Positions 1-64,000 of a DNA stretch of 64,000 nt are shown piece after piece (the stretch's first letter is position 1; each line of letters starts with the position of its first letter). Location of the stretch: positions 496,001-560,000 of the forward strand of contig NZ_FOZK01000003.1 of the NCBI RefSeq assembly GCF_900114435.1, written 5' to 3'. The DNA comes from Halomicrobium zhouii. Its GTDB lineage: Archaea; Halobacteriota; Halobacteria; Halobacteriales; Haloarculaceae. Below the pieces are notes generated by a model. It saw nothing but the letters and a program-made list of their open reading frames with translations, was not told the DNA's origin and ran no database searches. The translations under genes were made by a program, and so were the position numbers.

Positions 1-930
1 GTGCTTGACCCCGGCGACAAGATCCTCTCGCTGGACCTGACCCACGGCGGCCACCTCTCCCACGGCCACCCGGCCAACTTCGCCGGCCAGGTGTACGAGG
101 TGGAGCAGTACGAAGTCGACGCGGAGACGGGCTACATCGACTACGACGACCTCCGCGAGCAGGCAGAGGAGTACGACCCCGACATCATCGTCTCGGGCTA
201 CTCCGCCTACCCCCGCGAGGTCGAGTGGGAGTCGATCCAGGAAGCCGCCGATTCCGTCGACGCCTACCACCTGGCCGACATCGCTCACATCACCGGCCTG
301 GTCGCCGCGGACGTCCACGACTCGCCCGTCGGCGTCGCCGACTTCGTCACCGGCTCGACGCACAAGACCATCCGCGCCGGCCGCGGCGGCATCATCATGT
401 GCGACGAGCAATTCGCCGACGATATCGACTCCGCCGTCTTCCCGGGCATGCAGGGCGGTCCACTCATGCACAACGTCGCCGGCAAGGCCGTCGGCTTCGG
501 TGAAGCCCTCGAACCCGAGTTCGAGGCGTACGCCGAACAGACCGTCGCCAACGCGAAGGCCCTGGCCGACCAGCTCCATGAGCGCGGCCTCGAGCTCGTC
601 TCCGGCGGCACCGACAACCACCTCGTGCTCGTCGACCTGCGCCCCTCCCACCCGGATACGACCGGCAAGGAGGTCGAGGAATCGCTCGAAGACGCCGGCA
701 TCGTCCTCAACGCCAACACCGTCCCCGGCGAGACGCGCTCGGCGTTCAACCCCTCGGGCATCCGCGCCGGCACGCCCGGCCTGACGACGCGAGGCTTCGA
801 CGAGGACGCCTGCCGCGAGGTGGCGGACCTCATCGCCGAAGTCGTCGACTCCCCCGACGACCAGGACGTCTTCGCCGAGGTCGCAGAACGCGTCGACGAG
901 CTCACCGACACCTACCCGCTGTACGACTGA
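1..930 (+). CDS. glyA: Serine hydroxymethyltransferase, 3' part
   Basis: PLP enzyme that interconverts serine and glycine with transfer of a one-carbon unit to the archaeal tetrahydrofolate or pterin carrier, in the cytosol. The 309 residues seen cover the large domain from the LTHGGHLSHG segment onward. The PLP lysine is in GSTHKT (Lys about 122 of the fragment), followed by the RGG turn; the C-terminal small domain is complete. A full protein of about 415 residues would begin about 105 codons before the window, so the GTG at base 1 is an internal valine and not a start. FolD, another one-carbon enzyme, lies 3 kb downstream on the same strand. Confidence 0.97.
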   Translation: MLDPGDKILSLDLTHGGHLSHGHPANFAGQVYEVEQYEVDAETGYIDYDDLREQAEEYDPDIIVSGYSAYPREVEWESIQEAADSVDAYHLADIAHITGLVAADVHDSPVGVADFVTGSTHKTIRAGRGGIIMCDEQFADDIDSAVFPGMQGGPLMHNVAGKAVGFGEALEPEFEAYAEQTVANAKALADQLHERGLELVSGGTDNHLVLVDLRPSHPDTTGKEVEESLEDAGIVLNANTVPGETRSAFNPSGIRAGTPGLTTRGFDEDACREVADLIAEVVDSPDDQDVFAEVAERVDELTDTYPLYD

Positions 931-1058
931 CGCGCGACGGCGCGCGCTTCCGGGAGACCCGTGCGGGGCCGGTCGCCGTTTCTACCGGTACGCTTACCCG
1001 GAGACCGCCGAGCGAGGTCGCTGTCTGCGCCCAGCTGAGGAGGCATTCGTCCTCGCGT

Positions 1059-1328
1059 TCACTCGGTATCCTGCCGGTCCTCGACGACGAGCCGGTCGCC
1101 CTCGACGGTGACCGCGTAGGACTCGAACGTGAAGGAGACGCCAACGTCGGCGTCGCCGCCCCACTCCGTCAGGCTGTCGAGCGCGTCCGGGTCGACGACG
1201 TCGTGCAGGCACTGTTCGAAGTCGAGCGGGTCTACGTCGGAGAGCCTCGAGACCGCCATAATGACGTCTTCGCTCGGCTGGTTCGAGAGTTGCTGCTGGA
1301 CGAATCCGTGTGTTGCGGGGGAACTCAT
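1059..1328 (-). CDS. HalOD1 output-domain protein
   Basis: An 89-residue stand-alone protein resembling the haloarchaeal HalOD1 output domain, a small alpha/beta domain otherwise found at the C-terminus of receiver and sensor proteins. Visible hallmarks are the VSRLSDVDPLDFEQCLHDVVDPDALDSL core and the strand pair SFTFESYAVTVEGDRLVV. The ATG at 1328 was chosen because upstream codons in frame are basic and unlike a haloarchaeal protein. It lies convergent to glyA and downstream of a large signalling gene on the same strand, with a gap of about 210 bases. Function beyond a signalling output is unknown. Confidence 0.85.
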   Translation of the reverse strand: MSSPATHGFVQQQLSNQPSEDVIMAVSRLSDVDPLDFEQCLHDVVDPDALDSLTEWGGDADVGVSFTFESYAVTVEGDRLVVEDRQDTE

Positions 1329-1539
1329 CGTGACAACCGTTCGATTGCGGACACGCCAGCATAGCGTTACCTTCGATACACGTAACCGCCAGCCGGCACG
1401 CACTTATCATGCTAGAAGCCCTCGTGAAGCGGTTCCACGGCACACGGTGCCTCGCACCCATCCGCTCGACTCCGCTCATCGTCTTCCTCCCATCCCGCCA
1501 ACCTCGGCCCTACCCACTGCTCCCTGGCCGCGACGACGG
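1329..1539. other. Intergenic region, no gene recognised
   Basis: About 210 bases between the HalOD1 gene and the large regulator on the same strand. No convincing small gene, hairpin or repeat was seen. It should hold the promoter of the HalOD1 gene, but I could not pick a clear TATA box. Confidence 0.5.
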
Positions 1540-3726
1540 TCACTCCTCGCCGAACAGCAGCGAGAGCAGCGTCCCCTGTCCGGCGCGGAGGTGGTGACTG
1601 ATAGTCGGCTGGGAGACACCGAGCGCGTCCGCGACGTCCTGCCCGGTCGCGTCGCGAGGGGACTGGAAGAACCCCTGGTCGTGGGCCGTCCGGAGGACCT
1701 CCAGCTGGCGGTCGGTCAGCGACGATTCGAGCCGCTGCAGGAAGCTCCCTCGTGCCATCGACGCGCTCTCGCGCTCGCGCCGCGCGAGGAGTTCGGTGTC
1801 CGGATACCGTCGCGCCAGTCGGTCGAGGAACGTGCGGACGTCGAGACTGTCCGGAACGGTCACGGTCACGACGAGGGACCGACCGTCGGCGGTCACCGTC
1901 TGCGTGACGCCGCCCGACGCGGCGACGACCGACCCGACCATCTCGCCGCCGACCACGGCGTCGAAGCAATGGGCGCCGTTCCCGCCGACGTGGGTCACGC
2001 TGTGGACGGCGACGAGGCCCGACGTCGCCGACAGGACCGACTCGACGGAGACGTCCGGGGCCGAGAACCGTATCGCCGTCGAACCGTCCGGCCACGGCCG
2101 GAGTTCGAGACAGTCGACCGTGGTCCCGACGCTCTCGGCGACGACGTTGAGCACGTCGTCGACGCCCTCGATACGGAGTTCGAGCTCCGTTACGCCCTCC
2201 GACAGCATCGAGAGCCGTCGTTCGATGGTGTTGATCGCGTAGGCCGTCGTCTTCCCGACGCCGTCGAGGACCGACGCGAGTGGCTCGGTAGGGCCACCGG
2301 GTCGGTTCGCGTAGACCGAGAGGACGCCGTACTGGACACCCTCGTACACCAGCGGAACGCTCAGGACCGAGTGGAAATCGGCCGCGAGGGCGTCCCGTTC
2401 CCAGCCGTCGCCGTCGAGCGTCTCCGCGACGTTCCGTTCGGCGACTGGCTGCCACTGTCGTGCCGTTCGACACGACGGTTCGTCGCAGTCGTCGACGGCC
2501 AGCGAAAGATCGTCCAGGTACTGCCCCCCACCGTCGGTCCACTCCCGCGGCGTGAGTTCGCCGGTCCTGGCGTCGACGCCGCCGATCCACGCGAAGTCGA
2601 ACTCGCCGTCCTCGACCAGGCACTCCAGCACGGCCGCCTCGGCGGCCTCGCGCGACTCGGCGTCGACGAGCGCCCGGTCGACCGACGCGACCAGGTCGAC
2701 AGTCCGTTCGAGGTGCGCCAGGCGCGTCTCCCGTTCGCGGCGACGGCGGTCGCGTCGTCGCAGGTTCTCGGCGCTCTCGACCCGATCGAGCGTCGCCTCG
2801 GCGGTCGTCGTGAGCAGTTCTATCACCTCGAGCGAGCGCTCGCTGAACGTCCCGACGGCGTCCGTGGACGCGACCACGACGCCGTGTTCGCCGAAGGGAA
2901 CGAAGACGCTGCTCCTGGCGTCGGTGTCCTCGTTGACGCAGGCCTCCGACTCCCTGAGGTCGTCGAACAGCAGCGAGTCGCCCGTGACGAACACCCGCCA
3001 CGTGATGGAGTCGGGCTTGCCGGGGCCGAAGACCGTCTCGCCGCCGTAGTACTCGCACATCTCGTCCGTCATCGCCGCCGGGCGCAGGAGGTTGTCGCGG
3101 TCGTCGAACAGGAAGACCGCGACGCCGGGTGCGTCGAGGATTCCCCTCACCGCGTCCGAGATGACCGTCGCGATGGCGTCCCGTTCCTCGGCGTGGCGTA
3201 TCTCCCGGACGGCCCCGGAGAGAACCGAGATGTGGTCGTCCGTGGGCGCGTCCTCACTACTGGTCTGGTCGTTCGATTCGGCCCCTGACGCGTCGTTCGG
3301 CGAGCCACCGGCGCTATCGGCAGGCCGGACGAACTGCCGGATCCGGTTGGCGAGCACCGACGGCGAGACAGACGACGGTGGCGCCTGGACGACGTCGGTC
3401 GCGCCTGCCGCCAGCGCCCCTTCGACAAACTCCGGTGATCCGTCGCCCGGCAGCAGTATCACCGGTAACTCGCGGTGACGCTTCCGGAGGGTCGTGACGA
3501 ACTCGACGGCGTCGACTGCCGGCGGGTCGTGTCCGCAGACGACCGCGTCGATCCGGTCGTCCTCGGCGTCGTTCGCTTCGATCCGTTCGAGTGCCCCGTC
3601 GGCCGAGTCGGAGCGTTCGGCGTCGATCATCGGGTCGGCGGCGTCCAGCGACCGATCGCTTCCCGGTAGCAGCCCGCTCGACGACACGAGGAGGACCGTC
3701 AGTGGCTGCAGTTGTGGTGAAGACAT
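1540..3726 (-). CDS. GAF/bacterio-opsin-activator HTH sensor-regulator
   Basis: A 728-residue soluble one-component regulator. Domains in order: receiver-like fold (about 8-135), two GAF-type regions (about 165-310 and 340-490), a bacterio-opsin-activator-type region (about 500-650) and a C-terminal HTH_10 DNA-binding domain (SLTDRQLEVLRTAHDQGFF, then DVADALGVSQPTISHHLRAG). The receiver-like domain looks inactive: the usual phospho-acceptor Asp position reads VVCGHD (Gly) and the conserved Lys is replaced in VVQAPP. Likely a redox, ligand or light-linked transcription regulator of the Bat type; targets cannot be told from the sequence. It diverges from folD. Confidence 0.9.
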   Translation of the reverse strand: MSSPQLQPLTVLLVSSSGLLPGSDRSLDAADPMIDAERSDSADGALERIEANDAEDDRIDAVVCGHDPPAVDAVEFVTTLRKRHRELPVILLPGDGSPEFVEGALAAGATDVVQAPPSSVSPSVLANRIRQFVRPADSAGGSPNDASGAESNDQTSSEDAPTDDHISVLSGAVREIRHAEERDAIATVISDAVRGILDAPGVAVFLFDDRDNLLRPAAMTDEMCEYYGGETVFGPGKPDSITWRVFVTGDSLLFDDLRESEACVNEDTDARSSVFVPFGEHGVVVASTDAVGTFSERSLEVIELLTTTAEATLDRVESAENLRRRDRRRRERETRLAHLERTVDLVASVDRALVDAESREAAEAAVLECLVEDGEFDFAWIGGVDARTGELTPREWTDGGGQYLDDLSLAVDDCDEPSCRTARQWQPVAERNVAETLDGDGWERDALAADFHSVLSVPLVYEGVQYGVLSVYANRPGGPTEPLASVLDGVGKTTAYAINTIERRLSMLSEGVTELELRIEGVDDVLNVVAESVGTTVDCLELRPWPDGSTAIRFSAPDVSVESVLSATSGLVAVHSVTHVGGNGAHCFDAVVGGEMVGSVVAASGGVTQTVTADGRSLVVTVTVPDSLDVRTFLDRLARRYPDTELLARRERESASMARGSFLQRLESSLTDRQLEVLRTAHDQGFFQSPRDATGQDVADALGVSQPTISHHLRAGQGTLLSLLFGEE

Positions 3727-3884
3727 GGATAGTGTCCGGCGTCCACGGCAGCGCCGGGGCAGTTTGCGACGGGTAATAGCCCGAGAGCCAAATACCCGGT
3801 TTGCGTGGTACGGGTCACTTGGTTCCGGCGGGTTGCCGTCTTGGCTGTCGGATAGATGGTGGTTCGGTACCAGTCGGTCACAAG

Positions 3885-3916
3885 GGCCAGACTCAGTCGG
3901 CAGGTTCAGTCTGGCC
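3885..3916. repeat. Inverted repeat upstream of folD
   Basis: Perfect 9-base arms GGCCAGACT (3885-3893) and AGTCTGGCC (3908-3916) separated by 14 bases, in the divergent spacer between the Bat-like regulator and folD, about 50 bases upstream of the folD TATA box. It may be an operator or merely a stem-loop. Confidence 0.5.
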
Positions 3917-3963
3917 GTCGCCCGCAGCCGACCGCGGACTGTGTCGACAGTGTCATAGTGACG

Positions 3964-3970
3964 CTTTTAC
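3964..3970 (+). promoter_or_regulatory. Putative folD TATA box
   Basis: The T-rich stretch CTTTTAC ends 25 bases before the ATG at 3995, the spacing expected for a leaderless haloarchaeal transcript. It favours the ATG at 3995 over the GTG at 3986. Confidence 0.6.
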
Positions 3971-3994
3971 CCCGCGGGCATCCCGGTGTACGTA

Positions 3995-4888
3995 ATGACC
4001 GACATCATCGACGGTGACGCGGTGGCCCAGGACGTGCGCGACGGTCTCGGCGACGCGATCGAGACGCTCGACGACGCCGGCGTCCGGCCCTCGCTCGCGA
4101 CGGTGCTGATGAGCGACGACCCAGCCAGCGAGACGTACGTCTCGATGAAACAGCGCGACTGCGAGGAGGTCGGCATCGACGCCGTCGACGTCGACATCGA
4201 CCCCGACGCCCCCGCCGAGGAACTGTACGACACTATCGACGAGCTGAACGCGGACGACTCCGTCCACGGCATCCTCGTCCAGATGCCCGTCCCTGACCAC
4301 GTCGACGACCGGGACGTGCTCGAACGCATCGACCCCGAGAAGGACGTCGACGGGTTCCACCCGACGAACGTCGGTCGACTCGTCGCCGGCGACGCCCGCT
4401 ACAAACCCTGTACGCCCCACGGCATCCAGAAGCTGCTCGAATCGGCGGGCGTTGACACCGAGGGCAAAGACGCCGTCGTCGTCGGCCGCTCGAACATCGT
4501 CGGCAAGCCGATGGCGAACCTCCTGCTCCAGAAGGCCGACGGCGGGAACGCGACGGTGACGGTCTGTCACTCCCGCACGGCCGACACGGCCGAGAAGACG
4601 CGGGACGCTGACATCGTGATCGCCGCGGCCGGCGTCCCCGAACTCATCGACGGCGACATGATCGGCGAGGGCGCCACCGTCATCGACGTCGGCGTCAACC
4701 GCGTCGACGCGGACAACGAGAAGGGGTACGAACTGGTCGGCGACGTCGACTTCGAGAGCGCGAAGGAGACGGCCGGCGCCATCACGCCCGTCCCCGGCGG
4801 CGTCGGCCCGATGACCCGGGCGATGTTGCTCTATAATACGGTCAAGGCCGCCGGCCTGCAATCCGGCGTCGACGTCGAACTGCCCTGA
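3995..4888 (+). CDS. folD: Bifunctional methylene-THF dehydrogenase/cyclohydrolase FolD
   Basis: A 297-residue cytosolic enzyme that oxidises 5,10-methylene-tetrahydrofolate to methenyl-THF and hydrolyses this to 10-formyl-THF. Visible: YVSMKQRDCEEVGI (family YxxxKxKxxxxxGI with the catalytic Tyr/Lys), the QMPVPDHVD substrate segment, DVDGFHPTNVGRL, the Rossmann motif VVGRSNIVGKPMANLL and the C-terminal PVPGGVGPMTRAML signature. Full family length. ATG at 3995 is preferred because of the TATA box 25 bases upstream. It ends convergent to the zinc-ribbon gene. Together with GlyA it forms the one-carbon branch feeding purine and methyl metabolism. Confidence 0.97.
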   Translation: MTDIIDGDAVAQDVRDGLGDAIETLDDAGVRPSLATVLMSDDPASETYVSMKQRDCEEVGIDAVDVDIDPDAPAEELYDTIDELNADDSVHGILVQMPVPDHVDDRDVLERIDPEKDVDGFHPTNVGRLVAGDARYKPCTPHGIQKLLESAGVDTEGKDAVVVGRSNIVGKPMANLLLQKADGGNATVTVCHSRTADTAEKTRDADIVIAAAGVPELIDGDMIGEGATVIDVGVNRVDADNEKGYELVGDVDFESAKETAGAITPVPGGVGPMTRAMLLYNTVKAAGLQSGVDVELP

Positions 4889-4905
4889 GAAGCAGACCGG
4901 CTCTT

Positions 4906-5616
4906 TTATTCGATTCCCTGGAGCCAGTTGTCCGCCGTGACGAGCGCGCTCTCCTCGCCCGAGATCAGGTACTTGCCCAGATCGCGGGTCGCGTGCAGGA
5001 GGCGCTCGGCGTCCTTCGGGTCGACGTCGCCGTCCAGCGCCTCGATTCGCTTCCGGTGGTCGCGGACGCTCCCGGAGACCGAGCGAGCATCGGGGTGGGG
5101 ATGCTCGTCCAGGTACGTTCGCAGGTCACGCTGGTAGTCCCCCACGGCGTCGGCCATCGCGAGGCCGTGCGCACTCCGGAAGGCCTCGGGAACTTCTTCG
5201 GCCGGCGGGCGCTCGCCCTCGTCGGCGCCGGCCAGCAGGTCCAGGAAGTACAGCTCCTCGGCCTCGGTCCGGCGGAGTTCGCGAGAGAGTTCCGCGCCGA
5301 CGTGGCGCAGTTCCGTCGCTGCCACGAAGGTGTCGTCGAGTGGGAGCAACTCGCCGGCGTCGACGAAGCCGCGCTCGCGGACGTACTCCCTGGCCAGGTC
5401 CACCGCCGCGCTGGCGACGTCGCGCAGGGGGTCCTCGTCGATCCGGTTCCGGACCGGCGTCAGGTCGAGGCTGGTCGGCGAGTCGGTGTGTCGCGTCCGG
5501 TCGTCGAGGCCGACGCTCTTCATCGACCCGCAGTTCGGACAGTGGACGCTCGCCGTCTCGAAGTAGGACCACCGCGTCTCACACTCCTTGCACTCCCGGC
5601 GGCCGCGAACTTTCAT
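4906..5616 (-). CDS. Haloarchaeal zinc-ribbon protein (TFIIB-type)
   Basis: A 236-residue conserved haloarchaeal protein. The N-terminus has a zinc ribbon: CKECETRW, then CPNCGS, i.e. two CxxC knuckles about 18 residues apart. The rest is predicted alpha-helical and acidic, without membrane segments. The ATG at 5616 places MKVRGRRECKEC at the N-terminus; the upstream in-frame ATG at 5643 adds a non-conserved peptide. The zinc ribbon resembles those that bind nucleic acid or RNA polymerase, but no function can be assigned. It is divergent to the small gene at 5676. Confidence 0.85.
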   Translation of the reverse strand: MKVRGRRECKECETRWSYFETASVHCPNCGSMKSVGLDDRTRHTDSPTSLDLTPVRNRIDEDPLRDVASAAVDLAREYVRERGFVDAGELLPLDDTFVAATELRHVGAELSRELRRTEAEELYFLDLLAGADEGERPPAEEVPEAFRSAHGLAMADAVGDYQRDLRTYLDEHPHPDARSVSGSVRDHRKRIEALDGDVDPKDAERLLHATRDLGKYLISGEESALVTADNWLQGIE

Positions 5617-5675
5617 AGGTGAACCTGTGGGCCAGCGCCTCAAGATAGTTCTGTCGCCGGCTCGAATCTGGGCCC

Positions 5676-5822
5676 ATGCGCACGGAAGCCGAGATACGCG
5701 ACCAGTACGAGTACCTCTGTGAGCAACTGGAGAGCGAGGAGATGCGCCACGACCGCGTCCGGATGCTGTTCACGCACTACCGGCGCGCCCTGGGATGGGT
5801 CCTCGAAGAGGAGCACATCTGA
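5676..5822 (+). CDS. Small conserved protein, 48 residues
   Basis: A short ORF starting MRTEAEIRDQYEYLCEQL and ending WVLEEEHI. It is highly charged, predicted to be two amphipathic helices, and has the acidic composition and codon bias of real haloarchaeal genes. It is divergent to the zinc-ribbon gene with 59 bases between the starts. No function is known to me. The reading frame, codon bias and clean leaderless context support it as a real gene. Confidence 0.75.
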   Translation: MRTEAEIRDQYEYLCEQLESEEMRHDRVRMLFTHYRRALGWVLEEEHI

Positions 5823-5905
5823 AGAGCGTACCACGTACAGTTCAGCTGTTCGACCGTTGCTGTCTGCTGCCGGTACTTTTAAGTGACTCACATACCACCG
5901 ATCAA

Positions 5906-6067
5906 CTGACGCTTCGCTTGGAGGGCCGAAGCGTCAGCGGGGACCAATTCAGGGCGGCAAGCGGTCGCGTGGGCTTTTCCCCACGCGACTCGCTTACCAC
6001 TTTCGAGGAACTATCGACCGTGAGTCGATTCTCCGTCTGTTTCTGCACGTCGAGCCGAAACGGCTCG
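5906..6067. other. Structured intergenic region with four stem-loops
   Basis: Four successive perfect inverted repeats: 11-base arms at 5906-5916/5927-5937 (core GACGCTTCG/CGAAGCGTC), 10-base arms at 5964-5973/5980-5989 (core TCGCGTGGG/CCCACGCGA), 6-base arms at 6013-6018/6024-6029, and 7-base arms at 6051-6057/6061-6067 (CGAGCCG/CGGCTCG). No coding gene fits convincingly on either strand. Possibilities are a small structured RNA or the decayed right end of an IS200/IS605-family element, whose ends and guide RNAs are hairpin-rich. I cannot decide between them. Confidence 0.5.
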
Positions 6068-6077
6068 GGCCACGGGA

Positions 6078-6368
6078 CTACTCGATACTGAGTCCACCAC
6101 TGCGCTCGTCGCGCTCCCCGCTGGCGTTCTCGTCCCACTCCATCTCGAGTTCGAACCCGAGATCCGTCGGCCCGTCGGCGGGCCCCTCTCGTTCGACCTT
6201 GACCTCGAACTCGACGGTCGGCGGGACCGTCACGGAGAGGGAGTCCGCACCCGACTCCAGCGAGACGGGATCGCCGCCCTCGAGCCGGTCGGCGATCGTC
6301 CGGAGGTACGAGGCCACTGCGTCGCGGTCCAGCTGCTGTTCGCTCTCGAAGAGAATTTCTTCGGGCAT
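6078..6368 (-). CDS. Amphi-Trp domain-containing protein
   Basis: A 96-residue acidic protein of the amphi-Trp family, small haloarchaeal and bacterial proteins of unknown role. The family pattern is seen: MPEEILFESEQQLDRDAVASYLRTIADRLEGG, then a VTVPPTVEFEVKVE strand region and a late ELEMEWDE segment with the eponymous Trp. ATG at 6368 was chosen because the family begins at MPEEILFE; the longer frame upstream is basic. Its 3' end borders the hairpin-rich intergenic region. Confidence 0.85.
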   Translation of the reverse strand: MPEEILFESEQQLDRDAVASYLRTIADRLEGGDPVSLESGADSLSVTVPPTVEFEVKVEREGPADGPTDLGFELEMEWDENASGERDERSGGLSIE

Positions 6369-6540
6369 ACCCTCCGTTCGATCGGTACGATGATACGTTT
6401 TTCGACGTGAACTCCAGCGGTTATGACTGGTCAATGATGTGACGGAACGCGCACTATCATCAGCATAGTTATCTATTCAGTAACCAGTTTCTGCGGGACG
6501 TACTGGTTCAGCCGCCGGAATCTCCCCACCAATCCGACAT

Positions 6541-6548
6541 ACTTATGC
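6541..6548 (+). promoter_or_regulatory. Putative promoter of PadR gene
   Basis: ACTTATGC lies 35-42 bases upstream of the ATG at 6583, so the transcript would have a short leader of roughly 10 bases. Confidence 0.45.
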
Positions 6549-6582
6549 AATTCCGACAGTAACGGGCGTGTAGACATTACCG

Positions 6583-6858
6583 ATGTACGACTTGACAGGT
6601 TTCCAGCGTGACTTGCTGTACGTCATCGCTGGCGAAGAAGAACCCCACGGGCTCGCCATCAAGGAAGAACTCGAAGACTACTACGAGAAGGAGATCCACC
6701 ACGGCCGACTGTATCCCAACCTCGACACGCTCGTGGACAAGGGACTCGTGGAGAAGGGCCAGCGCGACCGCCGGACGAACTTCTACAGCATGACCCGTCG
6801 GGGGAGCCGTGAGATCGAGGCTCGTCGGGACTGGGAGAACCAGTACGTCGAGGCGTAA
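6583..6858 (+). CDS. PadR-family winged-helix transcription regulator
   Basis: A 91-residue single-domain regulator. The PadR winged helix covers almost all of it: FQRDLLYVIAG, EEPHGLAIKEEL (recognition region), IHHGRLYPNLDTLVDKGLVEKG and the wing RRTNFYSMTRRG. It lacks the long C-terminal dimerisation helix of PadR-s1 proteins, as is usual for this haloarchaeal subgroup, which includes the oxidative-stress regulator RosR. Likely a dimeric DNA-binding repressor or activator of itself and neighbours. The convergent neighbour is an AI-2E-family permease; a regulatory link is only a guess. Confidence 0.9.
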   Translation: MYDLTGFQRDLLYVIAGEEEPHGLAIKEELEDYYEKEIHHGRLYPNLDTLVDKGLVEKGQRDRRTNFYSMTRRGSREIEARRDWENQYVEA

Positions 6859-6912
6859 CCGCTCGATCGCCGGTCGAGCGCACCGATCCCGCATCCTTCA
6901 GTTCTATCCGTC

Positions 6913-8139
6913 CTAATCCGTCGCCGGCCCGGCGTCGTCGGCGGGCATCCCGTCACCGGCCGCCGCCCCGGGCGGCGAGACGTCGGCGGACCCCGACGAA
7001 GCAGGTCCCGGATCGTCGACGGTCCCGTCGACGACGTGCGTCGGATCCACCGAGTACGGTTCTATCGGCGTCCCGGTCAGGAGTTCCGGCAGGACGATTC
7101 TGACGAAGTGGACGACCAGCACGAGGAGCATCGGCCCCAGGAAGATGCCGTACCAGCCGAACAGCAGCGGGCCGAGGATGTACGCGAACATGAGCGCGCC
7201 GACGTGGAGGCTCCCCCCGGAGACGTACGGGCGGACGACCAGGTCGGGAATGACGTCCACGACGGCGAAGGCGACGGCGACGAACAGACCCACGAACCAC
7301 CAGCCCTCGCCGTTCACTGCGGCGAGGCCGGCGAGGTAGATCGCGAGCGGGACGTAGACCAGTTTCATCCCGACGATTGGGATCAGGCTAGCGATGCCAG
7401 CCAGAAGTCCGGTCAGCGCCGGGTAGGGGACGTTGAACGGGGCCGGCGCGAGGTTCAGCAGGCTGAACGCGATGGCGCCGACAGTCCCGGTGATGACCGC
7501 GTTGAGGATGTTGCCGTAGAACACCTTGTCGAGGCTCCTGTCAACTTCGCGGAAGTAGTGGTCGAGGACGCCGCGTCTGTCGGTGAAGGTCGTTCCCCAC
7601 CGCGCGAGTTGCGGCCCGTCACGCAGCAGGTAGAACGCGAGCGCGCACATGACGAACAGGTGGAGGAGTCCGGTCCCGACGATTCCGATGTAGCCCAGCG
7701 CCGCAGTCAGCGTCTCGGAGAGTGCGCCGAGGCCGCCGGCGTCGGTCAGGACCGCCGTCGGGTCCTGGACGACCGCCGAGAGTTCGAGGTAGGGCTCCAC
7801 GACGTCGAGGTAGGGACCGATCTGGGCCTGCGTCTCCACGTCGTTCAGCCGGTCCGTTGCTCTGGCGAGTTCCTCCAGGGCGATGGCCGCGGTGTAGTAG
7901 AGCAGGACGAGCGCCGGCAACGCGAGCAACGTGAGTGAGACGCCGGCCGCCAGACTCGCCGGCCGGACCCGGCGGCGGACCTTGCGGTGGAGCCGACGGG
8001 TCGCGTAGTAGAGGAAGAGTCCGAAGACGAACGTGCCGACGAACGAGTGGAGGACGAAGACGACCGCTCCGGCCAGCACGAGTCCGAAGACGATCCAGAC
8101 CGTTCGTGGCCAGTTGATATCCAGTTCGAACTGGACCAT
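6913..8139 (-). CDS. AI-2E-family membrane transporter
   Basis: A 408-residue integral membrane protein of the AI-2 exporter/TqsA superfamily. Two or three N-terminal membrane helices (about 12-80), a long amphipathic extracytosolic segment with ALEELARATDRLND, then a C-terminal block of about five helices containing FYGNILNAVITGTVGAIAFSLL, GLLAGIASLIPIVGMKLVYVPLA, and LGPLLFGWYGIFLGPMLLVLVV. The Pro/Ser-rich acidic tail of about 50 residues is hydrophilic. Substrate unknown: family members move autoinducer-2, Na+ or other small solutes. Divergent to the MgtC-like gene with overlapping promoters. Confidence 0.9.
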   Translation of the reverse strand: MVQFELDINWPRTVWIVFGLVLAGAVVFVLHSFVGTFVFGLFLYYATRRLHRKVRRRVRPASLAAGVSLTLLALPALVLLYYTAAIALEELARATDRLNDVETQAQIGPYLDVVEPYLELSAVVQDPTAVLTDAGGLGALSETLTAALGYIGIVGTGLLHLFVMCALAFYLLRDGPQLARWGTTFTDRRGVLDHYFREVDRSLDKVFYGNILNAVITGTVGAIAFSLLNLAPAPFNVPYPALTGLLAGIASLIPIVGMKLVYVPLAIYLAGLAAVNGEGWWFVGLFVAVAFAVVDVIPDLVVRPYVSGGSLHVGALMFAYILGPLLFGWYGIFLGPMLLVLVVHFVRIVLPELLTGTPIEPYSVDPTHVVDGTVDDPGPASSGSADVSPPGAAAGDGMPADDAGPATD

Positions 8140-8160
8140 ACCCCGAACAGTCCAGCGGGA

Positions 8161-8201
8161 TACAAAAATGTTCCCGCTACGAAATGACGGAACGATTTAT
8201 G
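8161..8201. promoter_or_regulatory. Divergent promoter pair
   Basis: On the minus strand ATTTTTGTA (8161-8169) lies 22-30 bases upstream of the ATG at 8139; on the plus strand GATTTATG (8194-8201) lies 24-31 bases upstream of the GTG at 8225. Both genes therefore look leaderless and share an 85-base regulatory space. Confidence 0.6.
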
Positions 8202-8224
8202 CCGGGGCCGCCTACTGTCCACCA

Positions 8225-9493
8225 GTGACCGTTCTCGGCCAACTCGGCTCCCTGGCGCTCGAATCCGCCGTCGAGCGCATCGTCCTCGCCGGTGCCCTGG
8301 GTCTCTTCCTCGGCCTCGAACGCGAGTGGTCCCAGAAGTCCGCCGGCATCCGAACCTTCTCGCTCGTGAGCCTCCTCGCGGCCGTCTTCACGACGGTCGG
8401 CAGCGAGCTGCTGCTCGCCGTCGGCGGGTTGCTGGTCGTCGTACTCGGCGTGTTCCTCGGCGTCGAGGGGCTCATCGACGAGGAGGAAGGGCTCTCACTG
8501 ACGACGTCCGTCTCGATGCTCGTCGCCTACGGCGTCGGTGCGCTCGTCGCCGACGGCTACGTCCTCGAGGGCGTCACCGTCGCCGTGCTCTCCTCGCTGT
8601 TGCTCGTCCTCAAGCGGGAGCTCCACAGTTTCGCGTGGGACCTCACACACGAGGAACTGCGGTCGGCGACGGAGTTCGCCATCCTCGCGTTCGTCGTCTA
8701 CCCGCTGTTGCCCGCCGAGCCCCTGGACGTCTCCGTCGCCTCGCTCTCGCTCGCGCTCGAACTCCGCATCGTCTGGCTGCTGGTCGTCACCGTCGCTGGC
8801 ATCGGTATCGTCAACTACGCCGTCGTCCAGTCCTACGGGGGTCGCGGCGTCGCCGTCACGGGCTTTTTCGGCGGGCTGGCGTCCTCGACGGCCGTCGTCG
8901 GGACGATGCTGGACCAGGTCGAACAGCGACCGGAGGCCGTCTCGTACGCCGTCGCGGCCATCCTGCTGGCCGACGCGGCGATGGCACTCCGGAACCTCGC
9001 CATCGCCGTCGCGTTCACGGTCCAGCGGGGCGTCCTCTTCGAGGCCGTCGTCCCGCTCGGCGCCGTCATCGTCGGGAGCTTCGCCGTCGCCGCCTACACC
9101 GCGGACTGGTCCCAGGAGGTCGACATCGACCTCGATAGCCCGTTCTCGCTCCGGAACGCCCTCGTCTTCGGGGCCATCTTCCTCGTCGTGCTCGTCGCCG
9201 GCACCGTCGCGCGGGCCGAGTTCGGCTCCGCCGGCCTCTACGTGACGTCGGCGCTGTCCGGGCTGGTCTCCAGCGCGGGCGCGACTACCACCGCGGTCGT
9301 GCTCTACCGCGGCGGCGCCATCGGTGCCGACGAGGCGACCATCGCCGTCCTCCTCGCCACGGCCGCGAGCATCGTCGTCAAGGCCGGGCTGACGCTCGCG
9401 AGCCCCAACCGCGGGTTCGCCTACCGCGTCGCCGTCTGGAGTCTGGCACTACTGGGTGCCGCGACTGCGGTGACGGTCGTCGTCACGGTCTGA
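8225..9493 (+). CDS. MgtC/SapB-DUF4010 membrane protein
   Basis: A 422-residue polytopic membrane protein with about 13 hydrophobic helices. N-terminal MgtC/SapB domain (LAGALGLFLGLEREW, GIRTFSLVSLLAAV), then the DUF4010 domain (VQSYGGRGVAVTGFFGGLASSTAVV, ILLADAAMALRNLAIA, LSGLVSSAGATTTAV). GTG at 8225 is chosen because translation then begins just before the first membrane helix and a TATA-like box lies 24 bases upstream. MgtC proteins are linked to Mg2+ limitation and ATPase regulation; the role of the DUF4010 fusion is unknown. Confidence 0.9.
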   Translation: MTVLGQLGSLALESAVERIVLAGALGLFLGLEREWSQKSAGIRTFSLVSLLAAVFTTVGSELLLAVGGLLVVVLGVFLGVEGLIDEEEGLSLTTSVSMLVAYGVGALVADGYVLEGVTVAVLSSLLLVLKRELHSFAWDLTHEELRSATEFAILAFVVYPLLPAEPLDVSVASLSLALELRIVWLLVVTVAGIGIVNYAVVQSYGGRGVAVTGFFGGLASSTAVVGTMLDQVEQRPEAVSYAVAAILLADAAMALRNLAIAVAFTVQRGVLFEAVVPLGAVIVGSFAVAAYTADWSQEVDIDLDSPFSLRNALVFGAIFLVVLVAGTVARAEFGSAGLYVTSALSGLVSSAGATTTAVVLYRGGAIGADEATIAVLLATAASIVVKAGLTLASPNRGFAYRVAVWSLALLGAATAVTVVVTV

Positions 9494-9609
9494 CCCCGAT
9501 TACAGTCCAGCGGGCACGTCGTCGCACCGCTTAAGCAACGGTGTGAAAACGTGCGAGTGGGTCCAGACAGGTCGGCGCGATGCCGCTCGGGGACGACGAC
9601 TCGAAGAGA

Positions 9610-10467
9610 TTACTCGACCCACGTCCGGGCGAAGGCGTCGAAGAACTCGGCATCGCTCTCGACACGGACGTGGCGAGCGTCCACGTTCCGGGCGCTCTGT
9701 GACACCTGCTCGACGTGGCTCTCGAGTCGCTCGGCGTACGTCCGACGCTGTGGCGAACCGAAGTACGTTCGCAACTCCAGGTCCCGCTCCAGTCCGCGGA
9801 ATATCGTGTCGCCCCTCGTCGGCGGGTCGACCTCCTCGGGTGCGAACACCTGCGCGAGGACGACGTCGTTCCGGGCCAGTGCCTCGACGCCCGCCTCGAC
9901 GTCGTCGACGTCCGCCAGGAAGTCGCTCGCGACGAGCACGAGCGACCGCGAGTCGATGGTGGCGGCGTACTCGACGAGTGCGTGGTCGAAGTCCGCTTCT
10001 CCGACGGGGTCGACGTCGTTCAGCCGGTCGATCAGCGCCAGCACCTCCCCGCGGTTCGACCGGCCGGCGTCGATGCGGTCGAAGCGGTCCGTGAACACGG
10101 AAAACCGGAAGTCGTTGTGCTCCGCGGCCGCGAGCGCACAGAAGCCCAGCCCGAGTTTGGCGGCGAAATCGAACTTGTGCGTCTCCTCCCCGCCGACGTC
10201 CATCGACGCACTGGCGTCCAGCAGGACGTGGACGGTCAGGTCACGCTCGGCCTCGAACTGCTTGACGTAGCGCTCGCCAGTGCGGGCGTAGAGCTTCCAG
10301 TCGACGAGTCGCGTGTCGTCGCCGGGGACGTACGACCGGTAGTCGGCGAAGCGCTGGCCTTCGCCGAGTTCCGTCGACCGCTGCTCGCCGCGCTGGCGGG
10401 CGTCGGTCACCTGCGAGAGCGAGCCGTCGAACCGGTCCAGTTCGTCGAGGAACGCGGCGTCGATCAT
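9610..10467 (-). CDS. DUF58 domain protein
   Basis: A 285-residue protein with the DUF58 signature YVPGDDTRLVDWKLYARTGERYVKQFEAERD followed by a vWA-like fold whose first MIDAS strand reads VLLDASASMDVGG. It is the last gene of a six-gene minus-strand operon and overlaps moxR by 4 bases (ATGA). In bacteria and archaea DUF58 proteins are paired with MoxR AAA ATPases in chaperone-like systems that insert metals or assemble complexes. No signal peptide: cytosolic. The actual substrate is unknown. Confidence 0.93.
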   Translation of the reverse strand: MIDAAFLDELDRFDGSLSQVTDARQRGEQRSTELGEGQRFADYRSYVPGDDTRLVDWKLYARTGERYVKQFEAERDLTVHVLLDASASMDVGGEETHKFDFAAKLGLGFCALAAAEHNDFRFSVFTDRFDRIDAGRSNRGEVLALIDRLNDVDPVGEADFDHALVEYAATIDSRSLVLVASDFLADVDDVEAGVEALARNDVVLAQVFAPEEVDPPTRGDTIFRGLERDLELRTYFGSPQRRTYAERLESHVEQVSQSARNVDARHVRVESDAEFFDAFARTWVE

Positions 10468-11417
10468 AGCAGGTCGCCGACCACGTCGTCCGGACGCACG
10501 CCCTCGCGTTCGGCCCGGAAGTCGACGACGACGCGGTGGCGCAGGACTGGGCGAGCCATCGCCTCCACGTCGTCGGGCGCGACGTGGCTCCGCCCCGCGA
10601 GGAACGCCCTGGCCTTCGACGCGAGCACGAGGTCCATGCTCGCTCTCGGGCTGGCACCGTAGTTCAGCCGGTCGGCCTGCCGCGTCTCGCGGACGACGCC
10701 GACCGCCCGGTCACGGACGTCGTCGGCGATCGGCAGCTGACGGACGAGTCGCTGGGCGTCCCGGAACGACTCCGGGGTGAGCACCGGCTCGACCGGGATG
10801 TCGTCGTCGAGGCGGCGGGTGTAGCGGTCGACGATTTCGGTCTCCGCCTCGTCGTCCGGGTAGTCCAGCAGTATCTTCATCGTGAAGCGGTCGCGCTGAG
10901 CCTCCGGGAGCGGGTAGGTCCCTTCCTGCTCGATGGGGTTCTGCGTCGCCAGCACGAAAAAGGGCTCAGGCAGGTCGTAGGTGTCGCCGGTGACGGTGAC
11001 CTGTTGTTCCTGCATCGCCTCCAGCAGCGCGGCCTGGGTCTTCGGCGTCGCGCGGTTGATCTCGTCGGCGAGCACCACGTTCGCGAAGATGGGCCCAGGG
11101 TCGAAGACGAACTCCTGGCCCTCCGCCGTGTCCCGGACGATGTCGGTGCCGGTGACGTCCGACGGCATCAGGTCCGGCGTGTTCTGGACCCGACTGAACG
11201 AAAGCGACGTCGCGTCGGCCAGTGTCTGGACGAGCAGCGTCTTGCCCAGGCCGGGCGTGCTCTCCAGCAGGGCGTTACCGTCACAGAGCATGCACGCGAG
11301 CAACTGGTCGACGACGGCCTCCTGGCCGACGATCCGTTTTCGCACTTCGTCCCGGACGGCGTCGAGCGCGTCCTGGAGTCGCTGTACCGCCTCGTCGTCG
11401 AATTGGTTCTCAGTCAT
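10464..11417 (-). CDS. MoxR-family AAA ATPase
   Basis: A 317-residue AAA ATPase. Walker A STPGLGKT (about 53-60), Walker B VVLADEIN (about 114-121), sensor-1 ATQNP (VLATQNPIEQEGTYPLPEAQRDRF) and the MoxR lid domain (NYGASPRASMDLVLASKARAFL, VAPDDVEAMARPVLRHRV). MoxR enzymes work with vWA-domain partners to remodel or activate protein complexes. Here it is cotranscribed with two vWA membrane proteins, DUF58 and two small membrane proteins; the start overlaps the upstream gene by 8 bases. Confidence 0.95.
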   Translation of the reverse strand: MTENQFDDEAVQRLQDALDAVRDEVRKRIVGQEAVVDQLLACMLCDGNALLESTPGLGKTLLVQTLADATSLSFSRVQNTPDLMPSDVTGTDIVRDTAEGQEFVFDPGPIFANVVLADEINRATPKTQAALLEAMQEQQVTVTGDTYDLPEPFFVLATQNPIEQEGTYPLPEAQRDRFTMKILLDYPDDEAETEIVDRYTRRLDDDIPVEPVLTPESFRDAQRLVRQLPIADDVRDRAVGVVRETRQADRLNYGASPRASMDLVLASKARAFLAGRSHVAPDDVEAMARPVLRHRVVVDFRAEREGVRPDDVVGDLL

Positions 11418-12267
11418 CGTCGTTTGCCTCGTTCATACGGAGCGTGTACTCCCTGACCAGTTCCGGGTCCTCGACCGACCCCGGGTCGTCGTAGCCCGCT
11501 CGCTCGGGCGAGATATCCCCGGCCGACGGGTGGCCCGCGTTCTCGTACCGGGCCCGCTCGTCGCCAGCTCCGGACCCCGACCGGTCCGACAGATTCGCCG
11601 TCAGCGCCTCGTCGCCTCGCGCGACCTCGCCGGGGTCGCCGAGGACGTCGCTGCCGTCGGTGTTCGAAATCGGGTCCGAGTCGAGGCTCTCGCTCGAATC
11701 CGGTTGCGGATCGTCGGGTCCCTGGTCGCTATCGGAACCGTCCGACCCGCCGACGGTTGGGGAATCGGCCAGCGGGTCGAGGGCGACGCCGGCGACCGTG
11801 ACGTGGATGGATCCCACCGCGAGGACGAAGACGACCGCCATCCGGAGCGCCAGCCGTCGTTCGTCCAGCAGGCGGCCGCTTGAAGCGTCTTTCAGCCGGT
11901 CGAGCGCGTCGGCGTAGAGCCGCCGGGCCATCGTGTCGTCGTGCGCCGAGTGGGCCGCATCGCGGGCCGACCGGAGCGCGGCCCCGAGTTCGGGGTTGGC
12001 CGCCTCGAAGCGTTCGACCCCGTACCGGCGGGCCCGGACGACGCCGCTCGCCACCCCGACTGCGAGCCCGACGACGGCCGAGATGAGGGCTTCCGTCCCC
12101 ACGGGGAGAGCCGAGATCGAGGGCACGTCCACGGCGACGACGGTCAGCCCGACGTTGACGACCAGCAGCGCGAGGACGGCGTCCGCCGTCGCGAACACGG
12201 CGGCGGCCTTGTACCCCTCCCTGCGGACCTCGTCGACGGCCGCGTCGAGCGTCTCGGGGTCGGTCAC
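11410..12267 (-). CDS. Membrane protein with long acidic tail (MoxR operon)
   Basis: A 285-residue protein I do not recognise by function. Layout: cytosolic helix (1-20), two N-terminal membrane helices (about 22-45 and 55-75), a soluble helical region (VERFEAANPELGAALRSARDAAHSAHDDTMARRLYADALDRL), a third helix (MAVVFVLAVGSIHVTVAGVAL, about 145-167) and a 115-residue Asp/Ser/Gly-rich low-complexity tail, probably extracytosolic. It overlaps genes on both sides by 4-8 bases, so it belongs to the MoxR/vWA system, perhaps as a membrane anchor or scaffold. Confidence 0.85.
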   Translation of the reverse strand: MTDPETLDAAVDEVRREGYKAAAVFATADAVLALLVVNVGLTVVAVDVPSISALPVGTEALISAVVGLAVGVASGVVRARRYGVERFEAANPELGAALRSARDAAHSAHDDTMARRLYADALDRLKDASSGRLLDERRLALRMAVVFVLAVGSIHVTVAGVALDPLADSPTVGGSDGSDSDQGPDDPQPDSSESLDSDPISNTDGSDVLGDPGEVARGDEALTANLSDRSGSGAGDERARYENAGHPSAGDISPERAGYDDPGSVEDPELVREYTLRMNEANDDD

Positions 12268-12863
12268 GATCCGCCCTCCACTTGCGATTCGAGTTCGTCG
12301 ATCCGGTCTCTGAGGTCCTCGTTCTCCTGTTCGAGCTGGGTGATCTGTTCTTCCAGCGTCGCGACCTGCGTCTCCAGTTCGGCGTTGCGGGTCTCGACCT
12401 CGGTGGCTCGGTCACGCAACTCCTCGTTCTCGGTCTCGAGCGTCCGGCGCTCTTCGCGTTCCGTGACGACGGTCCGCTCCAGTTCGGACACCTCGTCGTC
12501 CAGTTCCTCGACTCGGTCCTGGGACTCTTCGAGGTCATCCTGGGCCTCACGTAGCTCTGCGCGAGTGGTGTTCAGCTCCCCTTCGGTCTCGTTGAGCTGC
12601 GTGATCAACGTCTGGAGGTCGTCCTGGCGCGTCGACAGGCTCTGATCGAGGTTCTCCAGCCGGGTCTGTAACTCGGTACTGTTCTCGCGCGCGGTGGCGA
12701 GTTCGGTCCGGAGCTGTGCGTTCTCCGTCCGGAGTTCCTGGTTCTGTGCCGTCACGTCGCCGACCGACGACTGGTAGTACAGCGTCGATCCGCCGATGGT
12801 CGCGGTGGTGAGGACGGCCACCACGACGAGTCCGAGGTTGAGTTTGGTTCCGACGTAGCTCAT
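12264..12863 (-). CDS. Bitopic coiled-coil membrane protein (MoxR operon)
   Basis: A 199-residue protein. One N-terminal membrane helix (LNLGLVVVAVLTTATIGGSTLYY, about 8-29) is followed by a nearly uninterrupted coiled coil to the C-terminus with heptads rich in Leu/Glu/Gln/Arg (ELRTENAQLRTELATARE, VEELDDEVSELERTVVTERE, TLEEQITQLEQENEDL). ATG at 12863 gives a 4-base ATGA overlap with the upstream double-vWA gene; the longer frame would run deep into it. Inference: a rod that tethers or spaces components of the vWA/MoxR assembly. Confidence 0.88.
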   Translation of the reverse strand: MSYVGTKLNLGLVVVAVLTTATIGGSTLYYQSSVGDVTAQNQELRTENAQLRTELATARENSTELQTRLENLDQSLSTRQDDLQTLITQLNETEGELNTTRAELREAQDDLEESQDRVEELDDEVSELERTVVTEREERRTLETENEELRDRATEVETRNAELETQVATLEEQITQLEQENEDLRDRIDELESQVEGGS

Positions 12864-15208
12864 GAGTCCTGTCTCCTGTGTCTGATCGTCTGGACGCGCC
12901 GGGCGCCGACTTCGAGGACGAACAGCGCGAGCGCGGCGGCCAGGAAGAGCCACCCCCACTCGCGCTCGACGGCGCGTTCGCGAACCGAGCGCTGCCGGGC
13001 GTACTCGGCGACGGCCGCCGCGTCGTCCGCGTCGAACGTCCGGCCGCCCGTCGTCTGGACGGCGGCAGTCAGTGCCGGCGACTTGCCGAAACCGGCGTGC
13101 TCGCGCGGGTAGTCGACGGCGTAGGTCGCCTCCCGCACCGTCTGGTACCCGGCGTCGTCGTGGGTGACCGTCGCCCGGTACTCCCGCGGGCCGGTGCGGA
13201 CGAACGACGGGTCGTCCGTGCCCGGGCGCTCGGACCCGCGGTAGGTGATGGTCGTCCGCTCGCCGACGCGCGTGTCCGAGACGTCGGTCACGTCCGTCGC
13301 GAGGCGCTCCGGGTCGCCGACGGCCCAGTTCACCGAGCGTGTGACGGCGAGTGAGTCCGGGCTGGTCAGGAGCCCGCCGAGGCGGCCGCTCCCGTCGTGG
13401 GCCGTGATGGCCACCGACCGGCCGAGCCCGTAGCGCCAGGCCGACATCGCCGGCGTCCCCTCCCCGCTGGCGACGAGGTAGCTCGCGCGGTCGCGAACCG
13501 AGACGTCGTTGGCCGACCCCGGCGCGGCAGTGAACCGGACGCCCTCGGTGACGAAGTGAGTCCCGTCGACGACGGTCAGCCCGTCGCCCGAGTACTGGCG
13601 CTGGTCGTCGCCGAAGAACAGCCGGAGCCGGTTGGTCTCGCTGGCGCGGAGGTAGGTGCCCCCACCCGCCCGCGCGATAGCGGTCAGCCGCCCCTCTCGA
13701 ACGTTCCCGCCGACGCCGACGGTGACGACCTCGATCCCTCGTTCGGAGAGCGCCGCCGCTCTCGCCACCGCAGGCTCTCTGTTCGAGTGTCCGTCGGTGA
13801 CGAGGACGACGGTCGCGTCGCCGTCGTCGACCATCGCCGCACTGCCCGCCAGGCCGACGTCGATGCTCGTCGCACCGCCGCTCTGCAGCCGGCGGATTCT
13901 GTCGCGGAGGACGTCCCGGGATCCCCCGAGCTGTCGGGGCTGTGCTATGGCGTGGGAGTTGTGGTTGAACGCGACGACGCCCACCTGGTTCTGGTCGCCC
14001 AGTTGCGAGAGGACGTCGAGCGCGAGGCCGCGCTGGACGGCCATCGACTGCTCGGAACTGCCCGAGACGTCGACGGCCAGGATGACCGTCGACTGCCGGT
14101 CCCGGTCGTCGTAATCGACCGGCGTCAGGTCGCCGATCGGCGCGTCGCCGTATCCGCCTGCCTCGAACGCCTGCGGGCCGCCGACAGTGACCAGCCCGGT
14201 GCCGTTCACGACGGCCCGCTGGAGCGCTGCCTGGTCGCCCAGTTCGTCGGCCGGCACGTCCTGGACGACGACGGCGTAGTAGCCGTCGAGGTCCGAGGGC
14301 ACCGACTCGGCGCGCTCGACCGTGTATAGCTCCGAGAGGAAGGTTTCGAGCGGATAGGACCCGCGCGAGACGTAGAGGATACGCGGTGGCTCGACGACGC
14401 GGACCGTCTTCCGGGCGACGTCGTTGCGCGCGAACCGGTCGTCGCCGTCGATTCTCGCGGTCACCCGGTGGCTCCCCGTCTCGGCGAAGGTGTGTTCGAA
14501 CTCGACCGACCCCGCGCCGGTGACGGTACGTTCGACGACCGTCTCGCCGTCGACGGTGACTTCGAGCGTCGTCTCGGTGCCGTTCAACTGCGTCCCGTCG
14601 ACGGTGACGAGGAAACTCTCGTTCACCCCGGCGCTGACCTTGGACGGACCGGTGACGCCGACGTACCGTTCAGTCTCGGCGGCGGTCACGTCCACGCTAC
14701 TGATCGTGGCGTCGACCTGCCGGCCGAGTTCGGCGGCCTCGCCGAGCGACTGCCCGCCGGTTACCTGCCCGTCCGAGGCGACGACGACCGTCGCGTTCGG
14801 GGCGAGCGAACTCGCGACGGCGTCGCCGACCCGCGACTCGGTCGCCGAGCCGACGGTCGTGGTGTCGACGTCGACGCCGCGCTGTTCGAGGGCCCTCGCG
14901 AGTTCGCCCGTCTCGTTGTCCGTGACGGCCATGCTCGCCGACCGGTCGACGACAAGCCGGACGGATGGCTCCTCGGAGACGGTCCGGCTCTGGACAGTGT
15001 AGGGGCCGGCCAGCGAGACGACGAGGACTGTGACGAGGAACACCCGCGAGCCGAAGAGCAGCCAGCGACGGCGTGAGCGAACCCACCCGGCTTCCGAAGT
15101 ACGGAGGACGAGCGCGGCGACGACTGCGACGAGCAGTGGGGTGACGACCAGTGCGAGCGGTCGCACCAGCCCGACGCGGACGCCGCCGAGAGTGGTCTCG
15201 ACGGCCAT
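12860..15208 (-). CDS. Double-vWA membrane protein (Bat-type)
   Basis: A 782-residue membrane protein. Two N-terminal helices (about 15-37 and 48-68), a first degenerate vWA region starting LVVDRSASM, a beta-sandwich region (VTVDGTQLNGTETTLEV), a glutamine-amidotransferase-like segment (RILYVSRGSYPLETFL), a second vWA domain with MIDAS DVSGSS (ILAVDVSGSSEQSMAVQRGLALDVLSQLG), VVLVTDGHSN, a further domain and a C-terminal membrane helix (WGWLFLAAALALFVLEVGA). The bulk lies outside the membrane between the terminal helices. It overlaps both neighbours by 1-4 bases. Probable MoxR partner. Confidence 0.92.
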   Translation of the reverse strand: MAVETTLGGVRVGLVRPLALVVTPLLVAVVAALVLRTSEAGWVRSRRRWLLFGSRVFLVTVLVVSLAGPYTVQSRTVSEEPSVRLVVDRSASMAVTDNETGELARALEQRGVDVDTTTVGSATESRVGDAVASSLAPNATVVVASDGQVTGGQSLGEAAELGRQVDATISSVDVTAAETERYVGVTGPSKVSAGVNESFLVTVDGTQLNGTETTLEVTVDGETVVERTVTGAGSVEFEHTFAETGSHRVTARIDGDDRFARNDVARKTVRVVEPPRILYVSRGSYPLETFLSELYTVERAESVPSDLDGYYAVVVQDVPADELGDQAALQRAVVNGTGLVTVGGPQAFEAGGYGDAPIGDLTPVDYDDRDRQSTVILAVDVSGSSEQSMAVQRGLALDVLSQLGDQNQVGVVAFNHNSHAIAQPRQLGGSRDVLRDRIRRLQSGGATSIDVGLAGSAAMVDDGDATVVLVTDGHSNREPAVARAAALSERGIEVVTVGVGGNVREGRLTAIARAGGGTYLRASETNRLRLFFGDDQRQYSGDGLTVVDGTHFVTEGVRFTAAPGSANDVSVRDRASYLVASGEGTPAMSAWRYGLGRSVAITAHDGSGRLGGLLTSPDSLAVTRSVNWAVGDPERLATDVTDVSDTRVGERTTITYRGSERPGTDDPSFVRTGPREYRATVTHDDAGYQTVREATYAVDYPREHAGFGKSPALTAAVQTTGGRTFDADDAAAVAEYARQRSVRERAVEREWGWLFLAAALALFVLEVGARRVQTIRHRRQDS

Positions 15209-17019
15209 CAGAGGTCACCCCGCCGGCGGAGGTACGCCAGTTCGAGCAGGACGAGCAGCGTCGCCAGGGCGACGACCGCCGGCGTCAGTTCGACCGGGAC
15301 CGACGCAGTACCAGTGGAGCCGCCCGACTGTCCGGCCGACCGGACCTCGTCGATTGAGGGCGCCGTCACGTTGGACTCCGCGGGGTCCGCGAGCGCGGCG
15401 GCGTAGCGCCGGTCGTCGACGTCGTACGTTCCGACGGCGTCGAGGGTCACGACCGTCGTGGTCCAGTCGCCGCGTGGCCCACTGACCGTCCGCTCGGACT
15501 GAAACTGCAACTTCGCGCCCGTCTCGCGGTTCAACTCGGCGACTGTCGGCCGGTCGGCGAGGTGGAACACCGCGCGCTTCCAGAATATCGGGTAGCGGAC
15601 GCCCCGCTGGAACGACGAGTGGTCGGGGACGTAGCCGTAGTACAGCACCCTCCCCTCGCCGTGGGAAGCAGTGGCCAGGAGCGGCGAGCCGTCGGTGTAG
15701 TTCACGAGCGCCCGACCGCGCGTCAGGTTCGCCGCCAGCGCGCGCTCCGGCCGGGGGAACTCGAAGTCCCGGGTGAGGTCGTGGTCCGCCGGCGATTCGA
15801 CGCCTGGCTGGGCGGTCATCCGCCGTGGCTCGACCGGTGAGACGGGACCCAGTCCGAGGTCGGCGAGGGCTGGCTGGGCGACGACGGCGACGCCGCCGCC
15901 GTCGGCTGCGATGGCTCGAACGGTCTCGACCGTGCTGTCGAGCACTTCGCCGGCGTCGACCTGACCCACGATCGCGACGTCGTAGTCGCCGTCGACGGAC
16001 GCCGGGGGCTGGGCGACGGTGAGGTCGACGCTCCCGATGACGTCCAGCGCCGTCGCGAGGTTGGAGTCGGGTTCGTTCGTCACCAGCAGCACCTCGACGG
16101 TGGGGTCCGCCGGTGCCGCGACGGGCGCCGTGTCGTCGGCGGGGAACGAGTCCCCGGGAGAGAGCTCCACGGTGCCGCCGCCGGCCGGTACGCCGAAGGA
16201 GAGTTCGCGGACGTCGCCGGGTTCGAGGGTCACCGCCGTCGACTGGTCGCCGAGGCTGACCGTGCGCTCGGCTCGTTCGGTACCGGTGTTGCGGACGGTG
16301 ACCGACGCGCCGCGCTCGGTGACGTCGTGGCCGACGATCCCGACGTTCGCCGCGCCACCACCGTCGAACTGCCTGAGCCGGACGTCGACGCCGCTTGCCC
16401 GGGCCGTCCGCACCGCAGACCGCCAGCCGCTCTCGTCGACGAAGTCGCTGAGAACGACGACGCGGGCGCCGTCGTCGGCCGACGTGGCCGCCGTGGCTGC
16501 CCGGGAGATGGCGCCCCGCAGGTCGCCCGACGCGTCGGTGACGGGCACCGTCCGGAGCGCGTCCCGCGCGTCGGCCGGGCCACCGGCGTCGACCAGCGTC
16601 CCCGCCGCCGGCGCAGTGGTCACGACGGTCGTCTCGCCGGCGACGGCGTCGCGCGCCGCCGCCCGAGCAGCGTCGAACCGGGTTCCCTCGCCCGTCTCGG
16701 TCGCCATGCTCGCACTGGTGTCGAGCACGACGACGGTCGATTCCCCGGCAGTCTGGCGGTCGACCGTCACGTACGGCGAGGCCAGCGAAACCGCCAGCGC
16801 CAGCACGACGAGCACCTGGAGCACGAAGAGCAGGTCCCGCGTCAGCCGCCGCAACACGGGGTGGGCGCCGCCGTCGTCGCGCTCCTCGGCGAGGAACTGG
16901 ACCGTCGGCAGCGACAGCTCCCGCGGGTCGGGCCGCACGAGGTAGAGAATCACGAGCGGCACCAGCGCTACCAGACCGGCGAGTCCGATCGGATCGACGA
17001 ATCCGAGCTGGAGGGGCAT
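15208..17019 (-). CDS. BatA-like vWA membrane protein
   Basis: A 603-residue protein, first gene of the operon. N-terminal BatA/aerotolerance module: FVDPIGLAGLVALVPLVILYLVRPDPRELSLPTVQFL, a second helix (LLFVLQVLVVLALAVSLASPYV), then a vWA domain with MIDAS DTSASMATETGEG (about 88-100) and VVVLSDFVDESGW. A long Ig-like/amidotransferase-like part follows, and a final membrane helix (VVALATLLVLLELAYLRRR). Its TGA overlaps the next ATG (TGATG). Homologues in Bacteroides were named for aerotolerance; the biochemical role in archaea is not established. Confidence 0.92.
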   Translation of the reverse strand: MPLQLGFVDPIGLAGLVALVPLVILYLVRPDPRELSLPTVQFLAEERDDGGAHPVLRRLTRDLLFVLQVLVVLALAVSLASPYVTVDRQTAGESTVVVLDTSASMATETGEGTRFDAARAAARDAVAGETTVVTTAPAAGTLVDAGGPADARDALRTVPVTDASGDLRGAISRAATAATSADDGARVVVLSDFVDESGWRSAVRTARASGVDVRLRQFDGGGAANVGIVGHDVTERGASVTVRNTGTERAERTVSLGDQSTAVTLEPGDVRELSFGVPAGGGTVELSPGDSFPADDTAPVAAPADPTVEVLLVTNEPDSNLATALDVIGSVDLTVAQPPASVDGDYDVAIVGQVDAGEVLDSTVETVRAIAADGGGVAVVAQPALADLGLGPVSPVEPRRMTAQPGVESPADHDLTRDFEFPRPERALAANLTRGRALVNYTDGSPLLATASHGEGRVLYYGYVPDHSSFQRGVRYPIFWKRAVFHLADRPTVAELNRETGAKLQFQSERTVSGPRGDWTTTVVTLDAVGTYDVDDRRYAAALADPAESNVTAPSIDEVRSAGQSGGSTGTASVPVELTPAVVALATLLVLLELAYLRRRGDL

Positions 17020-17063
17020 TGGCTGTCGGGACCTGTTAATTCCCCTTGAGATCCACCTACGAA

Positions 17064-17072
17064 TAAAATAAG
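17064..17072 (-). promoter_or_regulatory. Putative promoter of the vWA/MoxR operon
   Basis: An AT-rich minus-strand block (TTATTTTATT, about 17063-17072) lies about 45-50 bases upstream of the batA-like ATG at 17019, the only clear TATA candidate for the six-gene operon; it would leave a leader of about 20 bases. Confidence 0.4.
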
Positions 17073-17150
17073 GGGATGATAAATTCCCGATTTACGCTAC
17101 CGCAAGCCGGGTGGTCGTCGATTACGCGCCAGTCGTCCGGACGCCAGCGC

Positions 17151-17480
17151 TCAGAACTGGTAGCGCCGGTCGTCCTTCTCCTGGGCCTGCGGGAACTGGT
17201 TCGCCCCCGTCATCTCGTCGAATGTCATCCCCGAGAGGTACTCGTCGTAGGTGCAGTCGTAGCCCGACCGGAGGTGGAAGTCCATGTTTCCGGTCTCGAT
17301 GGCCGTCTGGAACAGCATGTGCACCGCCCGCCGGACGAGTTCGTCCGTGCTCTCGGGTTCCAGCGCCGTCGTCAGGAGCGCCAGTTCGTTCCGCGTCTCG
17401 CGGTCGAGCGAGACGGCGAGTTCGTCGCCGAGGTCCGAGTACTGGTCCGAGACGTCGTCCGAGAGGTCGTCGAGTGTCAT
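17151..17480 (-). CDS. Conserved haloarchaeal protein, 109 residues
   Basis: Acidic soluble protein beginning MTLDDLSDDVSDQYSDLGDE and ending DDRRYQF. The segment VSLDRETRNELALLTTALEPESTDELVRRAVHMLF looks like a ribbon-helix-helix or short helical dimerisation unit; the C-terminal part (SGYDCTYDEYLSGMTFDEMTG) is conserved-looking. Nearly the same architecture is common in haloarchaea, but I know no function. ATG at 17480 is chosen because the upstream extension is Pro/Asn-rich and non-acidic. It lies just upstream of, and oriented like, the vWA/MoxR operon. Confidence 0.8.
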   Translation of the reverse strand: MTLDDLSDDVSDQYSDLGDELAVSLDRETRNELALLTTALEPESTDELVRRAVHMLFQTAIETGNMDFHLRSGYDCTYDEYLSGMTFDEMTGANQFPQAQEKDDRRYQF

Positions 17481-17674
17481 ACCCGTGGTATTCGCGAGAG
17501 CGCGGAAACGAGTTTCGACTGGGAATGTCTGGTTACCACTCCGGTTGTTTGGTGGCGGCGGCGTCGTGGATCTGTCGTAGCCCAGCGACATTTCGTACTC
17601 CGCGGTCACTCTGGTTGTGAGTTGAACAGGTGGTTCGTCGCGATCTCGATGGAAGAAACAAGACCGCTACCACC

Positions 17675-18125
17675 CAGAAAGCCCTCGGCGCGCTCCGGTC
17701 CCGGGGCTCGCTGCGCTCCAGTAGGTGCTTGTTCCGGAAGACTCGCTTCGCTCGTCTTCCGACGTTCGCCTCGTTTCACTCGGCTCACCTTCGCCCGGGT
17801 TCCCGGACCCCGCCTCGCCCTTTCAGTCCGCCAGGCTCAGCACAGCACTGCAGCCCTGCCCTTCCCCTGGTCGCGCGATGAAACGCGCTCCCGGCCGACC
17901 GCCGCGCGGTTGCGGAGCGGGCAGGACGCGTGATTCGCGCCGTCCGGCGCGAATCCGGGGAGGGTTGGCGGACTCAATCGCGAGCGTGTTTTATCGCGCG
18001 AGCAAGGTTGTTCCTGGTGGAATGAAAGGGCGAGGTGCGCTGGCCGAAGCACGGACCCGCAAGCACGCGAGGGACGAGCGCGCGCAGCGTGGTCCGCGCG
18101 AGGCGAGCGCGCCGAGGGCTTTCTG
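17675..18125. repeat. Dispersed repeat element, copy 1 (451 bases, inverted ends)
   Basis: The ends are a perfect 21-base inverted repeat, CAGAAAGCCCTCGG... at 17675-17695 and its complement at 18105-18125. The left two-thirds match the second copy at 37583-37863 in reverse orientation (shared pieces: CGGTCCCGGGGC, GCCCGGGTTCCCGGA, CTCGCCCTTTCAGTCC, CCTGCCCTTCCCC, CGCTCCCGGCCG). The right third is a second, inverted half-element (GAAAGGGCGAGGTG to the right end), so copy 1 looks like two elements head to head. ORFs here are high-GC artefacts. Known in type as haloarchaeal intergenic repeats; mechanism unclear. Confidence 0.8.
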
Positions 18126-18172
18126 ATTGTTGTCGTCTCCTACTCCGTCACTAACTCGAACCCATCAGATCG

Positions 18173-18187
18173 CTCACTACACACACT
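18173..18187 (+). promoter_or_regulatory. Motif CTCACTACACACACT shared with elp3 upstream region
   Basis: This 15-base motif lies 48 bases after the end of repeat copy 1 and 86 bases before the mutY ATG. The identical 15-mer stands 49 bases after repeat copy 2 and 92 bases before the elp3 ATG. It therefore belongs to the repeat unit or to a control site carried with it. Confidence 0.5.
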
Positions 18188-18273
18188 GTACTGATCAGAG
18201 CGCACTCTTCGGACCTCGAAACGACCGGAACGAATCGCTAGACCCAAACCGTCCAAACGCCACCTTCCGTTCG

Positions 18274-19209
18274 ATGAGCGAGCTGGCGGGGGAGGTGCCC
18301 GACGACGTCGAGGCGGTCCGGGACGCCCTGATCGAGTGGTACGAGGACGACCACCGCGAGTTCCCGTGGCGGGTGACCGAGGACCCCTACGAGATACTGG
18401 TCTCGGAGGTGATGAGCCAGCAGACCCAGCTGGGCCGCGTCGTCGAGGCCTGGAACGACTTCCTGGAGCGGTGGCCGACGGCCGCCGACCTGGCCGAAGC
18501 GGACCGGGCCGACGTCGTCGGCTTCTGGACAAGCCACTCGCTGGGGTACAACAACCGGGCGAAGTACCTCCACGAGGCGGCGCGACAGGTGACGGAGGAG
18601 TACGACGGCGAGTTCCCCGATACCCCCGACGAACTCCAGGAGCTGATGGGCGTGGGTCCGTACACCGCCAACGCCGTCGCGTCGTTCGCGTTCAACAACG
18701 GCGATGCCGTGGTCGACACCAACGTCAAACGGGTGCTGTACCGCGCATTCGACGTCCCGGACGACGACGCGGCCTTCGAGCAGGTGGCCCAGGCGCTCAT
18801 GCCCGCGGGCGAGTCGCGCGTCTGGAACAACGCCGTCATGGAACTCGGCGGCGTGGCCTGCGAGAAGACGCCGGCCTGCGACGGGGCGCAGTGTCCCTGG
18901 CGCGAGTGGTGTCACGCCTACGAGACGGGCGATTTCACCGCGCCGGACGTCCCCACCCAGCCGAGTTTCGAGGGGAGCCGCCGGCAGATGCGCGGCAAGG
19001 TCGTCTCGGTACTCAAGGAGTACGACAAGCAGGCCCTCGACGACCTGGGGCCGCGGATACGCGTCGACTACGCTCCCGACGGTGAGTACGGCCGCGAGTG
19101 GCTTCGGGGGCTACTCTCGGACCTGTCGGACGACGGTCTCGTCGACGTCGAGGAGCGCGACAGCGAAGGCGACGGCGAGGGCGAGGTCGTCGCCCGCCTC
19201 CGGCGCTGA
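18274..19209 (+). CDS. mutY: A/G-specific adenine DNA glycosylase MutY
   Basis: A 311-residue base-excision repair enzyme removing adenine mispaired with 8-oxoguanine. HhH-GPD fold: catalytic Glu45 in SEVMSQQTQL, HhH motif LMGVGPYTANAVASF (about 125-137), catalytic Asp148 in VVDTNVKRVL. Four Cys for the 4Fe-4S cluster are present (196, 202, 207, 213) with spacing x5-x4-x5 instead of the classical x6-x2-x5. The C-terminus has about 75 residues after the cluster, too short for a full MutT-like domain. ATG at 18274 starts MSELAGEVPDD; upstream codons belong to the repeat-derived leader. Confidence 0.95.
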   Translation: MSELAGEVPDDVEAVRDALIEWYEDDHREFPWRVTEDPYEILVSEVMSQQTQLGRVVEAWNDFLERWPTAADLAEADRADVVGFWTSHSLGYNNRAKYLHEAARQVTEEYDGEFPDTPDELQELMGVGPYTANAVASFAFNNGDAVVDTNVKRVLYRAFDVPDDDAAFEQVAQALMPAGESRVWNNAVMELGGVACEKTPACDGAQCPWREWCHAYETGDFTAPDVPTQPSFEGSRRQMRGKVVSVLKEYDKQALDDLGPRIRVDYAPDGEYGREWLRGLLSDLSDDGLVDVEERDSEGDGEGEVVARLRR

Positions 19210-19309
19210 CCGCCGCCGACCTTCGCCTCCCTGCCGGTCGCGCCGGGTGCGGCGAACGACGGATTCCGGAAGTGAACACGCCTTTCACTGGTCCCGACAA
19301 CACGAGGCC

Positions 19310-20317
19310 GTGAACGGTCTTCTCGTCTCTCTCGGGCTGGCGGTCGTCGGCACCGCCGTGATCTGGAAGGGGAGCGTGCTCCTCGAACGCGCCGCCGAGC
19401 GGCTCAGCAAGCACTACGGACTCCCGGTGGCCGTCCACGGCGCCATCGTCGTCGCGGTGGGGTCGAGCTTCCCCGAACTCAGTTCCGTCGTCATCAGCAC
19501 GGTGGTCCACGAGGAGTTCTCGCTCGGCGTCGGCGCCATCGTCGGGAGCGCCATCTTCAACCTGCTGGTCATCCCGGCGCTGTCGGCGCTGGTCAGCGAC
19601 CGCTTGCGGGCAACCCGGGACATCGTCCACAAGGACGCCCAGTTCTACATCATCAGCGTGCTCGTCCTGTTCATCGTCTTCGCGCTCGGGGCGACGTACG
19701 TCCCCGGCGGGACGAACGAGGCGGCGATACTGACCCCGCCGCTCGCCATCCTCCCGCTGGCGACCTACGGCATCTACGTCTTCCTCCACCAGCAGGACGC
19801 CAGCGAACACGTGGCCGACGAGTCCGTCGACGTCCGGCCGGGTCGCGAGTGGGCGGCGCTCGTCGTCGCTCTGGTGCTCATCGCCGGCGGCGTCGAGGGC
19901 ATCGTCCGCGCTGCGCTCTCCCTCGGCGAGATATTCGACACGCCGAGTTTCTTGTGGGGGCTGACCGTCATCGCCGCCGCGACGAGTCTCCCGGACGCCA
20001 TCGTCAGCGTCCGCGCCGCGCGCAACGACGAGGACGTCACCAGCATCACGAACGTACTCGGGAGCAACACGTTCAACCTCCTCGTCGCCATCCCCGTCGG
20101 CGTCCTCCTGGCCGGGTCGGCGACCATCAACTTCCTCGCCGCCATCCCGACGATGGGCTTTCTCGCGTTCGCGACGCTCGTCTTCATCGTCTTCACCAGG
20201 ACGGACCTGGAACTGACCAACCTCGAGGCCTACGGCTTCCTGGGACTGTACGCGCTGTTTCTCGTCTGGATGACCCTGGAGTCGCTCGGCCTCATCGAGA
20301 CCGTCCAGGGTATCTAG
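19310..20317 (+). CDS. Na+/Ca2+ exchanger-type cation antiporter (CaCA family)
   Basis: A 335-residue membrane protein with about 10 helices in two inverted halves. The alpha-repeats are visible: GSSFPELSSVVIS with VGAIVGSAIFNLLV in the first half, and AAATSLPDAIVSVRAA with NVLGSNTFNLLVA in the second. The usual acidic residues of the ion site are Glu and Asp here. GTG at 19310 (VNGLLVSLGLAVVG) starts just before the first helix. Likely exports Ca2+ or exchanges K+/Na+ in the high-salt cytoplasm. It lies 100 bases after mutY and converges with a small membrane-protein gene. Confidence 0.92.
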   Translation: MNGLLVSLGLAVVGTAVIWKGSVLLERAAERLSKHYGLPVAVHGAIVVAVGSSFPELSSVVISTVVHEEFSLGVGAIVGSAIFNLLVIPALSALVSDRLRATRDIVHKDAQFYIISVLVLFIVFALGATYVPGGTNEAAILTPPLAILPLATYGIYVFLHQQDASEHVADESVDVRPGREWAALVVALVLIAGGVEGIVRAALSLGEIFDTPSFLWGLTVIAAATSLPDAIVSVRAARNDEDVTSITNVLGSNTFNLLVAIPVGVLLAGSATINFLAAIPTMGFLAFATLVFIVFTRTDLELTNLEAYGFLGLYALFLVWMTLESLGLIETVQGI

Positions 20318-20378
20318 CTGGCACGGACCGTGAACCTGCTGCCGTCGCTCGAACGCCGTCCGACGGACGACAGTGGAC

Positions 20379-20660
20379 TCACTGCGGCGACGACCCGGGG
20401 AGGAACACCGAGAGGAAGATGAGGACCATCCCGACGCCCACGACGCCGCTCTGGACCGTCCCGGAGAGCGGGCGCGACAGCTGAAAAGCGTCGTAGCAGA
20501 CGCCGCCGAGGACGGACCCGACGCTGAGGAAGGTGAACCCACCGGCGGTGAGCAACATCCGCTGGCTCCGTTCGCGCCGCGCCGCGCGAAACCCCTGGAA
20601 CGCGACGACCAGCCCGAGGAGGACGATGACTGCTTTCACCGCCAGCAGCCCGGGATACAC
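20379..20660 (-). CDS. Small membrane protein (DUF7521-like)
   Basis: A 93-residue protein with three predicted membrane helices (LLAVKAVIVLLGLVVAFQGF, MLLTAGGFTFLSVGSVLGGVCYDAF, SGVVGVGMVLIFLSVFLPG) and a basic loop RAARRERSQR. It begins with GTG at 20660 directly next to the stop codon of the HTH gene, so the two are translationally coupled. Pairs of this small membrane protein and a winged-helix regulator are common in haloarchaea; the family number is from memory and function is unknown. Confidence 0.8.
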   Translation of the reverse strand: MYPGLLAVKAVIVLLGLVVAFQGFRAARRERSQRMLLTAGGFTFLSVGSVLGGVCYDAFQLSRPLSGTVQSGVVGVGMVLIFLSVFLPGSSPQ

Positions 20661-21020
20661 TCACTCCCACCCCGGTTGCATCGCGTCCCAGATCGTCCGC
20701 AACCGGTTGGGCGCGTCGTCGCGCCTGTCCACGGCTACCTGCAACGTCCCGTCGTCGAGGCTCACAGCGAGACACTCCAGGTTGGACTCGAACTTCTTGA
20801 AGTGGTTCCCGTCGGCCTGGAACTCCGTCCGCTCCCTGAGCAGGCCCAGTTCCAGCAGGTCCTCGATGCGTCGGTAGATCGTCGCGAGCGACGCGTCGCA
20901 GTAGTCGTCGAGCCCCTGGGCAGACGTGGCTCGCTGGTCCGTCACGGTGAGAATCCGCTTGACGACGTCGTCGCTGAGCAGTTCGAGTATCTGGTCGTTT
21001 CGCGGGTCGGTTTCTACCAC
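20661..21020 (-). CDS. Winged-helix HTH transcription regulator
   Basis: A 119-residue single-domain regulator of the ArsR-like winged-helix type. Helices NDQILELLSDDVVKRILTVTD, the recognition helix DASLATIYRRIEDLLELGLLRE and a wing EFQADGNHFKKFESN can be seen; the rest (LAVSLDDGTLQVAVDRRD) is a small beta region. It is followed at once by a three-helix membrane protein, suggesting a sensor/regulator pair in which the membrane protein controls or is controlled by the HTH protein. Confidence 0.87.
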   Translation of the reverse strand: MVETDPRNDQILELLSDDVVKRILTVTDQRATSAQGLDDYCDASLATIYRRIEDLLELGLLRERTEFQADGNHFKKFESNLECLAVSLDDGTLQVAVDRRDDAPNRLRTIWDAMQPGWE

Positions 21021-21105
21021 GGCGTGACGGAACGAACCCTCCTGAGCCCTTACTTAGGCGGTGAATAGTCAGGTAGGTTCCGTCGATGGATCAGTGATTC
21101 CAGCG

Positions 21106-21143
21106 CGTTCGCAGCCGCTGCGAACGTGCTACAACGTTTATTC
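21106..21143 (+). promoter_or_regulatory. Palindrome plus TATA box upstream of carbamoyltransferase
   Basis: A perfect palindrome with 9-base arms CGTTCGCAG (21106-21114) and CTGCGAACG (21118-21126) around CCG sits 10 bases before GTTTATT (about 21136-21142), a good TATA box. The arrangement is that of an operator just upstream of a core promoter. Transcription would start near 21165-21170. Confidence 0.55.
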
Positions 21144-21169
21144 CGGTCACCGACGTCGTATCAGAATAG

Positions 21170-21271
21170 ATGGCTTCATCGATGACACCACATATCTCTC
21201 GCCAGTTCGCTCGTGACTCGAACCGCTCGAAACGACCGCACCCCCGGCAGGACGCCGGCGACGGCAACTAA
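21170..21271 (+). CDS. Short leader ORF, 33 codons, before carbamoyltransferase
   Basis: ATG at 21170 opens a 33-codon frame (MASSMTPHISRQFARDSN..., ending DAGDGN) closed by TAA at 21269-21271, six bases before the carbamoyltransferase ATG at 21278. It begins about 27 bases after a TATA box, so it would be the first, leaderless reading frame of the transcript. The peptide is basic and unlike normal haloarchaeal proteins, so a leader or regulatory peptide is more likely than a functional protein, and chance is possible. Confidence 0.35.
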   Translation: MASSMTPHISRQFARDSNRSKRPHPRQDAGDGN

Positions 21272-21277
21272 CTTCCG

Positions 21278-23050
21278 ATGTCTACGCACGTGCTCACGTT
21301 CAAGCCCGCCATCGGTCTCTACGGGCAACACGACCCCAGCGCCGCGCTCTTCGAGGACGGGCAGTTCGTCTACGGCGTCGAGGAGGAGCGGCTCACGCGC
21401 GACAAACACGCCGTGAACACGTTTCCCGAGGAAGCGATCCAGGCCTGCCTGGACGTCCGCGACCTCGCGCTCTCGGACGTCGAGAAGGTGATACTGCCCT
21501 ACGATCCGCGGCTGCAGTCGAAGGTGCTCTCTCACTACCTGCGGGACGCGGTGAGAGTACGCGACCCGGTCCGCAAACTCGCGGCGGTCGAGAACACGGT
21601 GAAGACGCAGCTCCAGGCCCAGCTGTTCCCGACGCGCCAGATCGAGTCCAGACTCGCGGCACTGGGCGACGCCGTCCCGCCGATAGAGACGCGCTCGCAC
21701 CACCTGTGTCACGCCGCGAGCACGTTCCACCCCTCCGGCTTCGAGGACGCCGTCGTCCTCACCGTCGACGCGAAGGGCGAGTACGACGCGACGGTCGTCT
21801 GGCGCGGCCACCAGAACGGGCTCGAACGCGTCCGCACCTACGAACATCCCAACAGCCTCGGACTCTTCTTCGCCGTCGTCACCGAGTTCCTCGGCTACCG
21901 GATGTTCAACGGCGAGGGGAAGGTGATGGGGCTCGCCCCCTACGGGGACGAGAACCCGGAGATCGAGCGAACGCTCAGGTCCCTCGTCGACACCGGCGTC
22001 GACTACGACGTGACCGACCTCACGCAACGGTGGGGGACCGGCTACGGCGTGGAGCGGCTCGAGGACGCCTTCGGCCGCGACCGGAAGGAGAGCCCGAGCG
22101 CGTTCACCCAGTGGGAGAAGGACCTGGCCTACACGGCCCAGAAACTCCTCGAAGAGACGGTCGTCCGCATCGCGGAGACGTACACCTGGATGGAGGAGAC
22201 GAACAAGCTCGCCGTCGCCGGCGGCGTCGCGCTCAACTGCAAGCTGAACAAGCGGCTGGGGGAGTCCGACGCCGTCGACGACCTGTTCGTCCAGCCGGTC
22301 GCCCACGACGCCGGCCTCGCCCTGGGTGCCGGGATGCTCGAACGGCCGCCCGGCGACGTGCCGGAGATGGAGACGGTGTACTACGGGCCCGAGTACGACG
22401 GCAGCGAGATCCGGTCGTTGCTCGCCACCAACAAGATTCCCTACGCAGAACCCACCGACGTCGCGGAGTACGTCGCCGAGCGACTCGCAGAGGGCGCCCT
22501 GGTCGGGTGGTTCCAGGGCCGCCTCGAACTCGGCCCGCGCGCGCTCGGCAACCGGAGCATCCTGGCGGACCCCCGGACGGCGGAGTCACGTGACCGGGTG
22601 AACCGGTTCGTCAAGCACCGCGAGGAGTGGCGACCGTTCGCGCCGTCGCTACTCGAGGAAGCGGCCGACGAGTACCTGGCCGATGGCGAAGTCGCGCCGT
22701 TCATGATAACTGCGGCCGACGTCGAGCCGTCCAGGCGCGAGGAGATTCCCGCAGTCCTCCACCCGGCGGACGGGTCGACGCGACCACAGACGGTCTCGGA
22801 GCGACAGAATCCCAGATATCACGATCTGATATCCGAGTTCGAGTCGATTACGGGCGTCCCGGTCCTCCTGAACACGTCGTTCAACGACCACGCAGAACCG
22901 ATCGTCACGACTCCCACCGAGGCGCTGAAGGATTTCTTCGGGATGGGGCTGGACGTCCTCGTCCTCGAAGACGTCGTGGTCGAGAAGGCCGAAGCGACCG
23001 AACGAGTGGGTGAGGACGCGGCCGATCGGCTCGCAGTCGACGGCGCCTGA
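21278..23050 (+). CDS. NodU/CmcH/TobZ-family O-carbamoyltransferase
   Basis: A 590-residue cytosolic enzyme that transfers a carbamoyl group from carbamoyl phosphate (via carbamoyl-adenylate) to a hydroxyl of a sugar or other acceptor. N-terminal Kae1-like domain: HDPSAALFEDG, GVEEERLTRDKH, SHHLCHAAST (metal-binding His, about 140-149), VLTVDAKGEYDATVVW, MGLAPYG, LAVAGGVALNCKLN. C-terminal YrdC-like domain: VGWFQGRLELGPRALGNRSILADPR and EEWRPFAPSLLEE, then VPVLLNTSFNDHAEPIV. Full family length. No glycosyltransferase or antibiotic genes lie nearby, so the acceptor is unknown. It may form an operon with the short leader ORF. Confidence 0.93.
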   Translation: MSTHVLTFKPAIGLYGQHDPSAALFEDGQFVYGVEEERLTRDKHAVNTFPEEAIQACLDVRDLALSDVEKVILPYDPRLQSKVLSHYLRDAVRVRDPVRKLAAVENTVKTQLQAQLFPTRQIESRLAALGDAVPPIETRSHHLCHAASTFHPSGFEDAVVLTVDAKGEYDATVVWRGHQNGLERVRTYEHPNSLGLFFAVVTEFLGYRMFNGEGKVMGLAPYGDENPEIERTLRSLVDTGVDYDVTDLTQRWGTGYGVERLEDAFGRDRKESPSAFTQWEKDLAYTAQKLLEETVVRIAETYTWMEETNKLAVAGGVALNCKLNKRLGESDAVDDLFVQPVAHDAGLALGAGMLERPPGDVPEMETVYYGPEYDGSEIRSLLATNKIPYAEPTDVAEYVAERLAEGALVGWFQGRLELGPRALGNRSILADPRTAESRDRVNRFVKHREEWRPFAPSLLEEAADEYLADGEVAPFMITAADVEPSRREEIPAVLHPADGSTRPQTVSERQNPRYHDLISEFESITGVPVLLNTSFNDHAEPIVTTPTEALKDFFGMGLDVLVLEDVVVEKAEATERVGEDAADRLAVDGA

Positions 23051-23155
23051 GGACGCCACCGGACGAACGATCGGTTCCGGTCAGGACGGTGGAAAACCGC
23101 GACCGAATTGCTGCGAGTTCCTCTCTCTCAGACCGGACGTGGCCCGAAGAACCAT

Positions 23156-24922
23156 ATGGAAAGACCGGCCTTGGTATCAGCAGTGAATTCGACCGTCGCC
23201 GAAACGATGTTCATCATCGCCATGCTCCTCTCGAGCACGTTTATGCTCTCGTTAGCGGCGTGGATACGGTCGTACGCCGAGAACTTCGCCGCGAAACTGA
23301 TCGTTTACTGGGCAGCAATCTACCCCGTTCTCGGGATCCTGGCCATCGCACACGTCGTGGCCCCGGACCTGCAGTTCGCCCGGACCCTCTACGCCGTGAG
23401 CAACGCTATCAGTTCGCTCGTCCCGCTCCTGGTCTTCCTCTTCACGCTCGCCTACACTGGTCGTGCCCGGTGGCTGTCGCGACGCGTGCTCGGTGTCTTC
23501 GCCGCCTGGTACCTCCTGCTGGCCGGACTGGCCGTTACCGATCCAGTCCTCGGGCTCGCGTACGGCGAGTTCGTCGTCGTGGACGGCCCCATCACGTACG
23601 TCTACGGGATGCCGACCGGCCTCTACAGCGTCCTCTCGCTCCCAGTCTGGCTGTTCATGGTGGCCCCGCCGGCGCTGCTGGGCGCAAGGGCGCTGTCCGA
23701 CACCGGCGTCACGCGCGCACAGACGGCGTCGCTGTTCGCGGCGTTCACCGTCCCGTTCGTCGTCATGTTCCTCTGGCTGGGCCAGTTAGTTCCGGTCCCG
23801 GCCAACGGGGCCTTCCTCTTCGGCTCGGTCCTGTCCGGCCTCTTCGTCGGGCGCGCGGTGGACCGGTACAACCTCTTCGACCTGGTGCCACTCGCTCGCG
23901 AGATGGTGTTCGACGAACTGAACGACGCCGTCGTCGTCGTCGACCGGGACCACCGGCTGCTCGACTACAACTACGTCGCCATCGATACCTTCCCCGGACT
24001 GGAGGGTGAGATCGGAACGAACGTCACGGAGCTCGTTCCCGCACTCGCCGGCGACGACGACGGCGACAGCGAGGGGCCGTTTCCGTCATCGTTCACGTCC
24101 TACAGGGACGGCGAACCGCGCATCTACGACGTGACGGTGTCCCACCTCCCCAGCGAGGAGAACTGTCACGGCTACGGGCTCATCATCCACGACGTCACCG
24201 AGAGGCGACGGCGGATCCGCGACCTCGAACAGCAGACAACGCAGCTCGAACGGTTCGCGAGCACGCTCTCCCACGACCTCCGGAACCCGCTGAACGTCGC
24301 ACAGGGGAACATCCAACTGGCGATGGACACGGGCGCGACCGAGCGGCTCGAACGGGCAGACGACGCCATCGAGCGTATCGAGCAGATAATCGACGACCTG
24401 CTGACGCTGTCGCGCGAGGGACGGACGATAGACGACCGGCAGTTCGTCGGCCTGACCGACGTCGCCGAGGCGGCGTGGAAGACCACTGCGACCGCGGACG
24501 CGACCCTCGAGGTCGAACTGGACCCCGACACGGGCGTGTTCGCCGACGAGACGCGGTTGCAGAACGTCTTCGAGAACCTGTTCAGGAACGCCCTGTCGTT
24601 CGGCGGCGCCGGCGTCACGATCCGCGTGGGCTCCGAGGACGACGGGTTCTACGTCGAGGACGACGGGCCCGGAATCGCCCCGACCGAGCGGGAGAAAGTG
24701 TTCGAGTACGAGTACACGACCGACAGCGACGGAACGGGCCTCGGTCTCGCGATCGTCGAGTCCATCACCAGCGCGCACGGCTGGTCGGTCCACGTGACCG
24801 ACGGCCACGACGGCGGTGCCCGGTTCGTCTTCTCCGACGTCGACCTCGTCGACGGCCCCTCCTCGGCAACCGGGCAGACCGACGGTGTCGGGCCGGTAGC
24901 GCCCACGAACACCGAACCCTGA
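23156..24922 (+). CDS. 7TM sensor histidine kinase
   Basis: A 588-residue membrane kinase. The N-terminal histidine-kinase 7TM region spans about 15-232 (seven hydrophobic helices), followed by a PAS-like domain (about 245-345, FDELNDAVVVVDRDHRLLDYN), a HisKA domain with His373 in ERFASTLSHDLRNPLN, and a HATPase domain with N-box NLFRNAL, G1 DDGPGI and G2 GTGLGLAIV. ATG at 23156 follows a 100-base spacer after the carbamoyltransferase. No response regulator lies next to it, so it is an orphan kinase, as is common in haloarchaea. Confidence 0.93.
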   Translation: MERPALVSAVNSTVAETMFIIAMLLSSTFMLSLAAWIRSYAENFAAKLIVYWAAIYPVLGILAIAHVVAPDLQFARTLYAVSNAISSLVPLLVFLFTLAYTGRARWLSRRVLGVFAAWYLLLAGLAVTDPVLGLAYGEFVVVDGPITYVYGMPTGLYSVLSLPVWLFMVAPPALLGARALSDTGVTRAQTASLFAAFTVPFVVMFLWLGQLVPVPANGAFLFGSVLSGLFVGRAVDRYNLFDLVPLAREMVFDELNDAVVVVDRDHRLLDYNYVAIDTFPGLEGEIGTNVTELVPALAGDDDGDSEGPFPSSFTSYRDGEPRIYDVTVSHLPSEENCHGYGLIIHDVTERRRRIRDLEQQTTQLERFASTLSHDLRNPLNVAQGNIQLAMDTGATERLERADDAIERIEQIIDDLLTLSREGRTIDDRQFVGLTDVAEAAWKTTATADATLEVELDPDTGVFADETRLQNVFENLFRNALSFGGAGVTIRVGSEDDGFYVEDDGPGIAPTEREKVFEYEYTTDSDGTGLGLAIVESITSAHGWSVHVTDGHDGGARFVFSDVDLVDGPSSATGQTDGVGPVAPTNTEP

Positions 24923-24947
24923 CGCGGCGAGTCGAGACCCGGACTGG

Positions 24948-25283
24948 TCACTCGTCGTCCGATTTCCCCGGCCAGGTGACGCTCCCCAGGAACGGAACCC
25001 CCGTCCGCTCCGCCGCACGGGATATCATGTGCGCACCGGTCGGCACCGTCAGGAAGAGGAAGGCGATGCCGACGAGTGACGGCAGGCCGGCGCCCCCGGG
25101 ACCGAAGTAGACGAATCCCGCGAGGAAGATGGAGACGGTGCCCAGCGTCGTCGGCTTGCTCGTCGCGTGCATCCGGTTGTAGACGTTCGGCAACCGGAGC
25201 AGCCCGATGGTCCCGACAGTCAGGAAGAAACAGCCGACGACGATCAGGCCGACCACGAGGAACGATTCGATCTGTCCGGCCAT
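24948..25283 (-). CDS. mnhG: Mrp Na+/H+ antiporter subunit G
   Basis: A 111-residue subunit with three membrane helices: FLVVGLIVVGCFFLTVGTIGLLRLP, the family motif NVYNRMHATSKPTTLG, LAGFVYFG and LVGIAFLFLTVPTGAHMISRAAERTG. Last gene of the mnhA-G operon. ATG at 25283 overlaps the stop of the preceding 37-codon gene (TGATG); an in-frame GTG at 25292 is possible but less likely. Confidence 0.95.
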   Translation of the reverse strand: MAGQIESFLVVGLIVVGCFFLTVGTIGLLRLPNVYNRMHATSKPTTLGTVSIFLAGFVYFGPGGAGLPSLVGIAFLFLTVPTGAHMISRAAERTGVPFLGSVTWPGKSDDE

Positions 25284-25396
25284 CAGATCCACCCCTCCGC
25301 AACCGTCGAACCGCCGATCGTCTCGCTGCCGGTGGCTGCCGCTCGCTCACTGCGCGAACGCGTCGAGGGGTCGTCGAGTGGTGTGTGGTAGTGCAT
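25283..25396 (-). CDS. Micro-gene between mnhF and mnhG, 37 residues
   Basis: The minus strand reads ATG at 25396 to TGA at 25283-25285, encoding MHYHTPLDDPSTRSRSE... and ending VAEGWI. It starts two bases after the mnhF stop and its TGA overlaps the mnhG ATG (TGATG). All other junctions of this operon are equally tight, and without this frame there would be an unexplained 115-base gap, so the spacing is strong evidence for translation. The peptide is hydrophilic, without membrane helix. Function unknown; it may be an accessory peptide or serve translational coupling. Confidence 0.65.
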   Translation of the reverse strand: MHYHTPLDDPSTRSRSERAAATGSETIGGSTVAEGWI

Positions 25397-25398
25397 GG

Positions 25399-25695
25399 TC
25401 ACTCCTGTCGGACGATGATGTCGCCCTCCGTGACGAACTTCGCGACGGCGACCGTCGAGAGGAAGCCGATGACCGCGAGCACGAGGCTCACAGTCACGAA
25501 GAGCCCGCGGCCGGTCCGGAGCGCGAACAGGACGGCGATGGCGACGACGTTGGTCGCGATGGCGTCGAGGCCGACGACGCGGTCGGGCACGGTCGGGCCG
25601 CGGACGACCCGGTAGCCACAGAGGAGGCTCAGGAGCGTCACGAGGACGATGGCGACGTCGGCGACGGTAGTCACCAGCCCGCTCTCAGCGACCAT
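25399..25695 (-). CDS. mnhF: Mrp Na+/H+ antiporter subunit F
   Basis: A 98-residue subunit with three membrane helices (VADVAIVLVTLLSLLCGYRVVRGP, the motif TVPDRVVGLDAIATNVVAIAVLFAL, and FVTVSLVLAVIGFLSTVAVAKFV). ATG at 25695 overlaps the end of mnhE by 11 bases; longer upstream starts would lie inside the repetitive tail of mnhE in another frame. Part of the membrane complex that exchanges Na+ for H+. Confidence 0.95.
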   Translation of the reverse strand: MVAESGLVTTVADVAIVLVTLLSLLCGYRVVRGPTVPDRVVGLDAIATNVVAIAVLFALRTGRGLFVTVSLVLAVIGFLSTVAVAKFVTEGDIIVRQE

Positions 25696-26434
25696 CGGCC
25701 TCACCTCCGGACTCGGGGCCCGTTTCGCCATCGGCCGGACGGTCGGATTCGCTCTCTTCGCCATCGGCCGGACGGTCGGATTCGCTCTCTTCGTCATCGG
25801 CCTGACGGTCGGATTCGCCCGCCTCCGCCGGCGGGGTGTCGGGCCCGCCCCCGGCCTGTTGGAGGACGGGGTGGGTCTGGTCGGGCGGGTAGACGGCGAA
25901 GTCCGGCGCGGGGTCGCCCGGCGACAGATCCTCGTCGAAGATGGTCAGCGCGTAGTCCTCCCAGTTTCTGATGGGCCGAACGATCGCCTCGGGGTCGCGG
26001 CCGTCGATGACGTGGACGTACAGCGCGTTCTCGGACTCGTCGTAGTCCAGCGTTATCGTCCCGGGCGTGATGGTGATGCTGTTGGCGATGGTGGTCACAC
26101 CGAGGTCTGTCCGGACCCGGAGGGGGATGAGGATGACCTCCGGTTCGATGGGCTGGGACGGCGCGAGGACGCGGTACGTGACGTCGATGTTACCGACGAC
26201 GACCTCTCTGGTGAACAGGCTTACGTACAGGAACACGTACGGGATCGACCGCAGCGTCCGCCGGAGGTCGATCCCCTCGCTATAGAGCCGCCTGAACACG
26301 AACGCGATCGGCATCCCGACGACGAGGCCGAAGAGGAACTGCCCGAGCATCGGGTCCGGCGAGAGGGGGGCGCCCCGGACGAACACCCAGAGGACGCCGA
26401 ACAGTACGCCGGCGACCGGCCAGCGGCGCGTCAC
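25685..26434 (-). CDS. mnhE: Mrp Na+/H+ antiporter subunit E with extended repetitive tail
   Basis: A 249-residue subunit. Membrane part: VAGVLFGVLWVFVRG, MLGQFLFGLVVGMPIAFVF and IPYVFLYVSLFTREVVVGNIDVTYRVL, then the soluble MnhE domain (VRTDLGVTTIANSITITPGTITLDY, LYVHVIDGRD). Typical MnhE is about 160-200 residues; here the last 60 are an acidic low-complexity tail with an 11-residue repeat (ESDRPADGEES) made by a 33-base tandem repeat. The GTG at 26434 overlaps the mnhD stop by 4 bases (GTGA). Confidence 0.93.
   Translation of the reverse strand: MTRRWPVAGVLFGVLWVFVRGAPLSPDPMLGQFLFGLVVGMPIAFVFRRLYSEGIDLRRTLRSIPYVFLYVSLFTREVVVGNIDVTYRVLAPSQPIEPEVILIPLRVRTDLGVTTIANSITITPGTITLDYDESENALYVHVIDGRDPEAIVRPIRNWEDYALTIFDEDLSPGDPAPDFAVYPPDQTHPVLQQAGGGPDTPPAEAGESDRQADDEESESDRPADGEESESDRPADGETGPESGGEADGR
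25725..25819. repeat. 33-base tandem repeat inside mnhE
   Basis: Units at 25725-25757 and 25758-25790 are identical, and a partial third with two changes follows from 25791 to 25819. They encode the acidic repeats of the MnhE C-terminal tail. The repeat keeps the reading frame (33 = 11 codons) and looks like recent slippage or unequal exchange. Confidence 0.9.
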
Positions 26435-28032
26435 GCCGCCCCACCTCCGTCGGGGAAGACGACCTCGACGTACTCGCCGCGCTCCGTCGCGGCCGTGGCG
26501 GCCGTCTCGGCGAAGCGGTACACGGGGTCGAAACCGACGCCGACGCCGACGACGACCGCCGCGAGCGCGACGAGGACGGCCAGCTGTCTCCCGTCGACGA
26601 CCGAGCCGTCGACGGCCGACGTCTCGGCGCCCCAGAAACAGCCCGTCCAGGTCCGGGTCGTGTAGACGATAGTGAGCAGCGCGCCTGCCAGCAGCGAGAG
26701 GAAGACGACGATGGGAACCCAGCCCGGCGCCGTCGCGTACCACCGGATCGAGACGTCGAAGACGAAGAACTTCCCGAAGAAGCCCGCCAGCGGCGGGAGC
26801 CCCACGAGCGACAGGATGCCGACGAAGAACGCGCCGGCGAGCACGGGGGATCGTCCAGCGAGTCCACCGACGTCTCGCACGCGGTTCGTCCCGGTTGCGT
26901 CGGAGACGGTTGCGGCCGACAGGAAGAGCAGGCTCTTGGCCAGCGAGTGGTGGAGCGCGTACACGAGCGCGGCGACGAGAGCTATCTGCCGGAGTTCGCC
27001 GGTACTGGCGGCCGCGATCGCGACTGGTACGACGATGAAGCCCACCTGTCCCACGCTCGAGTACGCGAAGGTTCCTTCCAGGGTGTCCCTGGAGACGGCG
27101 CCAAGGCCGCCGACGACGATGCTCGCGACCCCCATCGCGGCGAGTACCGGCGCCAGGAACGAAAGCGGCGAGTGGCCCGCCACGCCGAGGACGTCGACCT
27201 GAATCGCGGCGCCCGCCAGCACGGTGAAGTAGAGGCGGACGATGGCGTAGACGCCCACTTTCTTCGTCACGCCGGCGAGCATCGCCGTCACCGGCAGCGG
27301 CGCGGTGGTGTACGCGGCGGGGACCCAGAACTGGAAGGGGACCAGGCCGGCCTTGAGCGCGAAGACGACCAGCAGGAGCGCCGAGAGCCCGACGACCGGT
27401 GCCGGGTCGATGCCGTAGGCCGCCGGGTCGGCGAGCCGGCGGGCCATGTCGGCCATGTTGAGCGTCCCCGTCACCGCGTAGAGGCCGCCGATTCCAAGCA
27501 ACATCAACGCGCTGCCGATGACGTTCAAAACGAGGTACCGGACGGCTGCCGCGGTGTGGCGGGCGCCGCCGTAGAAGGCGACGAACACGTAGCTGGCCAT
27601 CAGCATCACCTCGAACCAGACGAAGAGGTTGAACAGGTCGCCGGTGAGGAACGCGCCGGTGACGCCCAGGAGGAGGCAGTGAAAGAGCGGGTGGTAGTAC
27701 ACCCGCTGGTTGTCCCGCTCGACGAAGACGACGGCGAACGTTATCGACGCGAGTCCCACGACGGCGGCGACGACGAGCATGAACGCCGAGAGCCCGTCCA
27801 GGACGAGCGTGATGCCGAACGGTGCGGGGTGACCGCCGAGCTGGTAGGCCGCCGCACCAGGTGCGTCCGGACCGAGCACGAGCCGCCACACCGCAGTCGC
27901 GACGGTCCCGGCGTAGACGGCGCCCGTCGCGGCGCTCGTCGCGCGCTGGACCCGTGGCCACCGGGAGACCAGGAACGCCAGGACGACGCCGGCGATGGCC
28001 ACCACGATCGGCGCGACGACGAGGAAACTCAC
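26431..28032 (-). CDS. mnhD: Mrp Na+/H+ antiporter subunit D
   Basis: A 533-residue NuoN/MnhD-type proton-translocating membrane subunit with about 14 helices. The proton-conducting antiporter core is visible: LTGDLFNLFVWFEVMLMASYVFVAF (with the key Glu), KAGLVPFQFWVPAAYTTAPLPVTAMLAGVTKKVGVYAIVRL (with the key Lys) and ALHHSLAKSLLFLSA. Overlaps mnhC by 4 bases. Together with MnhA it forms the ion-translocating part of the complex. Confidence 0.96.
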   Translation of the reverse strand: MSFLVVAPIVVAIAGVVLAFLVSRWPRVQRATSAATGAVYAGTVATAVWRLVLGPDAPGAAAYQLGGHPAPFGITLVLDGLSAFMLVVAAVVGLASITFAVVFVERDNQRVYYHPLFHCLLLGVTGAFLTGDLFNLFVWFEVMLMASYVFVAFYGGARHTAAAVRYLVLNVIGSALMLLGIGGLYAVTGTLNMADMARRLADPAAYGIDPAPVVGLSALLLVVFALKAGLVPFQFWVPAAYTTAPLPVTAMLAGVTKKVGVYAIVRLYFTVLAGAAIQVDVLGVAGHSPLSFLAPVLAAMGVASIVVGGLGAVSRDTLEGTFAYSSVGQVGFIVVPVAIAAASTGELRQIALVAALVYALHHSLAKSLLFLSAATVSDATGTNRVRDVGGLAGRSPVLAGAFFVGILSLVGLPPLAGFFGKFFVFDVSIRWYATAPGWVPIVVFLSLLAGALLTIVYTTRTWTGCFWGAETSAVDGSVVDGRQLAVLVALAAVVVGVGVGFDPVYRFAETAATAATERGEYVEVVFPDGGGAA

Positions 28033-28379
28033 TCCGCTTCACCCCACTCCGCGACGTCGATGGACCCGTTCTCCTCGTAGGCGCGGTACGAGAGCGCGAG
28101 GGCCAGCGCCGTGGTCCCGAAGCTGATGACGATGGCCGTCAGCACGAGCGCCTGGACGACCGGGTCGGCCGTCTGGGGCACCTCGCTGCCGTGGCCTTCG
28201 AGGACCGGGACCAGGTCGTGGGTCGCGGCCTGGACCCCGCCCATCGCGATGAGGTAGACGTTCGCCGCCTGGGTGATGACCGCGATCCCCCAGACGACGC
28301 GGACCAGATTGCGGCGCAACAGGAGGAACGTACCGACGGCGAACAGTCCGCCGACGACCGCAGCCAGCGCGACGCTCAT
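28029..28379 (-). CDS. mnhC: Mrp Na+/H+ antiporter subunit C
   Basis: A 116-residue NuoK-like subunit with three helices (LAAVVGGLFAVGTFLLLRRNLVRVVWGIAVITQAANVYLIAMG, then DPVVQALVLTAIVISFGTTALALALSYRAYE). The motif DPVVQALVLTAIVIS is diagnostic. ATG at 28379 overlaps the mnhB stop by 4 bases (ATGA). Confidence 0.95.
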   Translation of the reverse strand: MSVALAAVVGGLFAVGTFLLLRRNLVRVVWGIAVITQAANVYLIAMGGVQAATHDLVPVLEGHGSEVPQTADPVVQALVLTAIVISFGTTALALALSYRAYEENGSIDVAEWGEAE

Positions 28380-28840
28380 TCGGCACCCACCACCGAGAGT
28401 ATCGTGAGGAGGCCACCGACCACGACCAGATAGACACCCAGGTCGAACACCAGCGCGCTCGCGAGTTCGACCTCGTGGTAGACGGGGACGTCGTGGAGGA
28501 TAACGTAGTCCTGGGCCAGGAACGACCCGCCGAGTAGCAGTCCGGCGAGACCGCTCCCGACGACGATAGTGAGCCCGAGCACGAACGTCCGCCTGTAGGC
28601 GGTGACCGAGCGGTGTTCGAAGATACCGGTCCCCGGGTCGACCTCGCGGTCGAGGACGCCGGCCTCCAGGTAGTCCAGCCCGTAAGCGACGTAGACGAGG
28701 ACGAACGCGGTCGTCGTCAGCACGCCACCGATGAACCCGCCGCCGGGCAGGTTGTGGCCCTGGAAGAACAGCGAGACGGCAAGCACCAGGATGATCGGGA
28801 CCGCGATCCGCGCCGTCGTCTTCATGATCGTCGTCGTCAC
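28376..28840 (-). CDS. mnhB: Mrp Na+/H+ antiporter subunit B
   Basis: A 154-residue subunit with four helices. The family motif QGHNLPGGGFIGGVLTTTAFVLVYVAYG is clear, followed by VLGLTIVVGSGLAGLLLGGSFL and the C-terminal VFDLGVYLVVVGGLLTILSVVG. Starts at the last base of mnhA. Confidence 0.96.
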   Translation of the reverse strand: MTTTIMKTTARIAVPIILVLAVSLFFQGHNLPGGGFIGGVLTTTAFVLVYVAYGLDYLEAGVLDREVDPGTGIFEHRSVTAYRRTFVLGLTIVVGSGLAGLLLGGSFLAQDYVILHDVPVYHEVELASALVFDLGVYLVVVGGLLTILSVVGAE

Positions 28841-31191
28841 TACGTCTCACCCCGCGTCCGCATCGTCACGAGCACGAGGACCGAGACGGCCGCGATGGTG
28901 ATCACGACGAGTTCCCCCATCGTGTCGAAGCCGCGGAAGTCCACGAGGATCACGTTGACGACGTTCGAACCGCCGCCCTCCGGAACGGCCTCCGTCGCGT
29001 AGTAGCGCGCAAGTTCCGTCGGGTCCGCCGCCGGGTCCGGACTGACGAGCAGCGTCGAGACGAAGGCCATCACGCCGACGGCGAGCGAGAGTACCACGTC
29101 GCGGCCGACGACGAACCGGTCCAGGTCCGCGTAGAACTCCGGCAGCCGCTGGAGGACGAGCAGGAAGATCAACAGGACGAGCGTCTCGACGACGAGCTGG
29201 GTGAGCGCCAGGTCGGGCGCACTCGCGACGATGTAGAAGATCGCCAGCACGAACCCCAGGATAGAGAGGGTGAGCACGCCCGCGACGTGCGAGGGCGCCG
29301 TGGGAACGGCGAACCCGGCGAGCAGCGCGATCAACAGGACGAGCGCGACGATCAGTGGAACGCCGAGGCCGTCGAAGGCGAGAACACTGGCACTGGTCGC
29401 GACGTAACCCGCGATGACGAGCGCGCTCACCGTCGCGAGGCACCAGACGACGTAGGTCCTGAGCACGCCGGTGTGGACGAGCGGGCCGACCCGCGCGCCA
29501 GCGCGTTCTGTTCCGGAGAGCGCCCGGTCGTACCAGTCGTTCGGCCTGATCAGGACAGTGGAGTCACGGACCGTCTCGATAGCACGGGCAGTGGGGTCGG
29601 TGACCGAGTACGCGGCGACACCGCCGACGATGGCGACGCCGGACATCAGGAGCGGTGGCGTGACGTGTTCCGGCGGGAAGTGGACGCTGAATTCCGGCTG
29701 CCCGCGGGCAGTGGCGTCGACGGCACCCTGGACGATCAGGTCGACGGCGAACTGCGGGACGGCGCTGACGACCAGCACGCCGAGCCCGAGGACTGCGGGC
29801 GGCACCACGAGCGCTGCGGGCGGTCGCGGGACAGTCTTCTGGGGTGCGCGGCGCTCGCCGAAGAAGACGGCGAGGAACTTCAGCGAGTAGACGACGGTGA
29901 AGATACTCGCGACCGTAGCCATACCCGGGTAGAGCCACGCCAGTCCCCCGGTCTCGTGGCCGAACTCGTAGGCCGCCTCGAAGAGGAGCTCCTTGGAGTA
30001 GAAGCCGTTGAACGGCGGAATCCCGGCCATGCTAAGCCCGGCGACGACCGAAATCGCGGCCGTCACCGGGAGTTCCCGCCGGAGGCCGCTCATGTTGTCG
30101 AGACTTCGTGAGCCGGCCTCGTGGGCGAGGATGCCGGCGACGAGGAACAGCGGGGCCTTGAACAGCGCGTGGTTGAGCAGGTGGAACGCGCCGGCCTCCC
30201 CGCCAGCGACGGCACCGAACCCGAAGCCAGCGATCATCAGGCCGAGGTGGCTCGCAGTCGAATAGGCGAGCAACTCCTTCGTGTCCGTCGAGGCGACGGC
30301 CAGTAAGGCGCCGACCGTCATCGTCACCAGCCCGAGCGTCGCGAACAGTAGCGTCCACTCCGGCCCGGAGAGCAGCGGGCGGAGTCGGCCGACGAAGTAG
30401 ACGCCGACCTTCACCATCGTCGCCGAGTGGAGGAACGCCGAGACGGGCGTCGGCGCGACCATCGCGTTCGGCAGCCAGAAGTGCAGCGGGACCTGCGCGG
30501 ACTTGGCGGCGGCGGCGATAGCGATCAGGACCAGCGCGGGGACGAACAGCCCCTGGTCGCGCAGCGCCGTCCGCATCGCCTCGTCGTTGGCGAGCATCGT
30601 CGCCAGGTCGAAGGTGGCCGTGCCGAGCGCCTGTCGGGCCGCGAGGGAGAGGACGAGCAGGCCGGCGAGGAGGCAGAGCCCGCCGCCGACGGTGACGAGC
30701 ATCGCCATTCGGGCTGAGTAGCGCGACTCGCCGTCGGTCGTGTGGTGACCGATGAGGACGAACGAGGCGAGGCTCGTCAGCTCCCAGAAGAGGAAGACGA
30801 CGACCAGATCCGCGGCCAGCGCGACGCCGAGGATGGAGCCCATGAACGCGAGCAGGGCGGCGTAGTAGCGGCGCAAGCTGTGACCACCGTGCATGTACGC
30901 CGCCGAGTAGGTGAAGACGAGCACGCCGATACCGCTGGCCAGGAGTGCGAACAGGAGCGCCCAGCCGTCGACGGTGAATCGCAGTGCGACGCCGAGCGAA
31001 GGGATCCACGGGGCGACGACGGTTCCGTACTCCCCGACCTGCGTCGCGAGCAGGCCGAAGCTCACGAGCGCGAGCACGGCGGCCGCGTACCCCGTCCGCT
31101 CTCCGAACCAGCGGTAGATCAGCGGCGTGGCTGCAGCACCGACGAACGGGAGGGCGATCGCCGTCGTCACCACCGACAGTTCCGGACTCAT
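28840..31191 (-). CDS. mnhA: Mrp Na+/H+ antiporter subunit A
   Basis: A 783-residue NuoL-like subunit, first gene of the operon, with about 20 membrane helices. N-terminal antiporter core: FLFWELTSLASFVLIGHH (key Glu), AKSAQVPLHFWLPNAMVAPTPVSAFLHSATMVKVGVYFVGR (key Lys), HLLNHALFKAPLFLVAGILAHEAGSRSLDNMSGL. The C-terminal third carries the DUF4040/MbhE-like part (ASAPDLALTQLVVETLVLLIFLLVLQRLP, NVILVDFRGFDTMGELVVITIAAVSVLVL). It forms the main Na+/H+ pathway of the complex, which keeps pH and Na+ balance in high salt. Confidence 0.96.
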   Translation of the reverse strand: MSPELSVVTTAIALPFVGAAATPLIYRWFGERTGYAAAVLALVSFGLLATQVGEYGTVVAPWIPSLGVALRFTVDGWALLFALLASGIGVLVFTYSAAYMHGGHSLRRYYAALLAFMGSILGVALAADLVVVFLFWELTSLASFVLIGHHTTDGESRYSARMAMLVTVGGGLCLLAGLLVLSLAARQALGTATFDLATMLANDEAMRTALRDQGLFVPALVLIAIAAAAKSAQVPLHFWLPNAMVAPTPVSAFLHSATMVKVGVYFVGRLRPLLSGPEWTLLFATLGLVTMTVGALLAVASTDTKELLAYSTASHLGLMIAGFGFGAVAGGEAGAFHLLNHALFKAPLFLVAGILAHEAGSRSLDNMSGLRRELPVTAAISVVAGLSMAGIPPFNGFYSKELLFEAAYEFGHETGGLAWLYPGMATVASIFTVVYSLKFLAVFFGERRAPQKTVPRPPAALVVPPAVLGLGVLVVSAVPQFAVDLIVQGAVDATARGQPEFSVHFPPEHVTPPLLMSGVAIVGGVAAYSVTDPTARAIETVRDSTVLIRPNDWYDRALSGTERAGARVGPLVHTGVLRTYVVWCLATVSALVIAGYVATSASVLAFDGLGVPLIVALVLLIALLAGFAVPTAPSHVAGVLTLSILGFVLAIFYIVASAPDLALTQLVVETLVLLIFLLVLQRLPEFYADLDRFVVGRDVVLSLAVGVMAFVSTLLVSPDPAADPTELARYYATEAVPEGGGSNVVNVILVDFRGFDTMGELVVITIAAVSVLVLVTMRTRGET

Positions 31192-31438
31192 CTGAGTGAA
31201 CTACCGCAGGGGGTTCGATCGCAGACAGTTTTCACCTCGAGGGCGCTCAGGCCGCCTGTCCTCGGTGGCAGGTCGCTATGGCCATCGGCGTGAGCGAACG
31301 TTGATTGTATGCTAATTGAGGGTTCCAGGGTTGAATAACTGCTGCAATCGGCGGTGTGGCCCGGTAACCGACTCGACAGAGCAGGCCGCCGGTACGAAGT
31401 GGTCGGGCTTTTATCCCGGCGCGCCCTCGGTCGACGTA
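31192..31438. other. Divergent intergenic region, mnhA / flavin reductase
   Basis: About 250 bases between two divergent genes. The plus-strand promoter is evident (CTTTTATC, 31408-31415, 24 bases before the ATG at 31439). The mnh operon promoter is less clear: the best minus-strand candidate is the A/T-rich block near 31228-31235. No repeat or gene seen. Confidence 0.5.
31408..31415 (+). promoter_or_regulatory. Putative TATA box, flavin reductase
   Basis: CTTTTATC lies 24-31 bases upstream of the ATG at 31439, giving a leaderless transcript that probably also carries the Yip1-like gene. Confidence 0.65.
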
Positions 31439-32017
31439 ATGACCGAGACGCACGTCGTGGCCCTCTGCGGGAGCCTCCGCGACGACAGCCACACGCGAAA
31501 GGCGCTCCGAATAGCCCTCGACGCGGCCGAGGAACTCGGCGCGACGACCGAGTTGCTGGACCTGCGCGAGTGGGACCTGCCGGTGTTCGACGCCGACGAC
31601 GAGGACGCCGGCGACGGCGAGGCGTTCCGCGAAGCGGTCCAGGCGGCCGACTCCATCCTCCTCGGGACGCCGGTGTACCACGGCTCCTACTCCGCGCCGC
31701 TGAAGAACGCGCTGGACTACAGCGGCTTCGACGAGTTCGAGAAGAAGACCGTCGGCCTGCTGTGCGTCGCGGGCGGGAGCTTCCCCATCACCGCGCTCGA
31801 CCACCTCCGGTCGGTGTGCCGGGCGCTGGACTGCTGGGTCATCCCCCACCAGGCCGCCATTCCGCGCGCGAGCAGCGCCTTCCGCGGCGAGGAACTGGTC
31901 GACGACTCGGTCCGGCGTCGCATCACCACGCTCGGTGAGGAGGCCGTCAAGTACGCCCGAATAACGCCCGACCCGGCGAGCATGGAGAGCGAGGAGAACG
32001 TCGGTGCGGACGACTGA
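31439..32017 (+). CDS. NADPH-dependent FMN reductase-family flavoprotein
   Basis: A 192-residue cytosolic flavodoxin-fold protein. FMN phosphate loop CGSLRDDSHTRKAL (about 10-23), the second flavin loop LLGTPVYHGSYSAPLKNALDY (about 81-101), and CVAGGSFPITALDHLRSVCR with the third. Homologues reduce FMN, quinones, chromate or azo dyes with NAD(P)H. The Yip1-like membrane protein begins 21 bases downstream. Start fixed by the TATA box and by the family N-terminus. Confidence 0.93.
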   Translation: MTETHVVALCGSLRDDSHTRKALRIALDAAEELGATTELLDLREWDLPVFDADDEDAGDGEAFREAVQAADSILLGTPVYHGSYSAPLKNALDYSGFDEFEKKTVGLLCVAGGSFPITALDHLRSVCRALDCWVIPHQAAIPRASSAFRGEELVDDSVRRRITTLGEEAVKYARITPDPASMESEENVGADD

Positions 32018-32038
32018 CCCCGGAGGGACGGACACACT

Positions 32039-32656
32039 ATGACACAGTGGATCGAGGACCCGACAGGCGGACGCGACCGCGGGCCCGTCGCGCTCGTGCG
32101 CGCGTGGTTCGAAGTACTCACCCGGCCGCGGCGCTTCTTCGAGCGGGGCGTCGCGCCGGGCGACCAGGCACCGGGCCTCGTCTTCGCCTCGGTCGTCGTC
32201 CTCGTGGAGGAGGCCAGTCGGTTCGCCGTCGTCGATCTCGCCTCCCGGGGCGTCCTCTCGACGGGTCCGTTTCCGTACCCCCTCATCGGCGATCTCGGAC
32301 CGCTGGAATCGCTGCTCGCGCTGCTGGCCGTCGTCGTCTTCGTCGCGCCGGCGGTGTTGCACCTGACGGCCGCTCTCCAGACGCTGTTGCTCGCGCCCTT
32401 CGCGCCCGACCGTGGCGGCGTGAGCCAGACGGTCCAGGTCATCGCGTACGCGACCGCGCCGTGCGTGCTCGCGGGCCTGCCGTTCCCGGAACTGCGCATC
32501 CTCTGTGCGCTCTGGGGCAGCGCGCTGTACGTCGTCGGGACGAGCGTTATCCACGACCTCTCGTTGCCACGAGCCGCACTCCTCGGGGCCGTCCCCGCGT
32601 TGCTCGTGTTCGGCTACGCCTTCCGCGGCGTCGCCGCCGTGCAGGTGCTTTTCTGA
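32039..32656 (+). CDS. Yip1-domain membrane protein
   Basis: A 205-residue membrane protein with about five helices (GLVFASVVVLVEEASRF, LLALLAVVVFVAPAVLHLTAALQTLLLAPF, TVQVIAYATAPCVLAGLPFPELRILCALWGSALYVVGTSVIH, ALLGAVPALLVFGYAF). The N-terminal LTRPRRFFE segment before the first helix and the QVIAYATAP motif are typical of the Yip1/YIPF-like superfamily in haloarchaea. Role unknown; likely cotranscribed with the flavin reductase. Confidence 0.85.
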   Translation: MTQWIEDPTGGRDRGPVALVRAWFEVLTRPRRFFERGVAPGDQAPGLVFASVVVLVEEASRFAVVDLASRGVLSTGPFPYPLIGDLGPLESLLALLAVVVFVAPAVLHLTAALQTLLLAPFAPDRGGVSQTVQVIAYATAPCVLAGLPFPELRILCALWGSALYVVGTSVIHDLSLPRAALLGAVPALLVFGYAFRGVAAVQVLF

Positions 32657-32738
32657 GCTGGGTTCCGTGGACGGCCGCCGTGTCTGCGGCGTTCGACCGA
32701 CGGCCAGCTTTACGGTCGCCCCACGCGCAATCGATACC

Positions 32739-33002
32739 ATGCTCACGCTCGACCTCGACGACTTCACGTTCGAACTCAAGGACGGTGCGATCAAGCACGT
32801 CGGCCCCTCGAACCGCACGGCGACGGCGAAACTCTACGACGTCGAGGGCGTCGACGTCCGCGAGTACGGCGACAAGCGGGTGAAGATCGGCTTCACCGAC
32901 GAGGACGGCTCGGAGATCGAGGTGGCCCTCTTTCCCGAGCAGGCCCGAGAGATCGCCCGCGGCGTGGAGATGCTGGAGGAGGACAGTCCCGTTTTCGAGT
33001 GA
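32739..33002 (+). CDS. Conserved haloarchaeal protein, 87 residues
   Basis: Small acidic protein, MLTLDLDDFTFELKDGAIKHV at the N-terminus, then mostly beta strands (ATAKLYDVEGVDVREYGDKRVKIGFTDEDGSEIEVALF) and a final helix (PEQAREIARGVEMLEED). The composition is typical of haloarchaea. No domain recognised and function unknown. ATG at 32739 chosen because the longer frame is basic and Ser/Arg-rich. Confidence 0.8.
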   Translation: MLTLDLDDFTFELKDGAIKHVGPSNRTATAKLYDVEGVDVREYGDKRVKIGFTDEDGSEIEVALFPEQAREIARGVEMLEEDSPVFE

Positions 33003-33092
33003 CAGGGGCGATATTCGAGTGACGGAACGGGGATCCCGGCGTCGAATTCGGGCCGAACCTCCCCGCGCCGGCCTCGCGGAGATTCGACAACC

Positions 33093-33100
33093 GTTTTAGT
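33093..33100 (+). promoter_or_regulatory. Putative TATA box, DHH/OB-fold protein
   Basis: GTTTTAGT lies 23-30 bases upstream of the ATG at 33123, supporting that start. Confidence 0.6.
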
Positions 33101-33122
33101 GGCGGCATTCTTTCACCGTGCA

Positions 33123-35369
33123 ATGGGTTCGTGTATCATCTGCGGCACGTCTGTCGACGGTCACATTTGCGACCTTCACCAGGAAGACGTGCTGTTCGAG
33201 TTCCGTGGCGACCACCCGAATCAACTGACGAACAACCGCTACTATCGTGGCTCCGTGGACGGCTTCGCCGAGTTCGGCGTCTTCGTCGACATCGGTGACA
33301 GCGTCACCGGCCTGCTTCACCGGAGCGAACTGGACCGCCGCCTTGACTCCCTCGACTGGGACCCGGGCGACGAGGTGTTCGTGAAGGTCAAGAACGTCCG
33401 CGACAACGGCAACATCGACCTGGGCTGGTCGATCCGACAGGACGAGCGCGAGTTCCGCGGCGTCCTCGTCGACGACCCCGAGTTCGACCACGCCCGTCTC
33501 GCCGACGAGGTGGACGGAGCGGGAAACGGGAGTGAGGCGGCTGGCACGGACGCGTCGGAGGACGACGCCAGCCAGGTAACGGTCACCCAGTCGTCGCCCC
33601 CCGAGCAGTCCGAGCGCGACGACTCCCGGCAGGGGTCGACTGACGCTGGCGAATCCGGCCAGACCGCTTCGACCGGCGCGGCCGACGTGGAGGACGGCGC
33701 AGTCGACGACACCGACGACGAGCGCGTGGAGCAGGCCGCGAGCGCCATCGCCGAGAGCAGTACCGGCGACGCCGCGAGCGAAGGCGCCAGTTCGGCCGAC
33801 GACCGGAACGGCTCCGACGTCGCCGAGACCGCAACGGCCGGCGGCGCCGTCGTCCAGGAGCGCGAGTACGAGCGCGTGCAGATCGGCGACCTCGAGGACC
33901 GCGTCGGCGACGACGTCCGCCTCGAGGGCGAGGTGACCAACGTCCGCCAGACGAGCGGCCCGACGGTGTTCGAGGTCCGCGACGAGACGGGGACGGTCGA
34001 CTGCGCCGCCTTCGTCGAAGCCGGCGTGCGCGCCTACCCCGAAGTCGAGGAGGACGACGTCGTCCGCCTGGACGGCGAGGTCCGCGACCGGCGCGGCGAA
34101 CTGCAGGTCGAGACCGAGTCGCTCGAGGCGCTCGAAGCCGACGAGCGCGAGACGGTCGAAGAGCGGATGGCCGACGCGCTCGACGCGCGGGCCCGCCCCG
34201 ACGCCGTCGACCCGCTGGCCGACGACCCGGCCATCGAGGGACTGAGCGACAGTCTCGTCGAGGCCGCGACGGCCATCCGCAAGGCCGTCATCACCGACCG
34301 CCCGGTCATCGTCCGCCACTCCGCGACGGCCGACGGCTACGTCGCCGGCGTCGCCATCGAACGCGCGACATTGCCCCTCGTCCGCGAGGAGCACCGCCGC
34401 GCCGACGCCGAGTACCACTACTTCGACCGGCGGCCCCTGGAGGGCGGCGTCTACGACATGGACGACGCCACCAAGGACGCCACCCAGATGCTGGAGAACC
34501 GCGAGCGACACGACGAGAAGGTGCCGCTGTTCGTCTTCGTCGCCGCCGGCGGCACCCGCGAGAGCCTCGACGGCTTCGAACTGCTGGACGTCTACGGCGC
34601 GCCGCGGGTCGTCCTCGACGACGCCGACGCCGACGACGAGGTGGTCGAGTCCGTCGACACCATCCTCAGCCCGGCGCTCTCGGACTCGCCGGAGACCACC
34701 GCGACGGCGCTGGCCGCCAACGTCGCCGCCCACGTCAACGAGGACGTCCGGGCCGACCTGGAGCACCTCCCCGCCGTGAGCTTCTGGGACGACACGCCCG
34801 AGGCGTACCTCGACGCCGCCGCCGACGCCGGCTACGACGCCGACGCGGTCCGCCAGCTCCGTGAAGCCGTCGCGCTGGAGGCGTTCTACCAGTCCTACGA
34901 GGACAAGCGCGAACTCGTCATCGACCTGCTGTTCGGCGACGACGAGACGGACGTCGGCGGCCTCGCCGCCAACATCGCCGAGCAGTTCCGGACGAAACTC
35001 GACACCGAGGTCGAGACGGCCAGCGCGAACCTCGACGTCGACACCGTCGGCGACGTCGACGTCGCCATCCTCGACACGGCGGCGTTCACCCACGGCTACG
35101 ACTTCCCGCCGTCGACGCTCCTGCTCGACGAACTGTACCGTCAGCAGAGCGACGACGTGGACGTCCTCGTCGGCCTCGACACGGACACGCTATACGTCCG
35201 CACCGACGACCACGTCGACGTCCACCAGGTCGCCTGGGACGTCGCCGAGCGCGTCCCCGACGCGGGCGTGAGCGCGCGAAGTGCGCGCGAGCAGAGCATC
35301 CGGTTCCTCGCCGGCGAGCGCGACGACGTGCTGGACGCGACGCTCGACGTCGTCGCCGGCACGCAGTAA
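33123..35369 (+). CDS. DHH-family/OB-fold protein with degenerate catalytic motifs
   Basis: A 748-residue soluble protein. Order: zinc knuckle (CIICGTSVDGHICDLH), S1-like OB fold (YYRGSVDGFAEFGVFVDIGDSVTGLLHRSEL), a 120-residue acidic linker, an RPA/tRNA-type OB fold (VRLEGEVTNVRQTSGPTVFEVRDETGTVDCAAF, about 258-300) and a RecJ-like DHH/DHHA1 half. The first DHH motif reads HSATADGY (399-406) instead of H-x-DxDG, and the second reads VVLDDADADD (about 497-506) instead of DHH, so metal-dependent nuclease activity may be lost. Probably a nucleic-acid-binding relative of archaeal RecJ/GAN; role in replication or RNA decay is inferred. Confidence 0.85.
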   Translation: MGSCIICGTSVDGHICDLHQEDVLFEFRGDHPNQLTNNRYYRGSVDGFAEFGVFVDIGDSVTGLLHRSELDRRLDSLDWDPGDEVFVKVKNVRDNGNIDLGWSIRQDEREFRGVLVDDPEFDHARLADEVDGAGNGSEAAGTDASEDDASQVTVTQSSPPEQSERDDSRQGSTDAGESGQTASTGAADVEDGAVDDTDDERVEQAASAIAESSTGDAASEGASSADDRNGSDVAETATAGGAVVQEREYERVQIGDLEDRVGDDVRLEGEVTNVRQTSGPTVFEVRDETGTVDCAAFVEAGVRAYPEVEEDDVVRLDGEVRDRRGELQVETESLEALEADERETVEERMADALDARARPDAVDPLADDPAIEGLSDSLVEAATAIRKAVITDRPVIVRHSATADGYVAGVAIERATLPLVREEHRRADAEYHYFDRRPLEGGVYDMDDATKDATQMLENRERHDEKVPLFVFVAAGGTRESLDGFELLDVYGAPRVVLDDADADDEVVESVDTILSPALSDSPETTATALAANVAAHVNEDVRADLEHLPAVSFWDDTPEAYLDAAADAGYDADAVRQLREAVALEAFYQSYEDKRELVIDLLFGDDETDVGGLAANIAEQFRTKLDTEVETASANLDVDTVGDVDVAILDTAAFTHGYDFPPSTLLLDELYRQQSDDVDVLVGLDTDTLYVRTDDHVDVHQVAWDVAERVPDAGVSARSAREQSIRFLAGERDDVLDATLDVVAGTQ

Positions 35370-35489
35370 CGGACCACCTTCCTCCGGCTCGCTTCGCTCG
35401 CCAGTGACGACGCTCACGGTCGTTTCCGGATGTGAACGCCTCCCAGCCCGGGGAATGATTCAAGGGGTACTGCCGGGTACCGTCGCGGC

Positions 35490-35984
35490 ATGTCAGACGA
35501 CCAGCTCGTCGACGAGGCAGACCTGGAGTGGAGCGACGTGGAACACGGCGACCACGAGTTCCGGCGGAAGCAACTCGGCGCGGCGACTGCCGGCGACGAA
35601 CTCGGCTGTAGTCTGTACGAACTACCCGAGGGCAAGCAGGACTGGCTCCGCCACTACCACGAAGGCAACGAAGAGGCACTCTTCGTGCTCTCCGGGACTG
35701 GGACTATCTCTCTCGGGCCCGACGCCGAGGAACACGACCTCTCGGCAGGGGACTACGTCGCGCTCCCGCGCGGCGAAGCGGGAACCCACGCCATCGAAGG
35801 CGGCGAGGGCGGCCTGCGCTACCTGATGATGTCGACGATGAACGAGCCCGATATTACTGTCTATCCCGACGACGACAAAGTGGGACTGTACGCCGGGAGC
35901 GCTCCGGGCGGAGCGAAGGACGAGCGGACGCTCTCGACGTACCTCGACCGCAACGCGGAAGTGGCGTACTGGGACGAAGAGTGA
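35490..35984 (+). CDS. Cupin-domain protein
   Basis: A 164-residue protein with a single cupin barrel. First motif WLRHYHEGNEEALFVLSGTGTISLG (His/His/Glu metal ligands in HYHEGNEE), second motif GDYVALPRGEAGTHAIEGGEGGLRYLMM (His ligand). Such proteins bind a metal and act as sugar isomerases, dioxygenases or simple binding proteins; the substrate cannot be told. The C-terminal NEPDITVYPDDDKVGLYAGSAPGG is typical of this haloarchaeal and bacterial cupin group. Confidence 0.9.
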   Translation: MSDDQLVDEADLEWSDVEHGDHEFRRKQLGAATAGDELGCSLYELPEGKQDWLRHYHEGNEEALFVLSGTGTISLGPDAEEHDLSAGDYVALPRGEAGTHAIEGGEGGLRYLMMSTMNEPDITVYPDDDKVGLYAGSAPGGAKDERTLSTYLDRNAEVAYWDEE

Positions 35985-36353
35985 CTGGGGACGTAGCGCG
36001 TGGATCGATCGGTCAGCAGGTGAAGGCGTCTGCGGAGGGGTAGTACTACAACGGGATTGCTGGGGAAAACAGCCTGAAAGCCCTCGCCTTGCTTGGCGGC
36101 GGAGCCGACCTCCCGCTCGCGATCGCTGAGCGGGATACCCTCACGTCCGTTCGGGTAGGGCTCGCTGATCGACAGCCCCGTCGTGTGGAGACGCGCCCCA
36201 AACCGCCGGATTGGTGTCGGTGTACGCTCGTTCTCCCAGACGTCCTGGCTGTCCATTACCAGGGTTCTCCGAGCAGGTCTGCGAGTGACGTGAACACCTC
36301 TCGCAACGGCCTGCTCACTTCTCAATCCCTTCAACTACACAGTGGTCCCCGGG
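35985..36353. other. Intergenic region, partial repeat relic possible
   Basis: About 370 bases with no supported gene. The segment from 36074, GAAAGCCCTCG, matches the first 11 bases of the dispersed element ends at 17675 and 37863, but the sequence after it (CCTTGCTTGGCGGCGG) does not follow them. It may be a decayed third copy or a chance match. The region closes the downstream side of the dehydratase gene. Confidence 0.4.
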
Positions 36354-37481
36354 TTACCACTCGGAAATACTACCGTCCTTCCGGCGCACGACCGGCGCAT
36401 CCCACGCGTCCTCGGTCGCCATCTCACGCACGAAGTCTTCGTCGACCTCGATGCCTAGTCCGGGGGCGCTGGGGAGGTCGACGTACCCCTGGTCGTCGTG
36501 CTCGAAGACGCTCATATCCGTGAGGTAGTTCGGGACGTCCTCGTTCAACACGATCTGCTCCTGGATGATCGCGTTCTGCGTGCAGGCGTCCACCTGAAGG
36601 CTTGCTGCGAGCGCGACCGAACTCAGCGGCGAGTGAGGCGCGAGCGCCACGTCGTACGTTTCGGCCATACTCGCTATCTTCCGGAGTTCCGTGATTCCAC
36701 CGGCGTGGGAAATGTCTGGCTGGATGACGTCGACGGCGCCGCTTTCGAGGAGGGTTTTGAACTCCCAGCGTCCGTACAACCGCTCGCCGGTCGCGAGAGG
36801 GACGTTTGTTCGCTCAGCGAGGTCCGGGAGCAGGTCGTTCTTTTCCGGGCCGAGGAGTTCCTCGTAGAACATCGGGTCGAACTCTTCGAGCTCGCCGACG
36901 AGTCGCTTTGCCATCGGTTTCGACGGTTTGCCGTGGAAGTCCAACATCAGGTCCACGTCGTCGCCGACAGCCTCGCGCATCGTTCGCACGTTCTCGCGGG
37001 CCTCCTCGACGGCCGGAGTCCGGTCGATGTGTTCGAGATCGACGCCGGGTCCGCTTTTGATCGCACTGAACCCCTCCTCGACACGGCTGCGCGCAGCGTC
37101 TCCGAGGTCATCCCCGCTGACGTGGGCGTACAGTTTGATCCGCTCGCGGGCCTTCCCGCCGAGTAATTCGTAGACGGGTTCCCCCAGCGCCTTCCCTTTG
37201 ATGTCCCAGAGCGCCTGATCGATGCCCGAGAGCGCACTCATCAGGACCGCACCGCCGCGGTAGAAGCCGCTGCGGTACATCTGCTGCCAGAGCAGTTCGA
37301 TGTCGTAGGGGTCAGCACCGACAATGTAGGTGTCCATCAGCTCCCGAACCGCCTCAGCGGCCGTCTGCGCCCGTCCTTCCAGGACTGGTTCGCCCCATCC
37401 GACGAGGCCATCGTTCGTCTCGACCTTCAACAGCAATGAGCGCGGCGGTACCTCAAACAGCTCGTAGTCGGTTACTTCCAT
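36354..37481 (-). CDS. dgoD: Galactonate dehydratase-like enolase-superfamily enzyme
   Basis: A 375-residue member of the mandelate racemase group, close to D-galactonate dehydratase, which converts galactonate to 2-keto-3-deoxygalactonate. Capping domain 1-110; barrel with metal ligands Asp181 (LDFHGKPSKPMAKRL), Glu207/208 and Glu233 (TGERLYGRWEFK), the general acid His183, Asp256 (QPDISHAGGITE) and His283 (LAPHSPLSSVALAA). The usual FIEEP strand reads FYEELLGPEK. Start ATG at 37481 follows a TATA-like box at 37503-37510. Other acid-sugar dehydratases are possible. It sits alone beside a dispersed repeat. Confidence 0.85.
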   Translation of the reverse strand: MEVTDYELFEVPPRSLLLKVETNDGLVGWGEPVLEGRAQTAAEAVRELMDTYIVGADPYDIELLWQQMYRSGFYRGGAVLMSALSGIDQALWDIKGKALGEPVYELLGGKARERIKLYAHVSGDDLGDAARSRVEEGFSAIKSGPGVDLEHIDRTPAVEEARENVRTMREAVGDDVDLMLDFHGKPSKPMAKRLVGELEEFDPMFYEELLGPEKNDLLPDLAERTNVPLATGERLYGRWEFKTLLESGAVDVIQPDISHAGGITELRKIASMAETYDVALAPHSPLSSVALAASLQVDACTQNAIIQEQIVLNEDVPNYLTDMSVFEHDDQGYVDLPSAPGLGIEVDEDFVREMATEDAWDAPVVRRKDGSISEW

Positions 37482-37502
37482 ACATCGGCTCCAGAGTGAA
37501 CC

Positions 37503-37510
37503 CTCAAATA
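37503..37510 (-). promoter_or_regulatory. Putative TATA box of the dehydratase gene
   Basis: Minus-strand TATTTGAG lies 22-29 bases upstream of the ATG at 37481, indicating a leaderless transcript. Confidence 0.55.
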
Positions 37511-37582
37511 GATATGTGCAGGTGAAATACTGAGCTGCTGGCTGGTTCGTACTTCTCGCAGCGAGCACAGACGCAAACACGT

Positions 37583-37863
37583 CGATAGCCCTCGGCGCGC
37601 TCGCGGTGAAACGCACTCGCGATTGGACCGCCACCCTCCCCGGTCGCTCGCCGTCCGGCCAGCGACACGCTTCCTGACCGCTCGGCAACCGCCCGGCCGG
37701 GAGCGGCGTTCATGCCGCGACCGGGGGAAGGGCAGGGTTGCGGTGCGGGACCTGGAGGACTGAAAGGGCGAGGTGGGCTCCGGGAACCCGGGCGCAGTAA
37801 GCACCGCAACGGAGTGAGGAGCGCAGCAAGCCCCGGGACCGGAGCACACCGAGGGCTTTCTGG
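37583..37863. repeat. Dispersed repeat element, copy 2 (281 bases)
   Basis: Reverse-orientation homologue of the element at 17675-18125. Its right end (GAGGGCTTTCTGG, to 37863) and left end (ATAGCCCTCGGCGCGCTC, from 37585) form an imperfect inverted repeat. Reading the minus strand it shares with copy 1 the run of blocks AGAAAGCCCTCGG, CGGTCCCGGGGC, GCCCGGGTTCCCGGA, CTCGCCCTTTCAGTCC, CCTGCCCTTCCCC, CGCTCCCGGCCG and AATCGCGAG in order. No convincing coding potential. Confidence 0.8.
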
Positions 37864-37911
37864 TTGTTTGCGGTCTCGTTTCTTCCAGCACCAGCCCAGA
37901 AGAACCACCCC

Positions 37912-37926
37912 CTCACTACACACACT
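37912..37926 (+). promoter_or_regulatory. Motif CTCACTACACACACT upstream of elp3
   Basis: Identical to the 15-mer at 18173-18187, at nearly the same distance from the end of its repeat (49 bases) and from the downstream start codon (92 bases). A TATA-like CCTTATTC follows at 37978-37985. Confidence 0.5.
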
Positions 37927-38018
37927 CAACTAAACGATTCGAGCTGACTCTGAGAACACCTTTCCTCGGAGCGATACCCTTATTCGCGCGAAACGACCAC
38001 ATCCAGGCAACCGAACCG

Positions 38019-39710
38019 ATGAGTACCGAGACGACAGACCCCACGGAGACGGAGGCATTCGAGCAGGTCTGTGAGGAACTCGTCTCGCGAATCCTCGCGG
38101 GCGACCTGGAACGCGACGACGTCGAGAGCGCGAAGATGGAGGTGTGCTCGGAGTACTCCGCGCCCAAGGTCCCCAAGAACTCGGAGCTGATGGACTACGT
38201 CCCGAACGAGCAGCGCGAAGAGTTAGAGGAGGTCCTCCAGCGCAAGCCCGTCCGGACCGCGTCGGGCGTCTCTCCCATCGCCATCATGACCTCGCCGAAG
38301 CGGTGTCCCCACGGGAAGTGTCTCTACTGCCCCGGCGGCCCCGACTCGGAGTTCTCGTCGTCGCAGTCCTACACCGGCCACGAGCCCGCGGCCGCGCGCG
38401 GCGAGCAGAACGACTACGACCCCTACGGCCAGGTGACGCTGCGGCTCAACCAGTTGCGACAGATCGGTCACCCCGTCGACAAGGCCGAGTTGATCCTGAT
38501 GGGCGGGACGATGACGGCCCGGTCACACGACTACCAGGAGTGGTTCGTCAAGCGCGCGCTGGAGGCGATGAACGACTTCGACGTCGACGCGCCGCCCGAA
38601 CCCGCCGAGGGCGTCAGCTTCGCCGAGGACCCCGACGAGTACGAGTTCCGCTACCTGGAGGACGTCGTCGCGGAGAACGAGACGGCCGACGTGCGCAACG
38701 TCGCGACGACGTTCGAGACCAAGCCCGACTGGTGCGACCCCGAGCAGATCGACCGGATGCTCGATCTGGGGGGCACCAAGGTCGAGGTTGGCGTCCAGAC
38801 CACGTTCGAGCGGATCAACCGCGAGATGCACCGCGGCCACGGTACGCAGGACTCCATCGACGCCAACCGACGGCTCCGGGATTCGGGGTTCAAGGTCGGC
38901 TTCCACATGATGCCCGGCCAGCCCGGGATGTCCAAGGAGATGTGCCTGGAGGACTTCCGGCGCATCTTCGAGAACTCCGACTGGCGGCCCGACTACCTCA
39001 AGATCTACCCGACGCTCGTCGTCGAGGGCACCGTCACCTACGACTGGTACCGCAAGGACGAGTTCCAGCCCCTGGAGAACGAGGAGGCCGCCGAACTCGT
39101 CGCCGAGATCAAGGACATGATCCCCCGATACACGCGCCTCCAGCGCGTCCAGCGCGACATCCCCGCGGACTTCATCGAGGGCGGCGTCTGGAAGTCCAAC
39201 CTCCGCCAGCTGGCCCGCCAGCGCATGGCGGAACACGGCTGGACCTGCGACTGCGTCCGCTGTCGCGAGGTCGGGATGAACGACGAGGACCCGGAGAACG
39301 TCGAACTGGACGTGATGACCTACGAGTCCGGCGGCGGCACGGAGCACTTCATCTCCTTCGAGGACTTCGAGAAGGACCTCCTGGTTGGGTTCTGTCGACT
39401 CCGGTTCCCGAACGACCCCGTGCGACGGGAACTCGACGACGCCGCAATCGTCCGCGAACTCCACGTCTACGGGAGTCAGGTCGGCGTCGGGAGCGTAGCA
39501 CAGAGCGCCGAGGACCAGTCCGGCGACGACGCCGTCGGCCAGCACCAGCACCGCGGCTACGGCCGCCGCCTGCTGGCGACGGCCGAGGAGCTGGCGGCCG
39601 ACGCCGGCTACGCGAAGCTCGCCGTCATCTCCGGTATCGGCGTGCGCGAGTACTACCGGGAGAAGCTCGGGTATCGCCAGGACGGGCCGTACGTCTCGAA
39701 GCGGTTGTGA
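38019..39710 (+). CDS. elp3: tRNA uridine-34 carboxymethylating enzyme Elp3
   Basis: A 563-residue cytosolic enzyme that installs the 5-carboxymethyl-type modification on wobble uridine of tRNAs, using acetyl-CoA and SAM. Radical SAM domain with the 4Fe-4S motif C96-x4-C101-x2-C104 (RCPHGKCLYCPGGP), SYTGHEPAAARG, VGVQTTFERINREMHRGH, FHMMPGQPGMS, TLVVEGT; then a zinc-type region (CDCVRCREVG) and a C-terminal GNAT acetyltransferase domain (HRGYGRRLLATAEELAADAGY, GVREYYREKLGY). Complete length. It is preceded by repeat copy 2. Confidence 0.97.
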   Translation: MSTETTDPTETEAFEQVCEELVSRILAGDLERDDVESAKMEVCSEYSAPKVPKNSELMDYVPNEQREELEEVLQRKPVRTASGVSPIAIMTSPKRCPHGKCLYCPGGPDSEFSSSQSYTGHEPAAARGEQNDYDPYGQVTLRLNQLRQIGHPVDKAELILMGGTMTARSHDYQEWFVKRALEAMNDFDVDAPPEPAEGVSFAEDPDEYEFRYLEDVVAENETADVRNVATTFETKPDWCDPEQIDRMLDLGGTKVEVGVQTTFERINREMHRGHGTQDSIDANRRLRDSGFKVGFHMMPGQPGMSKEMCLEDFRRIFENSDWRPDYLKIYPTLVVEGTVTYDWYRKDEFQPLENEEAAELVAEIKDMIPRYTRLQRVQRDIPADFIEGGVWKSNLRQLARQRMAEHGWTCDCVRCREVGMNDEDPENVELDVMTYESGGGTEHFISFEDFEKDLLVGFCRLRFPNDPVRRELDDAAIVRELHVYGSQVGVGSVAQSAEDQSGDDAVGQHQHRGYGRRLLATAEELAADAGYAKLAVISGIGVREYYREKLGYRQDGPYVSKRL

Positions 39711-39885
39711 GCGGATGCTTGTATCGCGGGACGGGCTAATTGGACGTAATGGCTCAGATCCTCCGTAGCGAAGGGACCCTCGGCGGAGATCCCAGAATCG
39801 AGGGGGATCCGCATCGGGGTGCTACAGTAGACGCACGTATGCATCGACGAAATGTGAGAGTGCACCCCGGTCGGCTTGCGCAGGT

Positions 39886-40326
39886 TCAGTCCTCTACGGG
39901 GGCGTGTTCGTCGTAGTACCGCACGAGGACGTCGAGGTAGACGAGTTTACACGAGAGTGCGATCCCACTGCCAAGCGCTGTCACTCGTGGATTATGTTTG
40001 TACGCTCCATAGAGACCGTAGCAGTACGCGATGGCGTTCAGCCCGTTGAGAAGACCGGGCAGATTGGCCTCGAATACCTCGTGGCCGTCTTCGAGCCAGA
40101 GTTGCTCTCCCAGGACGCTCCGGCTTATCCACGCGTCCTTGCTTTCGGGCTCCGGGAAGAGAATCGGATTGAGAAGAACGTAAAGCAGCGTCAGGCCGAC
40201 CATCCGCCAGTCCCGACGGTACAGACCGAGCAGTAAGACTGGCCCCATCGGGAGGCGAGTATAGCCACTCCACGGATTCGTATGCCGAGCCCAGAAATCC
40301 TCTCCGAGAAGGTCGGTTAGTGCCAT
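39886..40326 (-). CDS. DUF6653-type membrane protein
   Basis: A 146-residue protein with amphipathic N-terminus (LGEDFWARHTNPWSGYTRLPMGPVLLLGLYRR), two or three hydrophobic helices (MVGLTLLYVLLNPILFPEP, LLNGLNAIAYCYGLYGAY, ALSCKLVYLDVLVRYY) and EDGHEVFEANLP. FWxRHxNPWSGxTR is a hallmark of the DUF6653 family. Function unknown. ATG at 40326 is chosen; upstream codons are non-acidic. Base composition is less GC-rich than that of the neighbours. Confidence 0.8.
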   Translation of the reverse strand: MALTDLLGEDFWARHTNPWSGYTRLPMGPVLLLGLYRRDWRMVGLTLLYVLLNPILFPEPESKDAWISRSVLGEQLWLEDGHEVFEANLPGLLNGLNAIAYCYGLYGAYKHNPRVTALGSGIALSCKLVYLDVLVRYYDEHAPVED

Positions 40327-40455
40327 AGTGGAGGTGGACGAACGCCTCCCATTAATTTGTTGCACACACGTTCTGTGGTGAACGAGGCGTGCTTTCCCTG
40401 TACTGACTGAACCAGGTGAGAGTATATCATCTGCCACAGGTTTCGACAGAACCGA

Positions 40456-40804
40456 ATGCAGTTTCTGACCGACGAGCACGTTCCGAGAGTATTCATCTCG
40501 GCGCTCTGTTCGAACGGTCACGAGGTGCTGAGGGCTAACGGCGCTCTCGGCGAGGGGACTGACGACGAGCAACAGATCGAATTCTGCGCCGACGACGGTC
40601 GAATCCCGGGACGAACGACAAGAAGAATTTTGCGGGACCCCTGTCCGAGTCCGTCGACTACGACGGAATCTTTGTCTACACAGAGCCGGCCTGCTCCGCG
40701 ACGACCCAGAAAGCGTCGTTCGCGCGGTCGAGCGAGGACTGTCACAGAACCCGCCGACAAAATTCACGACCGAACTGGTCTGGCTCGACCAGTGGTTATC
40801 GTAG
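40456..40804 (+). pseudogene. Frameshifted DUF5615/PIN-like toxin remnant
   Basis: Three consecutive frames together give a complete PIN-like DUF5615 protein: MQFLTDEHVPRVFISALCSNGHEVLRANG (from 40456), then TNDKKNFAGPLSESVDYDGIFVYTE in the second frame (codons from 40611), then LLRDDPESVVRAVERGLSQNPPTKF and ending LVWLDQWLS with TAG at 40802-40804 in the third. Two separate one-base losses (near 40600 and 40686-40691) explain this. The acidic residues expected for a nuclease (LTDEHV and TNDKKNF) remain. No antitoxin is recognisable upstream. Sequencing error is possible but would have to occur twice. Confidence 0.75.
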
Positions 40805-40882
40805 TCGAGGCAGGGTGACAAGGGGACGTTCAGCGCCACAATACGCCGCCGTTTTGACCCTTGACCCGCTAGTCAGCCAGTA

Positions 40883-41572
40883 ATGGCACGGAAGCTGGCG
40901 GACGGGGCCTGGTACCTGGACCTTGGGCTGATCCCGCCGTTCGCCTCGAACTCCTTTCTCGTCGACGACGGCGACCTCACACTGGTCGACGCCGGCCTCT
41001 GGTGGAATGAGCCCTCCGTGCGCGACGAACTCGCCGACGCGGGCTACGCCGTCGGTGATCTGGACAGGGTTCTCATCACCCACTACGACCTCGACCACGT
41101 CGGCGGGCTGAAGCGCCTCCTCCCGGAGTTCGACGGTCCAGTCTACCTCGGCCGGCCCGATTACGACTTCCTCAATCACGACTCACACCCCCAGTGGGCC
41201 CACCACAAGGGCCTGTTCCACCGCGTGACGCGTCGGCTGTTCCCGCTCCCCGGCGAGATGGACGTCCGCCCCGTCGACGACGGCGACCGCGTCGGAAAGT
41301 TCACGGTCTACCTGACGCCAGGGCACAACCCGGGCCACGCCGTCTACGTCCACGACAGCGGGGTGGCATTTCTCGGTGACCTCGTCTGGGAGGACGAGGG
41401 CGCGCTCACCCCACCGTTCTGGCTCGACTCGTACGATATGCGAGAATTACGGGAGAGCATCCGTGACCTGGCCGAGCGGACGGGTCCGTTCGATATCGCC
41501 GCGATGGCCCACGGCGAACCGATTCGATCCGGTGGGGACGATGCCCTGCTCGCGCTGGCCGAACGTCTGTGA
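40883..41572 (+). CDS. MBL-fold metallo-hydrolase
   Basis: A 229-residue protein. Metallo-beta-lactamase motif ITHYDLDHVGGL (HxxxDH; first His of the usual HxHxDH is Tyr-shifted), TPGHNPGHAVYVHDSGVAFLGDLVWEDEG and the last metal His in AMAHGEPIR. Homologues hydrolyse thioesters, lactones or glutathione adducts. It follows directly after the decayed toxin on the same strand and has a weak TATA block (GTTTTGA, about 40852-40858) 25-31 bases before the ATG. Confidence 0.9.
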   Translation: MARKLADGAWYLDLGLIPPFASNSFLVDDGDLTLVDAGLWWNEPSVRDELADAGYAVGDLDRVLITHYDLDHVGGLKRLLPEFDGPVYLGRPDYDFLNHDSHPQWAHHKGLFHRVTRRLFPLPGEMDVRPVDDGDRVGKFTVYLTPGHNPGHAVYVHDSGVAFLGDLVWEDEGALTPPFWLDSYDMRELRESIRDLAERTGPFDIAAMAHGEPIRSGGDDALLALAERL

Positions 41573-41624
41573 TTCGTGTACAGAGATAGAGTGCATCTCT
41601 TCCGGATCGACGTAGTTGACCTGC

Positions 41625-42254
41625 CTACCGTTCGCGGTTTATTTCCTCGGCTAACGTGGCGGCAGCGGTTTCGAGGGAGTCGTCGTTTTCGAAAATTAAC
41701 ACGTCATCACGTCCGGCGAGTCGTTCTCGAAACCGGGCTTGCCGCTGGGAAAACCGGTCTGGAACAGACCCCTGTTCCAGTAATTCCGGCCGGTCGTTCC
41801 GGAAGCGCTCCCGCCTCGTTTGGTCGTTCATCGTTAACAGGACGGTTAGGTCGGGAGAGACTGGCAGAGCTCGATCGGTAGCGTCGATAATTGGTGGAAA
41901 TGTACTCCCCGAACGTTGTTCGACCAGCGGCAGATTGTAGACGGCTACCGAGTCGAGGTATCGCTCGGTGAGGACGATCTCGTTGGTCTCGAGTGCATCA
42001 TTTATCACTGTCTCAGCCTGGTAACAGCAGTTAGCGAGCATTCCTGCACTCAACGAACACGCTCGTTCCTGGAACTGCTGACCGTCACCCCTATCAAGTT
42101 CATCCGCCACGAACTCTCCAACCGATGCCTCCGCGAACTCGGGGACGGTTTCTATCGAAATACCCCTTCGGGTGAATTCACCAGAAAGCGCATCCAAGAG
42201 GGCCGACTTGCCGGTTCCAGCACCCCCCTCAAGCACGACGAATGTTCCGGCCAT
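41625..42254 (-). CDS. Thymidylate-kinase-like P-loop protein
   Basis: A 209-residue P-loop kinase-like protein. Walker A EGGAGTGKS (about 9-17), a TERYLDSVAVYN segment resembling the DRYxxSxxAYQ nucleotide/nucleoside motif of dTMP kinases, a lid-like RRERFRNDRPELLE region and a C-terminal FENDDSLETAAATLAEEI. It differs enough from cellular Tmk that the substrate (dTMP or another nucleoside monophosphate) is uncertain. Less GC-rich than neighbours, suggesting acquisition. ATG at 42254 is preferred, with a TATA-like block about 20-28 bases upstream. Confidence 0.75.
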   Translation of the reverse strand: MAGTFVVLEGGAGTGKSALLDALSGEFTRRGISIETVPEFAEASVGEFVADELDRGDGQQFQERACSLSAGMLANCCYQAETVINDALETNEIVLTERYLDSVAVYNLPLVEQRSGSTFPPIIDATDRALPVSPDLTVLLTMNDQTRRERFRNDRPELLEQGSVPDRFSQRQARFRERLAGRDDVLIFENDDSLETAAATLAEEINRER

Positions 42255-42408
42255 ACTGTGTAAGGAAGACGTGTCACTACAAATCCATAACAGTTCGACC
42301 CGAGCTTCGAGTAGAATGTGGTTCGCTGTGGTAGATTCCCGTATGCACCGAGAAATAGCGACCACACCTTTCCGTCGAATCCCCGTTCCAATACTCGAAT
42401 AGAGGGGG

Positions 42409-42416
42409 TATTTTAG
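42409..42416 (+). promoter_or_regulatory. Putative TATA box, FAD oxidoreductase
   Basis: TATTTTAG ends 25 bases before the ATG at 42441; it points to a leaderless mRNA. Confidence 0.6.
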
Positions 42417-42440
42417 TGAGACCAGGCCGTCGTCGGGCAC

Positions 42441-43493
42441 ATGAGTTCCACGGTGGCCGTCGTCGGCGCCGGAGCGGCGGGCGCCGCGGCGGCGTACGCG
42501 TTGCGCGATGCCCCGGTCGACGTGACGGTGTTCGAGAAGAGCGGCGGCGTCTGCGGGCGGGCCGCGACGCGCCGTGCCAGCGGCTGCACCTACGAGTACG
42601 GGGCGAACTACCTGAAGAGCGACGACGACAGGGTGAGCGAACTCGTCACGGAGGAGCTATCGACCGACGGACTCGTCGACGTGACAGAGCCGGTGTGGAC
42701 CTTCGACGACGACGGGGAGATAGCGGAAGGAGACGGGGACGCTGCCGACCACAAGTGGACCTACGAGTCCGGGCTGACGCAACTCGCAAAGCGGCTGTTC
42801 GCGGCGACGGACGCGAGCGTCCACCGCCACACCCGCGTCGAGACGCTCGAACGCGACGACGAGACGTGGCGCGTCGTCGACGACGAGGGGGACGACCGGG
42901 GGACGTTCGACGCGCTCGTGCTGACGCCGCCGGCGCCGCAGACGGCGGACCTGCTGGGACAGGCGGCGTGGGAGCACGGCGACTGTCGCGACCTCCGGAA
43001 GTCCATCGCGCAGGTCCCGTTCCGGACGATCATCTCCGTCGTCCTCCACTACCCCTTCGAACTCGACGTGCCCTACTACGCGCTCGTGAACGAGGGCAAG
43101 AGTGAGGGCGAGGGTCACGACGTCGGCTGGGTGGCCCGGGAGGAGTGCAAGCCGGGACACGTCCCCGACGGCGAGAGCCTGCTGCTCGTCCAGATGGCGC
43201 CCGACTGGTCGGCCGAGTACTACCACCAGCCGGCGCCCTCGATCGTCGACGCCGCGTCGGAGAAGACCGCGGCGCTGCTGGACGACGAGCGACTCGGCAC
43301 CCCCGACTGGACCGACCACCAGCACTGGCGGTACGCGCTGCCGAACGGCGGGCCCGCCGTGGGAGCGCTCGACGACGCCACCGACCACGACCTCTTCTTC
43401 GCCGGCGACTGGGTCGCGGGCGACGCGCGACTCCACGCGGCGGTCCGGAGCGGGCTGGAGACCGGCGACGCGGTCGCGGAGCGGCTCGGGTAG
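42441..43493 (+). CDS. FAD-dependent oxidoreductase (renalase/amine-oxidase type)
   Basis: A 350-residue flavoprotein. N-terminal dinucleotide-binding motif VAVVGAGAAGAAAAYALRDAPVDVTVFEKS (GxGxxG, with the acidic residue at the strand end), GRAATRR after it, EYGANYLK, and the C-terminal FAD motif HDLFFAGDWVAGDARLHAAVRSGLETGDAVAERL. Resembles renalase-like and protoporphyrinogen-oxidase-like enzymes; substrate unknown. RqcH follows 58 bases downstream with its own promoter. Confidence 0.9.
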   Translation: MSSTVAVVGAGAAGAAAAYALRDAPVDVTVFEKSGGVCGRAATRRASGCTYEYGANYLKSDDDRVSELVTEELSTDGLVDVTEPVWTFDDDGEIAEGDGDAADHKWTYESGLTQLAKRLFAATDASVHRHTRVETLERDDETWRVVDDEGDDRGTFDALVLTPPAPQTADLLGQAAWEHGDCRDLRKSIAQVPFRTIISVVLHYPFELDVPYYALVNEGKSEGEGHDVGWVAREECKPGHVPDGESLLLVQMAPDWSAEYYHQPAPSIVDAASEKTAALLDDERLGTPDWTDHQHWRYALPNGGPAVGALDDATDHDLFFAGDWVAGDARLHAAVRSGLETGDAVAERLG

Positions 43494-43522
43494 CGGCCGG
43501 CTGCTGAGCGGGCTTCGAAGCG

Positions 43523-43529
43523 GTTTTGC
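43523..43529 (+). promoter_or_regulatory. Putative TATA box of rqcH
   Basis: GTTTTGC lies 23-29 bases upstream of the ATG at 43552. Confidence 0.5.
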
Positions 43530-43551
43530 GTCGCGCACCGTAGGACCAAGC

Positions 43552-45756
43552 ATGGACCAGAAGCGGGAGCTGACGAGCGTCGACCTCGCGGCGCTGGTCG
43601 GCGAGTTGCGACGGTACGAGGGGGCCAAACTCGACAAGGCCTACCTCTACGAGGACGACGAACTCCTCCGGCTGAAACTGCGGGACTTCGACGAGGGGCG
43701 GGTCGAACTGCTGATAGAGGTCGGCGAGACCAAGCGCGCCCACGTCGTCGCCCAGGAACACGTCCCCGACGCGCCGGGCCGGCCGCCCAACTTCGCGATG
43801 ATGCTCCGGAACCGCCTGTCGGGCGCCGACCTCGTCGGAATCGAGCAGTTCGAGTTCGACCGGATCGTCCAGTTCCACTTCGAGCGCGAGGACAACTCGA
43901 CGACGGTCGTGGCCGAACTGTTCGGCGACGGCAACGTCGCCGTGCTGGACGAACACGGCGAGGTCGTCGACTGCCTGGAGACGGTGCGACTCAAATCCCG
44001 GACCGTCGCCCCGGGCGCGACCTACGAGTTCCCGTCGGCGCGGTTCAACCCCCTGACGGTGGACTACGAGGGGTTCGTCGCCCGGCTGAAGCAGTCCGAC
44101 GCCGACGTGGTGCGGACGCTCGCGACCCAGCTCAACTTCGGCGGCCTCTACGGCGAGGAGCTGTGCAGCCGGGCCGGCGTCGAGTACAACCAGGCCGTCG
44201 AGGACACCACCGACGAGGAGTTCGAGGCGCTGTACGACGCCGTCGACGGGCTCGCGACGCAACTGCGGGAGTCCGACCTCGACCCGCGGGTCTACTACGA
44301 GATGGACGACGAGGACGGCGGCGAAGATGGGGCGGAAGCCGCCGGGAGCGACAGCGAAGGGAACGACGGCGAGGATGGAACTCCCGGCCGGCGCGTCGAC
44401 GCGACGCCCATCGCCCTGGAGGAGTACTCGCACCTCCGGAGCGAGACGTTCGAGACGTTCACCGCGGCGCTGGACGACTACTTCTACAACTTCGAGACGG
44501 ACGCGGCCGAGAGCGGTGGCGGCGGCCGCGACCGCCCCGACTTCGAGGCGGAGATCAACAAGTACGAGCACATCATCCGCCAGCAGCAGGAGGCCATCGA
44601 CGACTTCGAGGAACAGGCCGACGCCGAGCGGGAGAAGGCCGAACTGCTGTACGCGCGCTACGACCTGGTCGCCGAGATCCTCTCGACGATCCAGGGTGCC
44701 CGCGACGAGGACGTCCCGTGGGAGGACATCGAGGCGAAGTTCGAGGCGGGGAAAGAACAGGGCATCCCCGAAGCCGAGGCCGTCGTCGGCCTCGACGGCA
44801 GCGAGGGGACGGTCACCCTCGACATCGACGACACGCAGGTCACGGTCGACGCCTCGATGGGCGTCGAGAAGAACGCCGACCTGCTCTACCAGGAGGCGAA
44901 ACGCATCGAGGGCAAGAAGGAGGGCGCCCAGGCAGCCATCGAGGACACGCGCGAGGACCTGGAGGACGCCAAAGCGCGGCGCGACCGGTGGGAGGCCGCG
45001 GACCAGGAAGCGGGGAACGGCGCAGCCGAGGGGGACGGCGAGGACGCGGACGGAGAGAACGAAGACGTCGACTGGCTCGGGATGAACTCCATCCCGGTCC
45101 GCCAGACCGAGCAGTGGTACGAGCGGTTCCGCTGGTTCCACACCAGCGACGGCTTCCTCGTCATCGGCGGGCGCAACGCCGACCAGAACGAGGAACTCGT
45201 CAAGAAGTACCTCGACAACGGGGACAAGGTGTTCCACGCGCAGGCCCACGGCGGCCCCATCACCGTGCTCAAGGCCACCGGGCCGAGCGAGGCGGCGAAG
45301 GACGTCGACCTCCCCGACTCCAGTCTCGACCAGGCGGCCACGTTCGCCGTCTCCTACTCCTCCGTCTGGAAGGACGGCAAACACGCCGGCGACGTGTACA
45401 TGGTCGACCCCGACCAGGTGTCGAAGACACCCGAGAGCGGCGAGTACCTGGAGAAGGGCGGCTTCGCGATTCGGGGCGACCGGACGTACTTCCGCGACCA
45501 GGAGGTGGACGTCTCCGTCGGCATCACCTGCGAGGACGAGACGCAGGTCGTCGGCGGGCCGACGCCCGCCATCGAACCGAAGGCCGAGACGACCATCCGC
45601 GTCGAACCCGGCCAGTTCGCCCAGAACGACATCGCCAAGCGCCTCTACCGCGAGTTCAAGACGCGCTTCGCGGACGACTCTTTCGTGCGCAAGGTCGCCA
45701 GCCCGGACCGCATCCAGGAGTTCCTGCCGCCCGGCGGCAGTCGGTCGGTGGAGTGA
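43552..45756 (+). CDS. rqcH: Ribosome rescue protein RqcH (NFACT family)
   Basis: A 734-residue protein of the Rqc2/NEMF/RqcH family. It binds large ribosomal subunits carrying stalled peptidyl-tRNA and adds C-terminal tails that mark the nascent chain. NFACT-N domain at the start (DLAALVGELRRYEGAKLDKAYLY, NFAMMLRNRLSGADLVGIEQFEFDRIVQFHFE with the DR pair), a coiled-coil middle (INKYEHIIRQQQEAIDDFEEQADAEREKAELLY and IEGKKEGAQAAIEDTREDLEDAKARRDRW), acidic linkers and the NFACT-R domain (WYERFRWFHTSDGFLVIGGRNADQNEELVKKYL, DVYMVDPDQVSKTPESGEYLEKGGFAIRG). Complete. Confidence 0.95.
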   Translation: MDQKRELTSVDLAALVGELRRYEGAKLDKAYLYEDDELLRLKLRDFDEGRVELLIEVGETKRAHVVAQEHVPDAPGRPPNFAMMLRNRLSGADLVGIEQFEFDRIVQFHFEREDNSTTVVAELFGDGNVAVLDEHGEVVDCLETVRLKSRTVAPGATYEFPSARFNPLTVDYEGFVARLKQSDADVVRTLATQLNFGGLYGEELCSRAGVEYNQAVEDTTDEEFEALYDAVDGLATQLRESDLDPRVYYEMDDEDGGEDGAEAAGSDSEGNDGEDGTPGRRVDATPIALEEYSHLRSETFETFTAALDDYFYNFETDAAESGGGGRDRPDFEAEINKYEHIIRQQQEAIDDFEEQADAEREKAELLYARYDLVAEILSTIQGARDEDVPWEDIEAKFEAGKEQGIPEAEAVVGLDGSEGTVTLDIDDTQVTVDASMGVEKNADLLYQEAKRIEGKKEGAQAAIEDTREDLEDAKARRDRWEAADQEAGNGAAEGDGEDADGENEDVDWLGMNSIPVRQTEQWYERFRWFHTSDGFLVIGGRNADQNEELVKKYLDNGDKVFHAQAHGGPITVLKATGPSEAAKDVDLPDSSLDQAATFAVSYSSVWKDGKHAGDVYMVDPDQVSKTPESGEYLEKGGFAIRGDRTYFRDQEVDVSVGITCEDETQVVGGPTPAIEPKAETTIRVEPGQFAQNDIAKRLYREFKTRFADDSFVRKVASPDRIQEFLPPGGSRSVE

Positions 45757-45786
45757 GCGAACGCGAGAATTACGGCGGACCAGTCC

Positions 45787-46152
45787 TCACTCGTCGCCGC
45801 GATCAGACAGGTACGGCCACCCGACGAACGCCGCTGCGACTGCGAACCCGAGCCCGAACTTGCCGAGCAACGCACGGTTCACGCGCTCGCCGGTGCTAAT
45901 CGCGTTCACGAGGACCATCCCGAGGACCAGCAGGAGCAACAGCGCCAGGGCGATTCCCCCCTGCGATGTGGAGAGCTCCGCCTCGGTCGCCTTGAAGACG
46001 AGAATCGCGACTATGATAATCGCGACCGCTGCGGCTTCGAACGGGTCCCACGGTCCACCCTTCGCGAGTCCTGCACGCATGATCACGACGACGATCGGTA
46101 TCGAAACCACTCCGACCAGACCGAGTTTGACGCGAAACAGCGACTCGCCCAT
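45787..46152 (-). CDS. Small membrane protein, 121 residues
   Basis: Four predicted membrane helices (LGLVGVVSIPIVVVIMRAGLA, FEAAAVAIIIVAILVFKATEAE, GGIALALLLLLVLGMVLVNAIS, LLGKFGLGFAVAAAFVGWPYLS). No motif recognised. ATG at 46152 gives a protein beginning MGESLFRVKLGLVG; the longer frame is not membrane-like. Converges with rqcH and diverges from the DUF4013 gene. Confidence 0.75.
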   Translation of the reverse strand: MGESLFRVKLGLVGVVSIPIVVVIMRAGLAKGGPWDPFEAAAVAIIIVAILVFKATEAELSTSQGGIALALLLLLVLGMVLVNAISTGERVNRALLGKFGLGFAVAAAFVGWPYLSDRGDE

Positions 46153-46308
46153 AGTTTGATTCCATATCGAGTTGTCATTAATTTTCACATGAGCGGGCGT
46201 CGGTGGCCTCCCTCCCGACGAGCTGGCAGGCCAAACGACTGAGCCCCTGCCCGGACGGCAATCACTCGGCGAAGCGAGACAGCGCCACCCCACACAGACC
46301 AGCTAGCT

Positions 46309-46402
46309 TTATCTCCTCACCGAACCTATCACTAGACGTTAATTACTGGTCGGCAGCAACGCCACCGCGGTCGGTGACGGCCTCCCGGGGTTAACGGAGA
46401 CA
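46309..46402 (+). promoter_or_regulatory. Promoter and ribosome binding site of DUF4013 gene
   Basis: CTTTATC (about 46309-46315) is a TATA box about 92 bases upstream of the ATG at 46407, so this transcript should have a leader of roughly 65 bases. ACGGAG (46396-46401 region) precedes the ATG by a few bases and looks like a Shine-Dalgarno site, unusual among the leaderless genes here. Confidence 0.45.
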
Positions 46403-46406
46403 CACA

Positions 46407-47120
46407 ATGTTCGAAGAAGCCATTCGCTATCCGTGGAAGGGAGCAGACAACGTCAAGAACGTCGCCATCGGAGGGATTCTCACGCTCCTGGGCGTATTCG
46501 TCCTGCCGATGTTCTTCGTGCTCGGCTACGGGCTCGAAGTCATCCGGCGGGTGAGCAGGGGCGACGTCGCAGAGCCGCCGGCCTGGGAGGACTGGGGGAC
46601 GCTGTTCGTCGACGGCCTGAAGGTGTTCGTCATCTCGGTCGTCTACTCGCTGATCCCGGCCGCTCTGGTCGCCTTCGCGGTGTTCAGCTGGTTCGTGCCG
46701 GTAGTCGCGTCGAACGGCGGTGAACCCAGCGGCGGCCTGGCGGCCCTCGGCTTCCTGGTCGGCCTGGTGGTGTTCCTGCTCTCCATGCTCGTCGCGCTCG
46801 CGTTCGCGTACGTCGTGCCCGCTGCCGTGGCGGCGTTCGCCCGGACCGACCGACTCGGGGCGGCGTTCTCGCCCTCACAGCTCCGGTCCATCGGTGGTCA
46901 CCGCGGGTTCGCCGTCGCCTGGGTCGTCGCCTTCGCGGTGACGCTGGTGGCCTCGGCGATCAGCGGCGCCCTCTCCGCGACCGGCATCGGCGCCATCCTC
47001 GGTGCGTTCGTCGTCTACTACGGCACCATCGCGGCCGCCTACGCCATCGGCGAGGGGATCAGCGATCTGCCCGTCGTGGCCGAGCGAGAGGAAGTCGCCA
47101 TCGACGAGTCGGCCGCGTGA
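46407..47120 (+). CDS. DUF4013 membrane protein
   Basis: A 237-residue protein with about six membrane helices. The DUF4013 hallmark is at the N-terminus: RYPWKGADNVKNVAIGGILTLLGVFVLPMFFVLGYGLEVIRRVSRGD, followed by PPAWEDWGTLFVDGLKVFVISVVYSLIPAALVAFAVF. Later helices include LGFLVGLVVFLLSMLVALAFAYVVPAAVAAFART and AVAWVVAFAVTLVASAISGALSATGIG. Function unknown. It precedes pelA by about 50 bases on the same strand. Confidence 0.9.
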   Translation: MFEEAIRYPWKGADNVKNVAIGGILTLLGVFVLPMFFVLGYGLEVIRRVSRGDVAEPPAWEDWGTLFVDGLKVFVISVVYSLIPAALVAFAVFSWFVPVVASNGGEPSGGLAALGFLVGLVVFLLSMLVALAFAYVVPAAVAAFARTDRLGAAFSPSQLRSIGGHRGFAVAWVVAFAVTLVASAISGALSATGIGAILGAFVVYYGTIAAAYAIGEGISDLPVVAEREEVAIDESAA

Positions 47121-47144
47121 GAGCGCGGTCCGAATAACAGCACA

Positions 47145-47152
47145 CTTGTTTT
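47145..47152 (+). promoter_or_regulatory. Putative TATA box of pelA
   Basis: CTTGTTTT lies 22-29 bases upstream of the ATG at 47174. Confidence 0.5.
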
Positions 47153-47173
47153 GCGAACCGGAAGTCACAGTAT

Positions 47174-48238
47174 ATGCGTATCCAGGGCCGGGAGCAGACG
47201 GAGCAGGGTCGCGAGCGCGTCGAACTCGTGCCGGAGACGCTCGACGACCTCTGGCACCTCACCTACGTGCTCGAACCCGGCGACACCGTCTCCGGCGACA
47301 CTACCCGGCGCATCCAGCGCAACGACGACCAGATGCGCGACACCGGCGGGGAGCGCGAGCACATGTGGGTCGCCCTCCGCGTCGAGGACGTCGAGTTCGC
47401 GAAGTTCGCCAACCGGCTGCGGGTGAGCGGCGAGATCGTGGGCTGCTCCCGAGAGGACCAGCTCGGCTTCCACCACACGGTCAACGTCGAACCCAACACC
47501 GAAATCGAGGTCGAGAAGTGGTGGAAACCCGACCAGGAGGAGCGCCTGCAGGACGCCGTCGAGGCGACGGAGAACCCCGACGTCGCCATCGCCACCGTCG
47601 AGGAGGGCGAGGCGCACCTCCACACGGTCGCCCAGTACGGGACGGAAGAGCGAGCGACCATCACGGCGACGACCGGCAAGGGCGACTACGCTCGCCCGCG
47701 CGACGAGTTGTTCGCCGAACTGACCGACGTGCTCCGCCGGCAGGACGTCGACGCCTACATCCTGGCTGGGCCGGGCTTCACGAAGCAAGACGCACTCGAC
47801 TACATCGAGGACGAGGCGCCCGAGGTCGCAGAGAAGATGAGCGTCGTCGACACCAGCGGCGTCGGCGACCGCGGCGTCCACGAGGTGCTCAAGCGCGGCG
47901 CCGTCGAGGAGGTCCAGGCGGAGACTCGCATCGCGGAGGAGGCCGACAAGATAGACGAACTGACCAAACGCATCGCGGAGGGAGCCAAAGTGGCCTACGG
48001 GCCGGAATCCGTCGCCGAGGCGGCCGACTTCGGCGCCATCGAGGAACTGCTCGTCCTCGACGAACACCTCCGGCGCGAGCGCTCGGCGGCGGAGTGGAGC
48101 GTCGACGTCGACGAGATAATCGAGACGACCGAGCAGAAGGGCGGGGAGGTGGTCGTCTTCTCCGGCGAGTTCGACCCCGGGCAGCAACTCGCCAACCTCG
48201 GCGGCATCGCCGCGCTGTTGCGCTACCGGATCGAGTAG
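47174..48238 (+). CDS. pelA: Pelota (Dom34) mRNA surveillance factor
   Basis: A 354-residue ribosome-rescue factor that enters stalled ribosomes and, with aABCE1 or aEF1A, splits them (no-go decay). Three eRF1-like domains: N-terminal Lsm-like domain ([51 protein letters not shown]), central domain ([52 protein letters not shown]) and C-terminal domain ([74 protein letters not shown]). No GGQ motif, as expected for Pelota. Confidence 0.97.
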
Positions 48239-48326
48239 TTCAGTTTCTGATACCGGCGCCGAAACCGTTTTTTACCGGTACGGCTTCGTTCAGGTAATCC
48301 GGGCCATCGGGGAGCCACGCCACCAC

Positions 48327-49484
48327 ATGACATTCGAAGACCAGGCGGATTTCGCGAGCCAGGTAGCCGACCTCAACACGTACGGCCAGGCGCTCAACCG
48401 GTGCGAGACGGTCGAGGAGGTCGTCTCACTCACCCTCGAGGCGATGTCGCTCCTGTTCGGGACGGCTCACTCCACCTTCGTCGAGGTGAGCGACGGCGAC
48501 CTCAGCGTGAGTCACAGCACGAACCCGGCCCTCTCGCCCGGCGACGAACCGAGCGAGATGGCCGTCGAGGCCTTCGAGACTCACGAGACCGCCGTCCGCG
48601 AGGGGGCCGCGGCGCGCGTCGACCCCGACTCCGGCGTGACGGCGGCGATGGCAGTGCCGGCGCAGATAGTCGACGAGGTGACCGCAGTCCTCGTGATGCG
48701 GTCGACCTCCCACGAAGCGTTCGGCGACGCGCACGTCCGGCCGATGGGCATCCTCGCGTCTCACGCGGCCACGGCGATCAGCAACATCCGGTCCCGGGAG
48801 CGCCTCCAGCGGGCCCACCAGGACCTGGAGAGCCGCAAGGAGATGATCGAACTGTACGACCGGCTGTTGCGCCACGACCTGGGCAACGACCTCCAGGTCA
48901 TCACGGGGTTCTCGGACGCGCTCGTCTCCGATCTCGACGGCGAGGCTCGCGAACACGCCGAGCGCATCCACCGCGCGGCGGAGAGTTCGGCCGACCTCAT
49001 CGACCGCGTCGGCGACCTCGTCTCGACGCTGGAAGCCCAGGACGAACCCGAACCGCGGGACCTGCGGGCCATCCTCACGAAGGTCGTCGAGGACAATCGG
49101 TCGCAGTTCGACGACTTCACCGTCGAGTTCGACCCGGCGGCCGCCGAGTACCGGGTCTACGGCGGAGAACTGCTCGAATCGGTGTTCAGTAACCTCCTCT
49201 CGAACGCGGCCGTCCACAACGACGGGCCAGTGACCGTTCGAGTGGCCGTCGACGAGACCGGGCCCAGTGACGTGGTCGTGAGCGTCGACGACGACGGGAG
49301 CGGCGTCCCCGACGGGGTTCGAGACGACGTCTTCGCGATGGGCGCCAAGGGCTCCGAGAGCACGGGGACCGGGTTCGGGCTGGGCTTCGTCCGCGCGCTC
49401 ACCGAATCCTACGGCGGCGGCGTCAGCGTCGGGGACAGCGACCTGGGCGGAGCGGCGTTCAGGGTCCGGTTAGAGCGAGTCTGA
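48327..49484 (+). CDS. GAF-domain histidine kinase
   Basis: A 385-residue soluble kinase. An N-terminal GAF domain (about 15-170: VVSLTLEAMSLLFGTAHSTFVEV; GVTAAMAVPAQIVDEVTAVLVMRS) followed by a HisKA-type dimerisation helix with the phospho-His in YDRLLRHDLGNDLQVITGFSDAL, and a HATPase domain (N-box LLSNAAVHN, G1 DDDGSGVP, G2 GTGFGLGFVRALTESYGG). Orphan kinase with no adjacent regulator. The haloarchaeal RHDLxND H-box is typical of its group. Confidence 0.93.
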   Translation: MTFEDQADFASQVADLNTYGQALNRCETVEEVVSLTLEAMSLLFGTAHSTFVEVSDGDLSVSHSTNPALSPGDEPSEMAVEAFETHETAVREGAAARVDPDSGVTAAMAVPAQIVDEVTAVLVMRSTSHEAFGDAHVRPMGILASHAATAISNIRSRERLQRAHQDLESRKEMIELYDRLLRHDLGNDLQVITGFSDALVSDLDGEAREHAERIHRAAESSADLIDRVGDLVSTLEAQDEPEPRDLRAILTKVVEDNRSQFDDFTVEFDPAAAEYRVYGGELLESVFSNLLSNAAVHNDGPVTVRVAVDETGPSDVVVSVDDDGSGVPDGVRDDVFAMGAKGSESTGTGFGLGFVRALTESYGGGVSVGDSDLGGAAFRVRLERV

Positions 49485-49651
49485 ACGGAAGCCGATTCGC
49501 GTCGGACTGAACGGGGCTCGATGGAGAGCGGCGCGTCCAGAAACGCGGTTCGGAGGTGGTCGCGATATTATTCTCCGGCGTCAGGCCGTGTAACAAGAGT
49601 TAATACCGAGACGCGTGCCCTTGTGCGTAGCATCCGCCAGCCCGCGTTCCG

Positions 49652-51844
49652 ATGAACGTCATACTCCAGCAACCGTCGTCCGTCCTCGTCGTCAGCGAGA
49701 ACGTGGAGACGGTAGCGACGGTTCGAACGGCACTCGCCGACGCGTCCGATACCACCGTCCGACACGAACCAGACCCCGGCGACGCACTCGATACGTTCGT
49801 GGACCTCGACGAAATCGGCTGCGTCGTCCTCGACGAGAGCGTGCCCGACGTCGCCTCCTTCCGGACTGAACTCGCCGAGCGGGACGATCTCCTGCCGGTC
49901 GTGTACCTCGCTCCCGAGGCCGACCGAGCGCTGCTCAGTCGCCTCTCGCGGTTCGAGTCCACGACGTACCTCCCGCGCCCGGTCGCCGAGTCGGTACTGC
50001 GAAAGGTACTCGAGGAGTCACGAGAGCGCTACTACCGAAAGCGCGTGACCGCCGAAGAGAGCGACATGCTGCGGGCGTTCACCTCGGAGCTCGAGATCCC
50101 CGTCTTCGTCAAGGACGAGGCGGGCCGCCACCTTCGAATGACGGACGTCCCGGGCGGCGCCGACCAGGACGCCATCGTCGGCAAGACCGACCGCGAGGTG
50201 TACAGCTACGACCCGGAGGCCGCCGCCGAGTTCTACGCCGACGACATGCGCGTCGTCGAGCAGGGAGTTTCGATACACCAGCAGGACGAGGCGTCCGGCC
50301 CCCCGGGGAACCGACACTGGACGCGCGTCAGCAAGGTTCCCTGGCCAGCCGACGACGGGTCGAACAAGGGACTGATCGGCGTCGCGATGGACGTCACGGA
50401 CCTCAAGGAGATGGAACGCCGCGCCGAACAGTTGCGCGAGCGCCTCGAACAGTTCGCGAGCTACATCAGTCACGACCTGCAGAACCCTCTCAACCTCGCC
50501 AGCGGCCACCTGGAGATGGCCAGAGAGGACGGGGACGAGGACGCCCTCGATACCGCCGCGGCGGCCCTCGACCGCGTCGACGAGATGCTCACCGACCTGG
50601 ACCACCTCGCCCGCCAGCCGCCGCGAGCCGGAGGCGGGGAGTACGTCGAGGTCCCGTTCGTCGCCCGACAGCTCTGGTCGTTCGTCGCGACCGAGGACGC
50701 CGAACTGGTCGTAGAGATGCCCGAACCCACCCGCATCAGGGCGCCCGCACGGGAACTGCGGCCGTTGCTCGAGAACCTCCTCAGGAACGCCGTGGAGCAT
50801 AGCTCCACGAGCCCTCCTTCGCACGCTCGGGAGGACGCCGCCGGACGACAGCCGTCCGGCGAGCCCGCTGTCGCTGACGCTCCAGCGGACGCCGTGGAGC
50901 ATAGCTCCACGAGCCCTCCCTCGCACGCTCGGGAGGACGCCGCCGGACGACAGCCGTCCGGCGAGCCCTCTGTCGCTGACGCTCCAGAGGACGCCGTCGA
51001 ACACGGCAGCGCCGACGTCACCGTCCGGGTCGGCGCCCTCGACGACGGGTTCTACGTGGGCGACGACGGGCCCGGCATCCCGCCGTCGGAGCGGGAGACG
51101 GTCCTCCAGCGGGGGTACACGACGGCCGAGGACGGGAGCGGAACCGGGCTCGCACTGGTCGCGGAGGTCGCCGAGCGGAACGGCTGGTCGATACGGATAA
51201 CCGAGAGTGCCGACGGCGGCGCCAGGTTCGAGTTTCGCGACGCCCTCGTCGTTACGGAGCCCGAGAGCGCACACCAGACCGGCCCCAGCATTCGCCTCAC
51301 CGAGGAATCGGCCGTCCCCGGCGGCGACGTCGCTGGGAGTGCAGATTACGATCCGAGTTCCGATACGTGGACGGTCCGGTGCGACACGGCCGGGGAGACT
51401 GGACCGCGGTCCTGCTACGTCGCCCACGCCGTGACTGACGGCTCGGTCCGGATCCAGGCCCGACTGCGGACCGTCGACCACGTCCACGACAGGAGCAGCG
51501 CCGGCCTGTGGATGGGCGACGGTCTCGGTGAGACAGACGCGTTCGGGTCCATCGGGCGCACGGTCGGCGGGCAGACGGAACTCGTCTACCGGCCCGAACC
51601 CGGTGGCGACCTCGCGCGGACGGTGCTGGTCGAGAACGAGCCCCACGAGTGGTTCCGCCTGGAACGCACCGGGGAGACACTCACCTGTTCCGTCTCCGTC
51701 GACGGGACGGACTGGGTGGCCCTCGACCAGCGACGGGTCGCACTCGCGGACCCGGTGCGTCCCAGCCTCGCCGTCTCCAGCGCCGTCCCCGGTGACCCGT
51801 GCGAAGCGACGTTCTCGACGGTCAGAACCTACGAGCTGGAGTGA
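49652..51844 (+). CDS. Receiver-PAS histidine kinase with repeat insertion and C-terminal sandwich
   Basis: A 730-residue soluble kinase. Receiver-like domain (about 10-120; possible phospho-acceptor Asp61, but the usual Lys is Arg in YLPRPV), PAS domain with bound-ligand potential (145-250), HisKA with His274 (FASYISHDLQNPLN), HATPase with N-box ENLLRNAVEH (about 374-383), G1 DDGPGIPP and G2 GTGLALVAEV. Two 34-residue repeats are inserted exactly at the N-box. After the kinase, about 545-730 forms a DUF1349/concanavalin-like beta sandwich (GLWMGDGLGETDAFGSI; CSVSVDGTDWVAL), unusual for a kinase. The last 16 bases overlap the convergent MBL gene. Confidence 0.9.
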   Translation: MNVILQQPSSVLVVSENVETVATVRTALADASDTTVRHEPDPGDALDTFVDLDEIGCVVLDESVPDVASFRTELAERDDLLPVVYLAPEADRALLSRLSRFESTTYLPRPVAESVLRKVLEESRERYYRKRVTAEESDMLRAFTSELEIPVFVKDEAGRHLRMTDVPGGADQDAIVGKTDREVYSYDPEAAAEFYADDMRVVEQGVSIHQQDEASGPPGNRHWTRVSKVPWPADDGSNKGLIGVAMDVTDLKEMERRAEQLRERLEQFASYISHDLQNPLNLASGHLEMAREDGDEDALDTAAAALDRVDEMLTDLDHLARQPPRAGGGEYVEVPFVARQLWSFVATEDAELVVEMPEPTRIRAPARELRPLLENLLRNAVEHSSTSPPSHAREDAAGRQPSGEPAVADAPADAVEHSSTSPPSHAREDAAGRQPSGEPSVADAPEDAVEHGSADVTVRVGALDDGFYVGDDGPGIPPSERETVLQRGYTTAEDGSGTGLALVAEVAERNGWSIRITESADGGARFEFRDALVVTEPESAHQTGPSIRLTEESAVPGGDVAGSADYDPSSDTWTVRCDTAGETGPRSCYVAHAVTDGSVRIQARLRTVDHVHDRSSAGLWMGDGLGETDAFGSIGRTVGGQTELVYRPEPGGDLARTVLVENEPHEWFRLERTGETLTCSVSVDGTDWVALDQRRVALADPVRPSLAVSSAVPGDPCEATFSTVRTYELE
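50789..50992 (+). repeat. Two in-frame 102-base palindromic repeats in kinase gene
   Basis: Units 50789-50890 and 50891-50992 differ at three or four bases. Each unit carries two perfect hairpins: CGTGGAGC/GCTCCACG (arms of 8, loop of 3; 50791-50809) and CGCCGGACG/CGTCCGGCG (arms of 9, loop of 5; 50839-50861), repeated 102 bases on. Each encodes 34 residues, beginning AVEHSSTSPPS, and re-creates the AVEH flank found after the second unit, so the insertion duplicates the N-box border and keeps the frame. It has the look of a protein-coding mobile palindrome. Confidence 0.9.
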
Positions 51845-52620
51845 GAACGGTCGGCCTCGTCGACGGCCTCGTCGAGCGTGACGGTGAGCCCGTCCTCGGC
51901 GAACCGCACGTCCCCATCGTAGTGGTCGCCCACGGAGTCCAGCATCTCCTCGTGCCGGCCCTCCGTGTGCGGATAGAGGTGGGTCAGGTAGACGCGTCCC
52001 AGGTCGGCGTCCGCCTCGGCCAGGGCCCCGCCGAGCTGGGACGGCGTCGGGTGGTTCGACACGTCGACGTCGTCGGGGAACGAGCAGTCGTGGGCGAACA
52101 CCGCCGCTCCGTCAGCGAACTCGACCAGTTCCGTGAACGCCTCGGTGTCGCCGCTGAAGACGAACGGGGGCCCGCCCTCAGCGCCGACGAACCTGTAGGC
52201 GAAACACTGCATCGAGTGGCGAACCGCCATCGAGTCCACGTCGAACCCGGCGAGGGAGAACGAGCCCTCGACGTCGCGGACGGTCAGGTCGAGGCGGTCC
52301 CGCATGTACTCGTGGAGGTCGAAGATCCCCTCGACCAGGTCTTCCGTTCCGGGCGGCCCGGCGACGGTCAACTCCGTCGCCCCGGCCAGCCAGCGGGCCT
52401 TGAGGAGGACGTCCAGATCCGACACGTGGTCGAGGTGGTGGTGGGTCAGGAGGACGGCGTCGACGTCCTCGTAGCCCGTCTCCGTCCGTTCGAGCGCGTG
52501 GAGGACGCCGCTGCCGCAGTCGACGAGCAGGCTGTGGTCGCCGGACTCGACGAGGAGACCCGTCTGGAAGCGGTGGCCAGTCGGCATCGCGGAACCAGTG
52601 CCGAGAAACGTGACGCGCAT
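51829..52620 (-). CDS. RNase Z-like MBL-fold hydrolase
   Basis: A 263-residue metallo-beta-lactamase fold protein related to RNase Z/BN. FLGTGSAMPTGHRFQTGLLVES at the N-terminus, motif LLTHHHLDHVSDLD (HxHxDH), VRHSMQCFAYRF, VFSGDTEAFTELVEFADGAAVFAHDCSF and the last His in TPSQLGGALAEADADLGRVYLTHLYP. The RNase Z exosite arm is not obvious, so it may be a different phosphodiesterase. ATG at 52620 gives MRVTFLGTG, the family start. Converges with the kinase gene by a 16-base overlap. Confidence 0.88.
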   Translation of the reverse strand: MRVTFLGTGSAMPTGHRFQTGLLVESGDHSLLVDCGSGVLHALERTETGYEDVDAVLLTHHHLDHVSDLDVLLKARWLAGATELTVAGPPGTEDLVEGIFDLHEYMRDRLDLTVRDVEGSFSLAGFDVDSMAVRHSMQCFAYRFVGAEGGPPFVFSGDTEAFTELVEFADGAAVFAHDCSFPDDVDVSNHPTPSQLGGALAEADADLGRVYLTHLYPHTEGRHEEMLDSVGDHYDGDVRFAEDGLTVTLDEAVDEADRSHSSS

Positions 52621-52903
52621 ACGGGGACCGACTCGTGGGAGGGCCAAAGCAGTTGGCGTCAGCGGGAACCGAATTCAGGGACCCACGCCGCCGGTGGGCG
52701 CAGGTGGCCGGCCGCGGGCCGCGGTGTCAGCGACCGACAGACCCAGCGGGCAGTCTGGGTCTGGGGGAGGGCCCACGGTGGCGCGATTCAGTGTACACAC
52801 CGGCATATCAAAACACCGCGCAAGACTCAAAACGGATTTTTAGCGACCGGTAGCGGGGTGCGTCGAACGGTGATCCGGACGAGAGACGCCGGAAGAATGC
52901 AAT
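52621..52903. other. Intergenic region between MBL and HTH genes
   Basis: About 280 bases upstream of the MBL gene and downstream of the HTH gene. The minus-strand T-rich runs TTTTGATATG and CCGTTTTGAG (about 52806-52836 on the plus strand) could be a terminator for the HTH gene or a promoter for the MBL gene. Nothing else recognised. Confidence 0.35.
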
Positions 52904-53734
52904 TCAGCGGCCGTAGGTCCGGTAGCCCCACCAGCCGACCAGCAGGGCAACGACGAGCAGACCGCCGAGGAAGAAGGCGACCCCGGGCGAGATGCCGGCG
53001 CTCCCGGCGACGGCCTCGGTCACTTGCGTGGTGGTGTCGAGCGACTCGCCGACGGGCGTCTGCGTCGGCGCTTCGGTAGCGGTCTCCGCCGCGGTTTCGG
53101 TCGTCTCTGCGTCCTGAACGGAGAAGTTACTGCCGCCGTCGCCGGAGTCGGCGCTGAACTCCGGCTGTGTCGACGTCGCCGCCTCGGTCTGGGTTGCAGC
53201 CTGGTCCTGGGCCTCGTAATCGGCGTCGAGATCGTTCCCGTCCCCCGAGTCGGCCCCGCCCGCTCCCGACGACAGCGAGACTGGTCCACCACCGCCGTCG
53301 CGGCCGAGGAACCGCTGGACGGCGACGCTCGCCAGGGCGAGGATACCGACCGTCGGCAGCAACCGCTTGACCATCGTCCGGAGCGAGTCCTTGCGCTCGC
53401 GGGTCCCGACGAAAAGCACCAGCGGGTCCTCCGGCGGCTCGTACACGTTCATCTCCTGACCCTTCTCGGAGTAGCGGGTGCCGGCGACGGCGATGAGCTC
53501 CTCGTCTTCCAGTTTCTCCAGGTGGTAGGAGACCTTCTGGATCGACATGTCGAGCCGGTCGGCTATCTCGGAGGGGGTCCCGGGGTCGTCGTAGATCGCG
53601 TTCAGCACGGCCCTGGCGGTGTTGGAGGCGAGAGCGTCGAGTACGCCGTCGACGTCCTCGTCGACGCCGATCACCTCCATCTCGCCCTCCTGGGCCGTGC
53701 TGACGTCCGGACCTCGCGAGGGCAACAGCGACAT
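52904..53734 (-). CDS. Membrane-anchored winged-helix HTH protein
   Basis: A 276-residue protein. N-terminal ArsR-like winged helix (DVDGVLDALASNTARAVLNAIYDDPGTPSEIADRLDMSIQKVSYHLEKLEDEELI, about 27-83), a first weak hydrophobic segment (LLPTVGILALASVAVQRFL), a long Ser/Thr/Asp-rich low-complexity linker, and a C-terminal membrane helix (SPGVAFFLGGLLVVALLVGWWGYRTYG). A DNA-binding domain tethered to the membrane suggests direct envelope sensing or regulated release. TATA-like ACTTAACG lies about 24-30 bases upstream of the ATG. Confidence 0.9.
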   Translation of the reverse strand: MSLLPSRGPDVSTAQEGEMEVIGVDEDVDGVLDALASNTARAVLNAIYDDPGTPSEIADRLDMSIQKVSYHLEKLEDEELIAVAGTRYSEKGQEMNVYEPPEDPLVLFVGTRERKDSLRTMVKRLLPTVGILALASVAVQRFLGRDGGGGPVSLSSGAGGADSGDGNDLDADYEAQDQAATQTEAATSTQPEFSADSGDGGSNFSVQDAETTETAAETATEAPTQTPVGESLDTTTQVTEAVAGSAGISPGVAFFLGGLLVVALLVGWWGYRTYGR

Positions 53735-53757
53735 ACAGCAGTAGAGGAACGTCCGCC

Positions 53758-53764
53758 GTTAAGT
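53758..53764 (-). promoter_or_regulatory. Putative TATA box of HTH gene
   Basis: Minus-strand ACTTAACG block lies 24-30 bases upstream of the ATG at 53734. Confidence 0.5.
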
Positions 53765-53927
53765 ATCTCGTGGACGCTCAGTCACGATTTGACCTTTGTC
53801 GTCCGTCGAGTATCGGGCCCTAGTGTCAGCTGTGGTTTGTTTTCCATGGTTCTCCGCCATCAGTTAGTGCAGCCCCGAAACGCCCCCGGTGGCGTGTGGC
53901 TCCTGAAAAGCGGGACAACCGATACTG

Positions 53928-54803
53928 TCAGTCGAGCACCGTGACGAGTTCGTCGAACGCCTCGCCGCGCAGGGAGTCCAGGGGTGGCCGGACCGTCCCC
54001 GAATCGACGAGGTCGCGGTGGGCCAGCGCGGCCTTCACCGACGGCGCGAACCCGTGGTCCCGGCAGAACTCGAAGACCGGATCGATGGTCTCCCGCTGGT
54101 GGCGACGGGCGCGTTCCAGGTCACCCCCGGCCACCGCCTCGGCCACCTCGTGGAACGCGTCGGGGCAGACGTGAGAGAGGGCGTTGATCCCGCCGTCGGC
54201 CCCCATCGCCAGCGACGGCAGGTACGCGGCGTCCCAGCCCTGGTGGACCTCGAAGTCGTCGGGAGTCCGCCGCAGGAGGTCGCCGAAGTAGGTCAGATCG
54301 CCCCCCGAGTCCTTGATCCCCACCACCGAATCGTGGTCGGCGAGTTCGGCGACGGCGTCGACCTGTAGCTCCTGACCGACGGTCTGGGGAATGTTGTACA
54401 GGTACGCCGGCAGCGGCGAGTCGTCGAGGACGGCCCGGAAGAACGCCTCGTTGCCGTCGGCCGAGGACTGGCCGCCGAAGTACGGGGGGACGACGAGCAC
54501 CGAGTCCGCGCCGACCGCCTCGGCCTCCGAGACGTGCCGACGGACCTCACCGACCGCAGTGCCGCCCACGCCGGCCATCACCGGGACCCGTTCGGCGGCG
54601 GCGTCGACAGTCGTCTCGACGACGGCGCGACGCTCCTCGTCGGTGAGCGCCGAGAACTCGCCCGTCGTCCCGCAGGGCACCAGGCCGTCGATGCCCGACG
54701 AGACGAGATAGTCGACGAGCGTTTCGAGGCCGTCGAGGTCGACGGACCCGTCCTCGTTCATCGGCGTCACGACCGGACAGCGCAGGTCGAAGGAATCGGC
54801 CAT
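53928..54803 (-). CDS. DapA-family aldolase (dihydrodipicolinate synthase or KDG aldolase)
   Basis: A 291-residue class I aldolase fold. PCGTTGEFSAL (about 43-53), PAYLYNIPQTVG with the catalytic Tyr136, and Schiff-base Lys164 in VVGIKDSGGDLTYF. Haloarchaeal members act either in lysine synthesis or as 2-keto-3-deoxygluconate/galactonate aldolases. The residue that binds the pyruvate carboxylate is present (TTGE), but no lysine genes are adjacent; a galactonate-dehydratase-like gene lies 17 kb away, so a sugar-acid aldolase is possible. Divergent to the Lhr gene with about 90 bases between the starts. Confidence 0.88.
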   Translation of the reverse strand: MADSFDLRCPVVTPMNEDGSVDLDGLETLVDYLVSSGIDGLVPCGTTGEFSALTDEERRAVVETTVDAAAERVPVMAGVGGTAVGEVRRHVSEAEAVGADSVLVVPPYFGGQSSADGNEAFFRAVLDDSPLPAYLYNIPQTVGQELQVDAVAELADHDSVVGIKDSGGDLTYFGDLLRRTPDDFEVHQGWDAAYLPSLAMGADGGINALSHVCPDAFHEVAEAVAGGDLERARRHQRETIDPVFEFCRDHGFAPSVKAALAHRDLVDSGTVRPPLDSLRGEAFDELVTVLD

Positions 54804-54892
54804 GGGAGCGATTGCGTGCCCGTGCGGTTATCGTTTCACTTTCACTCCGGGGACCAAACCCACTTGACTGCGCGGCCCCTTCGACGTAGCAG

Positions 54893-57646
54893 ATGGGAGG
54901 ACGCGAGCGACTCGCGGCGGTCGAACCCACGTTCGATCCCAGCGACGTCGCCATCGACGACGCGGACGTGCTCGAACTGCTGGAACCGGTGGTCCAGGAG
55001 TGGTGGACCGAGCGCTTCGGCGAGTTCGTCCCCGACAACGGCGGCTTCTTCACGCCGCCACAGAAGGAAGCCATCCCGCTCATCCACGAGCGGGAGAACG
55101 CCCTCATCGCCGCGCCGACGGGGTCGGGCAAGACGCTCGCCAGCTTTACCGGCATCATCAACGAGCTGTTCTGCAAGGCCCGGGAGGAAGAGCTAGAGAA
55201 CAGCGTCTACTGTCTCTACGTCTCGCCGCTGAAATCGCTGGCCAACGATATCCACCGGAACCTGGAGGTGCCCCTGGACGGCATCACCGAGAAACTCGAC
55301 GGACGGGGCGAGGACGTCGAGATCCGACACGCCATCCGCCACGGCGACACCAGTGACGCAGAGCGGTCCAAGATGCTGGAGACGACGCCCCACATCCTCA
55401 ACACGACGCCGGAGACGCTCGCCATTTTGCTCAACAGCCCGAAGTTCCGCGAGAAGCTCCGGACCGTGGAGTACGTCGTCGTCGACGAGATCCACAGCCT
55501 CGCCGAGAACAAACGCGGCACCCACCTCTCTGTGTCGCTTGAACGGCTCGAGGAGATGGCCCACGGCTCGCCCACCCGCATCGGCTGTTCGGCGACCGTC
55601 GAGCCGCTGTCGACGATGGCGGAGTACCTGGTGGGCCAGGAGGAGCCGGGTGAGGGAACCAGAGATTACGAAATCGTCGACGCCCGCTTCGCCCGCGAGT
55701 TCGACGTGGAACTGACCTGTCCGACGGACGACCTCATCGACACGCCTCGCGACGTCGTCCAGGGCCGCTTTTACGGCCAGCTCCACGACCTGATCCAGCG
55801 CCACACGAACACGCTCGTCTTCACCAACACGCGTTCGGGCGCCGAGCGCGTCCTGCACAACCTCCGTGAGAAGTACGATGGCTACGACGAGGAGAACTCG
55901 GGCTGTCACCACGGCAGCCTCTCGAAGGACCGGCGCCAGGAGATAGAGGAGCAACTGAAGGAGGGAAGCCTCGACGTGGTGACGACCTCCACGAGTCTGG
56001 AACTGGGCATCGACATGCCCCACATCGACCTGGTTGTCCAGGTGGGCTCGCCGAAGTCCGTCGCTGCGTTGCTCCAGCGCATCGGCCGTGCCGGCCACCA
56101 GCTCGGCCAGACGGTGACAGGGAGAGTCGTCGCGCTGGACCGCGACGAACTCATCGAGTGCGCCGTGATGCTGAAGAAGGCCCACGAGGGGTTCGTGGAC
56201 CGGGTGTTCGTCCCGGAGAACGCCCAGGACGTCGCCGCCCAGCACGTCTACGGGATGGCGATCAACGATGTCCGCCGCGAGGAAGACGTCAAGGCGACCC
56301 TCCAGCGGGCCTATCCCTACCGGAACTACGACGAGCACGACTGGGAGCAGTTGATGCGCTACCTGACGGCCGACTACGCCGGGATGGAGGACAAGAACGT
56401 CTACGCCAAGGTCTGGCGCGACGATAACGACGCGCCCGACGGCGAGTTCCACTACGACCAGTTCCCCGTCGGCGAGCCACTGATCGGCAAGCGCGGCCGG
56501 CTCGCCCGGGTCATCTACATGACCAACATCGGCACCATCCCGGACTCGTTCACCTGCGACGTCTACACCCGGGGGAGCGACGACTGGGTCGGGCAACTGG
56601 ACGAGGAGTACCTCGACACGCTGGAGAAGGGCGACGTCTTCGTCCTCGGCGGCGACCACTTCCAGTACAGCTACCGCCGCGGGTCGAAGGTGTACGTCGA
56701 CCGGACGAGCGCCCGGCCCACGGTTCCCTCGTGGTTCTCCGAGCGTCTCCCGCTCTCCTACGACCTGGGCCAGGAGATACTCCAGTTCCAGCGGGAGTTC
56801 CTCGACAAACTGGGTGAGGGCGGTCCACCGGCAATACGTCACTGGCTCCGGGAGTATCCCCTGGACGAGAACAGCGTCCGGGCCATCACCCGGATGCTCT
56901 CCGAGCAGGTCGCCTACGCGGGGTCGAACTCGCTGTCGACGGACGACCGTCTCGTCGTCGAGGAGGCCCTGGACCACGACGAGTACGAACGACACTACTA
57001 CGTCCACTCGGGCTACGGCCGGCGGCTCAACGACGGCTTCTCCCGCCTGCTCGCGTATCGCGTGGCTCAAGCGACCAGCGCCAACGTGAAAGTCGCCGTC
57101 GCGGACAACGGCTTCACCCTCTCGATGCCGCTCAACCGCAAGGTCGACGTGGAGGGACTGCTGACGGACATCGAACCGGACGACGTGAGAACCGACCTCC
57201 GGCGGGCGCTCCAGGGGACGGACCTGCTCCAGCGGTACTTCCGCATCAACGCGACGCGCTCCCTGATGATCCTCAAGCGGTACAAGGGCTACGAGAAGTC
57301 CGCGGCCGAACAGCAGGTCAGCTCCGAGATGCTGCTGAGTTTCGCCGAGGACCTGGAGGCGTTCGCCGTCATCGAGGAGACCTACCGCGAAATCCTGGAG
57401 GACAAGCTCAACGTCGCCGGCATCGAGGAGGTGACCGGCGCCATCCAGGACGGGGACCTCTCGGTCGAGACGGTCCGCGTCGACTCGCCGTCGCCACGGG
57501 CGTTCGGCCTCGCGACGCTCGCCGCGACGGACGTCGTCCTCGCGGAAGACGAGTCGGCCGTCCTCCAGGAGTTCCACCGCCGCGTCCTCGACGAGATAGA
57601 CGGGGACGGGAGCACCGGACAGAGCCCGCCCGTCGAGAGCGAGTGA
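54893..57646 (+). CDS. lhr: Lhr-type ATP-dependent superfamily 2 helicase
   Basis: A 917-residue helicase of the large-helicase-related group. Motif I AAPTGSGKTLASF (about 73-85), motif II VVVDEIHSLAENKRG (DEIH), motif III GCSATVEPL, TNTRSGAERVLHNL, CHHGSLSKDRRQEIEEQLKEGSLDVVTTSTSLELGIDMPHIDLVVQVGSPKSVAALLQRIGRAGHQ (motifs IV-VI), then the winged-helix and Lhr C-terminal domains. Lhr enzymes unwind DNA or DNA:RNA hybrids in recombination-linked repair. Complete. ATG at 54893 precedes the acidic N-terminus; homologues may start slightly later. Confidence 0.95.
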   Translation: MGGRERLAAVEPTFDPSDVAIDDADVLELLEPVVQEWWTERFGEFVPDNGGFFTPPQKEAIPLIHERENALIAAPTGSGKTLASFTGIINELFCKAREEELENSVYCLYVSPLKSLANDIHRNLEVPLDGITEKLDGRGEDVEIRHAIRHGDTSDAERSKMLETTPHILNTTPETLAILLNSPKFREKLRTVEYVVVDEIHSLAENKRGTHLSVSLERLEEMAHGSPTRIGCSATVEPLSTMAEYLVGQEEPGEGTRDYEIVDARFAREFDVELTCPTDDLIDTPRDVVQGRFYGQLHDLIQRHTNTLVFTNTRSGAERVLHNLREKYDGYDEENSGCHHGSLSKDRRQEIEEQLKEGSLDVVTTSTSLELGIDMPHIDLVVQVGSPKSVAALLQRIGRAGHQLGQTVTGRVVALDRDELIECAVMLKKAHEGFVDRVFVPENAQDVAAQHVYGMAINDVRREEDVKATLQRAYPYRNYDEHDWEQLMRYLTADYAGMEDKNVYAKVWRDDNDAPDGEFHYDQFPVGEPLIGKRGRLARVIYMTNIGTIPDSFTCDVYTRGSDDWVGQLDEEYLDTLEKGDVFVLGGDHFQYSYRRGSKVYVDRTSARPTVPSWFSERLPLSYDLGQEILQFQREFLDKLGEGGPPAIRHWLREYPLDENSVRAITRMLSEQVAYAGSNSLSTDDRLVVEEALDHDEYERHYYVHSGYGRRLNDGFSRLLAYRVAQATSANVKVAVADNGFTLSMPLNRKVDVEGLLTDIEPDDVRTDLRRALQGTDLLQRYFRINATRSLMILKRYKGYEKSAAEQQVSSEMLLSFAEDLEAFAVIEETYREILEDKLNVAGIEEVTGAIQDGDLSVETVRVDSPSPRAFGLATLAATDVVLAEDESAVLQEFHRRVLDEIDGDGSTGQSPPVESE

Positions 57647-57700
57647 CGGGACGGAAGCTGCGCGGGTAGCCCGACCGGTCCACCGGGACCGACGGCAACC

Positions 57701-57708
57701 CTTTTTGA
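57701..57708 (+). promoter_or_regulatory. Putative TATA box of PH-domain operon
   Basis: CTTTTTGA lies 23-30 bases upstream of the ATG at 57731. Confidence 0.6.
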
Positions 57709-57730
57709 CCTCCCCTGCGCCGTTCGGCCC

Positions 57731-58204
57731 ATGGAACGCCCTCACTCGCGGGTCAGGCTGCTGTGGATCGGTCGCGCCCTCCTGACCGCCACGGTGCTGG
57801 CCGTTATCGCCTTCGTCGTCGGCCGGGTGGTCCCCGAGCGGTTCTTCGCCGTGAGTAACGCGCTCGTCGCGGCGATATGGGTCGCTGCCGCCCTGCTCGG
57901 CGCGGTCCACGCGCTGCTGTACTACCGGAGCTGGCGGTTCGAGATACAGGACGACGCGCTGTACCTCGTCCGCGGCGTCGTCACCGAAGTCGAGACCGCC
58001 GTGCCATACGTCCGCGTCCAGCACGTCGACACCCAGCGGGGGCCCGTCGAGCGACTCGTCGGCCTGTCGAGCCTCGTCGTCTACACCGCCGGGACGCGGG
58101 GCGCGGACATCTCCATCCCAGGTCTCACGCCGGACCGAGCGAATCGACTGCGCGAACGCCTGCGCGACCTCGCCATCGAGAGCGAGGGATCCGACGCCGT
58201 ATGA
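57731..58204 (+). CDS. Bacterial-PH-domain (bPH2/DUF304) membrane protein, YdbS-like
   Basis: A 157-residue protein with two N-terminal membrane helices (LLWIGRALLTATVLAVIAFVVG; ALVAAIWVAAALLGAVHALLYY) followed by a bPH2 domain (WRFEIQDDALYLVRGVVTEVETAVPYVRVQHVDTQRGPVERLVGLSSLVVYTAG). Its TGA overlaps the ATG of the next gene (ATGA). Pairs of this kind resemble bacterial YdbS/YdbT, membrane proteins of unknown role linked to envelope resistance. Confidence 0.9.
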   Translation: MERPHSRVRLLWIGRALLTATVLAVIAFVVGRVVPERFFAVSNALVAAIWVAAALLGAVHALLYYRSWRFEIQDDALYLVRGVVTEVETAVPYVRVQHVDTQRGPVERLVGLSSLVVYTAGTRGADISIPGLTPDRANRLRERLRDLAIESEGSDAV

Positions 58205-59883
58205 GGCGACTCCACCCACTCAGTGCCGTCCAGCGAGTGATCGCCACGGCCTTCCGGTTCGGGAGCACCGGCTTCTTCCTCGGCATTCTGCTGTCCGGCC
58301 CGCTCGACCTCGCGCCCTTCTGGGCTACGTTCGCGCTCGGTGGTGTCGGTGCCCTCGCCGGCGCCGCCTACGGCGTCGCTCGCTACCTGCGGTTCACGTA
58401 CGAGACGGCCGGCGACACCTTCGCCGTCTCGTCGGGCGTGTTGAACCGCCAGGAGCGGGAGATTCCGCTCGGCCGGATCCAGAACGTCGACGTCACGCGG
58501 AACCTGATCCAGCGGGCGCTCGGCCTCGCCGTCGTGAACTTCGAGACGGCCGGCGGCGGCTCGACGGAGGCCGTCCTGAACGCCGTCGACCTGGAGGAAG
58601 CGCGACGACTCCAGGAGTTCGTCGCTGCCCACGGTCGCGAAGCGGTGGACGAAGCCAGTGGAACCATCGGTGAAGACGGCGAATCGGCGCCGTCGACGGC
58701 ATCGGCCGGGACCGACCGAGCAGGCGCCGTCGAGACAGGTGGCGACGGAGCGGCCGGCGGTGGCGTGGCCGGTGACGCATCGAGCGACGAGCCGACGACG
58801 GCCCGGCGACGAGCGCCGGAGGAAGAGGATCTCTACCGACTCGACCACGCCGACTTGCTCCGGCTCGGTGCGATGACGGCGAAACCGGGCGCGCCGGTTC
58901 TCGTCGTCGTCGGGACGCCCTTCTTCGGCGACCTCGCGCTGGCCGTCCTGTCCGCGACGACCGCGGCTCTCGGTGGTCCCGAGCGGGTGGCCTTCGAACT
59001 CCTGCCGACGTACTCGCCGACCGAACTGGCCATCGTCGCGGGCGTGACGCTCGTCGAATTCGCCCTCGCCACGCTGGTAGTCAGCGCCGTCCTCACGATG
59101 GTCGAGTTCTACGACTTCCGGCTCAGGCGCGTCGGGGACGAACTCCGCTACGAGCGGGGCTTCCTCAACCGATACAGCGGGTCGATCCCCGTCGAGAAGA
59201 TACAGACGGTGTCGATAAAGGAGACGGCGCCGATGCGATCCCTCGGCTACGCCGGCCTCTCCGTCGAGACCGCGGGGTACGGTCCGGGCGCGAACGACGG
59301 CCAGGCGTCGAACACGGCCATCCCGCTCGACGACAGCGCGACAGTCACCGAGCTGGCCGAATCGCTCGGGGAGTTCGAGACGCCGCCGGTCGAGCGGCCA
59401 CCCCGGCGCGCGCGCCGGCGATACGCCGTCAGGTTCGCACTCCTGCCACTCGCGGTCGCCGCACTGGCCCTCCTCGTCGACCAGTTCCTCCTCGACGTCG
59501 GCTGGTGGTACGCGCCGCTGGCGCTGCTGGTCCTCGCCCCTGTGGCCGGCCACCTCACGTGGAAACATCGTGGGCACGCGACGACTGACGACGTCTTCGT
59601 CGCCCGGAGCGGCTTCTGGACCCGGACGACGCGTTCGGTCCCGTACTACCGCGTCCAGACGGTCATCGGAAGCCGGAGCGTGTTCCAGCGGTACCGCGAC
59701 CTGGCCAGCGTCACCGCCGACACCGCCAGCACGTCGAGCCTGATGGGCGGCGACGCGACGGCCCACGACGTGGACGACGCGACGGCCCGGACGCTCCACG
59801 ACGTTCTTCGCACGCGTCTCGGAGAGGACATCCAGCGTCGACGCGCCGAGGAAGACGACGGGAGCACCGACGCACTCAGGTGA
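58201..59883 (+). CDS. Multi-bPH2-domain membrane protein, YdbT-like
   Basis: A 560-residue protein with three bPH2 domains, each after a pair of membrane helices: first (TYETAGDTFAVSSGVLNRQEREIPLGRIQNVDVTRNLIQRALGL, about 63-140), an acidic low-complexity linker (about 150-210), second (LRRVGDELRYERGFLNRYSGSIPVEKIQTVSIKETAPMRSLGYAGLSVETAG, about 305-385) and third (VFVARSGFWTRTTRSVPYYRVQTVIGSRSVFQRYRDLASVTADTA, about 465-525). Domains in the same protein are likely to assemble side by side at the cytosolic face. Role unknown, as for YdbT. Confidence 0.9.
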   Translation: MRRLHPLSAVQRVIATAFRFGSTGFFLGILLSGPLDLAPFWATFALGGVGALAGAAYGVARYLRFTYETAGDTFAVSSGVLNRQEREIPLGRIQNVDVTRNLIQRALGLAVVNFETAGGGSTEAVLNAVDLEEARRLQEFVAAHGREAVDEASGTIGEDGESAPSTASAGTDRAGAVETGGDGAAGGGVAGDASSDEPTTARRRAPEEEDLYRLDHADLLRLGAMTAKPGAPVLVVVGTPFFGDLALAVLSATTAALGGPERVAFELLPTYSPTELAIVAGVTLVEFALATLVVSAVLTMVEFYDFRLRRVGDELRYERGFLNRYSGSIPVEKIQTVSIKETAPMRSLGYAGLSVETAGYGPGANDGQASNTAIPLDDSATVTELAESLGEFETPPVERPPRRARRRYAVRFALLPLAVAALALLVDQFLLDVGWWYAPLALLVLAPVAGHLTWKHRGHATTDDVFVARSGFWTRTTRSVPYYRVQTVIGSRSVFQRYRDLASVTADTASTSSLMGGDATAHDVDDATARTLHDVLRTRLGEDIQRRRAEEDDGSTDALR

Positions 59884-60007
59884 CTCCGCCGGGACGAGTC
59901 GGGTCTCGAACACGCACCCCTCGCCGAGCGCTCGCGGGTCTGAAAAGACGGGTTCTCCAGACGGCGTGTCCACCACGTCCGGACGGACGAGCGTTCGATT
60001 CCCGGTA

Positions 60008-60853
60008 TTATCGCGGCTTCGACGCTCGCCGGACAGCGTCCAGCGGGAGGCGGTGGACGAGCGCGGGCAAGCGGAGTATCCCTGCGACGAGAAGCGTGTA
60101 CGCGAGGACGACGAGCACCGGTTCGACGAGTCCGTCGGCGAGTGCGTCGGTCAAGAAGACGAATGGAACACCGACTGCAGTCAGGACGACGCCGTGGAAG
60201 CGAGACTGGAGTTCCGCCAGGCCGTCCAGACGGAGACCTCCGAGCACGCCGCCGAGGCTCCCGCCGAACGCGAGCAGCGCCTCGGCCCCGAGTCCGGTGA
60301 CGGCGAGCGCGGGAACCGAGAGCAACGCCGCGAGCGCGAACCCACGAGTCGGGTCGTCGCCGACGAGGCGCACGCAGACGGCGAGCAGCGCCAGTCCGAG
60401 CGCGGTCCCGACAACCACGTCGCCAACGTAGTGCATCCCGAGAACGACTCTGGAAAGTCCGACGAGGGCGACGACGACGGCGACGCCGGTGACGGCCCGT
60501 CGGTCGTCGAGGCGGTCCCGGACAGTGACGAGGCCGCCGTAGACGACCACGGCGGCGACGGCATGCCCGCTGGGGAACCCGTATGGGTCCGCGTGGAGGG
60601 CGATCAGCCTGACGGCTTCCGGCGGTCGCGGGAGCGCGAGCGCGGCCTTGAGCCCGACGACGACGGCCAGCGCGATCAGCGCGTAGCTGACCACGGCGGC
60701 CGTCGACCGCCGCTCGTCGAGCCAATAGAGGAGCGACAGCGCCAGCAGCAGGAACGTCGCACTCCCGAGCGCCGTTATCACCCCGAACGGCGCCGCCGCG
60801 CCCGCCGGGACCGACTCCCAGATCAGTCGCGACAGCCCTTCGAGCCGAAACAT
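60008..60853 (-). CDS. PAP2-type membrane phosphatase
   Basis: A 281-residue integral membrane phosphatase with about six helices. All three signature motifs are present: KAALALPRP (KxxxxxxRP), YGFPSGHAVAAVV (PSGH) and SRVVLGMHYVGDVVVG (SRxxxxxHxxxD). Such enzymes dephosphorylate lipid phosphates or isoprenyl diphosphates at the outer face. ATG at 60853 (MFRLEGLSRLIW) is set by the TATA-like block at 60878-60885 on the minus strand, 25-32 bases upstream. Confidence 0.92.
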   Translation of the reverse strand: MFRLEGLSRLIWESVPAGAAAPFGVITALGSATFLLLALSLLYWLDERRSTAAVVSYALIALAVVVGLKAALALPRPPEAVRLIALHADPYGFPSGHAVAAVVVYGGLVTVRDRLDDRRAVTGVAVVVALVGLSRVVLGMHYVGDVVVGTALGLALLAVCVRLVGDDPTRGFALAALLSVPALAVTGLGAEALLAFGGSLGGVLGGLRLDGLAELQSRFHGVVLTAVGVPFVFLTDALADGLVEPVLVVLAYTLLVAGILRLPALVHRLPLDAVRRASKPR

Positions 60854-60877
60854 GGTCGACGCATCCCCGGCGGGCCA

Positions 60878-60885
60878 CATAAATC
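60878..60885 (-). promoter_or_regulatory. Putative TATA box of PAP2 gene
   Basis: Minus-strand GATTTATG lies 25-32 bases upstream of the ATG at 60853. Confidence 0.6.
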
Positions 60886-60899
60886 GGGCGACAACAGCG

Positions 60900-63566
60900 T
60901 CAGCGCGCCCACTCGACCATGCGACCGTACACTTCGTCGGTCGCCAGCGCGTCGGCGTCGCCGACCAGCACGAGCGCCTTCTTCGCCCGGGTCAGCGCGA
61001 CGTTGATCCGGCGGTAGTCCTCGAAGATCGGTCCGTCGAGTGATCCGGTGGCGGTGAAGGAAACGACGATGACCTCCTTGCTGGAGCCCTGGAATCGGTC
61101 GACGGTGTCGACGGCGACGCTCTCGGGGACGTGTTTGCTGATCTCGGCGACCTGGGCACGGTAGGGCGCAATGACGCCGATATCGCTCGGGTCGAGGCCC
61201 GCGTCGACGTATTCGGACACCACCCGTGCGACCTCGGCGGCCTCCGTCGGGTTGGTGTTGCCCTCGGCGCTCCCGTCGGGGTCGACGAACGCCGCGCCGT
61301 CTCTGAGGTTCTCGGGCAGGGCCTCCGGGTCGACGTCCGGCAGGTCACCGATGCGCTGGGCGGCGACCTCGCCCGTGGCGGGGCGCAACTGGTTGTCGTA
61401 GAACTCCCGCGAAGAGAACGCCTGGATGCGCTGGGCCATCCGGTACTGGCGGTCGAGCAGGACGCTGGCGTCGGGATACTCGTCGATTAGTCGTTCGAAC
61501 AGCGACTGGCCGAGCACCTCGTTGGCCTTCTCGGAACTGACGACGGGTGGCAACTGCTGGTGGTCGCCGACCAGCACGAAGCGGTCGGCCCGCGCCGTCG
61601 CGGCGAGGGTGCCCGGTTCCGTCAGCTGACCCGCCTCGTCGACGACGGCGGTGTCGAACTCCTGGGTCCGCATGATACGCGAACTGCACGAGGCCGTCGT
61701 CGCCGCGACGACGGCGGCGTCTTCGAGTTGACTCACGCACTCGTCGGGGTCGCCGGCGGTGTCGAGGCGGTACGCCTGCATGTCGTCGCGGACGCCGCTC
61801 TCGGTGCCGACGCGGACGACGTCTTCGAATCCCTGGTCCTCTAGGGCTTCCAGGCAGTTGTCGACCGCGCGGTTGGTGAACGCCGAGAGGAGGACCTGAT
61901 CCCCTCTCGCCACGCAAGCCCGAACGACCTGAGCCAGCGTGTACGTCTTGCCCGTGCCCGGCGGGCCGTGGACCAGCGCGAAGTCCTCGGCGCCGACGGC
62001 CAGTTGCACGGCCTCGTTCTGGGCCGCGTTGTTGTCGACGAACGTCTCGGTCACCTCGGCGAACTCGGGCTCCCTGCGGCCGAAGAGGACGTCCTTCTGC
62101 TCGGGCGGCCGGGTGAGCACCGCGTCGTGGAGCGCCGTGAGCATCCGGTCGGTGCCGATCTCCGAGGGGTAGACGTCGAGCCGGCGGAGTTCGACCGGTT
62201 CGTCCGACGTCACGATCACCTCGTCCTCGTCGAGTCGCTCGATCCGGCAGAGTTCGGCGGCGCCCGTTATCGGGTTTCCGTCGCTCGCCAGTGCCAGGTC
62301 GCCCTCGCGGATCTTCGAGACGGCAGTCGTTCCCTTCGCCCGCAGTTCCCACTGGCCGTCGTCTAGCTGGGTCTGTCCGGCCGGTTCCAGATCCACGAGC
62401 GCGCGGTCGTCGTCGGCCCGTTCCTGGGGCGTCTGGTCCCAGAGCTTCGCGTACTCGCGGTGGACGGCCCGGCGCTCCTGCTCGATTGCCTGGTAGAACC
62501 GGTCAAAGTACTCGCGCTCTTCCTCGGGGATCGCCGACCCGATCTTGCCGGCCTTCGACTCCTGGTCGAGGCGGCCGGAGACCACCATGCAGGTGTCCTG
62601 CTCGAAGCAGTACTCGCACCTGGCGTCGGCCTCGTAGCCGGTCGGGACGCTGGCGTCGTACTCCATCGCCGCGATCTCGTTGCGCGTCCGGACGACGAAG
62701 TTCAGCAGGCCGCCGTTGATGGAGAACTCCTTGGCCGGCGAGAGGTCGCCCGACTCCTCGGTGCGCTCGACGGCGGCGTTCTTGGTGTACAGCAGCGTGC
62801 CCGTATCGGGCGCCTCTCCGTTTCGCTCTTCGAGAATGAGCGCGTAACAGGCGGCCTGGATCTTGTCCTGGAACCGCGGGTCGCGCTTGGTGTTCTTCCC
62901 GGTCTTCAGTTCGACCGGCATCCCGCGGCGGACGGCGTCGGCCCGCCCCTTCATCCCGAAGCGCTCGGAGACGAGCGTCATCTCGGAGCGCCACTCGTCT
63001 TCCTCGGTGAGGAGGCCCTGCTGGAGCCACCCCTCGATGGCAGAGGCGTGGTCCCGGACCTCCTGGCGTACCTCCTCGGCGTCCCGGCCCAGGAGGCCCA
63101 GGTCGAGGCCGGCGTCGTCGACGTGGTCGTCGATGGCCTCGTCGAGGTCCCGGCCGCGGAGCAGGTCGCCGAACACCTCGTGGACGATGGTCCCCTTGAC
63201 GACCGGGTAGGCGTGGTCGGTGCCGCCGATCTTGTTGAGGTAGTACATCCGCGGGCACTGCACCCACGAGCGGACGTCGGTCACGTCGACGAGGAAGTCG
63301 GGTTCGACGACGAGCGTCGAATCGCCGCCGACGGAGTACTGGGTCTCGCCCTGGTACTCGCGTTCGTCGGGGTCGTAGACGGCGACCTCCATCCCGGGTT
63401 CGAGGTAGTCGGCCGTCTCCGCCCACTTGCCCCACAGCGTCGCCGTGACCGGTTCGGCGACGCCGCCCTCCGGCTTGAACGTCACCTCGCAGAGGTCGCT
63501 CTCCCCGTACTGCGTGTTCACCGTCTTGGCGTCGGATACGTCCACGACGACCCCACGTAATTGCAC
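60900..63566 (-). CDS. dna2: Dna2-type nuclease-helicase
   Basis: An 888-residue protein: N-terminal OB fold (QLRGVVVDVSDAKTVNTQYGESDLCEVTF; VTATLWGKW), a Cas4-like RecB nuclease with Fe-S cysteines (SWVQCPRMYYL, C104; ARCEYCFEQDTC), HEVFGDLL, GRADAV and VELKTGKN catalytic Asp/Glu/Lys, and a superfamily 1B helicase (Walker A HGPPGTGKTYTL, VVDEAGQLTEPG, LVGDHQQLPPVVSS, RFQGSSKEVIVVSF, INVALTRAKKALVLVGD). Processes DNA flaps and broken ends. GTG at 63566 is chosen because TATA-like GGTTTTTCC (63590-63597, minus strand) lies 24-31 bases upstream; an ATG at 63623 would add 19 residues. Confidence 0.93.
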   Translation of the reverse strand: MQLRGVVVDVSDAKTVNTQYGESDLCEVTFKPEGGVAEPVTATLWGKWAETADYLEPGMEVAVYDPDEREYQGETQYSVGGDSTLVVEPDFLVDVTDVRSWVQCPRMYYLNKIGGTDHAYPVVKGTIVHEVFGDLLRGRDLDEAIDDHVDDAGLDLGLLGRDAEEVRQEVRDHASAIEGWLQQGLLTEEDEWRSEMTLVSERFGMKGRADAVRRGMPVELKTGKNTKRDPRFQDKIQAACYALILEERNGEAPDTGTLLYTKNAAVERTEESGDLSPAKEFSINGGLLNFVVRTRNEIAAMEYDASVPTGYEADARCEYCFEQDTCMVVSGRLDQESKAGKIGSAIPEEEREYFDRFYQAIEQERRAVHREYAKLWDQTPQERADDDRALVDLEPAGQTQLDDGQWELRAKGTTAVSKIREGDLALASDGNPITGAAELCRIERLDEDEVIVTSDEPVELRRLDVYPSEIGTDRMLTALHDAVLTRPPEQKDVLFGRREPEFAEVTETFVDNNAAQNEAVQLAVGAEDFALVHGPPGTGKTYTLAQVVRACVARGDQVLLSAFTNRAVDNCLEALEDQGFEDVVRVGTESGVRDDMQAYRLDTAGDPDECVSQLEDAAVVAATTASCSSRIMRTQEFDTAVVDEAGQLTEPGTLAATARADRFVLVGDHQQLPPVVSSEKANEVLGQSLFERLIDEYPDASVLLDRQYRMAQRIQAFSSREFYDNQLRPATGEVAAQRIGDLPDVDPEALPENLRDGAAFVDPDGSAEGNTNPTEAAEVARVVSEYVDAGLDPSDIGVIAPYRAQVAEISKHVPESVAVDTVDRFQGSSKEVIVVSFTATGSLDGPIFEDYRRINVALTRAKKALVLVGDADALATDEVYGRMVEWAR

Positions 63567-63589
63567 GGGAGAAGGCAAGAGAGCGGTCG

Positions 63590-63597
63590 GAAAAACC
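63590..63597 (-). promoter_or_regulatory. Putative TATA box of dna2
   Basis: Minus-strand GGTTTTTC block 24-31 bases before the GTG at 63566. It supports the GTG as start of a leaderless transcript. Confidence 0.55.
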
Positions 63598-63621
63598 CTG
63601 TCGGTCGTCGGCCTGGATGTC

Positions 63622-63730
63622 ATAGTACCGGTTGTAACTACGCTCGACCTGCATCGGCTATCGAGGACAATCTGGGACTGCACCAACCATCGGCAGCAAA
63701 CTGCCGGGACAGAATTACAACCGGTACTAT
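63622..63730. repeat. 109-base element with 16-base terminal inverted repeats
   Basis: Perfect arms ATAGTACCGGTTGTAA (63622-63637) and TTACAACCGGTACTAT (63715-63730), 77 bases apart. A further small hairpin CGGCAG/CTGCCG lies inside at 63691-63706. It fills the gap between the upstream gene's stop and the dna2 promoter. No target-site duplication is seen. Could be a MITE-like insertion, a pair of regulator sites, or a terminator structure. Confidence 0.75.
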
Positions 63731-64000
63731 CAGTCGACCTGGGACGGGCTATCGGCGAACGCGTCTCCCTCGCCGGGTGATCCGTCGGTCTCGGTCGTCC
63801 CGTCGGAGTCTGGCTGGTCTGTGGCCGGTTCGGCCGCGTCGGCGTCGCCAGCGGAGCCGTCCGCGTCCGTCGGTTCGCTCCCGTCCGCTGACTCGCTCGC
63901 GTCCGGCGACACCGCGGGGACGTCGAGCGAGTCGAGCGCGTCACGAATCACGTCACCGGGCTGGACCCCCTCGACGGTCGCTTCTGTCGTGAGCACGAGC
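63730..64000 (-). CDS. C-terminal end of a probable MoxR-family ATPase
   Basis: The last 90 codons of a minus-strand gene whose start lies beyond the window. The visible N-terminal piece LVLTTEATVEGVQPGDVIRDALDSLDVP resembles the final helix of the MoxR lid domain (compare RHRV...), after which an acidic Asp/Gly/Ser/Glu-rich tail of about 55 residues runs to the stop at 63730. The GTG near 63996 is internal. MoxR identity rests on about 30 residues and is a guess. Confidence 0.45.
   Translation of the reverse strand, partial: LVLTTEATVEGVQPGDVIRDALDSLDVPAVSPDASESADGSEPTDADGSAGDADAAEPATDQPDSDGTTETDGSPGEGDAFADSPSQVD

Follow-up and report, generated by a model that had tools for sequence, protein, structure and literature searches.

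The histidine kinase gene at positions 49652 to 51844 of the window carries an in-frame array of short, palindromic units directly after its N-box. Here the window is the whole 64,000-nucleotide stretch of Halomicrobium zhouii DNA that was analysed. The insert is almost certainly a coding hairpin element. As a whole, it is probably best explained as an array of a dispersed, non-autonomous DNA element of haloarchaea that spreads via the word ACGCCG by template switching. Within this explanation, ACGCCG is very likely the insertion site, and there is about an even chance that a template switch rather than a transposase is responsible for the movement. The features of the gene and its array are as follows.

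49652..51844, plus strand: host gene, PAS-HisKA-HATPase histidine kinase of 730 aa, no stop across the array.
50787..50990, plus strand: in-frame array, 48+54+48+54 nt, 68 codons, directly after the N-box ENLLRNA.
50787..50834, plus strand: unit 1 (48 nt), with ACGC, stem 1 (50791-50798/50802-50809), AGC (50810-50812) and stem 2 (50813-50818/50829-50834, 1 mismatch).
50835..50888, plus strand: unit 2 (54 nt), with ACGC, stem 1 (50839-50847/50853-50861, 9 bp), AGC (50862-50864) and stem 2 (50865-50870/50883-50888).
50889..50936, plus strand: unit 3 (48 nt), of the unit-1 type, with a perfect stem 2, CCTCCC/GGGAGG.
50937..50990, plus strand: unit 4 (54 nt), of the unit-2 type, with stem 2 CCTCTG/CAGAGG.
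50991..51006, plus strand: putative original N-box DNA, ACGCCGTCGAACACGG, the target word, now 3' of the array (from the sequence and by analogy with the empty sites in GltX and MBL genes).

The array at 50787-50990 is the strongest tandem array of the window (TRF score 401) and the only site of the element within it. Two 102-base repeats with perfect hairpins of 8 and 9 bases had been described here by a sequence-only reading. Both are real, and the direct repeats (50787-50888 and 50889-50990) are 97% identical. However, the earlier coordinates were off by 2, and the repeating unit proves to be 48 or 54 nt long and occurs four times. Each 102-nt repeat holds one unit of each length, and the 204-nt insert thus has four units with two hairpins each. 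The perfect hairpins are CGTGGAGC/GCTCCACG (8 bp) and CGCCGGACG/CGTCCGGCG (9 bp). A second hairpin of 6 bp, which had been missed, is found in every half-unit (CCTCCC/GGGAGG, CCGCTG/CAGCGG, and CCTCTG/CAGAGG). The array folds better than dinucleotide shuffles of it (z = -5.4, 0/200 shuffles as good). As had been claimed, the reading frame is kept, and the 730-aa kinase reads through the array. The 54-nt unit is the DNA of the 48-nt unit with longer loops. Translation of its second half is in a different frame, and the original frame returns before the unit ends. The AVEH border, described as re-created by each 102-base unit, recurs once per 102 nt, and what recurs at every border of the 48- and 54-nt units is the DNA word ACGCCG. 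What was likened to a target duplication is seen as insertion of whole units beside an ACGCCG that was already present. In the closest relative, the ortholog of the kinase (L205) is 92% identical and has a different unit content. Elsewhere in the same gene, the C-terminal region past the ATPase domain (window 51280-51841, about 190 residues) is strand-rich and has no Pfam match. Another gene region of the window (25724-25818) contains a short tandem array of a 33-nt unit (x2.9, 96% match).

All copies of the element have a common grammar, ACGC-(CG N6 loop N6' CG)-AGC-(CC N4 loop N4' GG)-ACGC. The stem sequences vary freely among the copies and yet stay complementary. Covariation was explored with 56 distinct 52-nt units picked by similarity to one reference sequence; a set selected by pairing was left out to avoid circularity. 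In these units, 94.1% of the pair cells have a standard pair, versus 30-43% in slid controls. A total of 125 pair cells were changed on both sides, and the observed pairing was reached by 0 of 500 shuffles. Adjacent units within arrays give a similar picture: of 242 pairs that changed, 133 have changed in both arms with pairing preserved (0-2 in slid controls), and the stems diverge more than loops and linkers (0.225 vs 0.156 per site). Copies that have remained in place can be followed at one MBL site that is shared by seven orthologous copies. Here, pairwise comparison of the stems found 18 single and 0 double changes, and the arms thus drift independently once they are in place. Therefore, joint change of the arms seems to go with copying or exchange and not with later selection. 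This comes from one clean orthologous set (MBL), and the CbiE copies are mixed, with 20 single and 17 double changes. In several N-box arrays (L217, L229, L366, L214, L033, and L218), stem 2 is replaced by an alternative hairpin, for example GCCGGAC-aga-GTCCGGC or ATCGGACTGC-tcc-GCAGTCCGAT, with peptides such as VEHGSTSSRTESGDS.

Empty and filled sites can indicate where the element enters. In the GltX gene of one genome of the genus Halobacterium, the sequence is CCGA-ACGCCG-[42 nt]-ACGCCG-CCGAC, an insert of exactly 48 nt. All 12 of the 12 congeners are empty and have CCGA-ACGCCG-ACGAC or a near variant. Similarly, the filled gene for an MBL-rhodanese hydrolase of Haloarcula is exactly 48 nt longer, with the extra DNA next to ACGCCG, and many congeners lack it. 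At G000:C4:169663, a gene has its insert at TACGCCG, and several of its homologues keep TACGCCG without an insert. CbiE, the cobalt-precorrin-7 methyltransferase, has 0 units in most Natrialbaceae-type genomes and 1, 2, 3, or 4 in others. MenB of the window's own genome has about 54 extra nt, which are lacking in the closest relative and another congener and are present in three further congeners. These comparisons are between species, and gain is not always separable from loss through recombination between ACGCCG repeats, as with the patchy MenB insert. Each strand has the word ACGCCG about once in 490 nt, so that at least two inserts would be unlikely to fall on it by random siting. It flanks both ends of the element and is present in the empty site, although it also belongs to the unit itself. 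The GltX unit is found at an identical position in Natrialba and in the genus Halobacterium, two families apart (L377, L395, and L059). This could be a hot spot, a transfer, or a convergent insertion.

The element is dispersed in haloarchaea. A covariance model built from 35 units has 107 matches at about 70 sites in the window's own genome, where unit 3 of the array (50889..50936) has the top score, 74 bits. There are 117 and 122 matches in two congeners, and 18 of the 20 genomes in the set of relatives are positive. At E <= 1e-6, matches are present in 40 of 53 sampled Halobacteriales genomes and in none of 242 other genomes of the same phylum. With the array as the blastn query, 149 of 391 haloarchaeal genomes have matches. 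The sites in the window's own genome are mostly intergenic, as judged by the lack of a single coding-signal frame through both flanks under a weak codon model. A search of viral contigs with the exact pattern gave no match, and the plasmids searched gave one weak match, in an MBL gene of Natronorubrum daqingense.

Two further kinds of intergenic repeat were seen. The first is a second dispersed repeat of about 200 bp (CCTCGCCCTTTCAGTCCACC ... GCACAGCACCGCAGCCCTGCCCTTCCC), whose ends carry a related pair of hairpins and which sometimes forms inverted pairs (G000:C1:348376, 676284, 1035091, 1390000, and 1531323; C2:26901, 72107, 122673, 603062, and 676571). The other consists of 57-nt units, mostly arrayed, that lie within a MITE-like element with inverted ends of about 18 bp, TGATAGTGGTAGTTGTAA / TTACAACTACTACTATCA. 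There are six such arrays (G000:C1:379615, 426804, and 1269951; C2:145153; C4:9543; C6:132129; loci L164, L123, L163, L168, L120, and L127). These terminal inverted repeats surround the six 57-nt arrays and are absent from most copies and from every coding copy seen.

In coding regions, the main niche of the array's subtype is the N-box of kinases, encoded by AACGCCGTCGAACAC. N-boxes account for 71 of 109 places similar to the query by an automatic rule and for about 82 after reading by eye, a share inflated by a query that was itself the N-box form. A targeting of kinase N-boxes had been proposed from this one gene. It is indeed the commonest coding site, but it is not exclusive, since most copies of the element lie between genes and others are found in about a dozen unrelated genes. 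Besides the N-box kinases, the in-frame hosts include GltX (in two families), LeuRS, MenB, CbiE, MBL hydrolases (at several positions), a VLRF1-type protein, and unnamed proteins. The repeat is therefore not restricted to one gene. Its hairpins are conserved between copies through compensatory change, and not by slow divergence without hairpin conservation. The dispersed copies and in-frame insertions bear out the proposal of a protein-coding palindromic DNA element in an archaeon, like those of Rickettsia.

The usual N-box DNA, AACGCCGTCGAACACGG, contains ACGCCG and matches the 5' arm of stem 1, and therefore an insertion rebuilds NAVEH. Of 122 cases within genes, 97 have ACGCCG in the phase xAC-GCC-G, and translation then follows the AVEHGSTSPPSQARED frame. 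The peptide of this frame is hydrophilic, acidic, and the least hydrophobic of the six, and the frame is always open; the other frames are Arg-rich or hydrophobic. A loop next to the ATP lid had been suggested, but in a structure model the insert (pLDDT about 36-49) follows the N-box helix (pLDDT about 90) and precedes the next strand. The inserted peptide is thus predicted to be disordered and to sit in the helix-strand turn after the N-box. In our view, the protein loop is nearly neutral, and the simplest reading of the peptide is a by-product that is tolerated. Elements in antisense orientation are also present in genes. One extends the C-terminus of TrpC in frame, just before trpB (G000:C2:1071671, L129), and two are in frame in kinases of one subfamily, in different turns of the ATPase domain (G000:C1:853362, L173, and C2:1231500, L133).

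A possible route for the spread of the element can be outlined. Its hairpins may matter as folded DNA during copying. A nascent strand at the ACGCCG of a target gene could jump to the ACGCCG of an array, copy one or more units, and jump back. Both ends of the element are ACGCCG, so that it would spread as whole units. Fold-back within a hairpin would copy one arm onto the other, and both arms would change at once. The N-box may be favored because AACGCCGTCGAACAC includes the target word and then goes on as the 5' arm of stem 1, because the codon phase is mostly harmless, and because the turn tolerates a disordered loop. Conversion among the many kinase paralogues probably spread the element further. 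A template switch is suggested by the insertion of whole units, the identical end words, the mixed hairpins on fixed linkers, and the lack of a matching transposase. A stronger form of this explanation would be a self-templating haloarchaeal hairpin parasite without a transposase. It would enter any ACGCCG by template switch in whole units and rewrite both arms at each copying, its fold and linkers and not its sequence would be inherited, and the codon phase of the target word would make it safe for genes. We consider this stronger form rather unlikely.

The paired stems could also be those of a structured RNA, with hairpins selected in an mRNA or small RNA for stability, termination, or RNase recognition. 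The strong covariation and the many intergenic copies fit with this. However, a hairpin in the mRNA would tolerate G.U and not A.C, and on the coding strand of 177 units A.C is the commoner mispair (98 cells, versus 45 cells of G.U). Thus, the coding-strand RNA is not what is constrained, and the mispair pattern argues for structure at the DNA level over the mRNA level, although an antisense RNA would tolerate A.C. No Rfam family was matched in a scan of 14 loci, and the uncompensated drift of the arms in the orthologous MBL copies also speaks against selection on an RNA, which we find improbable. Less probable still is a tandem repeat at the protein level only, a kinase loop that replication slippage has lengthened and that is retained or tolerated as a disordered linker. 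The number of units does vary among arrays, and the peptide is in frame and hydrophilic. Yet the same DNA is found in unrelated genes and between genes, empty sites are present, and the DNA arms covary. As a sole explanation, slippage is refuted by the insertions outside kinases; it may still account for changes in array length.

Within the kinases, insertion might have had no part, and the element would then owe its spread to transfer and to gene conversion among paralogous N-boxes. Most coding copies do share one N-box position across many paralogues, whose flanking DNA is conserved, and a stretch with 90% identity recurs in different kinases of the window and locus L032. This leaves the copies in GltX, MBL, CbiE, MenB, and LeuRS unexplained, where only ACGCCG is shared, and we hold it to be possible but somewhat doubtful. 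A transposase acting in trans on the same element is nearly as likely as a template switch. It could be a hairpin-recognizing HUH enzyme (of the IS200/IS605 or REP/RAYT kind) that inserts 3' of a short word, or the transposase of the MITE. Insertion of whole units beside ACGCCG fits a transposase equally well. An IS200/IS605 insertion would be expected to leave hairpins whose feet are conserved, with a fixed target word on one side and the same word at the end of the element, and the hairpins of the array with their fixed words resemble this expected product. The six arrays in the MITE-like element, with their inverted ends TGATAGTGGTAGTTGTAA, indicate that transposition can at least carry units. 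However, these ends are lacking at most copies. Y1 transposases (PF01797) were found in 12 of the 20 relatives and are lacking in genomes with 64 (81% complete), 28, and 23 copies of the element. Among the 20 relatives, no correlation was found between Y1 presence and copy number. The Y1 genes that were found are of ordinary IS200 size, and the stems are so variable that a transposase could recognize shape only.

To our knowledge, coding palindromes have hitherto been a curiosity of Rickettsia, Wolbachia, and one methanogen. The haloarchaeal element adds a culturable archaeal class with exact empty sites, a target word, and copy differences between close relatives, so that movement is directly testable (Haloferax, Haloarcula, and Halobacterium). 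It offers a clear case in which essential enzymes and signalling proteins have gained disordered segments from selfish or neutral DNA. It is also a warning to annotators that haloarchaeal kinases, GltX, MenB, and CbiE carry inserts that are not homologous. In the open-licence literature, including a census of archaeal two-component systems (PMC5847659), no description of the haloarchaeal element or of N-box inserts was found, and the sequences of the inserted peptides matched nothing in the full-text literature.

The closest known systems are the Rickettsia palindromic elements (RPE), which are found in frame in many unrelated housekeeping genes and also between genes, with a tolerated peptide (Ogata et al., 2000/2002; PMC2229807). 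They are long stem-loops of 105-146 bp with no known target duplication (PMC2229807). Compared by description, both are short palindromic DNA in frame in unrelated genes and between genes, the haloarchaeal intergenic call resting on a weak codon model. The haloarchaeal units differ: they measure 48-57 nt, carry two hairpins each with hypervariable covarying stems, enter exactly at ACGCCG, form tandem arrays, prefer the N-box, and occur in a class of archaea. Palindromic repeats with coding potential are also attributed to Methanocaldococcus jannaschii (FEBS Lett 2005, as cited in PMC2996958). As far as that citation describes them, they are likewise coding palindromes in an archaeon, but one of a different phylum.

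Among other repeats, the GTAG- and CGTC-tagged REPs are small hairpins with alternative complementary stems and many copies, some of them in genes (Di Nocera et al., 2013; PMC3733652). RPE-4 and RPE-6 of R. conorii fall in the CGTC class, whose stems start with A-T pairs, and G.T pairs are common in the GTAG class (PMC3733652). The haloarchaeal units have no GTAG tag, their first stem pair is C-G and not A-T, they have two hairpins, and G.T is rare. PARCEL repeats are tandem, palindromic, and protein-coding and have spread between genomes; they are amphipathic and often in surface proteins, and the paper that describes them reports none in archaea (PMC2996958). The tandem palindromic coding repeats are alike, whereas the haloarchaeal inserts are disordered loops in cytoplasmic proteins. 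In the mitochondria of Nematomorpha, genes contain inverted repeats with arms that are kept complementary, and template switching has been proposed (PMC6649704). The complementary arms are shared with these coding palindromes; dispersed insertion with a target word is not. Thus, the haloarchaeal element has the same behavior as known mobile coding palindromes and differs from them in its anatomy, with a target word, tandem arrays, and hypervariable paired stems.
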